Shown here: positions 1-64,000 of the stretch, one piece after another
Numbering within the stretch: position 1 is the first letter of the stretch
Layout of the letters: the number at the start of each line of letters is the position of its first letter
NCBI RefSeq assembly: GCF_037975245.1
Contig: NC_092565.1
Span: 3,836,499 to 3,900,498, forward strand
Origin: Apostichopus japonicus
Taxonomy: Eukaryota > Echinodermata > Holothuroidea > Aspidochirotida > Stichopodidae
DNA length: 64,000 nucleotides
Direction of reading: 5' to 3'
Translations under genes and position numbers: made by a program
Notes under the pieces: generated by a model
The model's database searches: none
The model's input: the letters and a program-made list of their open reading frames with translations, nothing else
Told to the model about the DNA's origin: nothing

Positions 1-3000
1 AATGGGCGGTTTGGGGGGAATACCATACCATGTATAAAAACATATATATGAATTTATATATAACAAAGATTCAGTTGTTCACTTCCTGCTGCAAGAGTAT
101 AGGTATACTATATGTCTGTCACTATATAGAAATGTCATTATTCTTAACCGTAAAATTCTACACCCACCGCCCCACTTAGGTAGGAGCCTGAACTATTTAA
201 TTGGAAGGGCCACACAGGCGGATCCAAGCTTCTACAAAGGAGGGACACGGCCCTTGGGTCTCTGGAACCACCTGTCATATGGGGGTTTGGTTAGTACCCT
301 AGACATAGGCGTAGGAGGCGGGGGGCTGGGGGGGCTGCAGCCCCCCCAACCAAAATTTTTGGTGAAAATTCGGGCAATATGCTGAGAATTTTTCGGGCAT
401 CTACTTAAAGAAGAATAATTTGCAATATGAATATGGAAGGGTATAATAACACGGAAAATATGATGAAAATTTTTTTTCGCGCTCCGCGCGTTCTCAACAT
501 CTTAATGTGCATATCATATAGGTAACTATCGGTTATTTGCATGTGATGTAATAACCGATGAATGCCCATATGATATGCACATGAAGATGTTGAGCGCGCG
601 CGGAGCGCGCGAAAAATTTTGGTTATATTTTTCGGGCAAATCTTTACAGCCCCCCCAAATCAAATTAGGCTCCTACGCCTATGACCCTAGAACAAAATTA
701 AACGTTAAGACGCCAAATGGTGATTTTGCCAATTTAGACCATAATAAAATTAGGTCATTAATAAGGGACCCGGGCCAAAGCCCCTGAATCCGCGCTCGAG
801 GTGTCCTGGGCCTGGTGGATATCCTGAGTGGGACGGGATTTTCAAGAGAAAACCGGCTTGCATATGTTTCATTTTCACAGTCAGCTTTCCATTGTTAATT
901 TACCCAGACCAGAAGAAACTCTGGAATTTTATTTTTTAGCACACTCGATTTTGATACGGGCGCAAAATCGTACCACCCTGCCTTCTATTAATATGTTTAT
1001 TCATTGCTACTTGGCCTACTTCTAATAAATCTTGCATATTTCAATTCGTGTATCAAACGCGGAAGACAATAATACCGCGTTATTAGTCAATGAAACCCTT
1101 TTAACATTTCTCATTAATTTTAGAAGATTGGTTTCGGAGTATAACTGAAAATTGGGGCGTTGTTTTTCCTTACAATTTCTAATCCGTAATTGTCAGTAAT
1201 TTTCTCACAAATGTACTCTTGATACGTAAACAAAGGAAGCCGCCTTGGACACTCGTAGCATTTCCGGAACCACTCGTAGGTTCTCGGTACAATGTAAACC
1301 AATTACGTTCCAGCTTTTTTTTCGCGCCACCTCCCTCGGCTGTGCTCGGTAATCATTTTCCAATGCGTTATTTTCACCCCATTGGCAAGCGTGTGTTCTT
1401 CACGGGACTCACAGAAGATTTTGGTAAATTTGTTTTGCATAAATGTTACACTTTTTATTCGATAGAAAGGACAACTGCTGTTGACTTTTACTTATCATAC
1501 TTCCTCATGCAATCGGAAAGTATTCTGTAAGTAGTAAAATATTATCCTCGTTGATTTAGAGGGAATAAGGAAAAAATTTTTACCCATCAAGAACTGTTAG
1601 TGTTAGGCTACCTCAATTGTTGTAATACATACGTAACGTGTAACTTGCAGTTATACATGTGCTTTCAATGGAAACAAGAATAGGTGGTAACAGGTACCAA
1701 ATTTATTTCCAGGTTTAGAGTTTATGATCATTCCATGCTGGTTTTCTGTATCAGACATGCTTCTGCAAAGACTTCTGTCTGTTCATGAGTCAACAGCCGT
1801 ACATATTTTTCATTATTTATTGTTGTAATTTAATTTCACTTCCAAGTTCCAGTTGGCCTACTATATTTACTAAGGCTGATGGAATTCAATGGTCTTCAAT
1901 TTGGCCCAAGGCTTGAACTTGGTCACAACTTACTACTTATAGGACATTGAGACTTGTTTTGTTGGTTACCGTCAAAGTACCCAAACACTTAAACTTACCA
2001 GTATGTCACTGTTATTGTTATTTGCACAAGTTGTAATTGCTTGGCCTACTTTCACCTCACCTTATTTCAACCTCAAGTAATTAGTGATGTGTTGGTTAGT
2101 GTTGTCTGTTGCGCCATTTTTTTTCGATACTAGTAGTGACCTAGACCTACATAATGGGTGACTGAATTTGTACAGACTGATATTAATGTATGTAGCCTCC
2201 TGTGACATTTAATGGCAGTGTATTCTATACTGACCAATACATGCAGTAGGCCTAACTAAAAACAAAAGGCTACCCTAGGCCTTTTACTTTTAGTATTACT
2301 AGTTTATATTAGTATATTGTGGCATAGGACTTGGCTATATATCTTCAAGTGCTGACCTTTGTTATTCCATTTATGTTCTCATTCTTAATTTAAATTTTGT
2401 ATTTTGTCCACTGTGTTCAGTAGTGACGACCCATTTGTAGCAATGTTGACAATGCTCTGACTGAAGTCCAAACCCAACATTTACACTTTTCACCAATCAT
2501 AGAACATAGAATCTCGTATAGCTCAATGCTTCAAAATTGGCAAATTGATATACAACTTACAAGTGCAATATATGTATAGTTCAGCAGTTTTTGTAAACAG
2601 AAACCATGATATTTTTAATAAAAGACACAACGTCAGTTCCTTCAATAGTACTGTACAAACATGGAACACTGAATTGTTTCCTGTCCATAATTTTATTTTC
2701 TTCATTTTTACAAACAACTCATGAAAGGTATAATAGTATTTGCAGCATTGTGTACCCAATCCATACATCCATACCATGTACACAGTGTGTTTAGTTTTCT
2801 ATTTTGCAGGTACAGGTAACTTGGCAAGTTGTATGACAGACCATAAGTTCTGTATGTAGTATGTCATGGTGGGCATCAGCTGAGCATACATTTGATTAAT
2901 TTAGGGTTAAAGGGTATTGCAGTGAGGTCTGAGTCTCAAATATGTTGACCGAACATATGGTCATCCTTTGAATTTTTTGCCGCGAAGATTGTAATGTTCT

Positions 3001-3122
3001 GTTAACCTTATGTACAGGAATTCTGGATATACCTTGGTACGAGTGAAAAAAAATATGGTTCTTATTACGCATGATCATCGTGATGCTATCAACAAATATT
3101 CTGTACTGATTTCATATCGCAG
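1..3122. other. Upstream region of NSD: foldback element, possible 5' exon, otherwise no gene seen
   Basis: No convincing coding exon. A foldback element lies at 304-690. A strong donor-like sequence (TATTCT|GTAAGT, GT at 1527) could end a non-coding first exon of NSD, because an acceptor at 3121 requires an upstream 5' exon. This is inference only. The small open frames here have no recognisable motifs. Confidence 0.5.
304..690. mobile_element. Foldback (MITE-like) element with nested inverted repeats
   Basis: Outer arms: TAGGCGTAGGAG near 304 and CTCCTACGCCTA near 670, each beside a G/C run (CTGCAGCCCCCCC at the left, ACAGCCCCCCC at the right). Inner arms: CGCGCTCCGCGCGTTCTCAA near 478 answers TTGAGCGCGCGCGGAGCGCG near 590, with matching CATATCATATAGG / CCATATGATATG. 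The centre is ATCGGTTAT / ATAACCGAT near 541. No transposase; a non-autonomous element. Confidence 0.7.
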
Positions 3123-3141
3123 GTAGCTTCTGGAGGTAGTT

Positions 3142-3204
3142 ATGAAGTTGTTGTATGACCGTAATCTAATGAGACACATGTGTGGAAACATCGGCTCAAG
3201 ATGA
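3142..3204 (+). promoter_or_regulatory. Upstream ORF overlapping the NSD start codon
   Basis: In the leader part of the first coding exon (acceptor AG 3121-3122) an ATG at 3142 opens a 20-codon frame. It ends at TGA 3202-3204, overlapping the main ATG as ATGA. A second in-frame ATG at 3178 shares the stop. It could tune NSD translation by reinitiation. No expression data are available. Confidence 0.4.
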
Positions 3205-4338
3205 ACCCTTCAGATCCACGCAGCCTTCTTCCTCCACCACCACCACTGTACACTGCGACAACTTCATCGTCTCCTGGACGACAGGACTTTGTGAACCCCG
3301 GAATTCAGAGCATTCCCCCAATGAACACATACTCACCGCCGCAGAGCTATGGGCACATACCAATTAACCCCATGCCGGGGCCTCCGTATCACAAGATTGC
3401 CCAGCCGATGCAGCCGAGGGAGTCGATTCAATCTCAGCAGTCCGTGTTCCAGCAGTACACCCCCCAGCAATCATATCCACAGACTCACTACAACCAGGCT
3501 TATCCAGAACAATATTACTCACAGCCCGGTTATCAGCAACCCACATACCGGTCACCGGTCCACTCCATGCCCCAACAGTACCTCCCACAGCACATGGCAT
3601 ACCAGCACGCCTCGCCAACTCAACCGCAGCCGCAGCTGAACCCTCAAAACTATGACCCCTATGGGAGGTCGTATCTGACTAACCAGGGAACGCCGCCCGG
3701 CATCACTATTCCCCAACCGCAGCACCCGCTCTCTACCAACACGGCATTTTCTCAAGTTCAGCCGCAGGCATCACAATCACCTATACAGCCAAGTACCTCG
3801 CCCCTGGCATCTTTCCAACAGAGGCAGACGGCTAGCCCAAGCCGTGTCCCAGCCATAGCCACGTCGTCCTCATCGGCCGGTGCAGTGGACTCCAAGGTTC
3901 AAAATAGCAATTTTACACTCATGAATACTCCCCCTTCAGAAAAACTCTCCTCTTCCGAAAAGCCACCGTCTCCTGCTGCTAAAGCTAAGGACAAACCAGT
4001 GGAGACTGTGAAGGGAGAAGTGCGCAAAGCCATGCAAGACACTGCACAACAAACTGATAAAGAACAGAAGATTCAGAAAGTGAAAAACGAAGCGGTGGTC
4101 CCACGCCCAGTGGCCGCTACTAAGCCTATTACTGTAGCACAGAAGAAGGAGAACGCCAAAGCTAGTCGAGCCACAGTGACCATTCCTGGAGCTCCAAAGC
4201 AACCTCCGGGTTATCACGATGAGAAGCCTTGCGAGTGGCTTGTTGGAGACCTTGTTTGGTCCAAAGTGAGTGGACACCCCTGGTGGCCCTGTATGGTTGC
4301 CTACGACCCAAATCTTGGCATCTACACAAAAATGCAGG
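3201..4338 (+). CDS. NSD2: NSD coding exon 1: Pro/Gln-rich N-terminus and start of PWWP1
   Basis: Begins [10 protein letters not shown] and runs through about 230 residues rich in Pro, Gln, Ser and Tyr, then a charged Lys/Ala segment. It ends in PWWP1 ([18 protein letters not shown]). Acceptor AG at 3121-3122 opens the exon with a short 5' UTR. Donor GT at 4339 leaves phase 1, and the glycine codon is completed in the next exon. Confidence 0.92.
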
Positions 4339-7300
4339 GTAAGTGAACATTTCCTACTACATATAGTCTATGTCATACAGGGAATATAATTTATTAAGTG
4401 TAAACATTTTTGCATTGATCAACTTTGCCTCTTATAAAATACTATGGTTCTGTACACGTACAATTACTGTTGTGCATCGTGGCACTTATATATGGCAAGT
4501 TGCTCATTTTGAAATGCGATAATGGATAAATTATTCACTGTATGCTAAACTGGAATATGTCGCACTGCTTAATTGTACTTTTCCACTTTTTCAACATTGT
4601 TGGATAAATTGACAATATCCAGGCTGCTGTTACTGTCAACCCTTTCCCCTCCCCAAATCTTCTGCCACCAGAACAAGACAAAAAAGGGTCAAAACCTTTG
4701 GAAATATTTGAAGAATTAAATTTAAATATTAGCTAGATACTCTTCTGCAGTGATGTATAAAGACCTGCTGTTTCAGTGTTTCTGTTTTCACGTTAGGGAA
4801 AGGGTTACATGAATGTTCTTTGCCAAGTAATGTTTCTCTGGGTTTACCCCACAGGTGGTATCGGTAGAGGCTTCAGAATGTATCATGTTCAGTTTTTTGG
4901 AGAGATTCCTGAAAGGGGTTGGGTGAGCGGTTCAAGAATCAGAAAGTTTGAGGGAAGGAACCAGTATGAAGAACTTGTGAAAGAAATGATAAGTAGTATG
5001 AAAAAGAAAGACCAGACAAACCTCCAGGCTAAACTAGCAGTGAAAGGGTCTCGTAAAGCTGCCTGGGAGGTAGGCGTCCAGGAGTGCCTGAAAGCGCTAC
5101 CGATGAGTAGACACGAACGTAAACTAAATTTCACTTTTAAGTATGACATGACCAAGAACAAAGGGGGAACCACAAACTCAGAGGAGATTGACATCGTCTC
5201 CTTCGGCGACCATCCTAAAATGAAGGCCAAACGAGCCTATAAGAAACAGAAGGACGATACTCAAGACGCAGAGGATGAGGATGAGGAGAAAAAGGCAAAA
5301 GAGGGCAAAGAATCGGAGAAAGAAAATTCAGGGAAGAAGCAAAAGGACAAAGGTAGCAAGGCAAAGGAAGAAAAGACACCAAAGAAGAAGAAGAAGAAGA
5401 AAGAAGACGAAGGGGAGCCGAGAAGCCTGCGAAAGAGGGGCAGAAAGTCGAACCAGTATCTGAAGTTCCTCACCGAGCGAGAGGAAGAGTTGAGAAAGGA
5501 AGATTCCCTGCTTTCCAAGAAGGACCTGTACGAGAAGTTAGATCAAGAGTGGACTGAAATGTCCGACGAAGATAGATTAAAGTACGAAACAGAGGTGGCA
5601 TCCACTCGTAAGAAATCAGGTGAGGACGGAGTTGAATTGTTTATGAACGGCTTTTTTTTTGTGATGAAAATTATTTGAAACGATTTTCCCAACACTAGAT
5701 ATGCTTTCTTCAGTGTTAGCTATTTTACACCTGATGACAATTTAAAAATCCTTCCCCACTGCAGGAAGTAGATCATGATGTAGTACTGTAGGTTGTCTGT
5801 GGTGTCGTCATTATAGTAGATGTTGTGGTTGTCGTTGATCTGTCCATGGCATGCATACATGTGATATGGTATGTTTGCTTAGTGTGAAAATGTTCATCTT
5901 CATTTCAAAATTTCAGCAAGGTTTGAATTTTGAAGAAGACTATTGTCTTTAGTGGATCAATGATTTGTACAATGTAAAAAAAATTCTTAGCAAGTGTATC
6001 TCCATGATACAAATGCCATAAAGATGTGATGAAGACAGTTTCCAACAAGTTTGTTAAAGCAGGAAGTGCAGTCACCAGCATTACCTCTAATATTTGAGAA
6101 CTGGCTCAGTAATTAGAAATCTGCAACATTTCTGTTAAGTGATCCCAGCCGCACATGGGTATCTTGAGAGGACTTTGTAGACAAGACTCTCGAGAAAGTC
6201 TGTTAGATTGACTCCCATTTCCGGAGTTGATAGGGGGATAGAAAGCTAAGTGACGTCGCATGCTTGACACTATGAATCAGATTTAAAATCAGAAGTCCTT
6301 CTATTGAAACCGATCCTCTCGGCTGCTTCACCAAGAATATGGCATGTTCTTTAGCAGATGTGAAACATCCTTGCAAGTATTGCCATCATTTGACCCCATA
6401 GTTACAACACACAGGATGCTCATTCCGAAACCAGAGAAACAGGGTTAGTATCCCCAGGAAGGATACAAACCGTAAACTGCACATTAAACATTGCCATGAA
6501 GTTGTGCTCATACGTCTATGTCACATGATGACAAAATGGAAACCATTACATATATGTATACATCATATGTATATGTATACATTGAATATATATATATATA
6601 TATATAATGTTGGTTATGAAAGCAACGTTGAAGAAGCTTGAGCTCTCAAGGCCGCATTTCATGAGAACTTGAGAAGCACACAACGATCAGTTAAGTCTCA
6701 AGTGCTGTCAGTTCTAAAGACTTAACCACGCTATCTTGTGTTGGTTTACAGTACGTTGGTAGTTGTAAGCCGTCACTTTGAATGTGATTTTGCCTAAAGT
6801 TCTTTCAACAGTCATGCTCTACACACCAAAAAAAAAAGGGGGGGGGCGTTTTTTTCATGTGATGAAACACCCTAGTCCTCACTCAAGTAAGATATAACAG
6901 AGTATAGTTGATTGAGCGATAGGTAAATTGTAGAGATATATTCAGGTTTACCATCAAAACAACTTTCTAAAATGGCCTGTGGGCTTGTCTGGGCGACTTG
7001 GGGAAGCAAGTCTGTAGTTTTCTGTTGTCCAAGAGACACAGCACTTTCTTAGCATTCAGTTGTGTGATTACTGCTTGCAGGTACAAGATTATTTTGTTGC
7101 ATAATTAATGAGACAGTAATTTGTTGTGTATTATATCTTGATGGTATTCAACTGGGTCAGTGAAGCAGATTATTTTTGGTTGTGATGACAAGTATGCTGT
7201 CATGATGGTATGTGGGAATGTCTGTGAACACAGTATTATCTCAAGAAGGGAAACTTTGTATGCAGTTATCCCATATTGGATGTGATCAACCCTATTGTTT

Positions 7301-10300
7301 TGGTGGTGGTCAAAGGTCATCTGCAGGCTGTAGGCTTATATTGAACTGTTCAAAATCAGCAGAAGGCTTTAGTCTTGTTTGATCTGTAAACTTTGACCTT
7401 CACAGTAGCTTACACAGGTCTCATGTCCACTATGCCCATTACAACATCTTCAGTAGTAATGCACAATTTACTTCACTCCTCACTGGCCCTCCACCTCACA
7501 ACAAATTCACTCTCTCTCTCGTTATGAGCTTCTGGTAGCCTTTTATTAGCACGGTATCCTCTCCTGGTGACCGGCCCATTGCTGTCTACCACGCTCCTTC
7601 TTATTCTACCATTCAAAGAGTCTCTAGAAATTCATTCCGCTAACAAACCACTGTAACCTGTTTGCAGATCGTAAAAGGAAGAGAGAACAGAGTACTCCCT
7701 CTGTAGAGCCGGTATTGAAAAGGTCAAAGAGGGAAGCCAAACCGTCGAGAAAGATACAGGAATCAGAGCTCTCCAACTTGAACTTTGCCAAACGGGGTGC
7801 GAAGGTACGTTGTAGATTTAAAGGATGCAAGTGGCATACACTTGACGCTAATTTACCATGCTTAACCCAAGTTTTCATGTTGCCTTCAACAGTGGTCTTG
7901 TTTTAGTTCTTTTTTTCTTTTTTTTCTTTTTTCCTTGGGTGAATCTACTGTAGAAGAGTTTGAGTTCTGTTTAATATACTACCATGAAAGTGATGTTGTT
8001 TATATTTTATTTCACATGTGAAATGTTGAGACATTGCAGTGCAAATTTTGAATTCTGGTTCCATCGTTCAAGATGACAAAATTTCTGTTTGGACAGCCAA
8101 AATGAGCATTGAAGGTCGCCCAGTGGACGATTTTTACCTGTACATTTGGATTGCATTGAAACTGATTACCCCCAAACAGCTGATAAATTGGTATCACCCT
8201 CCATCGCTTTGGAGAAACTGACTTGAAAAGAACAAAAAATTATAAGCCTGTGATCCACCCAAAGGGCAGTTTGACTGGCCCAATCAATAGAGATAAACAT
8301 CTCTCCTATGTGAAAGGTGTACAGATTGGTTGATCTTTGTTACTTTGCTACAATTTATCGGAAAATCCCAAAGTACCGACCTAGAAAAGAACCCTTAAAG
8401 ATTTGCCTGACATTGTAAACGTCGCATTGGTCATTGCCAACTGAAAAAAATTCAAGACTGTCATGACTATGGATTGCTTACATTTTTAAAGTTTCGCTGT
8501 ATCTTTTATTTCTTCAGTCCAAAGAGCCTTCAGATCAGTCTGTCGACCAACTAGATGAAGACGAAACCACAGAGGATGCTGGGAAAGTAGCTGTAACTCC
8601 AGACAGACCTAAGAGACACGACCGTAAAGACAAGTCCACCCCTACAAAGCCAACGACAACCAAGAGGGGTCGCAAGTCGAGGAAGTCCTCAGATAGTCAG
8701 GTGAGTCTCACAGTAACTAGCCATAAAAAGCCTACTGGTTATGATTTAGGATTAGTTCACAATGATGTCATATCAAGGCATTTGGTACTGCTTATTCAAA
8801 GCTACTACCTGAGTTTCAGTAAGGAATCACACTATCAAGTCAATTTCATAGCTGATTTGAATTGCAAGCAACACATTTATCTTTTAGAGTAGCATGTGTT
8901 TGGCAAACCACTGTCCGTCCACATGGCTTTCTCGTCTACTGCATGTGAATGTACCCAGACACTCGCTGCTTTAATGTAGTAGGTGGTAGGTAGTCGATGG
9001 TATTGCAAACTTAACAGTAACGGTTGCGCATAGTGTTGCTTGCGGCCGAGTCGAACGACTGTTGTGTAGAATGACTGAGTCGTTGACCAACGGTGAGCAA
9101 TGAGATCTAACCCTAACATAAAGCGATTATATCTGGCATAGATTACATCTGCAGGTTACGATGTGCATAGTTACAAGGAAAAAAAATTGTATTTATCACA
9201 CTTCACTAATGCGCTAAATCAGTTGACTTGTAACCGCACTGTCTTACTTAGGTATAGGTTGTGTCACATGAATTATGGACAGTGCATTAGCTTGTGATTA
9301 TTGGGTTTTTGATAGTTGGAGGATGTAGTTACATAGCTTACATGATTGCAGACATAATATGCAGATTAGATGTACCATAGCAACCGTTTGCATTGCGTTT
9401 GGTCAGCTTCTGTCATCAGTCACTTCTAGAATCCTACAGGTATACCATTTCAGTTCCAGGAGCTTTGAGTAATTAAAGAGTTTCATCTAATGAGATCAGA
9501 GATTCTTTCCCAAACTTCTTTCCATATGAAAAATGTCTGAGTGATCAAATTGTCAGAATTATCTAGAAATATTTAATATTCACTGGTAAATTTTGGGGGG
9601 CAAAATATCTGGCAGTGTATTTTGATCTGATTAATTTCAATGTTATTCTGAGTGAGACTTTGTTCCGTTTGGTAGAATAACCTGAAATTTGGGTCGAATA
9701 ATCTGGACAGCTCCTTGACCAGGATTTTGACAATATTTTGCTACACTGGGCATGTTAATAACAAGTCCCATTGTCTCAACATTTCTTACAGACGACTCCC
9801 AAGCAAACAGACTCTGCTAATGAAGGAAAGAAACAATCCAGAAAGAAGCCAAGAAAAGCATCCCTCACTGATGAGGTAGGTTCACAATAAATCAAATGGG
9901 ATTACCTCAGATTATCTCAACATCAAATTACTTCAGCTCATGTAAATTCCTGTCACAGAATCATTTAAGGCAAAGGATGCGTCATAAGCAAGTTGAGCAT
10001 TTCTAACTTATCTACATCAAACAAGTTGCTTAATGTCTTCATCATTTTCTCTCTTTTTGTTAAATGGTAAAATTGTCTGTACCATTTATCCAAAATTATC
10101 CCAGTTTGTATTTCATGATTTGAAAAACAATTGAGTCTTTTTTTGGTAAAGTGCATCCAAATTTTGGGTGGGACTGAAAAACGGTTGGAGCACATGCTTG
10201 CCTTTTCTAAATGTTGTAACCAGTGGCGAAACACCATAACCTGACGGCGAACGACGGTTTCCTTGACGATAATTAAACTCTGTTCTACTTTCACAGATGA

Positions 10301-10512
10301 CTAGAGACTTTGAAGAGATGCAGGAGGATGCACCTCTCGTAATCGATACAAGCGCCATCGCATCGGTCCTTGACAGCAGCCCCCCGGCGACACCCGTGGC
10401 CGCCGCAGAGAAGGCGACGGGTAGCAGGAGGACCAGCACAAGCACCACCACTGGTAAAGAACCATTACGCCGATCTTCGCGGTCTCGTAATAAATCTAGT
10501 AGTAACGTGTGA
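3201..10512 (+). CDS. NSD2: Possible short NSD isoform (PWWP-HMG only)
   Basis: Alternative product using the first six coding exons with the last one extended to 10297-10512. The read-through tail is basic ([18 protein letters not shown], then TGA at 10510-10512). About 1.36 kb of open 3' sequence follows before AATAAA at 11871. It would keep PWWP1 and the HMG box but lack the PHD fingers and SET. Vertebrate NSD3 and NSD2 are known to make short PWWP-containing, SET-less isoforms, which makes this plausible. No transcript evidence is available here, and retained-intron read-through by chance cannot be excluded. Confidence 0.45.
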
Positions 10513-13500
10513 CAGGCTCAGGGTAGTCTTCTCTGCATTGCTACTGTCCCTTTCCGAAGAGCTCTTTTAAGAAAGAGCGGAAATGAATGTGATATTGCAG
10601 CTTACAGAAAGATCCCTTTTCCACCCCTCTCTGTTGTTTTGTTTTTTTTTATTCTGTTTGTTTCTGCTCCATCAACCTCAGGGAAGTTTTGTAGTGTCTT
10701 TTTATCCAAAATTCATTGCAAAAAATTTTGTAGAAATTTTTGGAAAAAATTGAAAGTTTGCATTTTCTCCCACCCTCATACTATTCCTGGTTTTGAATAG
10801 TTTGTCGTCATCTGAGAATGCATAAATTTCAGTTTGTAGGTCTTAAATGTTTATGCACCTTTTAAAAGGTAAGTTTATTAAGCTGTGCTCCCTTTTAAAA
10901 CTGTTGATAGCTGTCTTGCTCTCAAAACGATGAAAGATGATCCTTCCTTCTTGGAAGGCCTAGGTGCTTGTAATTTTATTCCATCTTTCATATTTTTTTT
11001 TTTTGAAAAAGGAAACCCCATATGTCAAAAAGTTTCAACTTTGAGAGCCAACTCATGAGGTTCTCTGGCTTTAATCTAGTATTTTTGTTCGAGCAGAGAG
11101 TGCATTACACTCATCTCAATGCCCCTGTTGGCATGAAAGGGGGGGGGGGATTTCTTTTAACTGCCATTATTATCTTATCAATCCAGATAACTGGCACAAC
11201 ATATTTAATTCTGATTTTAACTTGTGTTGTGTTTTGCCTTATCAATGTCAAATGAGTAAAAAGACCACAATACTCAACAGCCCCGAAAAAATGTCATTTA
11301 AGTGGCAGGCAGGGCTGAGTTTTTAATATTTTTTATTTTGGAGATGTTTCAGCTGCTTGAGTATGTATGGATATGTAACTGTTCTGGCTTTAAGAAGCCA
11401 AAAATGTTTACACTCGGAAAGAGACAGACAAGGTTTTCGTAGAAGACCGCCCTGATGATATGTGGTAACTAAGACGATCATCTTTGTTAAAGTTCTATTA
11501 TTACCTCTACCTTCAACTACTGTAAGTGCAACCTACAAAGCAAACGATTCTGTAGTCATTACTGCATGGTTAATCACTTCAATAACAGAAAAATTCCAAA
11601 TATTTCATTCCCTCCCCCCCCCCCCATTTTCGTGTTTGTTGTTTTAATCTTGCCATTTTGCCTATGCCTCTTATCACCTCCTTAGATATAGCTTCCATTA
11701 ATTTAAGCCCCCTAGTAAGAGACGGTGAATTTGTTTATTTCTGTTTATAAAGGGTAAGAAGAAGATACATGTGAAAAGTTTTTGTCTTATGCAGCATATT
11801 TTTGCATGCACAGAAGAGAACCATGACGGCTGTGTGATTTAAGCGTTTACTGGTATCATGTTGTGTTGTAAATAAAATATCTCTTAATTATAGGATTGTG
11901 ATTGGAGACTTGTATTCAGATATGATAATCCATTATTTGTTTTTCATATCCAATTATGGTAGCTCTTAATTGTTTCCTTTAAGTTCTTCCAACAATCCAG
12001 CATTTCTTTTTTTATTCTTTAATTAGGGATGCTCTCACTTAAAAAAAAAAACATGTTCATATTTTTTTGTGCTTTCATGTAAGTTGTGGAATATTTATGA
12101 GAGGTGATTTTATGTACTTTTTAATCCTATCTGTAGTTTTTTAATTTTAATTTAGTTACTTAAATGAAGATAATATGGTTTAGAGCTCATAAATAATGGT
12201 ACTTGCAAAATATTAATAATTAGACAAAGTTGCCAAAATTTCATAGTTTAATTTCAACCAGTTGGATTTCTTGAAAAGTCATGACTAATCATGAGCAGCA
12301 AATATCGTGATTTACCGAAACAAATGTCGCCACGGTAGATTGAACGGACACACATTCTAGTCTCAACTTGTTGATAAGCGGGTGGTGGGGGGAGATATTT
12401 TTTGAGATTGTATAATATGTAGAAATGACAAGAAGGCCTTAATATCTGTGAATAACAAGTAAATAAAACAAGAAATCATTGAGAGAAAGAAGAGAGAGAG
12501 AGGTTAATCCACAGAAATTGTTTTGTAGGTTGCAGTTTTTGTGCACTGTGAAAGTTTGTAAACAAGAGAGAACTTCCACTATTCTCAACGGTCATTTTCT
12601 TGTCTGTCTCTTTCCGAGTTCACTGTAAGAATTTACTTTTTGCGTTTTATGTAAGATGCTACTTGTTTTGACGTTGTCTGGAGTTGTCATTTTCTTTGAA
12701 TTTACCTTTTAATCACTTTAAGACAAGAAGAAGAAAGAAAGAAAATGTTTCTTTTCTTGGACAGTTACATCCATAAGCTGAACAGGTCATTGGTGATACT
12801 ATGTTGGTAACATGAGTATCATTAGGTGTCAGCTACCATGGATGGGATGATATGATATTACTTTTATGCCTAATATTGAGGAGTAGTAACTGCCATATGT
12901 CTTTGGTTTAAATTTACCACTCATTTAATGACAGCAGTTTTGACAACTCCATTTCAGGTCAGAGCAAGTTGCATAGTGCATTCTCCATCTCTTTGACTGG
13001 GGTTTCCTCACCCCTACCCTCTCCCAATTTACCGATGCCAAACCTCCTGGGCCTTTGCTGACGGGTATATCACCCCCCTAGTGATTTGTGTCCTGCAAGT
13101 ACTGTGCACAACACTTTCCTTTGTCCAAGCACTTGTGCTTCCTGAATTGTTATAAGTTAAATAATAGCTTATTACTATTGCATAACATGCACATGGAAAT
13201 ATTTATTACATTCTTAGGAACACACCTTAAACTTGGGGAAAAGTTGAGCTTAGCAAGGGTTGTGGTTAGTCGTGTTGAAGTGCCCATAAATTGCTTGAAC
13301 CACCTCATGAAATTCTTTGGGGAGTGTAGTAAAAGTGAGTTTAATTAAGGGGACCATGTACCACCAGTCTGGAATCAGTTGTAGGGGAGAGGGGGAGGTT
13401 TGTTATTATAGATATTCTTTCTGGTGTCCTCAATAATGCTATATCTCCCTCCCTCCATCAGGGTAGTTCTCTAATAACACTTTAGGCTCCGGGGGCACAG

Positions 13501-16500
13501 GTGTCTCAGATCAAAATGAACCAATCTTTTGAAATAGCGCTTTACCCACGAAACCTAATGCTGCAGAACTATAAATGCTAGGACTTATAGAGTAATTCAC
13601 GGTGGACATCATCACCACTGGTTGTCAAGACTTTCTCTGTATTAAAGTCTTTACATATTTCCATAATAAGAAAACAAATAGACAAGTATCCTGGTATTAC
13701 CCTGGCTGTTGCTGACTGTTACTACGATCACATAAATTATAATCATGAGGTCCAGTTTTCAACCTTTTCCCCAAAAACTATGCTGCAAATTAAAAGTTAG
13801 GATGTACATCATGCTATGAGAGACAGGGTTTGTTTTGTATTAAACACACCGAATGAACCATTAGATTTTGAGGTTACACAATGGTTTTTCACATACTTTG
13901 GATTTCCAGCGCTTCACATTACTGACAGCAGTTTTGCATAGCTTTGACCTGTGTGCAATAGGCCTAAACTATACCGCATGTATCAATGAATCGGCTGTGT
14001 GAGAAATGAGTAGCACAGATTGGTGAGGCAAATGCCTCTGCTTGCAGCATGTTTTCTATAAAATAAATCCTTTAGATGAAATACAAATGGCAAAATACCT
14101 AAAATTACAGTACTGGTGTGGCGCACATCTGGATTGCAATTTCCTGTGCCACTCATGTGACAGAAAGGAATATTTTACTCTCAGCCACAATCCAATAAAA
14201 TTGTGAATTCACACACTACTACAGTTCAAAACATTAAACAGTGCCACCAGGTCAAAACATATACCTCACATATACCAGGGAATAAGTTAATGCTTAAAAG
14301 TTTGCGATGCAGTTTTGAAGACTGAAATTTGTCTCGACTATTTCTATGGTTCCTTTGTGGAAAGAAACCCCTGATATAGATGTGAACTTGAATAGCAATT
14401 TGACCATTTTGTGTATGTTGTACTGGAGCAAGTATATCAGTATACGTCATTTGAATGTGAACGGTTGGTCTGTTTGCACAGAGACAGCATACAGTTTTCT
14501 TTTTGTATCAAGTTTACATTTGGCAAATTGCATTGTGAAGCCGCCAATATTTGCGTAAAAAGCACTTCTTTAGTGATAATTTGGTTGTTGGTTCATAACA
14601 GTACCTACAAAGACTTTACAAGAATAGCCCAGAGGGATTTGAAAATTGAAAGTACACATCCACATTTCACCAAAGCGTATACATATTTTATGGACATGTT
14701 CAGAGAAAATGACAACTAGTTAAACAGTACAAACATGATTGGTTATATGTGACATCACAGTTGTTACTTTTTCCGGACAGCCCAAATTCTATGTAGGGCC
14801 TCTTTCTTTGGGTCCTGTTTCCAAAAAAATGTGGTGGCTATATGGCCATAGAGTGAATTTGTGATGTCATAACCATGTATCCTTTCAAATGTTGAGGAGG
14901 TGAGAATAATATTTTCTAATGTCTTGTCCTGTCTTAGCCTGTAATTCATATAGGTAGAGCATTTGGTGAAATGTTGGTTTACATTTTATTGGGTTATTTG
15001 TGATACACATCAAAATACCCCTGGACAATTCTCTTAAACGATCAAAATAGGTTATTTGTATGTAAGTTTGTGTCACAATGAGACCTGAAAAAGACCTTAA
15101 CTCGGGATCTTCACTGGGATGAAAATAGCTCACTTCCCATGCCCCCTCCATAGCACATGAAGCTATGCTAGACTTTGGAATTTTCACATTGTAATGTAGA
15201 ACTAGGAAGGCAAGAAGAGATTTTTCTGGAGAAAATGTCACATAGATCTACATAATATTAAAATTTAATTTTGTGCCTTAGGTCAAACCCTTTATATGGA
15301 ACATTGTGGTAAAATGAAGCTTGGCTCAGAACATGACTTTCTTAAATGGCTTAAAATAACGCAACTTCACCAGAAATAATTCCAATGTGAACGAGGATAG
15401 CATGCACTGTGCTGCTATTTCTGAAGAAGAAAAAAAAACTTAGTTCCTTCAAAACTGTCTAGTCTAAATTCTGCAGTTTTGGGGTACCTGTAACATGTAA
15501 ACTGTAATGTTGGTAATCTGTCAATAACATACTTAGGCTATATGTCCACCTAGAAACTTGAAGCGGCAGTTTCCTTGAATTCTGTTGGCACGCTTTTGTA
15601 ACTGGTTCTAAAAATAAGACCAAAGAGGAAACCTTGATTATTGATTTCATCATCAATGTGTATGGTAATACCTTCATTGAGATTTTAGTGACCAAACATT
15701 GTTTGGGTCTGTTCAAGTGCATTCTTTGTTTGGGTATCATGGCAGAGTTATCATGCATAGTTCTTGTGCACCTTATAATCACAGTTGGGCATACATTTTG
15801 GGGTAAATCTGATACAAAAATGCATTTCCATGAACAAAAGGACATGCTTCCTTTCATATATCCTGCACAAAGGAGAACATCTCCTATGGATATTAACCTA
15901 GCAAAGGTATTGTTAATTAGGGTGTCTCGTGACAATATTAGGAGATCTATTATATCTATGACACCATTATGCAGTTCTGCAGTTTGTAGTAACCCTAGTC
16001 ACCTAGGCTGAAATCCATGTGTGTTTGTGTGTGTGTATATGTCAGTGTACAGATGTTAAGTGGCTTATACACAAATACATGTATATGTACTGACACAATA
16101 GAAGTCTTGCAGTTTGACCTGTATTGGATTATGGAGGGAAATTTTGTAAGGCACCTGGTGTTTGAATATTGTGTTCAGGTCCAGAGTTGACTGTTATTAG
16201 TGTGCATTACCTGTGGAGGTCTCTGAGAAAAGATGTTCTTTACTTTTGCCAGAAGTTTCAATCCAGATTACATCAAATGTGGAGTTATTTTCAGGGATGA
16301 CTTTTTAGGTGGTTAAATTCACACTCACTTGATACCTTGTGAGATATGGCTGCTTTTATGTTTAGGGCAATAAATTTGACCAATTGTAATTTGACTAGGC
16401 TAAGGCTAGGCCTAGGCTAGGCCAATGTCTAGTTCAGGGATAGGGCTAGCCGATACTGCAAAGTAGATGTCATGTTGCCCTTTAACTTTTATCAATGCTC

Positions 16501-19500
16501 ATTTAGTATATGAAAGGTACTAAAGATGTTATGACTGGTACTAACAACGGTATTGTAGACTAGTCTAGTATTTGTGTTACTTGTTCATGCTGTTTTTGAC
16601 CTAGGCCTAGCCTAGTGCATTCCCTGCAATATAGGGATGCCTAGAGCCTGTTCTTGTATTGTGAGTCTCAGTGACATACCAGAATTTTTAACTTATTGTG
16701 GGTTTTTGTGACAAAAATGTTCTACTTCCATAGTCTATAAATTATCCTGTTTACATACTTCATGGTCAACTGCCAAAGGCAAAGTTTAAGAATATATGAC
16801 TAATGTCAAATGAGCCTTTTAATGGTAAATGTTCCTGTGGACATCTTTCACCCTATTTCTTTATCCTTATCCTTCTTTTCTTCTTTCTTAATTTTGAGGA
16901 AGGATATATAACTTAGTCATATCTGAACACATTTATACATTTAATTACTATCTGAGACATCAAGCAATATTCCTCTTCCCTGAATCACTTGCATGATGAA
17001 GGTTTTAGTGTTCCCCAATCTTGCACCGAATTTAAACATTCCTGCATCTCGGAGTTCAGTTTTGTAGTCCAGTGAATTTTACAAATTGTGCTTACAATTT
17101 ATATTGCAACCTCTCAAGTGTGCCTATATATTATGAAATACAACTACTTAAATAAAATTACTAATCCCATCAAAGTTTATCCAATGGGGGATCAGTGATA
17201 GAGCAGTCAAGAGCTGAAACATTCTCGAATGCAAAATTGAATGAAATTTCAAATTTATGTCTGTGAAGTCACCGATACAGCGGTAGACACTGCTATCTGC
17301 AAATGCCATGTTTCACGTTCCTCTCTCCGTATTTAAGAGGTCAACGCCCACTCAAAAAGACGATCCTTGTCCCAACCAGCATCCCCAGTCAAGAAATTTG
17401 CATGTACTGTAATCGTCTGTTTTGAGTGTTGTGTTGCTTACAACCTTGGAAGTCTAGTTTATCAAATTCTGATATTAAAAAAAAAAACTTTTTTCAAAAA
17501 ATTAAAATGAAAAATCCAGCAGGATTCTCACATAAGATAGGGAGGGAAAGGGCATTTCTGGGGAATTCTGGATGTATAGTAGCCCTACTTCAAGAAATTT
17601 TACACTTTCTCCCCCTCCCCCCCCCCCACCTTCCCCTTCACACACACATACACCTGCATCATTTGGCTCTTGGGAATTGAGGAGGGACATATGAGCCATT
17701 TCTAAATGAGAATATACTTTTTACAATGTTTATTTGGTCAGGTAGTTTGACGAACAGAGATGCAAGTATATCGTGTCTTTGTGTCATTAAAGAAAAAAAA
17801 TTGTTTGATTTTCCCTCAGGTGATATCGATGACAAGAGCTCTGTGGTTTCCAGCGGGACAAATGGAGGAAGAGAAAAGAACGGTATTACAAAGAAAGACC
17901 ATGTATGTCAGGTAAAGAAACTCAAAACCATAATTATTAAATTCAGTTATAAAGAAATCTTACAAACCAGACCTGGATAAAAAAAAAACCACCAAAATTG
18001 CATTAGACATATAAAAGAATTAAGTTTTGACGGGGACTAGGACATTTTTTTCGGGGGGGGGGGGGAACTAGGACCTAATAATTGGCTCTAGCTGCTGTTT
18101 CAATTATTGGTTGCAAGTCTCTTCTGTTTTTGTTTTCCCGGGAGGATAGCAATCATTTTTCCGGCAACGCAATAGGCTTTGCACAATGGTGAAATTGCCT
18201 AGACAAGTGCAAAGATGTACAGCAACTGTTTTACACAGGGAACCATAGTACTCTATAAGAGATCAAACTCGGAACCTTCAAAACTGGTACACGAAAGTTG
18301 GTCACTAAATTATGCCCTGGGTAGGTGACAGGGATGAGCCTGGGAAGAGGTGCAGGAGGGTGGGTGGGGGGAAGAAGAGATGGGAATTTGTTTGTGCATT
18401 TCAAGTTAGATACTTTCTTAACAGCATTCCATTGTATGGTGGTAGAGGTGATAAAATCGTTGGATGAAACAAAAGTCCAAACAGCTTTGTTTCCTCAAGC
18501 CACGTGGAAACGTGATGATATTGTCTTCTAAGATAAATGAAGATTTAACAGGTCACCACTTCTGATTTATGTTGCAGGTCTGTGAGAGCTGTACAGGTGG
18601 AGAACTCTTGCTCTGTGAGGGTGGTTGCCATGGAGCCTTCCATTTCGACTGCATAGGAGTTCAGAAGCCACCGACAGGGGCTTTTAAGTGCGATGAGTGT
18701 ATATCAGGTAATTCTCACTAAATCCTCCTGTTTTGCTGATATATCTAAATCCTCCGCTGCCCTGTGCATGCTTTGCTGCTTTCTCATTGAAATTTGAGTC
18801 GTGCAAAAAATTGCACAAGTGTCAACAACTGATTAATGCTCATCTTATCTGACATAAAGAAAAAACGTGCATTTCCAAGTAGTGACACAGTCTAGGAGAA
18901 TCCACTGGCAAATTAGACTACTTCCTTTTCTTCCCCCACCCCTCCAACCCCCTCCCATCCCAGCCACAAGCAAAGAAAAGTTGAAATGTTGAATATTTCA
19001 GTTTACTTTAAGTGTCACTGTTTGCTCATAACTTCTTATTTCATATGTTTGTTGTTATTAGCATGATACACCTGATATTCCATTCTAGAGCAAGCCACTC
19101 GGGCTATAATCAATGGCTATGTTTAATAAAATAAATAGACACTTTTCACTTTGGATTGTCAAATTTACTGTTTTCTGTCTCCGTGTGGCATTTTTTCTCG
19201 ACATATGGTGAAAATATATTCATTTACATTATTTCTTACATTTCAAAGGAAACTTCTCCTGTTTCATCTGCCGTGAGAGCTCCGAGGATCTGAAACGCTG
19301 CTCTGTGGTCCTCTGTGGGAAGCGGTACCACGAAAGCTGTCTAGGGAAATACCCCCAGCGTAAACTAGAACATAAAACTTTCCACTGTCCTCTTCACTTT
19401 TGTCATTCCTGTAATGCGGAGAATCCAAAGGGGAACAAAGCTACCAAAGGTTAGTAAAAACTCGAGAAGAGAAATACAGCAGTGAAAGACTTGAAATGTT

Positions 19501-22500
19501 TTATTGGTTGCATGGCATTTTGTCCCCAGACTGCACCGGGCGTTGATCAAAACACGATTGCAAATGACGAAAATAAGACAGGCTCCCTTATATTGTTGCG
19601 ATATGAAGGCTAAATATCTAGTAGTTGATGATGAATACATATGATTCTTGAAATTTTGGTTGCCCAGATGCATTTTCATGTAATTATCAGTCACATATGA
19701 AAGAAATGTTCACAAATGTTTTTGGAACAAAAATTCCCCCCCAAAAATGTCTTATATTTTTTTCTTCATTATTTATTCACATGAAACGAGAGTGATTCAG
19801 TCATTGTTATATCACTCAAGGTATAAGGGAGTTCTTTGTCAGTGGTAGAGCTTATGCATTGAAAAAACCAAAACTCCTAAATAGCGAGGGTACCTCACGC
19901 AGATAGAAGATGTTTACAAATAACAATAGATCTGGTTGTACGTTTCCAACATTTTCAGGCAATTATCCTATGTTCCCATATGGCATCACAATTCATCTTT
20001 CTTCTTCTTTTTTCCCCTGGAATGGAACTCTGAGAGTTTGAAATCATTAAAGAGGTTATGAAATGGAAAAATTTTACTTTATCATCGTATTCTGTACACT
20101 TGTAGCTTTCCAATGATACCCAATTTGTGTCAAACGAAGCTTGCATCCTGGAGGAATAAACGATCAAAAATTCGAGGGTAATAAAAACTTTCTAAAATTT
20201 GTTGTATTTACGGTACTGCCGCGTGACGTCAGTCGAGGAACTCAGCTCACTTCTGAGACGCTATGTTTACATTCTTAAATGTCTGAGGACACATAACATT
20301 ACACTGTTGCAGTGCTCCCTAGTAATTGAGATTTGGTGTTTATAATCCAAATTTATCGTATTTTACGTAAATTTATCTCGTAACTGTTAAATATGCCGAG
20401 CCGTTATATGGTATCAGGTTGCTCCACCACAAGTAAAGACGGATTTCTACTGCAAGTGTTTCCAAAAGATGACAGAAATCGAAGAATTTGAACACGACTC
20501 GTTCAAAACACTACACATACACAACGTTACGAGTGCCTGTAGGCCTATACTGTTGCCAAATTACTTGTTTTGACCATACCCTATGCCTCCTTGATGCAGC
20601 AAATGACGATTTTTTTTTGGTTACCTAATATTTTGCACAAAACTTAAAGCCAGTTGGTTTAAGAACAATCAATACTAGATCTGCAAGTTTTCTTTACGGT
20701 AAACCTGGCGTTGTGTTGTGATTTTACTTAACAGTTGGATGATACAATTACACGGGCTAGCCTGCTATACAACGTCTATTAGTTACAGTAGGTCTAGACC
20801 CCATGTTACCACTACTAGTACTATAGGGATGCACTGCACTGTGCAGAATGTCACATTTTCCTTGCACTGTAAGTAACAAAATTCTAGAAGCTTCGCTACG
20901 AAGTTAAGTAGCAGGATCATCGACATTCAAGATAATTTAAATCATATGATGGTCTTAATAACGGTGGTTTTGTTTATGCTCAACCGACCAGTTTCGATCG
21001 GCAGCGACGCATCTCGGCCATTGGGATCGTTTTACAATTCTTCTGCAAGGGGCTCAATTGATAGGGAAAATCACCGATATCTTCATCACCCTCGAAAACT
21101 ATTTCTTCCTCAAGAAAATAATTTTCGTCAAAGCTTACGAATGTCCTGAGAGGTGAAGTCCTATTTCCTCGGAATCGGAAGATTCGGGAGAAGACATTTT
21201 CAATTGATGTGAAGAGTGTTGTGGTTACATGTAGAAAACTGTATAACGCAGTATCGGTAAACAGCTGGGAGTCGGCTTTGGCTGAAATGGTTTTTTTTTA
21301 TGACGTCAGATGAAATGCGGTGGGCAGCTTTGATTCTTTTTTTACGAGTGGCAGCTCGAGAGGTCTCTAGGGAATACTTTGACAGCAAATTTCTAGCGTT
21401 TGAAGCCGTATTTATGGAGAGTTGTGCATGGGTGGTGTTGTAGTAATGTAGATAAACCATTCCAAGACATGAAAATTTTCCATTTCATAACCTCTTTAAT
21501 CCAGATGTAGTAGTCACATTGTCTGAATAGTTTGTTGTTTTCACTGTCTCCATTTATCACAAAGTGGAGAGTCTTCCCCTATGGTCACTTTGTAAAGATA
21601 TTTTGATTTGCTCGACAGGTCGATTGATGAGGTGTATCAGGTGTCCTACCGCCTACCACTGTGGCGATGGATGCGTGGCTGCAGGGAGCATGCAGCTAAG
21701 TTCAACTACCATCGTCTGTAGCAAACATTTCAAACCAATAAAGAGTATGAAACACCACTCTCATGTTAGTGTCAGTTGGTGCTTTATCTGTTCCACAGGT
21801 GAGTTGCCAGATTTTGTTGATGAATATCATCCCTTGAGGCAGTGAGTCTGGCCTTTCCCCTCCTCCTCCCCTACCCATACCACTACCCCCCCCCCCCCCC
21901 ACACACACACACACAGACGTTGTGGAGCTCCCATTTAGACAGCTCAGATGTAGGACAATTGCTTAGGGGTTGTCTGAGTGTTTAAGTTTGAGCATAAGTG
22001 AAGCTTTAATTTCTAGCATATTTGGGGCCAACATTGTTGACCGTTATTGTAAAGCAGCATTTCACTACTTTGGTGCAGATCACTACATACTTACATAGGG
22101 CAGCCTGTCAGAACTGGTCAAATAATTATATTAACGGATGTCTAGTCTCATACCGAAATCAGTAGGTACACATGCCAGTGGATTTTTGCCCTTTGCTGAC
22201 AATAGAGCAAAAAGGCACTGGCAATTTTCTGCCAGTAAACATTACAAACCTTAACAAGGTAAATTGGTCAGCAATCGTCTTTCCATGCCAAATGTTTGGA
22301 CCCTGGATTGCTGCTTATAATCAGCAGATATTATTGGGCTGCTCTCAATATTGATGCAGGTTATACAGATGTGTCATACAGATGTATGTTGTAATTTTCG
22401 GAAACTATCAGTGAGAACTTGAGTTTTTTAGCCTTCACTGGCATTTTCTAGCAAGCTGCTATAAATTGTGAAATTTTGAAGTGCAGTAAACTATAACAGT

Positions 22501-25500
22501 ACTGTCTGCTATCATGGTGTAACTGGTGGTATGGAATGCTGCCACAATCCCAAACTGGCAAGCAATGGTCAAGCCTCTCTCAATTTTTTGCTCTTTGCTT
22601 ATCAACATTTTATGTCATCTTTTTTGTCTCAGGTGGTAACTTGATCTGCTGCGATAATTGCCCCGCTGCTTTCCACCCCAAGTGCATGAACTATGACACC
22701 ATACCGGAGGGTTCCTGGTACTGCAAGGACTGTAAGACCGGTAGACGCCCAAAATATGGTGACATCATCTGGGTCAAGATTGGCAACTACAGGTAAGCTC
22801 ATCTTATCAATTCTGTTGCAGCGACATTTTAACGTCAACAGGTATTTCTCACTTTAACAGTTCTTCTTCACCCTTGGTTTTCACATCTGTTTTTTGTTTA
22901 GTTTTTATGGTGGAAATTCTAATATCAATTTCTTGAGTGATTGTCATAGATGTAGAATTTGTTGTCATCAGAGCTTTGTGTTAAATCTGTCATGGCAAAT
23001 ATTTTTATGGTCTCCCATCAGTTAAAGATCACCAGATTTCTATTTGTACCACCAAAATCAGCTCCGATGGATGAGAAGTTGTTCACATCAAATCCAGTTT
23101 GCATTGAAATTGGGTTTTGTAACATGTTTAATTGGTATCGCACCTAAGGCTGTTACTCTTCACCAAACCCTACATTTCTCTCCTACAATTTTCTCCGTCG
23201 TTGTGGTCGTTAACAACGGCCTCCATTTTCATTTTGTCTCTTTGGCAGATGGTGGCCCGGCGAAGTGTGCAATCCAAAGAATGTACCTCACAATATACAA
23301 GATAAAGACCATCAAGTCGGGGAATTTCCGGTCTTATTCTTTGGCTCACACGATTATTACTGGATGCACCAGGGGAGGGTGTTTCTCTTTCAGGAGGGGG
23401 ACAAGGGGAGCAAAGACAAAACCACCAAAGGGATTGCTCAGGTCTTCAAAGCAGGTTAGTTTAAGTTTACATCCGTACAGGGTAGTTACATCAGTTAATT
23501 GTACTAAGTGTATATATGTCATTCTCATAACTTAGGCGGACAATAGGGACATCAATAAATTTATTTTGGGGAAAAAGGGGGAGGGGGGTTGAAGTACTTT
23601 AATTTTTAATGGATGGATGGATATATTTAGTGGATTTCTAGTTGAGAGATCAGTTGCTTTCCAGTTGGTAGGTGTCAGGGGCTAATCACATTGGTCAGAT
23701 ATTTCAGCTTTATTTCAAGATACCATGCAATAGATTCGTTTGAAATTTATGTGAAACTAATCAATGTTGCCATGAAGAAAACAAAAATTTCAAACTTCAA
23801 AATGAATTAAAATATTGTGATTGGATCGTGCGATTGTTTCAAGCTGTTGGACTTGTTCCGGTGTTGATTCTCACCATTTTAAAACAGCTAATAAAAAGCA
23901 ATGCACGTCGAGCCAAATGAACCAGGTCGGTATTTGTTCAATATTTTATTTTTGTAAAAAGAAATATTGGATATCAAATAGTTTAAATTCTCCTGTAAAG
24001 CATATGAGGCACATGCTTTGGTGTAGTGTGTTTTTTCATTTTTCAGGCTGTCTTCGATAAACATTTTTCGTCGGTGAACACCCCTTGTATCTTTCAGCTC
24101 TTCAGGAAGCGTCGGAAAATTTCAGAGCACAACAAGTGCTACGAGAACTGAAGGAGGCCAAAGAACAGGAGAATAACAGCAAGAAACCAACAGGATTTAA
24201 ATCTATTAAGGTACATCTTGAATTGGTGGTGCATGTTACAACTGGTTGACATTGTTCAAGCTCATAAGCAGATCAAAGTTTATATGAAATGACATTCTAA
24301 ATTTGAGTTAAAAAAATGTTGAATACGAAGCCAACTGTGTAAGTTGTAATCCATAAGCCCTTGCGGGATTCTCCCACATTTGTGGTCGCTTAAGCGTCGT
24401 AAAAATTAACTGCTGATATTATTATTCTTATCATCCCCTCCCTTGCCACACTTGTTACAACAAATCCTCCCCCCCCCATGTGTTTACTCTTACCCCTCAA
24501 AAAAAATGAAGCATGAAATGAGTTTGAGAACAGATTGCATAAAGTGATTGGGAATAAGTAGAAACTAAGTCGAAGCTAGGCAGAATGCTAATTTCATTTC
24601 TTGAAACTTGTACATGCACAATATCTTATTTGGCACATCATCCCAATACTGTGTTGTACATGGCTCTGATATTGAAATGTATTCTAAAATGTACAGTTGA
24701 AACACATGGATTGTTTCATGTGAGGCTACAGCCTACCAAATGAATTGTCTACAGTACTTACCTAAATCTTTATGACAAGGTCTATTTTCAAGGAACCTTT
24801 TAAAATAATTCCATGTGAGTATTAGATATTCTGATACTTTAAATTTTAGAAAGATTTTGGAAGGAATTTTGGAATTTGGAAAGTGTTGTAACGAATCATG
24901 GCTCAGAGTCACAATGATTCAAAAGTGGAAGTTTTTATTTCTTCTCAGAAATAATACTGACTCAAGCCAAGGATCTGAGTTCAACTTGAAATATTACTGA
25001 ACATTGTTTACAAGTCATGTGACTCCATATAGGACGTTAAAGGATTAGTTCAGGTGTCATACATGTTTATCTTATATGAAAGAAGACAATAAAAGAAACA
25101 CAATGATGAAGAAACTGTTCAAATATCTTATTTCGTTATGGAGATATTCAAGTTTAAAGTTCTATCTGATTGTGTAGAAACTGATGAAATCAGACTAGCT
25201 GTGATGTCACATCCTCACATTTCAGAAAAGTCGTTGTTATTTTATTAAAATGTTTTGTGAGATTTTATGACTTTACAACCAAAAGTTATGTCATGTCATA
25301 TGTCATATTTGTCAAGGGAAGTATCAGAGATTTAACATCTGAAGAATTTTTGATTATATTTTTTTAGATTTGTGAAAAAAATGTAATAAATTTTTATTGA
25401 AATATATTCACACATGTTAAGAAAGTGAGGATGTGACATCACACCCTAACAGTTAGTCTTTCTACACCAATCATTTTCAAAGAGATTTTTATATCTTCAA

Positions 25501-28500
25501 AGCGTGATATCACCTAAACAGAGCATACTATCATGGTAGTTTCTTCACTGTTCTGTTTTTTGAGCTCTTTCATACAAGATAGTCATGTCAGACACCTGAA
25601 CCAATCCTTTAACGAACGATTACAGATATAATTAAAAACTTGCTGTAGAAGTAGTGGACATGAATTTTAATGCCCAGGGTTTGATCAGAATGTCTTTTTT
25701 TCTGTCTTCCCTTGTCTTTTCAGTCGAACAAACCTGTAGGTAAAGTTCAGATGCCAGTCTTTGACATTTCGTCTTGCCCGTCCTGTGATTGTAAAGCCAG
25801 CATGGACCATCCGTGCCGATCAGATACGGAATGTTTCAACAGACTCGTCATGGTCGAATGCCACCCCCAGGTAAGAGAGCCCACCCCACCAAACCCTCGA
25901 CTTTGTTCCGACTGTAAGGTTCACGTCAGCCACGAGGTGCACTTTGGGTCTTTTGGAAAGGGGGGACGACAAAAAAAAATATCAGGATAGACGATAGCGA
26001 AGACGATTTTACCAGTAATGTTGTCCACATTGTGTCGGGATGTTTCATCTGTGATTTCCCTCTTCTCACACTTTCAATTGGTGGATATTAGTTTCAGGAT
26101 ATATTATATATTATTATAGTTTCTCTTGGTCAGATATGCCATTGAAACCCTCCAGGTTTGTGTAAGTGAAATATGTCTCACAAGAAAATTTCCGAATACA
26201 GGGTAGGAAATTTGGAAGGACTGATTTTAAGGTCATAGTATTACAAATATAATGCTAACAGCAGCTATATTGTCCCTGCCTTTCATTTTCTGTTTGAGTA
26301 TCCTCATTCGGTCCTGTATTAATTTTAATGTCCTGCATTCTCAAAGGTCTGTCCAGCAGGGAACAAATGTGAGAACCAGAGATTTCAGAAGCGTCTGTAC
26401 GCACCCGCTGCTCCCAAGAAGACCAAGGGACGAGGATGGGGATTATATAGCTCTGCAGATATCAAGAAGGTAAAGAAGATTTGGGTCTTCTCTCTGATTT
26501 TTGTGCATATGAATTAAAGACGAGGCCAAATGGAAGTGACTCTACTTATCATAAAGTTATCTTAAGGTTGAGATGATAAATTGATCAGGATATGTGATTG
26601 GATTTGTATGTTTTAATATGTATGTTTGTGTGAATGTATGTTTGCGTGTAGGGTTTTATGGGTGTGTGTATGTATATATGTATTGTTGTGTTTTCGTTGG
26701 CGGGCCTGATTAATGAGACGTCTCAGGATAATTAACAATAATCATTGACAGGATTAAGGTCTGATTCGACTCCCGATTTATTGATATTTTCTCTGCGTCT
26801 GCTTTAGAATATTTGCTTCCCAACAACTCCCAGAACGTGACTCTAGCTGGGAGAACCAGCAAAGGTCCTTCCAGAAAGCTTTGATCTGGGTCTCTTGACC
26901 ACATCACGTGACATACACAATAATGAATAATTATGAATCAATAGCCACATTGAAGATTCACAATCACAACACTGAAGATTATCTTTGATTTTACCGAGAG
27001 GCATTGGAAATCCTCTACACAACAGTATGTCCATAAATGTTTGTTTGCAAAGGCTAGCAAGTCAGACAAAAATGTTGCTTTTAGTAAGGTTAGAAAAGCC
27101 CTCTGTGAAGAGTCCACAGTTTTTACAAACTGAGGTGGAAAATGATAGGACACAGTAGTGAGTTAATTGTCTTTGATTGGCAGTTCTTGCATATTCATGA
27201 TCTGGTTTATGAAATAACTGACAAAATATCTGCCAGACCTGTTGAAGTTATTGAAAATTGTAGAGTTAAGCTCAAATATACTACGAATATTGACAACTGC
27301 AGGTTGTTGGTTATTTTTTTGTTCCGTCCATCTATCAAAATCCGACATTTGCCCTCTCTCTCTCGCAGGGCGACTTTGTCAACGAGTACGTTGGCGAATT
27401 GGTGGACGAGGAGGAGTGTAGACGGAGGATAGAGGAGGCGCACGTCAACAACATCACTGATTTCTACTTCTTGACCATCGACAAGGACAGGATCATCGAC
27501 GCAGGCCCCAAGGGGAACATGTCACGGTTCATGAACCACTCGTGCCAGCCGAACTGTGAGACCCAGAAGTGGACCGTAAACGGTGACACCAGGGTGGGAC
27601 TGTTTGCCCTGGAGGATATACCTGCAGGTGGGTGGTGGTACTAGATCTGGCTTTGAAGAAGAATTGAAATTAATACCGTGTCGCGATTTAAGAACTTTGT
27701 TTGTGGGGCAGACTGTAAAAGATGCTCATTTCAAATTGTTTGCTGTGTAAAAAAAAAAATCAGCAATTTAGGCCCACAGGGACTGTAGGCTTAAAATTTG
27801 AAAGTGAACTGGAACCATAGAAACAACCAGAATAAAGAAAGAAGGAAGTAAAAGCAGGATATAAACAACACTGAGGGGTGTGAATGGGATACATTCTTTC
27901 CAAGTTGGTCATCGTGGCTGTCATTGTCGAGAATAAATAAACCATATTGTGTTGATCGTGACCCGACAGGTCGAATTTACTTTAGTTCTTGTTTACAATA
28001 GTTCAATAGTTCAAATAGTTCAATAGTTCAAAATAGTTCAATAGTTCTTACAATAGTTCTTGAATTTACAATAGTTCTTACAATTATTCTTGACTGTCTG
28101 TCATGCATCAATGAACCACAAATGTGGTAAACTATAGAGCTTCATTCATAGATTCTTCAAGTTGTCGTACACAAATTATTTCCATTCATAATATGGGAGT
28201 GAACTTGAACCCTGCAAAACAAAAGAAGGAATAAAAAAAAGGGAAAACCCAAGAAACAAACAACGTATTTTCCAAGTTAGTCGGCATGGCTGTTATCATC
28301 TTGAATATGTGTTGATTGAAACCCCACGGGTAGAATTTACAATGCTTTTTTATTCTCGACTGTTTTATCATGCGTGTACGTAATCTAACTGTAGTGGACT
28401 GAGCTTCATCCATAGATTCCTTCAAAATGTTATCCACAAATTATTTGCATTTATAATTCTCTGATGAATGGAAACATTTTTGGGGTGATTTCTTAAATTG

Positions 28501-29354
28501 TTGGTACCGGCCTTCTGAGGAAGTGCTAAAAAGTGTGAAAACTAGACGAGACGCTACTTGTAATCATTGAGGAACTGTAATGAATTATTCAACAAACTTG
28601 AACTTTTTAAACATAGGCCAGCTCTTGTAACATATGCTATACTAATTTCAAAGTTTTGATCCTCTTTTTGAATTAACATGTTACTCAGATATAAATAAAT
28701 ATATGTATATTTCATGAACCCCAAACTTTTTATCAGTTTATTTTTGTTCAGAGAGGTTCTGTCCTTTTTAAAATTGAAGTAGTAATTTTGATTTTAAGTA
28801 AATGTTTAAAGTTAAAGCAAGTAGATTTCATGCTCATCTCAAAAGTTTGGTTTCCAGCAAGGATTCTCCTAAATTTGAAGAAAAAAATGTTAAAAATAAA
28901 TTAATAAAGTACTTTGAAGATGGGAATTCAACAAAGGTGGTCCTTAACTTTCCGAAAGCACATTATTCCATAGAAATTAAAAGAAATTGATTAAAAGGGA
29001 ATTATAGTCATGGTAAAATGTCATTGTTTTAGACACTGCTCGTGATACTAGATATGATCACAGCATTGAAACCAATTAAAAGTGCAGACTTAAGTTAGCA
29101 GATTTGAAAACTTTAAGGGTTGACGTGTACTGGTAAGTGGTGAAAAGTGTGAGTTAATCCATCCATACAGACAGAATAAGCTTTAAAATTGGCCATTACT
29201 GCATTACATCTCGGAAAGGAAACAGTAATACCTTCATCGTGCGGATCGAGGTGTCACTCGACTCCTTACCTTCCCTTCTCAGCTTTACCAGTTTTTAACC
29301 AAGGGTACTTCAGGTTTTTCTTAAACAATCATCTTCTTTTTCTTTTTTTTTCTG

Positions 29355-29409
<55 letters not shown>

Positions 29410-32400
29410 TACGTGTACTATTTTTTTGTCTTGCCTTTACTTCAGGTTCTGAACTCAACTTTAATTACAACCTCGAAAGTCTGGGAAATGAGAAGAAAGA
29501 ATGCCGATGCGGTGCTTCCAATTGTAGCGGTTTCATCGGAGTACGCCCTAAGGTGAGTTTTATAGGAGTACGCCTTAAGGTGAGGTTTACAGGAGAACGC
29601 CCGAAGGTGGTAAGGTTTATAGGAGTACACCCTAATGTGTGGTTTTATAGGAGTACCCCTTAAGGTGAGGTTTACAGGAGTATGCCCTAAGGTGGTAAGG
29701 TTTATAGGAGTACACCCTAATGTGTGGTTTTATAGGAGTATGCCATAAGGTGAGGTTTATTGGAGTACGCCCTCAGGTGGTAAGGTTTTAAAGGAGTATG
29801 CTCTAAGTTAAGTTTTCTAGAGGTACGCCCTACGGTGGTGAGGTTTATAGGAGTACGCCCTAAGGTGAGGTTTTATAGTAGTACGCTCTAAGGTGATGTA
29901 TATACGAGTATGCCTTAAATTATGTTTTAAAGTAGTATGCTCTAAGGTGAGGTTTTATAAGAGTATGCCTTAAATTATGTTTTAAAGGAGTACGCCCTTA
30001 GGTGAGGTTTACAGCAGAGGGCCCTAAGGTGAGTTTATAGGAGTACGCCCTAAGGTGTGGTTTTATAGAAGTACGTCATAAGGTGGTGAGGTTTATGCCC
30101 TAGAGTGAGGTTTAATAGGAGTTTGCCTTAAGTTAAGTTTTATAGGATTACACATTAAGTTTTATCAGAGTACGCCCTTAGGTGAGGTTTATAGGAGTAC
30201 GCCCTATGGTAATTTGTTTTCGGGGGTTTCCCATTGATAACTTTTTCCTGGTTTTAAGTATGAATATAGGTGTGACTATCACCTAGCTAGGTTAGTCACA
30301 AAAGTTCCTTTTCAAATTGTTTTGATCAGGATTTCACAACTTTCAGCTCTGCAATGTTCTCTAACAAAAGCTTTGTGGTTGAACGATTTTAACAATAGGA
30401 TTTAGTGTGGTACTATAGTTCCGCCAGTTCACTCTCTATTTAATTCAACCGGACAACTTGAATGGCAAATCATTGTCAAATATATTTGTGTTAATATATG
30501 TATGACTCAGTGTATAAGTGAAAAACATTTAAGGGGTGGAAGTTGAAAGTGTCTTTGTGCATGGTGGTTGTTGTTGTAAGTGTAGCGACTCATAGAATGA
30601 TAGACTGGTGAACTGCATGCCTACATAAAGTTTTCATAGCTGCCTGTGAAGTGTTCTCAACATACACTGTAAATCTATCTTGTATTTATTGTACGGTGTC
30701 TGTAATGTTTGTCTATGTAGTACAATGTTATCCTCATACCAGGTGACTCACTACTGTCCATACTCTAATACTGGACAGTGTTTGTAGTGTTTGTCTCTGT
30801 AGTACAATGATATCCTCATACCAGGTGACTCACTACTGTCCATACTCTAATACTGGACAGTGTCTGTAGTGTTTGTCTCTGTAGTACAATGATATCCTCA
30901 TACCAGGTGACTCACTACTGTCCATACTCTAATACTGGACAGTGTTTGTAGTGTTTGTCTCTGTAGTACAATGATATCCTCACACCAGGTGACTCACTAC
31001 TGTCCATACTCTAATACTGGACAGTGTCTGTAGTGTTTGTCTATGTAGTACAATGATATCCTCACACCAGGTGACTCACTACTGTCCATACTCTAATACT
31101 GTACAGTGTTTGTAGTGTTTGTCTCTGTAGTACAATGATATCCTCACACCAGGTGACTCACTACTGTCCATACTCTAATACTGTATAGTGTCTGTAGTGT
31201 TTGTCTCTGTAGTACAATGATATCCTCATACCAGGTGACTCACTACTGTCCATAGTCTAATACTGTACAGTGTCTGTAGTGTTTGTCTCTGTAGTACAAT
31301 GATATCCTCATACCAGGTGACTCACTACTGTCCATACTCTAATACTGTATAGTGTCTGTAGTGTTTGTCTATGTAGTACAATGATATCCTCATACCAGGT
31401 GACTCACTACTGTGGGGTGGGGGGAGTTGACAAGGGAAGAATTGTTCCTGGAATAATTCCAGCATTATCTTCGGCTCACACAATTCATTGTCTTCAAATT
31501 CTTCTTATCCAATTCTCTGTTAACTCTTCCAAATTCTTTTTCCCCGACAGACTGCTGCTGCCGAGGCTCAGGAAGAGAAGGCGAAGAAAGCGAAAGAGAG
31601 AAAGAAGAGGCGAAGGAAAAAGCAAGGCCAGGACACGAGGCAGTTTCACGAAGACGAATGTTTCCGGTGCGGTGTTGGCGGTGAACTCATCATGTGTGAC
31701 CGCAAAACATGCCCAAAGTCGTACCATCTCAGGTGTCTGAAACTTCAAAAGAAGCCGTACGGTGAGTTACAGAGTTTTCTAAACTTTTCTTTAATTGTAT
31801 CATACATTGCACCCGGTTCCATTAAATTCTCTCAGCTTCTAGTTTTAAATATTTCACGTCTTAAATGGAAACCCATCTTCCCATTAATTTGCATAGGGCG
31901 TGCTTCTGTGACTTTATCAAGCTGTGCCCCCTCTTGAAGAATTTGGCTGCTAGAAATAACAAAAATGACAGAAAATTTTTAACTTCATGCATCTAAATCA
32001 AACCTACCAGAAATTGAGGGTCCGAAAAGTTTTTTTTTTTGGGTCGCTATTTTGTCAATAAAAAGTTTTGACAGTTGTGTTTTCTTTTCTCTCTCTTTTC
32101 AGGCAAATGGGATTGCCCTTGGCACCACTGCGATGAGTGCGGGAAAGCCTCGTTAACCTTCTGTGCCGAGTGCCCCAACTCGTACTGCAAAGTCCACCAA
32201 AAGGAGAAATTTGAGTCGATCGTGGATAAGCTGTTCTGCAAAGAGCATAACTTGGTCCAAATACGGAAGGAAGAAGAAGGCAAACAGATCGAAGCGGAAG
32301 CCAAGGTGATTCAGGAGGCCACGGAGGCGGCCAACCAGAGGGACAGCAAGACTGACTTGGTCAGCGAAGAGAAGCCCGTCGTCGGGAAGGCCGCCTCCGA

Positions 32401-32965
32401 CAAGCCAAAGAGGAAACGGAAACAGACGGTGAAAGCGAGAGAGGAGGTAGAAGAAGCATCGTCGAAGAAGCAGAGGAGAACGTCCCCGGTGAAGAGAGGA
32501 GGCGGGAAGGGGAAGGACACAGGGAAGGGGAGAAAGAGAAAACGAGATCAGTCCGTGGAGAAGCAGGGCAAGAAGAAAGTCAAGGAGGAGGAAAAAGCCA
32601 ACATGCCGGAAACAGGGGAAGCTGAGGCCATGCCGAACGGGGCCATCGATTGCAAAAACCACCTGGATGTGGAGAAGGAGGAGAAGGAGAACCGCCTTGA
32701 TGAGGTGCAAGAGGAGAAGGAGGAGAACCACCTAGATGAGGAGAAGGAGATGGATGGAGACAGCGACAGAGAGCTGGTCATCGTGGAAGAAGAAACGGAC
32801 AGTCCGAAGAAGAGAAAGAAGAGAGAGGATAAGGAGAACAAAGTAGGAGGGGAATTGAAGGCCAAGAAAGGTGGCAAGGGCAGTCCGAAACATAAAAAGA
32901 AGAAGAAGAAGGAGAAGAAGGAAGGCAAGAAGCACAAGAAACACAGTAAAAAAGGTGTGAAATGA
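3201..32965 (+). CDS. NSD2: NSD-family histone-lysine N-methyltransferase (H3K36), 19 coding exons
   Basis: Nuclear SET-domain enzyme expected to methylate histone H3 lysine 36. Exons: 3201-4338, 4855-5619, 7668-7804, 8518-8700, 9792-9875, 10297-10453, 17820-17911, 18578-18707, 19249-19449, 21619-21798, 22633-22792, 23249-23454, 24098-24210, 25724-25870, 26347-26469, 27369-27627, 29446-29552, 31551-31761, 32103-32965. They sum to 5256 nt (1751 aa plus stop) with every junction GT-AG and in phase. Approximate domains: PWWP1 345-430, HMG box 573-634, PHD block 850-1065, PWWP2 1065-1145, AWS 1198-1250, SET 1250-1375, post-SET 1375-1394, PHD/C5HCH 1430-1485, basic tail to 1751. The SET core keeps NHSCQPN and FNYN. 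The length falls between vertebrate NSD2/NSD3 and NSD1. The HMG box favours NSD2 naming, but a single ancestral NSD equally related to all vertebrate paralogues is likely. The start is the first in-frame ATG after stop 3162; the in-frame GTG at 3180 is not needed. Confidence 0.93.
4855..5619 (+). CDS. NSD2: NSD coding exon 2: rest of PWWP1, acidic/Lys-rich linker, HMG box
   Basis: Acceptor CCCACAG at 4848-4854. It completes PWWP1 ([16 protein letters not shown]), continues through a Glu/Lys-rich linker and ends in an HMG-box-like helical segment ([15 protein letters not shown], then [20 protein letters not shown]). Donor CAG|GTGAGG at 5620. The HMG box is a feature of vertebrate NSD2. Confidence 0.92.
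5620..7667 (+). other. NSD intron 2: no gene; TA tract and repeat relic
   Basis: Holds a TA microsatellite at about 6586-6606 and a diverged copy, at about 7190-7330, of the repeat family found at 45.9-48.5 kb. Nothing else recognisable. Confidence 0.6.
7190..7330 (+). repeat. Diverged copy of the 45.9-48.5 kb repeat family
   Basis: TTATCTCAAGAAGGGAA followed by GATCAACCCTATTGTTTTGG and GGTCAAAGGTCAT parallels the segment at 46035-46150 (ATAACTCAACAAGGGAT, GAACCCTATTGTTTTTGG, AAAGGTCACC). The similarity is by eye only. Confidence 0.5.
7668..7804 (+). CDS. NSD2: NSD coding exon 3: basic linker
   Basis: Acceptor TTTGCAG at 7661-7667, donor AAG|GTACGT at 7805. It starts at phase 1 (D completed by AT) and ends at phase 0. 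The protein is Lys/Arg-rich ([15 protein letters not shown]... [10 protein letters not shown]), a likely disordered, nuclear-localising linker between the HMG box and the PHD fingers. Confidence 0.85.
8518..8700 (+). CDS. NSD2: NSD coding exon 4: acidic then basic linker
   Basis: Acceptor TTCTTCAG, donor CAG|GTGAGT at 8701; exactly 61 codons, symmetric phase 0, so it could be skipped without a frame change. Encodes [16 protein letters not shown]... followed by a Lys/Arg/Ser stretch ending RKSSDSQ. Confidence 0.85.
9792..9875 (+). CDS. NSD2: NSD coding exon 5: short basic linker
   Basis: 28 codons, phase 0 at both ends. Acceptor TTTCTTACAG, donor GAG|GTAGGT at 9876. Encodes [20 protein letters not shown]... 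LTDE. This is the second symmetric linker exon in a row, and both are candidates for alternative splicing. Confidence 0.82.
10297..10453 (+). CDS. NSD2: NSD coding exon 6: Ser/Thr/Ala-rich linker with alternative read-through end
   Basis: Acceptor TTTCACAG; donor ACTG|GTAAAG at 10454 (phase 1) joins in frame to the glycine codon at 17820. Encodes [20 protein letters not shown]... TSTSTTTG. If the donor is not used, the frame stays open for 19 further codons and stops at 10512, giving a short isoform. Confidence 0.85.
10513..17819 (+). other. Large NSD intron: possible short-isoform 3' UTR, no other gene seen
   Basis: A 7.4-kb intron from 10454. The first 1.4 kb could be the 3' UTR of the short isoform. 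The rest is AT-rich with poly-T/poly-A runs and TAGGCCTA-type words near 16410 and 16600. The two overlapping open frames at 15459-16011 on opposite strands show no motif, and I do not call them genes. Confidence 0.5.
11871..11876 (+). terminator. Candidate poly(A) signal for the short NSD isoform
   Basis: AATAAA followed about 20 nt later by GT-rich sequence (GATTGTGATTGG). It lies 1.36 kb past the read-through stop at 10512 and inside the large intron of the full-length transcript. Confidence 0.35.
17820..17911 (+). CDS. NSD2: NSD coding exon 7: lead-in to PHD1
   Basis: Acceptor TTTTCCCTCAG after a 7.4-kb intron; donor CAG|GTAAAG at 17912. Encodes [20 protein letters not shown] then KKDHVCQ. 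The Cys opens the first zinc-binding cluster, as in vertebrate NSDs where a similar HVCQ/VCQVC stretch precedes PHD1. Confidence 0.88.
18578..18707 (+). CDS. NSD2: NSD coding exon 8: PHD finger 1
   Basis: Acceptor TTGCAG, donor CAG|GTAATT at 18708, phase 1. Encodes [27 protein letters not shown] and FKCDECIS. The Cys/His spacing is that of a C4HC3 PHD finger and matches the NSD first PHD (CEG..C.GAFH..C). Confidence 0.92.
19249..19449 (+). CDS. NSD2: NSD coding exon 9: PHD finger 2 region
   Basis: Acceptor TTTCAAAG, donor AAAG|GTTAGT at 19450. Encodes [34 protein letters not shown] and [12 protein letters not shown], the second PHD-type zinc cluster of the family. Phase 1 at both ends. Confidence 0.92.
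20046..21500. mobile_element. 1.45-kb TIR transposon with decayed THAP domain, in NSD intron
   Basis: Ends are inverted copies: ATTAAAGAGGTTATGAAATG at the left and CATTTCATAACCTCTTTAAT at the right. Both also carry TGACGTCA-like words further in. Inside, a plus-strand frame from ATG 20393 reads like the start of a THAP zinc finger (GCS, then FPKDDRNRR) and stops at TGA where the family has Trp. A minus-strand frame from 21197 ([11 protein letters not shown]) is Ser/Asp/Glu-rich and frameshifted. The element is therefore a non-autonomous or dead copy of a cut-and-paste transposon. No clear target-site duplication was found. Confidence 0.75.
20393..20491 (+). pseudogene. THAP zinc-finger fragment
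   Basis: 32 codons: [32 protein letters not shown], then TGA. The spacing Cys to FPKD..RR is that of the N-terminal half of a THAP domain (C2CH, DNA-binding, common in P-like transposases). The C-terminal Cys/His pair is not in frame. A broken copy. Confidence 0.5.
21619..21798 (+). CDS. NSD2: NSD coding exon 10: zinc-cluster continuation
   Basis: Acceptor CTCGACAG, donor CACAG|GTGAGT at 21799. Encodes [26 protein letters not shown] and SWCFICSTG, closing PHD2 and opening PHD3. The 5' intron contains the 1.45-kb TIR element at 20046-21500, which ends only about 120 bp before this exon. Confidence 0.9.
22633..22792 (+). CDS. NSD2: NSD coding exon 11: PHD finger 3 and start of PWWP2
   Basis: Acceptor TTTTGTCTCAG, donor CAG|GTAAGC at 22793 (phase 2). 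Encodes [32 protein letters not shown] and [15 protein letters not shown]3 runs straight into PWWP2, the normal NSD arrangement. Confidence 0.93.
23249..23454 (+). CDS. NSD2: NSD coding exon 12: PWWP2
   Basis: Acceptor TTTGGCAG, donor GCAG|GTTAGT at 23455. Encodes [37 protein letters not shown] and VFLFQEGDK, a highly conserved NSD PWWP2 core expected to read methylated H3K36 nucleosomes. Confidence 0.93.
24098..24210 (+). CDS. NSD2: NSD coding exon 13: helix after PWWP2
   Basis: Acceptor CTTTCAG, donor AAG|GTACAT at 24211. Encodes [20 protein letters not shown] and then a Lys/Glu-rich tail, matching the helical region that ends PWWP2 in NSD proteins. Confidence 0.88.
25036..25613. mobile_element. 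0.58-kb MITE with long terminal inverted repeats, in NSD intron 13
   Basis: The left end GTTAAAGGATTAGTTCAGGT and the right end ACCTGAACCAATCCTTTAAC are near-perfect inverted copies continuing for about 48 bp. A second inner pair is GATGTCACATCCTCAC near 25203 and GTGAGGATGTGACATC near 25425. No coding capacity. Confidence 0.75.
25724..25870 (+). CDS. NSD2: NSD coding exon 14: AWS domain (first part)
   Basis: Acceptor CTTTTCAG, donor CAG|GTAAGA at 25871; 49 codons, phase 0. Encodes [14 protein letters not shown], then C at the DTECFNRL motif and VECHPQ. The clustered cysteines are the zinc ligands of the associated-with-SET domain. The preceding intron holds the MITE at 25036-25613. Confidence 0.93.
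26347..26469 (+). CDS. NSD2: NSD coding exon 15: end of AWS, start of SET
   Basis: Acceptor TCTCAAAG, donor AAG|GTAAAG at 26470; 41 codons, phase 0. Encodes [18 protein letters not shown] and [19 protein letters not shown] is the cofactor-binding start of the SET fold. Confidence 0.93.
27369..27627 (+). CDS. NSD2: NSD coding exon 16: SET catalytic core
   Basis: Acceptor CTCTCGCAG, donor GCAG|GTGGGT at 27628. Encodes [60 protein letters not shown] and ALEDIPAG. The pseudoknot motif NHSCQPN and the conserved YVGEL are intact, so this SET domain looks active. Confidence 0.95.
27795..28455 (+). repeat. Diverged tandem duplication within NSD intron 16
   Basis: Two blocks repeat in the same order: GTGAACTGGAACC/GTGAACTTGAACC, TTCCAAGTTGGTC/TTCCAAGTTAGTC, a ...TCGAATTTAC/...TAGAATTTAC word, and GAGCTTCATTCATAGATTC/GAGCTTCATCCATAGATTC with CACAAATTATTT. 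Copy 1 runs about 27795-28195 and copy 2 about 28196-28455. Copy 1 also holds a short AATAGTTC array at about 28003-28087. Confidence 0.65.
29354..29411 (+). repeat. (TTTA)n microsatellite
   Basis: About 14 uninterrupted TTTA units ending 35 bp before the post-SET exon, so it forms part of that exon's pyrimidine-rich acceptor region. Confidence 0.95.
29446..29552 (+). CDS. NSD2: NSD coding exon 17: end of SET and post-SET
   Basis: Acceptor TTACTTCAG (preceded by a TTTA microsatellite), donor AAG|GTGAGT at 29553. Encodes [29 protein letters not shown] and IGVRPK. The three post-SET cysteines are present. The last nine codons (SGFIGVRPK) are the source of the downstream minisatellite. Confidence 0.94.
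29526..30209 (+). repeat. 27-bp-type minisatellite derived from the end of the NSD post-SET exon
   Basis: About 25 copies of a 24-32 bp unit with consensus ATAGGAGTACGCCCTAAGG then TGAGGTTT. The first copy is the last 27 coding bases of the exon (codons for SGFIGVRPK). The next two copies are exactly in register, with AAG|GT at 29553, 29580 and 29607. Later copies drift in length and sequence. Many keep the donor-like AAGGTGAG. Confidence 0.9.
30695..31413 (+). repeat. 82-bp tandem repeat array, about 8.8 copies, in NSD intron 17
   Basis: The word ACCAGGTGACTCACTACTGT recurs from 30738 to 31394 with an exact period of 82 bp (8 x 82 = 656). Copies differ by a few substitutions and show no length change. 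Each unit holds TTTGTCTCTGTAG and CCAGGTGACT, resembling acceptor and donor sites 22 nt apart. Confidence 0.95.
31551..31761 (+). CDS. NSD2: NSD coding exon 18: basic linker and C-terminal PHD
   Basis: Acceptor CCCCGACAG, donor ACG|GTGAGT at 31762. A Lys/Arg helix is followed by [36 protein letters not shown]. This is the C-terminal PHD that in NSD proteins pairs with the following C5HCH module. Confidence 0.93.
32103..32965 (+). CDS. NSD2: NSD coding exon 19: C5HCH module and Lys/Glu-rich tail, stop
   Basis: Acceptor CTTTTCAG. Encodes [31 protein letters not shown], then about 230 residues of Lys/Glu/Arg-rich disordered tail ending KKGVK and TGA at 32963-32965. Long antisense open frames here are a by-product of the purine-rich codons. 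Confidence 0.93.
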
Positions 32966-33669
32966 ATTCATGAAATATAGAGGTGTAATCAAAGCAAGAA
33001 ATTCAAATTTGAAATTGGACGAGGGAAGCTCACCAACCAACATGTCCCCCCCCCCTCAGTCCTTGAAGTCAGTAGTATTATATACATTTTATGAAAAGCT
33101 CTCTAATTAGGGTCCTAAATTCAAGCCATGTTTATTTGTTTGTTTTTTTCTGTTGTTTATTTTTCAGTTAAATTATGGTATGAGTAAGACTAAAGGGCTT
33201 ATAAATATTTTGTTATATGGTGTAAGATTTTGGCATCATTTGAATTAGCTTAAGTTTTTTAAATTGGATTAAATTTGAGCTGGGTGGAATTCATCATTAT
33301 CACTAGATCCTTCGGTCGTTGGTCGTTAAACTGTTGTCCATATTTTAAAGCTCCCCCCTCTTAATTATTTTAATTAATTTAATTTTTTTTTAAACTTGTG
33401 TGATTTCTGTTTTGTTTTTTTTAGTTGTTGTCCATCTTACTTGTTATGATTATTGAAATTCTTCAGCAGATTTTCGGAATATTGTGTAAAAAATGAAAAA
33501 AGGAATTTGTAGTATAAATTTAAACATTTTCTCGTATATTATGCCCTCACTCCGAAAATATCCTTGAAAAGTTTTGATCCTTAGATATTTTACTGATTCA
33601 AATCTTATTTCCTGTCGGAAATGTTTTAATTAAATGAATTATTGAATAACTTAAATTTACGGAATGATT

Positions 33670-33960
33670 GTTTCAGCAACTAAAAATTGTTCTTGTTGTT
33701 CGGGTGTCATATGAGTTGACGAGAGCAATTCGTTTACAAAGAATTATGAGAACAGCTAAGGGACTCGACAAGACTTCTCATTACTATAGCCACCTCCCTG
33801 GCAGAGACTCAACAATATGCGTCACTGTATAGAACACTGAAGCCAAAACCTGGTGTCCGAGGCACTCTACAAAGCCTGTGTTCTGTCCCTCGTCCGTTCC
33901 ATCTGAAATGCGAGGAATGCTATTGAAATCCGTCAGTACAGAGCAGTGTGAAGTCTTTTC
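33670..33960 (+). pseudogene. Possible decayed LINE reverse-transcriptase fragment in NSD 3' UTR
   Basis: The frame around 33870-33950 reads EALYKACVLSLVRSI, a stop, then NARNAIEIRQYRAV. This recalls the RT C-terminal pattern of CR1/L2-type elements (a Tyr-Lys-containing helix, then a conserved Arg-containing stretch). It is short and broken; it could be coincidence. Confidence 0.25.
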
Positions 33961-34777
33961 AATGAAATGTTCCTGTTAGTTTTTTTTTACTCTTTGAGGT
34001 GCAAGTTGCAGTTCACAGTATTGCCCTCCGAACCACTACTGTTGTGTGGCGTGTGTTGTGGCGTGGTGTGGCTCAATTTGCTAAACAGATCTACAGAAGA
34101 GGAAAGGAAGGCTTTTCTCTCACATTTGTCGAATCATCCCTCTCCCTCTCCACTCATCCCTGAAAGTTAGGTGCCTGTCAATGACCGTCCTAGTCGATGA
34201 ATTGTCCTAGGGACAATGTCCAAGGGACATGTCTTCAAAGACATGGAACACATTTTGATGGCAGCAGTCATAAGAAATCACCATTTTTTTAATCCACTCT
34301 CTTTTTGAATCCCAAAGTCTTTAAGCATGTCAAAGTTCATTTTTTTTTTTAAATATTATTATAAATATTATAAACCGTTTAAAACAATGTTCCTCATAAT
34401 TTGACTGCAAGCACGTTACAGTCTTCCAACAATTGTAAAAGTGTATTTTGGGCCAAATTCTGCTGCATTGTGAGTTGTTTGTTACCTTCTTCTTTTAAAT
34501 CTTTTTTTTTTTTTTTAATTCATGAATAAATTAATTTGAAATTCCAATGGTTAGTTGCTGAAGAGATGGATGAAGTCCATCTGTTACCACGGCAATTATA
34601 CTTAACATCATGAAAATGTTAAGCGATAGCAGGTTGACTCATTGTGCCTCAGATTCACTTTTCTTCTTTTTTTTCTTTTTTATGTCGTTCTTGTTGTTTT
34701 CGGTTTTTCTACTTGTATATATACTGTGATTATTTAGGATAATGTTTGGCATTTTAACTGTCTGTACAAATGGTTTC

Positions 34778-34783
34778 AATAAA
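34778..34783 (+). terminator. Candidate poly(A) signal of full-length NSD
   Basis: AATAAA 1.8 kb after the stop at 32965, in a T-rich 3' UTR. It is the best-placed canonical hexamer before intergenic repeats begin. Confidence 0.55.
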
Positions 34784-35394
34784 AACTAGTTTCAAACTTA
34801 TCTTTGGACTTAATCAATTAAATTCATTTTTTATCTTGTGATTTCTGTTTCAATTGAACATTTTGCAATGTTTCATGGAAAGTGAACATTTTCGACAATG
34901 AAAGTAAGGAACCTACCCCAGGCATGAGACTCTTCCGCGGTTACGCGGATTTCCGATGTTTTTTTTTTTTTTCATTTTCGCGTTTTTTCTCGTAATTCGC
35001 GTTTTTTATTTATTTTTTTTATTTAATTTTTTTATTTTTTTTTTTTTATTTTTTTTTTGCCGAACATGCTGGACTGTGAAGGGAAGGAACACCGAATTTG
35101 ACCAGTGGTGGAATCAAGTAGCAACAAAGCAAGCAAAAAAGCCTTTTTTTTGGTTCAAAAAAGCTAATGGATAAATTATACAAGCAGAAATTCCACACTT
35201 TTTTGGCGAGTTACGTGATGTGATAGATTCCATCTAGAGTCCACCATTTTGCATCTAAGCCCTCCTTACCTGACAAAAAATTTCTAAAGGGGAGGGGTAA
35301 GCCCCTCCCCTTAAACCCCTCCCCTAGGACGGCGACCGATAAATTTCAGATTTTTTTTCCCCGGCTCAGTCTCATCCCTGCTACCCAGATACAC

Positions 35395-35605
35395 AGTACT
35401 TCTTGACACAGGCACGTAGTCAAGTGCCCCCCTCCCCCCCCCACCCTTGAGCAAATTTTTTTTATGATATCACTAGTAATTTCAAAATAGAAAATGCTTA
35501 GATGCAACTTGCAAGGCCTGGGAAGTGCCATTTCCAGCGATCTGGGAAGCATTTTCGGCCAAAATTTTCGACTACGCTTCGCGCCAACTCATAAGTGGCG
35601 CTACG
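35395..35605 (-). repeat. Dispersed repeat, copy 1 (inverted relative to 54340-54540)
   Basis: Shares, on the opposite strand, CCCAGATCGCTGGAAATG, GTTGCATCTAAGCATTTTCT and a poly-G tract ending in a GGCTACGCGCCTG-like end with the segment at 54340-54540. Non-coding. Confidence 0.75.
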
Positions 35606-37763
35606 TTTAGATAGTTTGCCTACAAGCCCCTCCCTTGACAAATTCCTCGCTACGCACCTGTCTTGCCACAAATTTGGACCCGGTGTGGGTGGGGGAAGGT
35701 GGTGGAAGGTAATGGAGGAAGGAAAGAAGTGTGGAGGGGGTGGTGGGTTGGAAGAGTCTTTAAATGTACTGTTAAATATACAGATGATGTTGCGAAGAAA
35801 TCTAAAAATATTGACATTTGTTTTTAATCTGGAATTGTCAACTTCTTATCTTGATATATCAACATTTTATTTCGGCTTTTTGGTTACGATGCTGAAGGCT
35901 CAATAACCTTTGCAATCGTGCGTGTGCATATTGATGAGTGGGCGGGGCTTAACGTAAACTTCTTATAATAGCAATATTACTACAACCGTATGTCCCATTT
36001 CATACGTGGTATGGTGATGTCAGTTGATGATAGGTACATGATCATATAATCAAGAAATTCATTCTCATGTTTATTCATGAATGGGGATGACTAGAGTGTT
36101 ATCACAGTGAAAAGCTTATAAGCGGTATCTCAAGACCAACAAGTTGAATCAATATTATACTATGTAGGTAGATGACCCATTGTGTGTAGAATGTGCCCTT
36201 TTTTTGGTGTCTCATCTCATGAATGTTGATGAGTGGGCGGGCCTTAACATATCAATATCTCTTCCACAGTAAGCGTTGACGTTTCATTGAAAAGTTGACT
36301 TGTAGTGTTTTTAAACGTTTGAAAATGTCGAGAAAACCAGTCGCAAAGTTGACTGAGTAATATGAAGCAAACAAATTATTGTTGCCAGCGGTACTTGTTT
36401 TCATTGTGTGGAGATGCAGGTTATAAACAAGTGAGGAGAAAACCTCTTTAGTGGCCCTCCATGAAGGAATCCAGAGTACAGTAATAGGTTGGGGGAGGGG
36501 GGTATGCCGTAGAGTCCCCTACCCAGCACAAAAAGTGGGAGCTCCCCGCCCAAATCGACGCCCTACCCCATCTGAGAACACGCAAGTGAGAAGATGGAAC
36601 CTTTTGTATTTCATATTTTTGCATAGTGTAATACTCAAAGCAAATCGAAAACTCTTTTGTTACATTTATAACTATAATTTCCTATCTGCAGAAATGGCTA
36701 CAAAAAAAAAAAAAAAAAAATCGATATCTTAGAGTAACTATAGAAGAAGCATTTAATTTATCAGGTGATATTAGCAGGTAAAACAGTTTTACCAGAGAAA
36801 TTATTTGGTTTGTTGAAATGCCCTTTCTTGTGAAATCCACATCCATGTCCCACAGTTTTTTATTTTTTATTTATTTATTTTTTTTTACCAAAGACTATCA
36901 TGTTTCCCAACCTAACCAGCATCAGTTGTAAAGACATACCCGATGATGAGCAGAGATTTATACGCGTTCTTGAAATTCCGTAAGAACATTAGGAATTGTG
37001 CTTTGTTTAGAATCTTCTTTAATCCTCCAAGTAAAATTAGAACATGCGAAGATACATCTCAAGAACAAAGAAGATAAGACTAACCAAAAATTTATCAAAA
37101 TAGTAAAATATGCTAGAATCAGTATTAGCTAAACCCGCATCTGTCAAGGAATATAAACAATTCAATAAAATAAAGACAATTTATACGGTAGGCCTACCTA
37201 TTTGGCTGAATTAGGGTCGTCCCCCCCCCCCCCGCATCCTTCCGCCATCCCCTACAAATGTAAATTGCGAATAAAAATCCCTGTGTTTATTTATGCATAG
37301 CCTCTCTAAGTTAACGAAAAGACAGTGGAAAAACGTTATATATACAGATATAGAGTTTTATGACCCTCTGACAACACTCTAACTGGACACGCGTTGCGAT
37401 ACACTTTCTTATCTGCAAAAACAAACCTCATTTTATCACTGTATGCTTAATTTAAATGTACACCAACTTGTAGGCCTTCGCACATTAAGAAATAAATTAC
37501 GTTTTTAAGGTATAAATCTCATTGAACGTTATAGAAAAGAAGATATGAATACCGTCTGTAGAATACATGAATTTTTTACATATTAACCTCATAATGTCGA
37601 CGAGTCTTTGTACGAGAAAAACGTTTGAAATTGTAACTGAGAAGAGTGAAAATAACGTTTCAAAGACACAGACTTAATACTGAAAACAAACTTAATACTG
37701 ATGAATATACAAATGTAGGCTGCATAATACAACCACACACATACACACACACAGATATGTATG

Positions 37764-37807
<44 letters not shown>

Positions 37808-37850
37808 ATGTGTGTGTGTGTGTCTGTCTGTTTATATATATATATATATT
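37764..37850 (+). repeat. (TA)n(TG)n microsatellite
   Basis: A TA tract followed by a TG tract and a second TA tract, flanked by CA repeats. Open frames across it are artefacts. Confidence 0.95.
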
Positions 37851-38410
37851 TCTCTATGGTAATAATAACGAAATAGGCACATTTATATATGCTATGCTAT
37901 GCAGAATTATAATATAGAATTTTAAATACAAACCTCAATTTGTCTACGAGTCTGTTTTACGAGATAAACTATAAGTATTCATAAAGTTCTATCTTGTAAA
38001 CTAAAGGAAGAAAAAATAAATCATATTTACATTCTCACAACACTGTAACGATATATCGTTCCTATGTCTAACATTGGAAAAAAAAACCTAACCTTTATAT
38101 ATTACAGCAGAAGTACGGGTAGGGTTGGTGAGTTGACGCTTACAATTTAGCTCCTTATCGGCACGGATGTGAATTGGATGATCAGTTGTCATTTAAGATA
38201 CGGACCTTGTAGGTCCACGTGACCTATTGTAACATTGTAACATTAAAGGCATTAGCGGCTGCATATTTATATATAGGGCTTTGATTTTTGTTGGACGGAA
38301 AACTTCCGAAATTTATGACCAATGTCCATTATTTAGACTCTTTTGAGCCGCTGCTTCATTTTGGGGAGATTTTGCGTTTCCATAATTATGAGGCTACTTC
38401 TCCATGCTCA

Positions 38411-39883
38411 TCAAGCAGAAGGCCCGTCAAATGTGGGGTTATCAATTCCGTTGTTATTTTTTGCCGTTGTATTTACGTCATCTATGACGTCAACGGTCGA
38501 TTTGACGTCATTATTCAGTTCAACGTCAACGTTAATATTCAGATCCTCTTCGTTCTTTCCCCGATGACGTTGAACTATGAAGTTAATGGCTCCTGCAATG
38601 GCACCAATCGCGGTTGTGAATATTACGGCGAGGTACGCCGTACGAACCGCCAAATCTCCCTCCGGTGCTGGATAAAATATTACTAATATCCCCGCTGCCA
38701 ATAGCGCATTCTGTATACCCGTCTCTAAGCCAATCGTGAGAGCAGATTTAGTTTTCACGCAGACGAGCTTGGCCACGATTGCGCCTAAAGCTGTACCTAT
38801 CAGAGGAAGGGCTATTGCTGCCACATAGATCTCCCAACTAGATCGGAAAACGTACAAACGAAACGGAAAGTCGAGTGCCAGAAGACCAATCAGAATGACA
38901 ACTGCTAGGCTCTTCAACCACTTTGTTGCAAATTCTTTGTATTTTGGAAACTTGTAACCTAAGAAAATCCCTACAAGAAACGGCCCGAGGATCAAGATGA
39001 GTTGTATGATCAGCTCAATGTATGGTACCTGAAGGCTGATGTCATCCCCAGCTACAGGTCTCGTGTAGAGAAACATGTTCAGAGGCATCATACCCAACGC
39101 TAGAATGTTAGTCGTAACAGTCATCGTTACGCTTAACGCATAGTCCAGACCGAGAATAACGCTTAGGGTGTTGCTGAGGTTACCACCCGGACAAGTGCCG
39201 ATCAAGATTAGTCCCAGAGACGTAGCGCTGTCCAGACCTAGCAGGATTGTTAAAGCCAGTGCCAGGGGAGGCATGATGGTGAATTGGGCTATGACTCCGA
39301 CAATAACACCCCATGGTTTCTTTATCCGTTCCAATACTTCATCTAGTTCTAATGTCGATCCTAATACACAGAACCAGAGGATCAATACAGCTATGACGCC
39401 ATATTGTATAATCGTCCCGATCAACGTCTCCACGAGTTTCACCTTGACTACTATGCTAGCAACAACGGTAGGGTTCTCGTCCGTTATCTCCACGATACCG
39501 TCTTGCTCAATCCTCTCCTCCGCCGCCACCATCTCTAAACCCTCAATACCGATACTGTGTGCGTTGATATCGAGTTGAAATGTGAACGGTAAATCGTTGC
39601 CCGGTTCCAGAATATATCCCACGCCATCTTGAACGGTCACCGTAAATACTGCTTCGCTGGAACTTCTAACGATAATCGCGATTGGCCTCTCACCGGTAAA
39701 CCGTTGGACGGTGGCATTTACTGAGGCAACATCGCCTTCGCTTAAAAGAAGGGATCCATTTATCACATCGAATGTTACTTCCAGCTGGTAATCACGATCG
39801 TCCGGTGTTAGCCGATTCTGAGCGGAAACGGAGGCCAGGAGAAAGGTGAAACACAAAATCGGGAGAAGGTAGTTGTTGGTCAT
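38411..39883 (-). CDS. SLC10-family sodium/bile-acid-type symporter, SLC10A3/A5-like
   Basis: 490-aa membrane protein, predicted to sit in the plasma membrane. It starts MTNNYLLPILCFTFLLASVS, a clear signal peptide. The frame extends 13 codons upstream only from a TTG, so the ATG at 39883 is chosen. Residues about 22-150 form an extracellular domain with NGS and NAT glycosylation sites. Eight or nine hydrophobic segments follow. Family signatures are GTCPGGNLSNT (about residue 228) and ETGIQNALLAAG (about 386), the sodium-site regions of the SBF fold. The tail is Asn/Asp-rich and cytosolic. The N-terminal ectodomain and the lack of coding introns match SLC10A3 (P3) and SLC10A5, whose substrates are unknown. 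Bile-acid transport should not be assumed. No clear poly(A) signal seen close downstream. Confidence 0.9.
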   Translation of the reverse strand: MTNNYLLPILCFTFLLASVSAQNRLTPDDRDYQLEVTFDVINGSLLLSEGDVASVNATVQRFTGERPIAIIVRSSSEAVFTVTVQDGVGYILEPGNDLPFTFQLDINAHSIGIEGLEMVAAEERIEQDGIVEITDENPTVVASIVVKVKLVETLIGTIIQYGVIAVLILWFCVLGSTLELDEVLERIKKPWGVIVGVIAQFTIMPPLALALTILLGLDSATSLGLILIGTCPGGNLSNTLSVILGLDYALSVTMTVTTNILALGMMPLNMFLYTRPVAGDDISLQVPYIELIIQLILILGPFLVGIFLGYKFPKYKEFATKWLKSLAVVILIGLLALDFPFRLYVFRSSWEIYVAAIALPLIGTALGAIVAKLVCVKTKSALTIGLETGIQNALLAAGILVIFYPAPEGDLAVRTAYLAVIFTTAIGAIAGAINFIVQRHRGKNEEDLNINVDVELNNDVKSTVDVIDDVNTTAKNNNGIDNPTFDGPSA

Positions 39884-40192
39884 TTTCGATAGCCTTCGTT
39901 CTTGACTATGACAGACGAGCAAACAGTCTCACACAGACAGACAGACAGACAGAGCTACACGAAGAGAAAACGAGAGCAAAATTAATTTCATCATTTCGGG
40001 GGGAAAAAATATGAAAATGATATACGAAGTAGTAAGCCCGTCAGCCGAAAGATAAAACATAAATACGTGATGGACACTATATAGTTGCATAGCTGTTACA
40101 GAAGTGTCATAACGTAAGCCATAGACCCGTGTACTACACACATCTTTCCTTAGTGCAAAAATTAGGTTAAGTATGATCAAGGTATTTCTATG

Positions 40193-40490
40193 AAAATATC
40201 ACAGAACGGAAATAATACATAAGTACTTTTCTACATGCGGTCAAACAACTTCGTTTTGGCCTTTTCCGATTGCTTTATAACTAGTTTAGCTTGTTGTAAA
40301 GGCCTGCAGTTATAATCAAATAACAAATTACCAAAGATCTATTAAATTTTCACAGAACGGAAATATATATATAAGTAGTTTTATGCATGCGTGTGGTCAA
40401 ACAACTTCGTTTTGTGTCTCTGTAATGACCTTTGCCTTTTCCGATAGCTTTATAACTAGTTTAGCTTGTTGTAAAGGCCGGTAGTTATTA
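40193..40490. repeat. Local tandem duplication upstream of the SLC10-like gene
   Basis: Two copies of TCACAGAACGGAAATA, GGTCAAACAACTTCGTTTTG and TTTATAACTAGTTTAGCTTG, then TTGTAAAGGCC, at about 40193-40318 and 40348-40490. The second copy carries an extra short insert. Confidence 0.9.
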
Positions 40491-41225
40491 AGAGAAATAG
40501 GTAAGCTATTTGTGTGTGTGCGTTTCCCCCCCCCCCCCCAAAAAAATAGGAAGTAGACCACTGTAAGTAGTTTTAAATAAGGCAGCTTTTTTTACATTTG
40601 AAGTTATTTATCTTCTAAAATTATAATGATAAAGTCGACTCGCGTACGAATTATTGATAACGTTGCGCACACAAGAAAGTACGTTGAGTATAAAGGCTAA
40701 ATGCAACAATAGCACATTTAGGTATAATAATATTATACGAAACCATTTCCCCCTCCCGCATCCCCACCTCCCCCCCCCGCACCCCACCCCCTCCCCCATT
40801 TGCTTCTTTTTTTCAAACCTATCTTGGTTTTAACTATTTCATCGAAACATTACAGCTCAATAAAAATACAGAAAATATAGCAATATAGTAATAGTCTTTG
40901 GAAGCTCTACAATCTCATTTTATCTTTTTATCGAATATCATCTAATCTCCAGCTGATCTCTGAGCATTAGAGGATTAACAAAGATCACCTAATCGCAGAG
41001 ATATATTCTGAAGAAGAGGCCGGCGATGTTGGTCCATGCCGTTTAACATAATACACACTTGATTCGATAGTTCTCAATTTAATTATAAAACATCTGTGGT
41101 TACAAAAAATTGAATTATGTTTCTAATTTATAGAGTTTGTCTCAAATTTCAATCATTTCTATAGTATTTGATCGATAAAAGTAACTATAAGCCTTAGTGA
41201 AGTTCCGTGTTTTTCTTTTCTGTCG

Positions 41226-41229
41226 AATA

Positions 41230-41319
<90 letters not shown>

Positions 41320-41330
41320 ATATATATAAA
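41226..41330. repeat. (TA)n microsatellite
   Basis: About 100 bp of nearly pure TA with one TTA and one TTT interruption. Confidence 0.97.
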
Positions 41331-42160
41331 TAAATTCATTAGCAGAGAAAGACACCCTTTAGGGAGAGAAAAAATAAACTTACTCAGATTGGAGACTCAT
41401 TTAATGGAATCTTGCGTTTTTCTCTGCCGTCTGCTGAAGTTTGCTGAGAGAGAATTTTATTCTGGGTAGCCGGAGTAACTTGACAACGAGATGTGTTGCC
41501 TTTTACCAATGGGGAGGTCTTCGAGCTTAACAGTGCAAATCGAAACCCTTCGCTACCCCTATAAGATGGACCGATACAGTCACCATGCATATCCTCTCTC
41601 CGAGCGTCATACTTTTTTTTTCTCTACCTATTGTTCTTTTGTTTTTCTTTCCCTAACTGTGTTTGCTGCGTGACTTTTACGTTGTTTGTCTGTGAAGGAA
41701 AAGGTTAGGCTCGTTTTGTTTACTGAAACACAATGGATCTGCGAGACCTGAAACAGGTTTTAATTGCTTGACGAAATGTAATGTCATTTTAAAATATAAG
41801 AAAGAGAGTGATTAAATCCATACAGCCTGTGGTCGTGCTGCACGAAGTCAAACAGTTTTCTTAAGAGTTTCATTGAGCAAATAAAACCAAGTCTTATTTT
41901 GTCGTCCTTTTATTATTCTTTCTAAGTCCTTTTTTCAACAACAGTTTATTCGATTGTTTCTCATGTTCTTGTTGCGTAAGAATCTTTTTAGAAGTTTGTA
42001 GCTAGTTTTTTATGGGTAAATTTAAGCTAAAAAACCTTGGTAACAAAGTGGTGATTCAAGTGTTCTGTCTGTCGCACGCAATTACTTTATATTACTATTT
42101 GACTGTTAGTTGTGTGTGATAGCGAAACGAAGTTTACTGTCTTAAAAGTTGGTCAAAGTG

Positions 42161-42163
<3 letters not shown>

Positions 42164-42235
<72 letters not shown>

Positions 42236-42240
42236 TATAT
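42164..42240. repeat. (TA)n microsatellite
   Basis: About 75 bp of TA repeats, followed by TG-rich sequence near 42340-42365. Confidence 0.97.
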
Positions 42241-43243
42241 GCATCGGGACTGTGACTGTGTGATCATCGTCGGGTGTGCATCACCATTCCCCTCGAAAGG
42301 GAACAGATATATACTACACATGATCTTAGCCATATATTTATATGTGTGTATGTGCGTGTGTGTGTAGTAAGAAACAAATGGTACAAGTAAACAACAATAG
42401 TATGACTTTTGCATGTGGAGGGAAATTGGATACAAACCAACCATAATTGACAATAAAATAGACATTTGTATGGCTTTTAAAGGGATATTAATGTGGCGGA
42501 AGTGGATTGTTTAACAAAATGTTTGATTGTCTTCATCGTAGGTCGAAACCAAATCCTCGTAACACTTCGTATGGTGAATAATACATGAATTTGTCACCTT
42601 TAATTTGAGGATATTTCGTGAAGGCATCTGGCAACAGCACAGTTATTGAGACAATCATTACAATTGAGATGAAGAAAAAAACAAGTTTGTACTCTTCTTA
42701 ATATTTATCAACAGAGGAAAAAAATGATATCGTTTTGAAGAGAATCTTCATATTACATTATCTTCATTCTAATTACATCATGGATACCCTCGCTGAGTAT
42801 TACGGTCCATGTCCTTTGTTAGTTTTCTCACTTTCTTACTTTGTTTCTCATTTGGATCTTTCTTGTATTTCTTATTACTGTTTGTTGTTTTATATAGTTT
42901 TGGTGGTGTTGTAAAGAGCTTTGCGCTATACAAGTTGGTTGTTAATTATTATGATTATGATCATTTTCATTACTGAATTTGCCTTCCCTGTTGTTTACCT
43001 TGAATTTGCTTTGTTAAGCTAATGATGGCGTCTTCGCGAGGTCCTGCTTGCAGGAGGATCTAAAATACATAAATGTCAGAGCGCTATGCGTGGTTGGCAT
43101 AAAAAAAATCGGACAGATATACACCAGTTCCTGACGCAAAAGCATGCTGCCAGGTTGATGCATGTCTTCGTAACATCTAAATTAATCTATTTTGTTTGGT
43201 TGGCCCGAAAAAGTTGAGGAGGGTTCAGCTAATGTAAAACATC

Positions 43244-43400
43244 GCAGCCCGACTTATCCAGCCCGTGTTCACGTCGTGCCGCGTGAGCATTATCAGACCG
43301 ATCATCCAGTGTCATGATTGGCTGCCGATAAAGCAAAGAACAAGATCCTTCTGATCTGATCACCATCAAGGCACTGAACGGCATATGGCACCTTATAGGC
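43244..43400 (+). pseudogene. Decayed non-LTR retrotransposon (LINE) RT fragment
   Basis: The frame from 43244 reads AARLIQPVFTSCRVSIIRPI then DWLPIKQRTRS and a stop. A second frame continues LITIKALNG. The order (AARL, then LPI.QR, then a KALNG block) is the conserved C-terminal part of CR1/RTE-type reverse transcriptases. A frameshift and stop show it is dead. Confidence 0.6.
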
Positions 43401-45034
43401 CGTGTGACACAGTGGGATATATGGCCTAGAAATCAAATTCCGTGCTATTACCTTGGGGGCAACTCAAAATTGCATATTAGATTTGTTAGCTGTGTAGCAG
43501 CCAGCCCCATAGAGCAGCCCTCGCTAGTCTGAAGATCGTCGTCTGGCTGTCGGTAATTAGCATGATCAATTCTTCTACAAAATTCTACGACAAGCGATTC
43601 TACAAAACCTCCGATGTTAACATTTTGGATATAGCTTGTCGGTGTTGAATATGGTGTTGATTTGACACCAAAGAGAATACAATCTGACCTTCAACCTCGT
43701 ACAGGTAGAAGTTTCAGCCAATCCGTTTTCAAGTTTCTCTCCTTACCGCGTAAACACAAATATGTCATAGAAACCGGGACTCCTAATTGGTCCATAGCAG
43801 TGGCAGTAATTATCATATCGATATCGTCGGCGAAGCTGAAACAGCCAAAGTCGGGCAAAGCAGACGACAATGTGCAAACGAAGGGGGCAAAATGCTAACA
43901 ATTCGTTAATTTCGAAATCAAACAAGGAAGGTTGTCGTATTCAAGGAATTCAGAGATTTGATCGAAACCGGTATACATTCTTTTGGATATAATCTGTGTA
44001 TAGCCTATATGTTTAACATTCTCTTGGAAAGGATAGGCAATCTACGGAGGCGAGGGAAGAATACATTACAAGTTTACAACATTACTTCAGGCAGATACCT
44101 AACACTACATACATAAGTCTACTGCGTAACTTAGGCCTAGGCTAATTGTTACCGAAGCCCCTATAGCCAAGGCCCAAAGCCTAGGCCTAGTAATTACTAG
44201 ATCATGTGTAACGTATATCATTGCGTATGCCTATAGAGGTGGAAGTTTACTACTTGCCATTGAACAGAGCTGTGTATCACTATTATGTATCACTTATAAA
44301 TTATAATTAGATTATTCCTTTCCATTTTACTAATAAAATGTGAAACGATACTGGGATACCATAGGCCTATACTCCATAGTCTCGAATATAATACATGTAG
44401 CCTAGCCCTGTTCAAAGGTTAGTTGGCCATGCCTTTTGTCACAGAGAAAATCCCAGAGGTCCCTCAAAAGTGACATTTGTCGGATGATTTCGCCTCGTTT
44501 GGTGGATAAAACCTCAGATCGGCCGTCCTTGATCCCCAGCATTTCATTTGGGAATGCTGTTCAGTTTTCATACCACATTGTGAGTTGTGTGTAAGCATAG
44601 TTTATACAGTGGCAGTCACGATCATATGGTCAAGATAACAAGGGTTGAAAGTTGAATTTTGACTGCAGTTCATCAGCGTTGTATTGTTTTCAATAGTTTA
44701 GGCGATTCCCACAGGTAAAAACATAGAAGATTGAAAGTAATGTCTCATGTAGTGAGGGTATATATGCAAGTACAGCAAACAGATAAGGCTTAAATGCACT
44801 GCCAGCAGCAGTTTTTATGTCTGATTCTTATGACTAGTTCTGTGAAGTTTTGAAATCAACGTGTTACATTAATTGCCATTTTTTTTTTGTGTGGTTGTAA
44901 GATTGATTGTTGGTTAAACGGTTGAAAAATTTGACCGGTTATAAATGCACATTCCTATTCATTACAAGAAATGTGTTCACCTATCTCTAGCTATATAAAG
45001 CTATGTGCTTAACAGCATATTTTCTTTCCTTTAG
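43401..45034. other. Intergenic, no gene seen
   Basis: Contains several TAGGCCTA-type words (near 44130, 44180 and 44362). The 78-codon frame at 43662-43898 has no motif and probably lies in decayed retrotransposon sequence. Confidence 0.5.
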
Positions 45035-45198
45035 TATCTCCAGCAGCTGCAAGGGTTAAAATAGACAGCAATTCAGATACTGATGTACTTTCTGAGGAGG
45101 AGGATTCTCAAGATCATGTTAAACTACCCTCCACCAGTTCTGCACCTCCCATGAAAAGGTTAAGGGAAACAGAAGCAACAACAGATGAGGCCACTGAG
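45035..45198 (+). CDS. Orphan exon-like segment, unknown protein
   Basis: Bounded by a good acceptor (TTTCTTTCCTTTAG) and a GAG|GTATTA donor. The frame (two leading bases, 54 codons) reads SPAAARVKIDSNSDTDVLSE, then an acidic EEEDS stretch, PSTSSAPPMKRLRE and TTDEATE. Composition suits a disordered nuclear protein with a basic KRLR motif. It may be an upstream exon of the integrase relic at 49.5-52.9 kb or of an unseen gene. Function unknown. Confidence 0.4.
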
Positions 45199-45923
45199 GT
45201 ATTAATCACTCATTTAAACATTTCTTGTAATGTTGAGGAGAGCTTAATACCATTCATTGGAAACCTGCAACTTAATATATTCGTTTTCGGTGGTGATTTT
45301 ATCCACACACATAAAAAAATACATGAATAAAATAAAGGGAAATTTGGGAGAAAGCAAACAAGTGTGGTTTCTATTTCAGTTGATGGGTTCTGGGTTTTTT
45401 GTCATATATTTGTAAAGAAGTCTTACATTATTAATTAAAAATACACAACACTTGGTAAAACTATTTACTTCTTCATGAAATGTTTGGTTGGAAACTAAGG
45501 TAAAAAAGATGGATCAGTGATAGTGAATGAGATTCATATTTGAACAGGAAAGAAGTATTTTGACACATTACAATACGAAAACGGTGAATCATGACTTCAA
45601 CTCATTCTTGAAATAAATTTCCTGCTACTGTGGTTCAGAGTGCTAATGTTAAGTGAAATCCACAGACCAGGAAAAGCCAAGTACAGCTTTTGTTTGCAAA
45701 CAATAGCAGCGCTTCTCTGTTGGGAACTGGGTGCTCATTGCTCATGGGGAGGGTCTGTGGATGTGTGCACTCAAGCGTGAGCGATATGCAGGCTGCATAA
45801 TGAGCAGAAGTGCTGCCGGCTGGCTGGGGATGATCGGCGGTTAAATTTGCAAGCTTTCCCTTACTACCTCAGTTTATTAGGTTATGCATAAAAAATCTTA
45901 ATCTAACTCCACATGTAAATTTT

Positions 45924-45986
45924 TGGTTCCTTGCTAAAAGCAAAGGAACCTATGTATTCAGGTTGGCGTGTGTGTGTGTGTATGTA

Positions 45987-46018
<32 letters not shown>

Positions 46019-48476
46019 ACGCTTAAGCTTGTATGCACGATAACTCAACAAGGGATTGACTGATCATGATCAAACTTGGTGGGTGGGTGGCCCATAGTGA
46101 GTAGATGAACCCTATTGTTTTTGGTGCCCACAAAGGTCACCAAAGGTCAGTTATGGTCCAAAAACCCAAAATACTAAAACTGCAATAACTCCCAGTGCCA
46201 ATGTGCGACAAGGTTGATATTTTGGGACAAGTTGTGAACTGGTTAGGGAAACATTTTGAAACTTAACGGTCATGTGATGTGAGGTCACCAAAGGTCAATT
46301 AATGTTAAAAAACTAGTTTTTTTGCGATAACTTGAGAACGAATTGTCCGTTAGGGTTGGGAGTTGCTTCAGTGTAATCCAATTGTCGACCCACATCTGGG
46401 TGACCCTTGACCTCAATTTGACCTCTGGTGACCTTTTCATGTTTTGGGGATTTTTACAGTTTCGATGCTATTTTCAGATGTCAAAGGTACCTTCCGATCA
46501 TAAATATCGATAGGTTGACCCCCGTGTGACCTTTGTGTGCGAACTTATAAGGGGTCAAAGTTTTCGGTCGGAGTTAGGATGGCTGTAAAGACTTATCGTG
46601 TTGATTTTTGGAATCAGCAGATCAAACTACATTTGAAACCAAGGTCAAAAGGTCAAAGGTCACATTAGAAAAAATGTGCTTAGTTTGGGAGAAAACGGGC
46701 GAAAAAGAAAATGTTTGGTTTTGATGCTAGATTTGGATATCAAAGGTACCTTCCGATCAAAAATGTCAATGGGTTGACACCCGGGTGACCTTTGTGTGTA
46801 AAGTTATACAAGGTCAAAGTTAATTTTCAGACATTTAATGCAATAACTCCCAGGGCCAAGGTGTAACAAGGTTGATATTTTGGGACAAGTTGCAAATGGT
46901 ATAGAGGAATATTTTCAAACTTAACGGTCATGTGATCCGAGGTCATCAAAGGTCAATTAATGTTAAAAAACTAGTATTTTGGGTGAGAAAATGGGCAAAG
47001 AAAAAAATGTTTGAATTTTTACAGTTTTGATGCTATATTCACATCTCACCAATCAAAAATGTCAATAGGTGTACCCCAGGTGACCTTTGTGTGTGAAGTT
47101 ATATGAGGTCAAAGTAAATTTTCAGACATTTAGTGCAATAATTTCCAGTTCCAAGGTGTGACACAGTTGATATTTTGGGACAAGTTGCAAATGGTATAGG
47201 GGAATATTTTCAAACTTAACGGTCATGTGATCCGAGGTCACCAAAGGTCAATTAATGATAAAAAACTAGTATTTTTGCGATAACTTGAGAATGAATTGTC
47301 CGTTAGGGTTGGGAGTTGCTTCAATGTAATCCAATTGTCGACCCGCATCTGGGTGACCCTTGACCTCAATTTGACCTCTGGTGACCTTTTCATGTTTTGG
47401 GGATTTTTACAGTTTCGATGCTATTTTCAGATGTCAAAGATACCTTCTGATCATAAATGTCAATGGGTTGACCCCCGTGTGACCTTCGTGTGCGGAGTTA
47501 TACGAGGTCAAAGTTAATTTTCAGACATTTAATGCAATAACTCTCAGTTCCAAGGTGTGACACGGTTGATATTTTGGGACAAGTTGCAAATGGTATAGGG
47601 GAATATTTTCAAACTTAACGGTCATGTGATCCGAGGTCACCAAAGGTCAATTAATGATAAAAACTAGTATTTTGTGATAACTTGAGAACGAACTGTCCGT
47701 TAAGGTTGGGAGTTGCTTCAATGTAATCCAGTTGTCGACCCGCATCTGGGTGACCCTTGACCTCAATTTGACCTCTGGTGACCTTTTCGTGTTTTGGGGA
47801 TTTTTACAGTTTCGATGCTATTTTCAGATGTCAAAGGTGCCTTCTGATCATAAATGTCAATAGGTTGACCCCCGTGTGACCTTCGTGTGCGAAGTTATAC
47901 GAGGTCAAAGTTAAAAAATATTAATGAGGTCACAGGTCAAACGTGAAAAACTCCCAAGTTGCAATAACTTGGCTACTATTTATTGGAATTTCGTCAAACT
48001 TGGTATGATATTGGTAGATAGTCTCCACACACTGATGTGTGTTGCAATTGATATCATGCATGTTTATAGGGGGGGGGGGGCCTAGCATTATTTCGTTATG
48101 AAAAGTTTGTATGCACAATAACTCAACAAGGGAATGACCAATCATTACCATACTTGGTGAGTGGGTGGCCCATAGTAAGTAGATTAACCCTGTTGATTTT
48201 GGTGCTCATTTCATGAATATTAATGAGGTCATGGGGTCAAACGTGAAATACTCCAAATTGCAATTACTTGGCTACTATTACTAGTCGGAATTTCGTCAAA
48301 CTTGGTATGATGATAATGGTAGATAGTCTTCACACACTGATGTGTGTTGCAATTGATATCAGGGCTTAGCATTACTTTGGCAACAAAAGTTTGTGAGCAT
48401 AAATTACTGTTGTTGTATTAGGGCTTTGTTAGAAATTTCCCTATGAATGGAACTAATGAACAGCAGCAAGGAACCA
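45924..48476. mobile_element. 2.55-kb repeat element with 12-bp terminal inverted repeats and internal 400-bp units
   Basis: It starts TGGTTCCTTGCT and ends AGCAAGGAACCA. Inside: a TG microsatellite (about 45966-46017), then three to four degenerate units of about 300-400 bp. TTGATATTTTGGGACAAGTT recurs at 46214, 46872, 47167 and 47566. Two shorter units at 47940-48090 and 48230-48370 share TTGGCTACTATT and CACACACTGATGTGTGTTGC. It is non-coding and rich in AGGTCA/TGACCT. No clear target-site duplication was seen, so the boundaries are inference. Confidence 0.65.
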
Positions 48477-49540
48477 TGAAATGTTTTCATTCTGGTTAGT
48501 TTTGCAGCTTGTGGTTGATAAATTCCAAACAACAAAAAAGATCATTGAACTGAACACTTAGTGCCATGTCTCTTTAATTACTACCTATTCATTTAAATTT
48601 CTTAAGCTTGGACACAGAGACCGCTACCATACTGCTGGTGCTATGTCTGTTAACACCTGCAAACCATGGACGTACAAGCTGGAGTGTCAAACTTGCCAGT
48701 AATTAAAGGGTGTGAAGACTCGCGCAAAAAGAAACGTCTAATGCCGGTAATCTGACCTAGTTTTGAATGAGGTGTAACAGAAGTGTTAGACACCACCATC
48801 GATCCCAGAAAATACGCACACAGCTTGCTACCTTCGGTAATTAGACACTTGTCTACAGTCAGTACATACAGCTGCGGTCAATACCCACAGCACAGTGTGC
48901 AAACGATACAGCGATGGACATCTCAGGTCCAGCTAAAGAGAGCGGTTTGGGGCGCGTCTTCAATGCCTTTCAAGCAGTGGACTTTCTCATTCAGTTTGAA
49001 AAGGTTTGATAATTTGTGTTAATTTATTATGCAGGGAGGATTTAGGTGAACATCGCACTGCTAGCAGCTCCTCAAAGATCAGCAGTATTGGCCCCAAGTA
49101 TAGCATTGCTGTAATTGTAAAAGTTTGATATGATTATGTAATCTATAACCTGCTACAGTTGCACACTGACCTATATGCCTGTGTAGCAGTACAAACTGTC
49201 GGAAATATTCCATATTCAGTATATCCTGTCCCAGTCCCACTGGGACAGTTTATACTGAATTTACCAGTACATTTAGTCTCCCGGACTTTTGTACAAGGCC
49301 AGTTGGTACAGACTGTCTCCCAGGACAGTTTATGCTATGATGAAACGAGGGGGGACATTATTTGTTGGTCGCATATTTTGTTGTAAAGTGTGTCCCCCTG
49401 AACACTATGTCCGCATTAGCATGTACGTTCGAGTAGCAAAAATTTAATTAGTAATGGACTCTGGCAGTATCCGTATTATTAGCAAACTGTCGCATTTCGG
49501 CTTCCGTATATTTAGCAGGAAAGTCGTGCGACAACTAAAA
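48477..49540 (+). other. No gene seen; contains a strong short hairpin
   Basis: The palindrome at 49215-49259 (TTCAGTATATCCTGTCCCAG against CTGGGACAGTTTATACTGAA) has a 21-bp stem with two mismatches and a 3-nt loop. The rest has short open frames without motifs. Confidence 0.5.
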
Positions 49541-52500
49541 ATGGAAAAGCTAGCAGAAAACGTGAGACAAATTGCGAATATTCTAAGAGATGAGAGCTAT
49601 CCAAGTGGGTTTACAAGAATAAAACAGAGAAGGATCTTACGGAGACAAAGTCAGTCTTTCAGACTGGCTGAAAATGGAACTCTTGCATACCAAAATTGAA
49701 GGCAAGTTTTGCTATCTAGGGCTTCTCAACTCGCCCAAATCGAGGCAGCTCATACTGACTAGTGACATCCATAAGGTAATGTCTGTAACTTACAGTATAG
49801 GATACACAATATGGTATTGGTTGTTAAATGTCGAACGGCCATTCCACAGTTAAACTATAACCAGGCCTCTAGGACTGATTGGTGCACAAATCATAAAATT
49901 CTTTTACCATGTTTGGTTAGTTGTAAAAACTCATTCGCAAAAGTCAAGCAATTGCTTATGCAACATTATAATCAGTTGTATGCTTGAGCAAAGTTGTAAG
50001 TGCATGAATAAAGTTCTTAATAGGGCCTATTTCTTTTCGTTTTGTTTACCCAATTGTCTTAACAAATCTTTGTGAAAATTACTATAAATTTCTACCCTTT
50101 ATCACCCTGCCTATCATAAAAGATAACAACAGATATAAAGCTTACAGAGCTAGTTTGGTTTGCATGCATGGGACACTATAAAATGCAATTATTGGACTAT
50201 AGCATATAGCCTAGCCTACTTCTAGAGGAAAGTGGCACTAATACTGTACATAACAAATTCACGTTCATTAATTTTGGTTGGTAAGAACAGATATTGACGG
50301 CCTGATAGTACTTTATTAGGTGTGGCATATTCTCTACATGCCAAACCTCACTGCAGAAGAAAACTCCTTAAATATCTATAGACCCAAATAGTGGCCATGC
50401 AATATGTACAATAATGGGAATATTCCATTTCAAACACCGATATAGAGTTGTAATTCAATTTTAAGGCACTTCAGCTAGAACTACCAATCCTGCAGCCCAT
50501 ATATTTGTGTGTGTTTGTTTTTGGGGTTTTTTTTGGGGGGGGGGGGGCAAAAAAACATGATATCTCCTTGATCATGAATTTTCTTATCTCTTTGAAGGTG
50601 TTCATCTTTGCATAGATAAACCAGACAACAGACTATATCTAGATTCTATTGGAAAACTATCAATGTTGATGTAACAAGTTATGTTCAACAGGATGTCAAA
50701 GCGTCATTGTCCTGCATAGACCTACGAACAAGTCTCCATAGCATTCCTGTAACTGGATTATGGAAACAGGTAAATTCTCAATCTGTTTTAATTGCACAGG
50801 ATGTCCGCAGTATGCAGTGAAGGTTTAGTATAGTTAATGTCACTCTTTCTGGACAAATTCAACATTTACAAGTTTAAAGGTAGTCTGTATTGGCCCTAAA
50901 TTTTGGCCACTTTAATTGCTAGAAGTTTTCAAAAAGTACTTTCCTGGGGGTAATAACCCTTTAATTTGTGCCGGACATTCTAAATGATGACACAAGATGA
51001 TTGAATGTCCCAGTGAGGAAAATTTCCTCCAGGGAAATAAACATACTTAAAGAATTTTGTCCTTAGTGAAAATTTAGGGCCTATACAGCATACCTTTAAG
51101 CCACACTCTGGCCTAACTGCAGAGCAACCATCAATATAGGCATATAATTGTAAATATAATTGAGAATATAAATATATGGTACAGTATGGTGTAAGTTACA
51201 TTTTCATGTTTGCAAGGTAAAAATAATTGGCCTAAATCCACCAACACCCTGTTTCGATCAGATATCCCACTGTTTTGATCTAGATCTGTGTACAGAATGA
51301 AGCAATGGAATAGAACAACAGTCAAGGCAAAGCCTGCAACTTGTAAATGTTTTTGAAATTAGCACCTAAATGCTGTCTTCTTTCTTAACAGGTAATTGGT
51401 GTAGATCTTATTGGTCCTCTACCAGTGACAGCTGCCAAGCGACTGTGCATAATAACACTGTCTGACTTCTATTCAAAGTGGCCTGAGACTAAGGCAGTGC
51501 CTGCCAAGACTGCAGCATCAACTTCTTATTGCATTACTGATGTGATGATGAGGTAAGCATGTCTTAAAAAGTGAATAATTTTCTGTAGTTAGTTCCAATA
51601 TGAATGGCATCATATCTGTTATTTGTACCATGCAAATAACTTGTAGTGCGTGGCAGAATGCTGTGTTTGAGTATAAATTATTTCCAAATGGGTATTAAGC
51701 ATACAGAAAGGTCACGAAGGTTGATGAGAACCGAGAAAGTGTACTGTAAATCTTTGCAGGTTAAGTCCCCATTAACAAGTTTATATGTACATAGTTTTTG
51801 TTCCTGTATTTACTTGCAAAGGTTCCACCTCTGGTTCTTAAGTAGCATATGGCCTGACAATTGTCTCATTTGATTTACATCCCCTAAGAGCAAACACAAT
51901 TTATTTGTTCAAACAAACGATGAGTAAATAATTAAGACCACATTCCACAGCTAGACACCACCTATTGTGTGTTGTTTTTCAAAAAGGTGTTGGACAGTTT
52001 GATATTGTAACCACAGGGAACTTTTCTGTTTAGAGAGTGTGAACTTATTACTACTTGGCTGTTTTGACAGGAATTTTGACAAGATAAGAGAGATAATGTA
52101 TCAACTGAGTTTTGGTACCATTTCTCTGTTAGGTCCGTTGTGGAAAACTGCCAAATGTGTTTGTGTGTGTGGTGAGGGGATATTTCCTGAAACCTGGGAG
52201 AGGGACCCCTTTTTCTTCGGCAAAATAAGGCAATGTTTAGGTTACTTGATGCAAAATGATGTATAATAGTACATTTTACTATAATAATGGTAAGCTAGCA
52301 TTATTTGTTTTTGCATTTGGGTCATATAGAGGGTGTTTTGAACCCCCATGGATCCTGATTCAGGACAATTAATGTTTGATCGGCATTAAACAGTCATACC
52401 ATGCACACATACATCAATAGAGCACCAAAAGGCATCAAACTTCTGTTGTATCCTAGCTTATACTGATGTGATAAATTTCTGATATTAAATTTAATTAATA

Positions 52501-52931
52501 TGTCACAAATGTTGTATTGGCTCATGTGGTTAAAACTTTTCAGGTTTGGTAGTGAACTGTACAATATAGCGCCAAAATTATGACATGCAATCTCCAATTA
52601 AAATAATGGAGCCAGTAATCCCATAAACATGTAGGTGTCACAATAAAAAATAATCCAATTAACTCAATGCCTAAGCATAGTTCAGTTGTACACTATACAG
52701 TCTACACTTAACCAACATGGTGAATGTTAATTATCTTTGTAGTGGAGCTTACACATAACCTTTCAAGATGATAATTTATTTTATATATGACTTACAGTGT
52801 GGCATTCACTACTCATAATATTGCTTTCAACTTTTATTTTGCACAGATTTGGTTGTACTGATATCTCATCCCTGACCACTAATGGAGGGAGTATGTATGA
52901 GGTTAACAGAAGACATGTCTAGATGATTTTC
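49541..52931 (+). pseudogene. Broken, intron-containing GIN1/Ginger-like integrase
   Basis: Four recognisable pieces. 49541-49775: N-terminal region (RDESYPSGFTRIKQRRILRR, FRLAENGTLAYQ) with a one-base frameshift, then LILTSDIHK at a donor. 50598-50769: H2C2-like zinc region (GVHLCIDK, RFYWKTINVDVTSYVQQ) with frame breaks. 51392-51552: integrase core start (VIGVDLIGPLPVT, LSDFYSKWPE). 52847-52931: RFGCTDISSLTTNGGSMYE then VNRRHV and a stop. The second catalytic aspartate expected before the QG-type motif reads TTNG. The introns between pieces 2-3 and 3-4 are GT-AG and phase-consistent (0 and 2). GIN1 and Ginger transposons share this integrase type. Frameshifts, stops and the lost Asp mark it as dead or as a fragment of a diverged domesticated gene. 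Confidence 0.65.
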
Positions 52932-53529
52932 TTAGCAGTTAACTTGTTACCGACAATAATCTTGTCTTTTACTCTAACATATCATGAGAGAAAATTTCGT
53001 CGGCTGCTATACCTTTAAGCAAAGACAGGCCATTGACTTTTCACTGCCAGTCGTTCGGTGGAAATCCATATATTTGCAGTTCAAGTTGAAGGGATGTGAC
53101 GCTCGAAATTCTTTATCACCTCATTACTTCATTAAATAACAAATAAGAAGGCGTGTTTCTTGGTTCTGGAAATTGTGTTCAAGATAAGTTGTCATAGTAA
53201 AACATATAACCGACCATATTCTTCTTCCTCTTGTAACTTTTGTTGTTATGGATTTCTGTGTAAGTCTTAACGAAAAACCCGTTGGATACATGAGAATCAG
53301 CTATTTTATTTGTAATTTACAATCAAGATTAAACTCTTGACGGTATCAAGTTGCACATTAAAGCATTATATAGGTACATATTAAGTACATATTGTTTGAA
53401 GAAGCGTGACAGTAGTATATCATTCTAATCAAGCAATACCTCCCTGCTTGAAGGATGCTCTATAAAGCATGGATTATCTTTAGTTGCATCAGAGCTACAA
53501 AGGGAGAGTCATCATTCCAGTTAAATTTC

Positions 53530-53752
53530 CCCATGCAGGGGGTAGGAAGTGGGGGTGGGCACACAAAATCAGAGGGACATTTTCTCATTCCACAACCACC
53601 ACTCGATATGCTATAAACCGATACACACCGGCCATATCACTTAAATATGATGTATGATGTGTTAGTATGTTATCAATACTATTTATTGAGATTGTTAATT
53701 GTTAAACGTGCTATAAAAAGATATGGGATGCCATTTTAAAAATAGCATGTAC
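53530..53752 (+). repeat. Dispersed repeat, copy 1 (inverted relative to 57452-57714)
   Basis: Shares with the minus strand of 57452-57714: AGGGGGTAGGAAG, CCACCACTCG, TGCTATAAACCGATACACAC, TTATTGAGATT and AAAAATAGCATG in the same order. Confidence 0.85.
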
Positions 53753-54339
53753 AGACAGTGCCCCCCCCCAACCCGGCTCCTACCTCCCTGATCCCATGTA
53801 TAATCATTTTTCACTCTTTGCCCAGTCTGATATAGATTCAGAATATTGTGTTTGTGCATGACTATCATCCAATTTCATGTCTTGATTTTTACTATATTAA
53901 CTTTCTTTGAACAAACTTTTCTCTACAAGAATGACATATTTAAAGTGTGAGAAACTTGATGAGACAAAAAGTCTAGCATATTGCAACCTGCTCTGTCCTA
54001 TTTGCTTTATTCTTTCCCTTGTTTGGCTTTGTTTTGTTTCCTGTATGTTTGCAGCTCTTTTGAAGAGGATATCGTTCTAATATGTCTTTTCTAATTTGAA
54101 CCACTTTTGTCCAATAAGAAACATTCATAATAAGAAACAACAAACCTTTATTACTGGAATGCCATTTGTCTATACAAATGAAAATTTGCTTCATTCATGG
54201 CCATCACAATGGGGCTTAGGGGGCAGAGGGTGGGGGAATGGCCCTCCATTTTCTCTACATTAGCCAATGCACTGTGTTTGCAGTGTTATGCCAGGGGCCT
54301 GGGGTGAAGCCTGTTGGCAAACTATCCAAGCATAGCATC

Positions 54340-54540
54340 ACCATGGGTTGGCACGAAGCGTACAAGAAAATGTTGGCCAAAAATACCTCCCAGATCGCTG
54401 GAAATGACACTTGTAAGTTGCATCTAAGCATTTTCTATTTTAAAATTACTAGCGATATAATAAAAAAAAATATGCTCAAGGGGGGGGGGGCGGTTGCCCC
54501 CTTCGCCCGCCCCCCCCCCCCTCTGGCTACGCGCCTGGTC
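54340..54540 (+). repeat. Dispersed repeat, copy 2
   Basis: Partner of 35395-35605 in opposite orientation: GTTGGCACGAAGCGTA, TCCCAGATCGCTGGAAATGA, AAGTTGCATCTAAGCATTTT, a G tract, and the end GGCTACGCGCCTGGTC. Confidence 0.75.
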
Positions 54541-55412
54541 AGAAGTTTAGTTCTTCCTGTTTCTGAGGCACCAGATTTGGTGACCATTGTACTTAAAATA
54601 TTTCTGTGAACAATTCTTCTGCAGTACAAAGATATGATGAAGCAGTGCACCATAATAACTGTGTGAACTGTCTGGATGTACTATTGCAAACTTCTGACTC
54701 TTTTAGCCAGCTAGTACTGATGAGCTTAAATGCAGAACAGTTTTACCATTACTTGAACTTAAATATTGCATTTTGTAGGTTTCATTTCTTATAATTTTTT
54801 ACTGTGCTGTTGTGTTGTCTGCTTTACAGAGTGGATGTAGTATTGATGCTTTCTTGGAGAACTCCTCAGCCATGCAGCCATATATATCCTGGCACTTGGA
54901 CCAACCAAGCCATACTCAATAGCAAAACACAACAAAGATAGGTAACGCAAAGTGAAAAGAGAAAACTGAAGGTCACAATTCCTTTAATATTTAACTTGTC
55001 ATTCTATTCTTCAAGCATAACAATGATGGCTACTTCAACAACAAAAATAACAGCTCCACCACCATGCAATAACAAGAACGAAATCATTAAAACAACTCGT
55101 GCAGAAGGAGAGATTTAAGCCGAGGTATTCACGAAATAATATCCGAGGAATGACTATGGTGCCTTCTGGTGACTTCTAAAACCATATTGCAAAACTTTCT
55201 ACAAATTTGTAAGAGATATGCTAAGATCGTAATGATCTGTGAAAATAATAATAATAATACTGATATATCAAGAATAAAAAAAACTCGCATATACATATGA
55301 ATGACCAACAATGACACTGTGGGCTGGCACGAATCGAACATAATATTCAACGGATTGAATCAATTAACTGTACTCATTGCTGGAGATAACTGCAAAATAC
55401 CCATACATTTAT

Positions 55413-55439
55413 AAATATATATATATATATATCTATATG

Positions 55440-55511
<72 letters not shown>
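55413..55511. repeat. (TA)n microsatellite with CA interruption
   Basis: TA tracts separated by ATATGTATAT and ACACACACACAT. Confidence 0.95.
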
Positions 55512-55753
55512 TAGATATATATTTCTCTGTGATAAAAATAACGATATAGGCATATTTATATATACTGTGCTATGCACTGCGCAAAATTACCGAACAGATA
55601 GCAAGGGATTATTAATTACAACTTTCACGACGCATGGATTCCAATTTAATCCGTTTTAAAACTCAAATTTGACAACTTTTCAATTTAGAAAGTCATTTCA
55701 GACGGGGAAAACCGCAGCGTAGCGATATCTTGAATGGTTAACCGACCTTGGTA

Positions 55754-55850
55754 TGACCCGGCCGGGGATCGGACCCCGAATCTCCCGATTGCAAACTAGC
55801 CTCTTTGCATTTAACTTCCACCGCCTTTATCAACTCGGCCACAGCACCGG
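55754..55850 (-). repeat. tRNA-Ser/Leu-like SINE or tRNA pseudogene
   Basis: On the minus strand it begins GGTGCTGTGGCCGAGTTGAT, matching a class-II (Ser/Leu) tRNA A box, and further on has GGGGTCCGATCCCCGG, matching a B box and T arm. The D-arm/anticodon part does not fold as a standard tRNA, and the two boxes are separated by a long variable stretch. A tRNA-derived SINE head is more likely than a functional tRNA. Confidence 0.55.
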
Positions 55851-56591
55851 TAAAATTATAATTATTGAGTAAATGTCTCATATTGGAGCAATTAAAACTA
55901 GATTAAATTATAGTACAAATACATTTGATTATATCATTTTAATGAAAAAGATATAAGAAGTTAATAACATATATTTAAGCAAAAGCAGCGTCCATAAATC
56001 AGGACTTCTAATTAAAAAAGAAGACGAAATGTTGAACGATAACGAATGTCATTTATGGAGCTAAAAACCAGAGAAGAAACAGCTGTATGTAGACTAAATG
56101 TTATAACACAAAAGTTCAAAGTCTCCAACTATTTTTGCTCTACAGGTACAAGGTTAAATGATAGGAAATTAGGATTTAGGTATGGTTAGCCGTGGTGAAA
56201 TCAATAACCTATAACTTGCCTTTTTGGACATTGTGATAGGACCGCCCCCAGGGACACAAAATTACTGTACTCAACTTTTCCCCAACTCAGAATTTCAGCT
56301 ACGGACCTGCTTTGCGGTGACCCGTTCGCGGTTTCATTTTTCGCACCGAACACAAGTTATTACATTGTGTACTGGTTAAAAATGATGATGATTTCCAATT
56401 AAAGCCTTCTTTTGTTTTCCCTGGTTATCTTGTTATTTGGGTTATTTATTTATCATGTGAGTGTACTTAATTATCAATTGACTGCATTTATTTATCATGT
56501 CACTATATTTACTTCTCATGTGGACTGTTTATGTTACCTTCACAACGTTAGCTTTCTTATGTAATCACATACAGGGGTGGGAGCCGGAGGG

Positions 56592-57291
56592 GCGAATGTT
56601 TCTTTCCCAAACTGAACTGACACTGAATTTATTTCCTCGATTCTAATTGGGTCTCAGCGAGCACGTGATATACTTTAGTATTCAACATGGATCCCTCCAT
56701 ACTCTGTCGATATCAGTATGATCAACACGAACAAATTCAACATATTCACATAAACAACTTTCCAGAACTTTTGGTAGGTATATATAAACGAAAGTATAAA
56801 GTGTTCTTAACACAATGAAGCAACTATTCCCAACTACTGCGCCCATTATAGGCAGTCCTCGATCGTTTGTTTACTCGATTGACCCCGCTCTACACAACAA
56901 ATGTAATGTAGCCTATTGTACTGTGTATAGTGTACAACACAATAAAACAGTGCATTTGTAATTGTATACATGTAGCCTATGTACATATGAACGAGGTGTT
57001 TGTGTACATTCGGAGTTAGTTATAATCATAAGTTAAAAATGTATTCAGTCAATGAATCATATCAGGCCTAATCGAATATGCAGTGGCCACGAAGACGGCG
57101 AGCGACTGTGCAAGCCAGTGCGTGTACACAAAAAGGCATTTGACGATATGTCTGTGTCTAAGTTTGACTGGTTAACTAGTTGTATATAGCCTTATAACCT
57201 ATACGTACGGAAACCTATTGGCTCGCTGAGAGCCAATCAGAATCGAGGAAATAATTTCAGTGTCAGTTCAGTTTGGGAAAAAAATATTCGC
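56592..57291. mobile_element. 0.7-kb MITE with about 65-bp terminal inverted repeats
   Basis: Left: GCGAATGTTTCTTTCCCAAA then CTGAACTGACACTGAA, TTATTTCCTCGATTCTAATT. Right, on the reverse strand: the same order ending in GCGAATATTTTTTTCCCAAA. The interior is non-coding. Confidence 0.75.
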
Positions 57292-57416
57292 AGCCAGGGG
57301 GATGGGCCCCCAACTTTTTCCAAAATAGCAAATTTGCCCTTCTGGCAAATAAAATGTGCCCCCGAGTTGATGAAGAACTGTCTTTTGGGTATCTTAATCA
57401 TTTTTTAATTTGATAT

Positions 57417-57422
57417 TTTATT
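57417..57422 (-). terminator. Candidate poly(A) signal of the RING gene
   Basis: TTTATT on the plus strand (AATAAA on the minus strand), about 380 nt past the stop at 57800 and just beyond the dispersed repeat. Confidence 0.3.
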
Positions 57423-57451
57423 TAATTATTTATCCATGGTCTGTAGGCCTT

Positions 57452-57714
57452 CATGCTATTTTTAATATGGTATCCCATGTCTTTTTGTAGCACGGTTAAC
57501 AATAAATAATCTCAATAAATAAATAAAAAATCAATGTTGCAGCGCACCATAATGGTATTGATAGCTTTCTAACACATCATATGTATTTAAGTGATAAAGC
57601 CGGTGTGTATCGGTTTATAGCATAACGAGTGGTGGCTCTGGGAAGCGAAAGGGCCCCCATGATGTTGAGCCCCCCCCCCCACACTTTTTGGAAGCTTCCT
57701 ACCCCCTGTGCACA
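57452..57714 (-). repeat. Dispersed repeat, copy 2, at the 3' end of the RING gene
   Basis: Same repeat as 53530-53752, here in the RING gene's orientation and starting about 85 bp beyond its stop codon, so it probably forms most of the 3' UTR. Confidence 0.8.
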
Positions 57715-57799
57715 TATTATTATCTCAAATTAAAGCTACTCTGTCCAAATCATGGAATGCAAACTGGGTATCTTAACTCAGTTGAACGCTACTAAATAT

Positions 57800-59743
57800 C
57801 TACATGTTCAAAGAAGCTGTTATCAAATCACCTTGGTGAGAACAAGTGATAGTATAGATTTTGTCAGCATTTTCCATGGCGATATCTGGCAAAGATAGTG
57901 GGTCGTCGATCCGGTACTCTATAATGGTACCTTTGCGATTGTCTTGGTCTCGCCATAGGGCGAATAGTGAACCTTTGCCATTACAACAGATACTAGTCGG
58001 ATGGCTTACCTCAGCAAATCCAGAGGGAGGATTTATAGCTCTGTTTTTCTGGAGTAATTCTTCTGACTCTAATCCAGTACAACAGATAATGTTTCCATTA
58101 CGACTTTCATCTTCTGTATGTGCAATGAATAGAGCATCATTTAGAGTGGCCACATCAAAATATCTTCCACCAGGAAATAAGACTGCTTCAGATTGCAGAG
58201 GCTTCATTCCAAATTCATTACCAGCCACGGAAATGAGAACTACCTCGCATACGTTATTTACGGCAATAAATTGATCCTGTCTGTGAGCTTCTGCACAAAT
58301 GATACTGGTCTCGACTAACGGGTGCTCTAAATTCATGCGGCCATTGTGGTCAAACATGAGGAGAAGCTTTTGAAAGAGCATGCACCAACCGTTAAAGTTG
58401 GACAACGTCATAATTGCTACGACGGCGTTAGCTCTTCTTGATGACATCTTAGAACTTAGAAGTTGTCGGCGGCGTCTTGTATCACTGGTAGTGAAGACTC
58501 TCATATCAGTTTTATCCTCATCTTCGGTAGCTATCGATATGAAGTCCTGATTCACGTGCAACCTCATCGCTTTCAATGAAGCGTACCCTTTTTCTTGTTT
58601 TAGTGTCAGTTGCAAGCTATAAGACTGCTCTCTTGACTTTGCCGATGTTGAAAGAGATGACATGCGTTGCCGGATGGAAGTCACGGGGACTTTCGTTGGT
58701 GCCGATGTAGTTCGACTTCGAATAGAGGACCCCGTAGCCAAAACATACCCTCTGTTGCGTAGATCTTTCTTCCAGTGTTGCACAGTGACTTCAACTATGT
58801 TAGGATAGTCTTTTTCTTGAGTGATGAACGGACAGGTAGTTCTCGCTGAAACAGAGACGGGAAGCTCGAGGGAAGTATCAGTTGAATTTGGAGGATTATT
58901 GACCAGGGGAGTCTCACTCAATCGAGATGACAGTTCTTTGGGACCGTATTCCGCTAGCTGAGCCTCAACTGCGTTCAAACATTCTTGTCTGACGATACGG
59001 TTGCATTTCTTATGGCGAGGTACACTACTTATGACCCCGTCTGGATCCAGAGATTCTAGAATGCCATCGCTGGAATGTTCTGGACTGAATTGCTTACCTA
59101 ACTCGTAGACGTCCGACGGAAGAACCCGCAACAAGGATTCCGACGTTGGCGGTTCTTGATTGATGCTTCCCCATAGCCAAGATTTTATCATCGATGGGTC
59201 GTCGGCTTTCTCAGTGTTCCTACGAAGCCTCTTAAATTTCTCTTCGTAAGTTCGCTCGACTTGCTTTAACAATGTTGCCTTGCGTGCTTCAAGAGTATCT
59301 CTGACTCCTTGTAGTAGATTCAATGAAACTTGTTCGATATTTGCCTTTATTTCCTCTTTCTGTTCTTCCAGTAACTTTTCCACTTCTCTTTCTTCTTGTT
59401 TCTTCTTCTCCTGTCTAGTTGACATCAGGTCAACGAGTTTATCAATGATGTCATCTGTAACACCATTGACTTTCATGAGAGGTATACGTTCCATCATCTG
59501 TTCAGCCATATAAGCGCCGGGTAAAAATTCCGCTTTTAATCTGGGAGTAGGTGCCGCTCGACAAGTAGGGCACGATTTCAGAAATTTGTTTGGCTGGTTA
59601 TCCTCCTCCTTCCTAAGGCATTGCAGACAGAAGACATGGCCGCATGGTAAAACTTTCGGTGACTTCAGAATGTCCAAACAGATCGGACACTGAAACAATT
59701 CATCTATGCTGTCCGACCTACTGACTTTGGTAAACTTCGCCAT
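57800..59743 (-). CDS. RING-finger / coiled-coil (TRIM-like) E3 ubiquitin ligase, intronless coding region
   Basis: 647 aa. A C3HC4 RING occupies residues 19-61 (Cys19, Cys22, Cys34, His36, Cys39, Cys42, Cys58, Cys61) with the typical CPICLDIL and LPCGHVFC motifs, so it should recruit an E2 and act as a ubiquitin ligase. No B-box is visible. A charged coiled coil lies at about 105-178. After a Ser-rich linker, the C-terminal 300 residues contain repeated hydrophobic strand-like blocks (FIAVNNVCEVVLISV, FDVATLNDALFIAHTEDE), suggesting a beta-propeller, but I see no clear NHL repeats. The start ATG is preceded by a 5' leader with an acceptor (CTTTTTCAG, exon from 59782), so a non-coding first exon is likely. 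Echinoderm-type genomes carry expanded TRIM-like families, some linked to immunity. Role here unknown. Confidence 0.88.
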   Translation of the reverse strand: MAKFTKVSRSDSIDELFQCPICLDILKSPKVLPCGHVFCLQCLRKEEDNQPNKFLKSCPTCRAAPTPRLKAEFLPGAYMAEQMMERIPLMKVNGVTDDIIDKLVDLMSTRQEKKKQEEREVEKLLEEQKEEIKANIEQVSLNLLQGVRDTLEARKATLLKQVERTYEEKFKRLRRNTEKADDPSMIKSWLWGSINQEPPTSESLLRVLPSDVYELGKQFSPEHSSDGILESLDPDGVISSVPRHKKCNRIVRQECLNAVEAQLAEYGPKELSSRLSETPLVNNPPNSTDTSLELPVSVSARTTCPFITQEKDYPNIVEVTVQHWKKDLRNRGYVLATGSSIRSRTTSAPTKVPVTSIRQRMSSLSTSAKSREQSYSLQLTLKQEKGYASLKAMRLHVNQDFISIATEDEDKTDMRVFTTSDTRRRRQLLSSKMSSRRANAVVAIMTLSNFNGWCMLFQKLLLMFDHNGRMNLEHPLVETSIICAEAHRQDQFIAVNNVCEVVLISVAGNEFGMKPLQSEAVLFPGGRYFDVATLNDALFIAHTEDESRNGNIICCTGLESEELLQKNRAINPPSGFAEVSHPTSICCNGKGSLFALWRDQDNRKGTIIEYRIDDPLSLPDIAMENADKIYTITCSHQGDLITASLNM

Positions 59744-59829
59744 GACGGTTGAATTAGGATACGTAATAGCTATCTATTGCGTCTGAAAAAGCAAAAACAT
59801 AAAAGAGAAAATAAATATTCATCAAGATT

Positions 59830-60078
59830 GACTCAGTGGATTGTAAAATCTATTTTCAAGGCGTCGAAAATGCTCCTGAGCCTGTTAAAGGAGCGTTCGC
59901 ATTGCGTGTTGCTGAGGTAGCAACGGTTGTTGCATGACACTAAACACCCCTACGATTATTAATGATGCTACGATTGATGTTCATGCCACTGTGTTTGTGT
60001 ACTGCTAGTTCTTTGGGTTCCTATATGCTCAGGAGCATTTGTCGTCGCTTGAAAATAGATTTTACAATCCACTGAGTC
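59830..60078. mobile_element. 250-bp foldback element 5' of the RING gene
   Basis: GACTCAGTGGATTGTAAAAT at the left answers ATTTTACAATCCACTGAGTC at the right. The arms continue about 50 bp through TCTATTTTCAAG and GCTCCTGAGC. It is immediately followed by a TCTA/TCTG repeat. Confidence 0.85.
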
Positions 60079-60396
60079 TATCTATCTGTCTATCGATCGA
60101 TGTATCTATCTGTCTATCCGTCTTATCTATCTATCTGTATGTCCGTCCCATCTATCTATCTTTCTATCTGTCTGTTCTATATCGATCTATCTGTATATCC
60201 GTCTATCTATCAACTATATATCTATCTGTCTTTGTGTATATCTGTCTGTCCGTCTAACTGTCTGGTATGTCTATATCTGTCTGGTCTATCTGCATGTCTG
60301 TCTGTGTTCTATCTATCTATCAATCATTCTGACTGGTCAGCCTGTCCGTCTGTATGTCCGTCTATCTATCAATCGTTCCATCTGTCTGTCTATTTA

Positions 60397-60428
<32 letters not shown>

Positions 60429-60432
60429 TAGT
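60075..60432 (+). repeat. (TCTA/TCTG)n imperfect tetranucleotide repeat
   Basis: About 350 bp of TCTA, TCTG and TCCG units. The Ser/Ile/Cys/Leu-rich open frames across it are artefacts. Confidence 0.95.
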
Positions 60433-61059
60433 TACGTATCTGGTTTACCACTAGGATTGGTCATTGACATATGCTTGTTCTTCACAAATCATAGATAGAG
60501 TGGTTCTTATGACCATACAATTGGTCTTAATTAATGTATAATGGGATTGCACGGGTTGAGAGATCGGGTGCTCTTGCTGATTTTCGTGCAAAGCTCCTGC
60601 AGGGTTCTATCTTGGGTGGCTAAACGCTATATCCTCTTATGTGCTTAAAAACAGAATGGTTCTCATAAAGCCACCGTTCTATTTTGTTTTGGTTCAGATT
60701 TTGATGAAATAATTTTGTAACCTCACCTGCGAGACCCCTGACTCCGCACTACCAAATTTGTGATGGCAAGAGTTAATGAACAGCACAGTAAAACTTGTGA
60801 TGAACAACAACCTTTGCTCCCATCATTTATATCTATAGGGTCTCACAAGTATCGCTGGGTATTGGCGCAAACGACTTACAATATTTAGTATTAATTTACA
60901 TAAACAAAACAAACAAGAAAAGAGAACGGTGGACTATACTACAACTTAGTTCATAAGTTCATCTTTGGAGCTCAACGTGCCCAGCAACGTTCTATGCTAT
61001 CGAAAACAAAGCGCATAAAATGTAATTGTGTATGATATGCTCGAAATATAGCGTGTGTG

Positions 61060-61459
61060 TATGGCAAGCCATGTGGGACAAACACCGCATAATATATCCG
61101 CGTATTAATTCGAATATATACGCGTATTAATTGAATATACATGTGTTGTACATGCGTATAGTTTCGATTTTTGAAGCGATCTCGCGAGCCCGCCAAAATA
61201 TTCATCGGTGATATATGTACACAGCAAGAGCGGAAATGTGTTTTCGTGTACATTCGAATTAATCCGTGCATAAATTGGATTTAATCCCCATATATATTCT
61301 ATTTAATACGTGTCTATATTCGAATTAATACGTGTATATATTCGAAGAATTAATATGCGGATATATTTAAGCCATATGATTGGCTAATAATAAAATCGTA
61401 TATATTCCAATTAATACGTTGACATATTGTGCGGTGTTTGTCCCACATGGCTTGCCATA
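61060..61459. mobile_element. 400-bp foldback element
   Basis: TATGGCAAGCCATGTGGGAC then AAACACCGCA at the left is perfectly inverted at the right (TGCGGTGTTT, GTCCCACATGGCTTGCCATA). The interior has repeated words of the type CGAATTAATACGTGTATAT in both orientations. Confidence 0.85.
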
Positions 61460-61763
61460 TGTGTGTGAGTTCCTCAGAACAGCGTGCGGACTATCGACGC
61501 TTGAAAAATAGGGGTAGTTGTTCACGGTAAATTACCATTTTGGAATTGACCTTCGTCAGCAATACTTGGAAGTGGAATGAAATGTACAAAATGAAAGTAT
61601 GACGCTAGATAAGTGTGAGTGCCATTGATGGAAATATTACTAAAAAATGAAGGCTTGACAGGAAGCGGATTAAGTAGCAAATGATCCGCTTTTCCTGATT
61701 CTTTGCTCCTTAATCCGCTTCCTGTATATTGTCATGGTTATTTATTACTATTTCCATACTTTA

Positions 61764-61766
<3 letters not shown>

Positions 61767-61802
<36 letters not shown>
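61767..61802. repeat. (TA)n microsatellite
   Basis: Pure TA tract after TATATATGTATA. Confidence 0.95.
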
Positions 61803-61809
<7 letters not shown>

Positions 61810-62640
61810 GCTATCAAAACAAGATCTAAAACAACACTGCAGGGTTTTGTAGTGCTACTGTGGCCCAAATGAGAGGTTGAAAATTGGAACATTTTATCTA
61901 CAAATTTGCCATTTAAAATTCTATCGAATTTCACTTATACTATATCTCAAATTGCTTCGCGAATTAACAGCTTCATAAAATCAAAATTTGAAATTATTTG
62001 TCGAAACTTCGGCTTTATAACTTCAACTATTTTAATCTTCTAATTTCGACAATTTAAAAAAAAAAAATCGACTTTCGTTGACTGCCTGTTCCCATGTAGT
62101 GGTAGATCCTATAAGAGAAGTATTTACATTTTAGCCGTGAAAGGTTTATTCTTTTGGCATATTTGGCTATGGAAAGTAGAGCTGTAATGTAAGGTCTACA
62201 CGCAAGTTTGTGACCATAACTACTATTATTTGTGTGTGGAGGTGGGTTGGGGGGAGGGGGTTGAAAATGGAAGGGGTGTAAGGTTTACACCTCCACTTAC
62301 ATCCAGCTGGACCTACGACTGCTGTGAGTGTAATCTTATAGTTCAACCTGGCCTTGAATAGACTCCTTTTTGTGTGTGTGTACAACAGAGGTGTTGGCGT
62401 TTCTGTTATAGCTCGAACAGTTGTCTCTGAGCTTCCAACAAATTCATCGTCGGTATCACTCCGCCAAAAACAAAGGGAATAGCTTATATGTTACTTTCAG
62501 GGCGAACCCGACACGGTAAGCAATGTAATGTCTGGAAATTGTTGAGGGACTCAGCTGAATGATGTATATGTCTCTAAAATCATACAACTTGAAACTGAAT
62601 AACATTTGACAGCATATGTTGTCATACCTTGGGGTACACG

Positions 62641-62985
62641 TTGTCAGCCTTCCGACACGTTTTCAGTCCGAAAATAAAATACACGTTTTTAGTCCGAAAA
62701 AACGAGTTTTCAGTCCGACACGTTTTCAGTCCGAAACTAAAATACACGTTCTCAGTCCGAAAAACGAGTTTTCAGTCCGACACGTTTTCAGTCCGAAAAT
62801 AAAATACACGTTTTCAGTCCGAAAATAAAATACACGTTTTCAGTCCGAAAATAAAATACACGTTTTCAGTCCGAAAATAAAATACACGTTTTCAGTCCGA
62901 AAAAAACGAGTTTTCAGTCCGACACGTTCTCAGTCCGAAAATAAAAGCCACGTTCTCATAAAATCCACGTTCTCAGTCGGAGCTT
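62641..62985 (+). repeat. Minisatellite, core TTTTCAGTCCGAAAATAAAA
   Basis: About a dozen units based on CACGTTTTCAGTCCGAAAAT, many 26 bp long, with variants GAAAAAACGAG and CGACACG. It gives an open frame of repetitive sequence that is not a gene. Confidence 0.92.
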
Positions 62986-63052
62986 AAATATATTCTGTTA
63001 ATTATATATATAGGCCTATATATTATTAAATTATCATATATATATATATATA

Positions 63053-64000
63053 TATGAAATGTAGAAAATGAGACTTCAACAAGCACAGTAAGAAAGTATA
63101 CAAAGTTGTATGTTCCAATATTTCGCCGGTTAAGGCTTTATCGAGGAATGAGGTGCAACTACCGACTCCGTGTATATAAGTAAAAAACTTTAAAACCAAT
63201 TCCCCTGAGCTGAAACGCACCAGCGAACAAACTGTATTCGGAGCGCACAGACGGACCAGCAAGATGTGAAAAGCTTAAATATCCAATTGACGTCCAGCAC
63301 AGCCATTCATTAAGTTATTACTGGCTTTAATGGTAAGGGCTTCGATTATTTTTCTTTCACTGATATTGGGTAGGTTGTGATGTAGGATTTGCCAATTGAG
63401 TATTTTCTCCAGATTTCGGATTTATATTGTGAGTTTGTAAATGAGTGTATATGGTCTGTTTAGTCATACGTAGATGTTCTTTTATTCTCGTTCCAATGGT
63501 GCATCCCGTTTCGCCGATGTATGTAGACGAGCAAAGATTGCATTTAATCTTGTAGACACAGTTTTTGGCTAAACAGATATTCTTCTTTACAGCGATTTCG
63601 CAGGTGTCACAGTTGGGTGGGCAACCCTGTTTGTCACGTGGCGCGGAAAACAAACTCGCTGATGGATTACCTGTCATGAAATGTGTTCTCAGATTTGTAA
63701 TGCCCGATCTGCTGATTGTTGCCAGGGTCTGCCGTTTTATGTTCTCGTTCACAAATGGTACTTTTAGGTAAATTCTTTGATCTTCAGATGGTCTAGTAGG
63801 GGTGATTATTGTGTGTTTCATGGTTGAGTTCACGAATATTTTAGGATATCCGTTTCTTATGAAGTTAGTTTTTACTTGTTTAAGAGATAGTTTAGTTGAG
63901 GGTTTGTCTGTGGACCTGTGAAAGAAAAATAATCGAAGCCCTTAACATTAAAGCCAGTAATAACTTAATGAATGGCTGTGCTGGACGTCAATTGGATATT
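63053..64000 (-). mobile_element. Penelope-like retroelement, 3' part, with inverted terminal-repeat copies
   Basis: The minus-strand coding part (63357-63917) is followed by a non-coding tail to a TA tract near 63053. An 83-bp segment at 63278-63360 (AATATCCAATTGACGTCCAG to TTTTTCTTTCAC) is repeated inverted at 63918-64000. Penelope-like elements often have such terminal repeats in inverted arrangement. The window ends inside the right copy, so its extent is unknown. Confidence 0.75.
63357..63917 (-). CDS. Penelope-like protein: RT C-terminus plus GIY-YIG endonuclease, partial
   Basis: An open frame that continues upstream of the first GTG at 63833 (there is no ATG there). It first shows the end of a reverse transcriptase (LKQVKTNFIRNGYPK), then a cysteine-rich linker (CPPNCDTCEI) and a GIY-YIG-type nuclease start: VYKIKCNLC, STYIGETG and TRIKEHLR. 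The Arg and Glu-His of the nuclease motif are present. GIY-YIG after RT is diagnostic of Penelope-like elements. It stops at 63357, exactly where the repeated terminal segment begins. The catalytic RT core would lie upstream, but the inverted repeat replaces it here, so this copy is 5'-truncated. Confidence 0.8.
   Translation of the reverse strand, partial: RSTDKPSTKLSLKQVKTNFIRNGYPKIFVNSTMKHTIITPTRPSEDQRIYLKVPFVNENIKRQTLATISRSGITNLRTHFMTGNPSASLFSAPRDKQGCPPNCDTCEIAVKKNICLAKNCVYKIKCNLCSSTYIGETGCTIGTRIKEHLRMTKQTIYTHLQTHNINPKSGENTQLANPTSQPTQYQ

Follow-up and report, generated by a model that had tools for sequence, protein, structure and literature searches.

The window analysed here, a stretch of 64,000 nucleotides from the sea cucumber Apostichopus japonicus (contig NC_092565.1, positions 3,836,499 to 3,900,498 of the forward strand; coordinates below count from its first base), carries an NSD2-like gene in which the end of one exon continues as a tandem array into the following intron. 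Translation of the exons yields an NSD protein, whose top matches among sequences of solved structures are NSD2, NSD3 and an 'H3 lysine-36 and H4 lysine-20 specific' enzyme, which we take to be NSD1. Compared with P0121, the predicted A. japonicus NSD2 isoform X2, the hand-stitched protein is identical at 754 of 758 aligned residues, with one 28-residue gap. The last coding exon contains an 84-nt GT...AG stretch (32306–32389, 28 residues) that is open in the window and absent from the predicted P0121; the difference comes from an in-frame exitron, from an allele or from the annotation. The C-terminal tail of the protein is itself repetitive, since Tandem Repeats Finder (TRF) and translation reveal a coding tandem repeat with a 36-bp period and about three copies at 32657–32760. 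Further upstream, open reading frames (ORFs) at 3165–5675 with PWWP-like and possible HMG-box-like stretches (domain names assigned by eye) probably encode the N-terminus of the NSD2-like protein. Elsewhere in the window lies a tandem repeat with 2.2 copies of a 397-bp unit and 94 % matches (47052–47914, TRF). Three long ORFs at 38414–39928, 57803–59773 and 63360–63941 (minus strand) resemble by eye, in this order, a bile-acid:sodium symporter, a RING/TRIM protein and the end of a retroelement bearing a GIY-YIG-like motif. The features on which the following account rests are listed below, with a slash marking splice junctions.

29446–29552, plus strand: post-SET exon of the NSD2-like gene, 107 nt (translation, splice-site reading, homology to NSD2, NSD3 and NSD1)
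29529–29556, plus strand: first, founder-like unit of the array, comprising the last 24 exon bases and the intronic GTGA (26 of 28 positions identical to the 28-base consensus)
29550–29558, plus strand: true 5' splice site AAG/GTGAGT, the intron running from 29553 (score 12.32 on textbook donor frequencies; the predicted protein joins RPK/TAAAE)
29553–30211, plus strand: the 24 minisatellite units that lie in the intron (TRF, wrap-around alignment, unit alignment)
29577–29612, plus strand: extra in-frame donors with GT at 29580 (+9 residues), 29607 (+18, weak) and 29610 (+19)
29614–29698 and 29699–29783, plus strand: tandem pair of 85-bp higher-order blocks, three units per block (identity at 78 of 85 bases)
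29661–29663, plus strand: first in-frame stop, TAA, on read-through from the exon (frame reading)
29869–29978, plus strand: tandem pair of 55-bp higher-order blocks, two units per block (TRF period 55)
30026–30034, plus strand: copy donor AAGGTGAGT with GT at 30029, equal to the true donor over nine bases
30696–31413, plus strand: second array of this intron, unrelated to the first, with 8.8 copies of an 82-bp unit (TRF, 96 % matches; donor scan)
31551–31761, plus strand: next exon, encoding a PHD finger, with the acceptor CCCCGACAG/ACTG, which is unrelated to the repeat unit

The post-SET exon, about 35 bases upstream of whose acceptor lies a perfect TTAT microsatellite of 14 copies (29355–29410, TRF), closes with the codons AGC GGT TTC ATC GGA GTA CGC CCT AAG (SGFIGVRPK, 29526–29552), directly followed by GTGAGT at 29553. 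An earlier note on this DNA had described an array of about 25 copies running from the exon end into the intron, and this number holds: TRF reports 24.9 copies with a period of 27 at 29530–30210 (where periods of 55 and 85 bp are detected as well), and wrap-around alignment resolves 25 units, namely the exon end plus 24 intronic ones, at 29529–30211. The array thus starts within the exon and extends 0.66 kb into the intron, while the limits proposed before, 29526 to 30209, need adjustment on both sides, as the homology begins at 29529 and the right edge lies at about 30211. The unit measures 27–28 bp (individual units 24–30 bp), its 28-base consensus being GGTTTTATAGGAGTACGCCCTAAGGTGA, and it consists of the last 23–24 coding bases (GFIGVRPK) together with the first four intron bases (GTGA). 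The unit is not the last 27 coding bases, as the note had it; it is 24 coding bases plus GTGA, so that every copy includes a 5' splice site.

That this resemblance exceeds chance, a point on which the note had let its claim depend, is borne out by the local score of 19 between the 27 exonic bases and the intron, compared with a maximum of 13 in 500 dinucleotide shuffles; against the rest of the 64-kb window, the best score on either strand is 10. A scan of the window with a 24-base unit pattern, allowing up to three mismatches, gave 12 matches, none of them outside the array, and none in 100 shuffles. Taken together, the shuffle scores and the pattern scan rule out a fortuitous similarity between exon end and intron. 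A search of viral contigs for the exact 24-base unit found none, which is weakly informative for an animal repeat. When 17 exon boundaries of the NSD2-like gene (four of which, 19447, 22793, 23251 and 31760, were placed 1–2 bases off) were each compared with 1.5 kb of neighbouring sequence and 100 shuffles, the post-SET exon end alone scored above all shuffles (19 versus at most 12); the PHD5 exon end equalled the best of its 100 shuffles, which may happen by chance to one boundary among 17.

The direction of the duplication can be read from the protein. The peptide CSG[FY][LI]G[VD]RPK stands at the exon end in all 120 NSD proteins listed, out of 1636 matches, and is likewise conserved in human NSD2 and NSD3; its presence across distant animals makes the array younger than the exon sequence. 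GFIGVRPK can still be read from the consensus of all 24 units in the intron, which departs from the exon at two synonymous bases. Among the changes within the intronic copies, 21 of 79 are synonymous, against roughly 30 % expected without protein constraint, in a test that counts related copies as independent. Both the conservation of SGFIGVRPK across NSD proteins and the exon-to-intron direction had been put forward in the earlier note, and both are upheld by these results; an amplification of exon end plus 5' splice site into the intron is thus well supported by the sequence comparisons. The reverse course, in which an intronic minisatellite was captured as exon end, would have nothing to recommend it beyond the similarity of exon and array as such, and it is contradicted by the peptide being kept in 120 of 120 listed NSD proteins, human NSD2 and NSD3 included; on this ground it was dropped, and we give it practically no credence.

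The internal structure of the array bears traces of its growth. The first units of both 85-bp blocks are identical in the unit alignment, and in the 55-bp blocks the nearest neighbours lie two units apart (similarities of 0.89 for U13/U15 and 0.82 for U14/U16), indicating that the array grew also by duplication of blocks. The exon unit is on average more similar to the copies (0.74) than these are among themselves (0.69), which fits a slowly changing founder. In about 16 % of cells (97 of 614), the copies depart from the consensus; the array should therefore not be very recent and would be expected in near relatives. The single CpG of the unit has lost its C in nine and its G in four of the 24 intronic copies; counting the exon in, the C has become T eight times and G once. 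Judged from this pattern, the losses may reflect decay by methylation.

With the exon end, the splice donor was multiplied. At 12.32, the true donor is the joint best of 77 GT sites between itself and the end of the array; 18 of these 77 sites (true donor included) score at least 6, as compared to 12 of the 145 sites in the remainder of the intron, where nine of the 12 high-scoring sites sit in the second array. The latter carries CAG/GTGACT nine times, looks younger and does not derive from the exon end. The donor GT is retained in 19 of the 24 intronic units and AAGGT in 11. The suggestion that many copies keep AAGGTGAG comes down to six of the 24 units with the exact motif. It is confirmed that the true donor at 29553 stands in front of a series of duplicates, one of which matches it over nine bases, and five further copy donors (29580, 29665, 29750, 29865 and 29947) differ from it at position +6 only. 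Given such near-identical copies, the sequence by itself provides no reason why the first donor should win. Eleven units within 29559–30195 additionally contain an acceptor-like TTTA[TC]AG/G located 14 bases before the AAG/GT of the unit, and such acceptor-like and donor pairs could define 14-nt microexons.

Selection appears to have left the duplicates alone. Mismatches amount to 30 of 184 in the donor columns and 67 of 430 in the other columns (Fisher p 0.81, with the copies being related and not independent); one of the other columns, with 10 mismatches in 23, is inflated by the difference between 27- and 28-bp units, and without it the comparison is 57 of 407 (14 %) versus 30 of 184 (16 %). 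Comparing donor with other columns, the 24 intronic units accordingly contain no sign of selection either keeping or removing extra donors.

The main reading, to which we assign a probability of about 0.8, is as follows. The post-SET exon would have undergone, within a sea cucumber lineage, a tandem duplication of its 3' end together with the first intron bases, and slippage or unequal exchange may then have expanded the duplicate to about 24 intronic copies, partly in the form of 55- and 85-bp blocks. Each copy would have been a complete 5' splice site at birth. The spliceosome most likely still picks the first, exon-proximal donor at 29553, which has both the conserved place and the joint-best sequence, and the copies are presumably spliced out with the intron and decay neutrally. 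The array is, in other words, read as a side effect of a tandem duplication spanning the exon–intron boundary, where we infer how the duplication came about, which donor is chosen in RNA and that the array has no function.

A functional scenario has to be weighed against this, namely that of a working array of alternative donors. Splicing from 29580, 29607 or 29610 would produce isoforms with 9, 18 or 19 additional residues between the post-SET domain and the PHD finger, and use of later donors would introduce premature stops and lower expression. The reading frame is indeed open up to the stop at 29661, the donor at 29580 scores 11.12, and a further weak in-frame donor at 29637 would add 28 residues; all donors from 29665 onward lie behind the stop. 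There are also precedents: downstream repeat units serve as donors in human IFI6 (PMC4526556), and tandem repeats at exon–intron boundaries of human duplicated genes can alter splicing (PMC2812944). Yet the predicted proteins P0121 (A. japonicus) and P0122 (80 % identical) are free of an insert and join RPK/TAAAE, which corresponds to splicing from the donor at 29553 to the acceptor at 31550; P0121 being a prediction, isoforms with a short insert may also be hidden by the 90 % clustering of the database. The words VSFIGV, GVRLK and RFTGERPK, which read-through into the array would create, occur in none of 241 retrieved proteins, and the single protein obtained with the read-through peptide as query does not contain it. 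As the donor columns are moreover no better kept than their neighbours and the copies are devoid of protein constraint, we regard functional alternative donors as unlikely. More speculative still, and in our view quite improbable, is the idea that the array tunes the splicing of an H3K36-methyltransferase gene like a switch, with the number and state of copies in an individual setting the use of the donors at 29580–29610 or of those after the stop. Such a switch, if real, would alter either the linker behind the post-SET domain or how much NSD is made.

Another scenario is that the duplication created the intron itself. Tandem duplication of an AGGT-containing segment is an accepted route of intron gain (PMC3443670), and the unit does contain AAGGT. 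In such a case, the intron would be bounded by two copies of the unit, but it is not, as the acceptor CCCCGACAG/ACTG is no unit copy. Furthermore, eight of 58 database proteins that reach the exon end, including ones from Oncorhynchus nerka and Lottia gigantea, continue as RPKV[SK], as would be expected if a donor at this position were read through; the intron is thus probably old. On account of the non-unit acceptor and these proteins, an origin of the intron by duplication is disfavoured and seems very improbable to us; from sequence comparison, the intron is probably older than the array, and its position may be shared with other animals.

Returning to the boundary duplication with probable continued use of the first donor, its closest counterparts are the 'mirages' of amphioxus, minisatellite-like tandem duplications of exon–intron boundaries that are described for Adh3, the globins BflGb6 and BflGb9, TnC and PGBD5 (PMC3087553, PMC3902484). 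Units of the Adh3 mirage measure 10–72 bp (PMC3087553, PMC3902484), and in mirages the AG/GT is kept in many, albeit not all, units while regular splicing is reportedly undisturbed (PMC3087553). The NSD array agrees with this class in that its units span the exon–intron boundary and duplicate a splice signal that many but not all of them retain. It differs in belonging to an echinoderm and not a cephalochordate, in the gene concerned and in consisting of about 25 old, diverged units of 27–28 bp; and whereas length and somatic instability are reported for the Adh3 mirage of amphioxus, the NSD array is known from one sequence.

In terms of design, the human CBS gene offers a nearly identical case. 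Its 31-bp VNTR, c.1444_1467+7(16_21), comprises by its name 24 coding and 7 intronic bases in 16–21 copies (PMC2630376), compared to 24 coding and 4 intronic bases in about 25 copies in the NSD array. Gene and lineage are unrelated, and the CBS units are all 31 bp long and polymorphic in number, in contrast to the diverged NSD units of 24–30 bp. In human IFI6 (6-16, G1P3), a minisatellite supplies splice donors, and two downstream units are used, which results in three mRNA species (PMC4526556); there the downstream donors appear in mRNA, whereas the additional NSD donors are predicted from the sequence. Finally, dual-specific AGGT splice sites are described in repeat genes such as UBC, where AGGT repeats can change splicing or form introns (PMC10809524). 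The NSD repeats bear AGGT like those of UBC and of the human boundary repeats, but the UBC repeats are coding and either kept or spliced out, while the NSD array is intronic and its exon conserved.

As regards echinoderms, no case of a boundary-spanning minisatellite was found by title or abstract in the literature searched, most subscription papers being outside its reach. Boundary repeats are already known from lancelets and humans, and the NSD array is a clear new example and not a new phenomenon; its novelty lies in the animal group and the gene, in how many old copies there are and in the readability of their ancestry. Constraint on the exon makes the ancestral state of the donor known, and with about 25 copies of it the array is an unusually legible case and a natural series for studying how cells settle on the foremost among many nearly identical 5' splice sites. 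Summed up, boundary-spanning minisatellites, which received their name in lancelets and are known singly in humans, also occur in an echinoderm.
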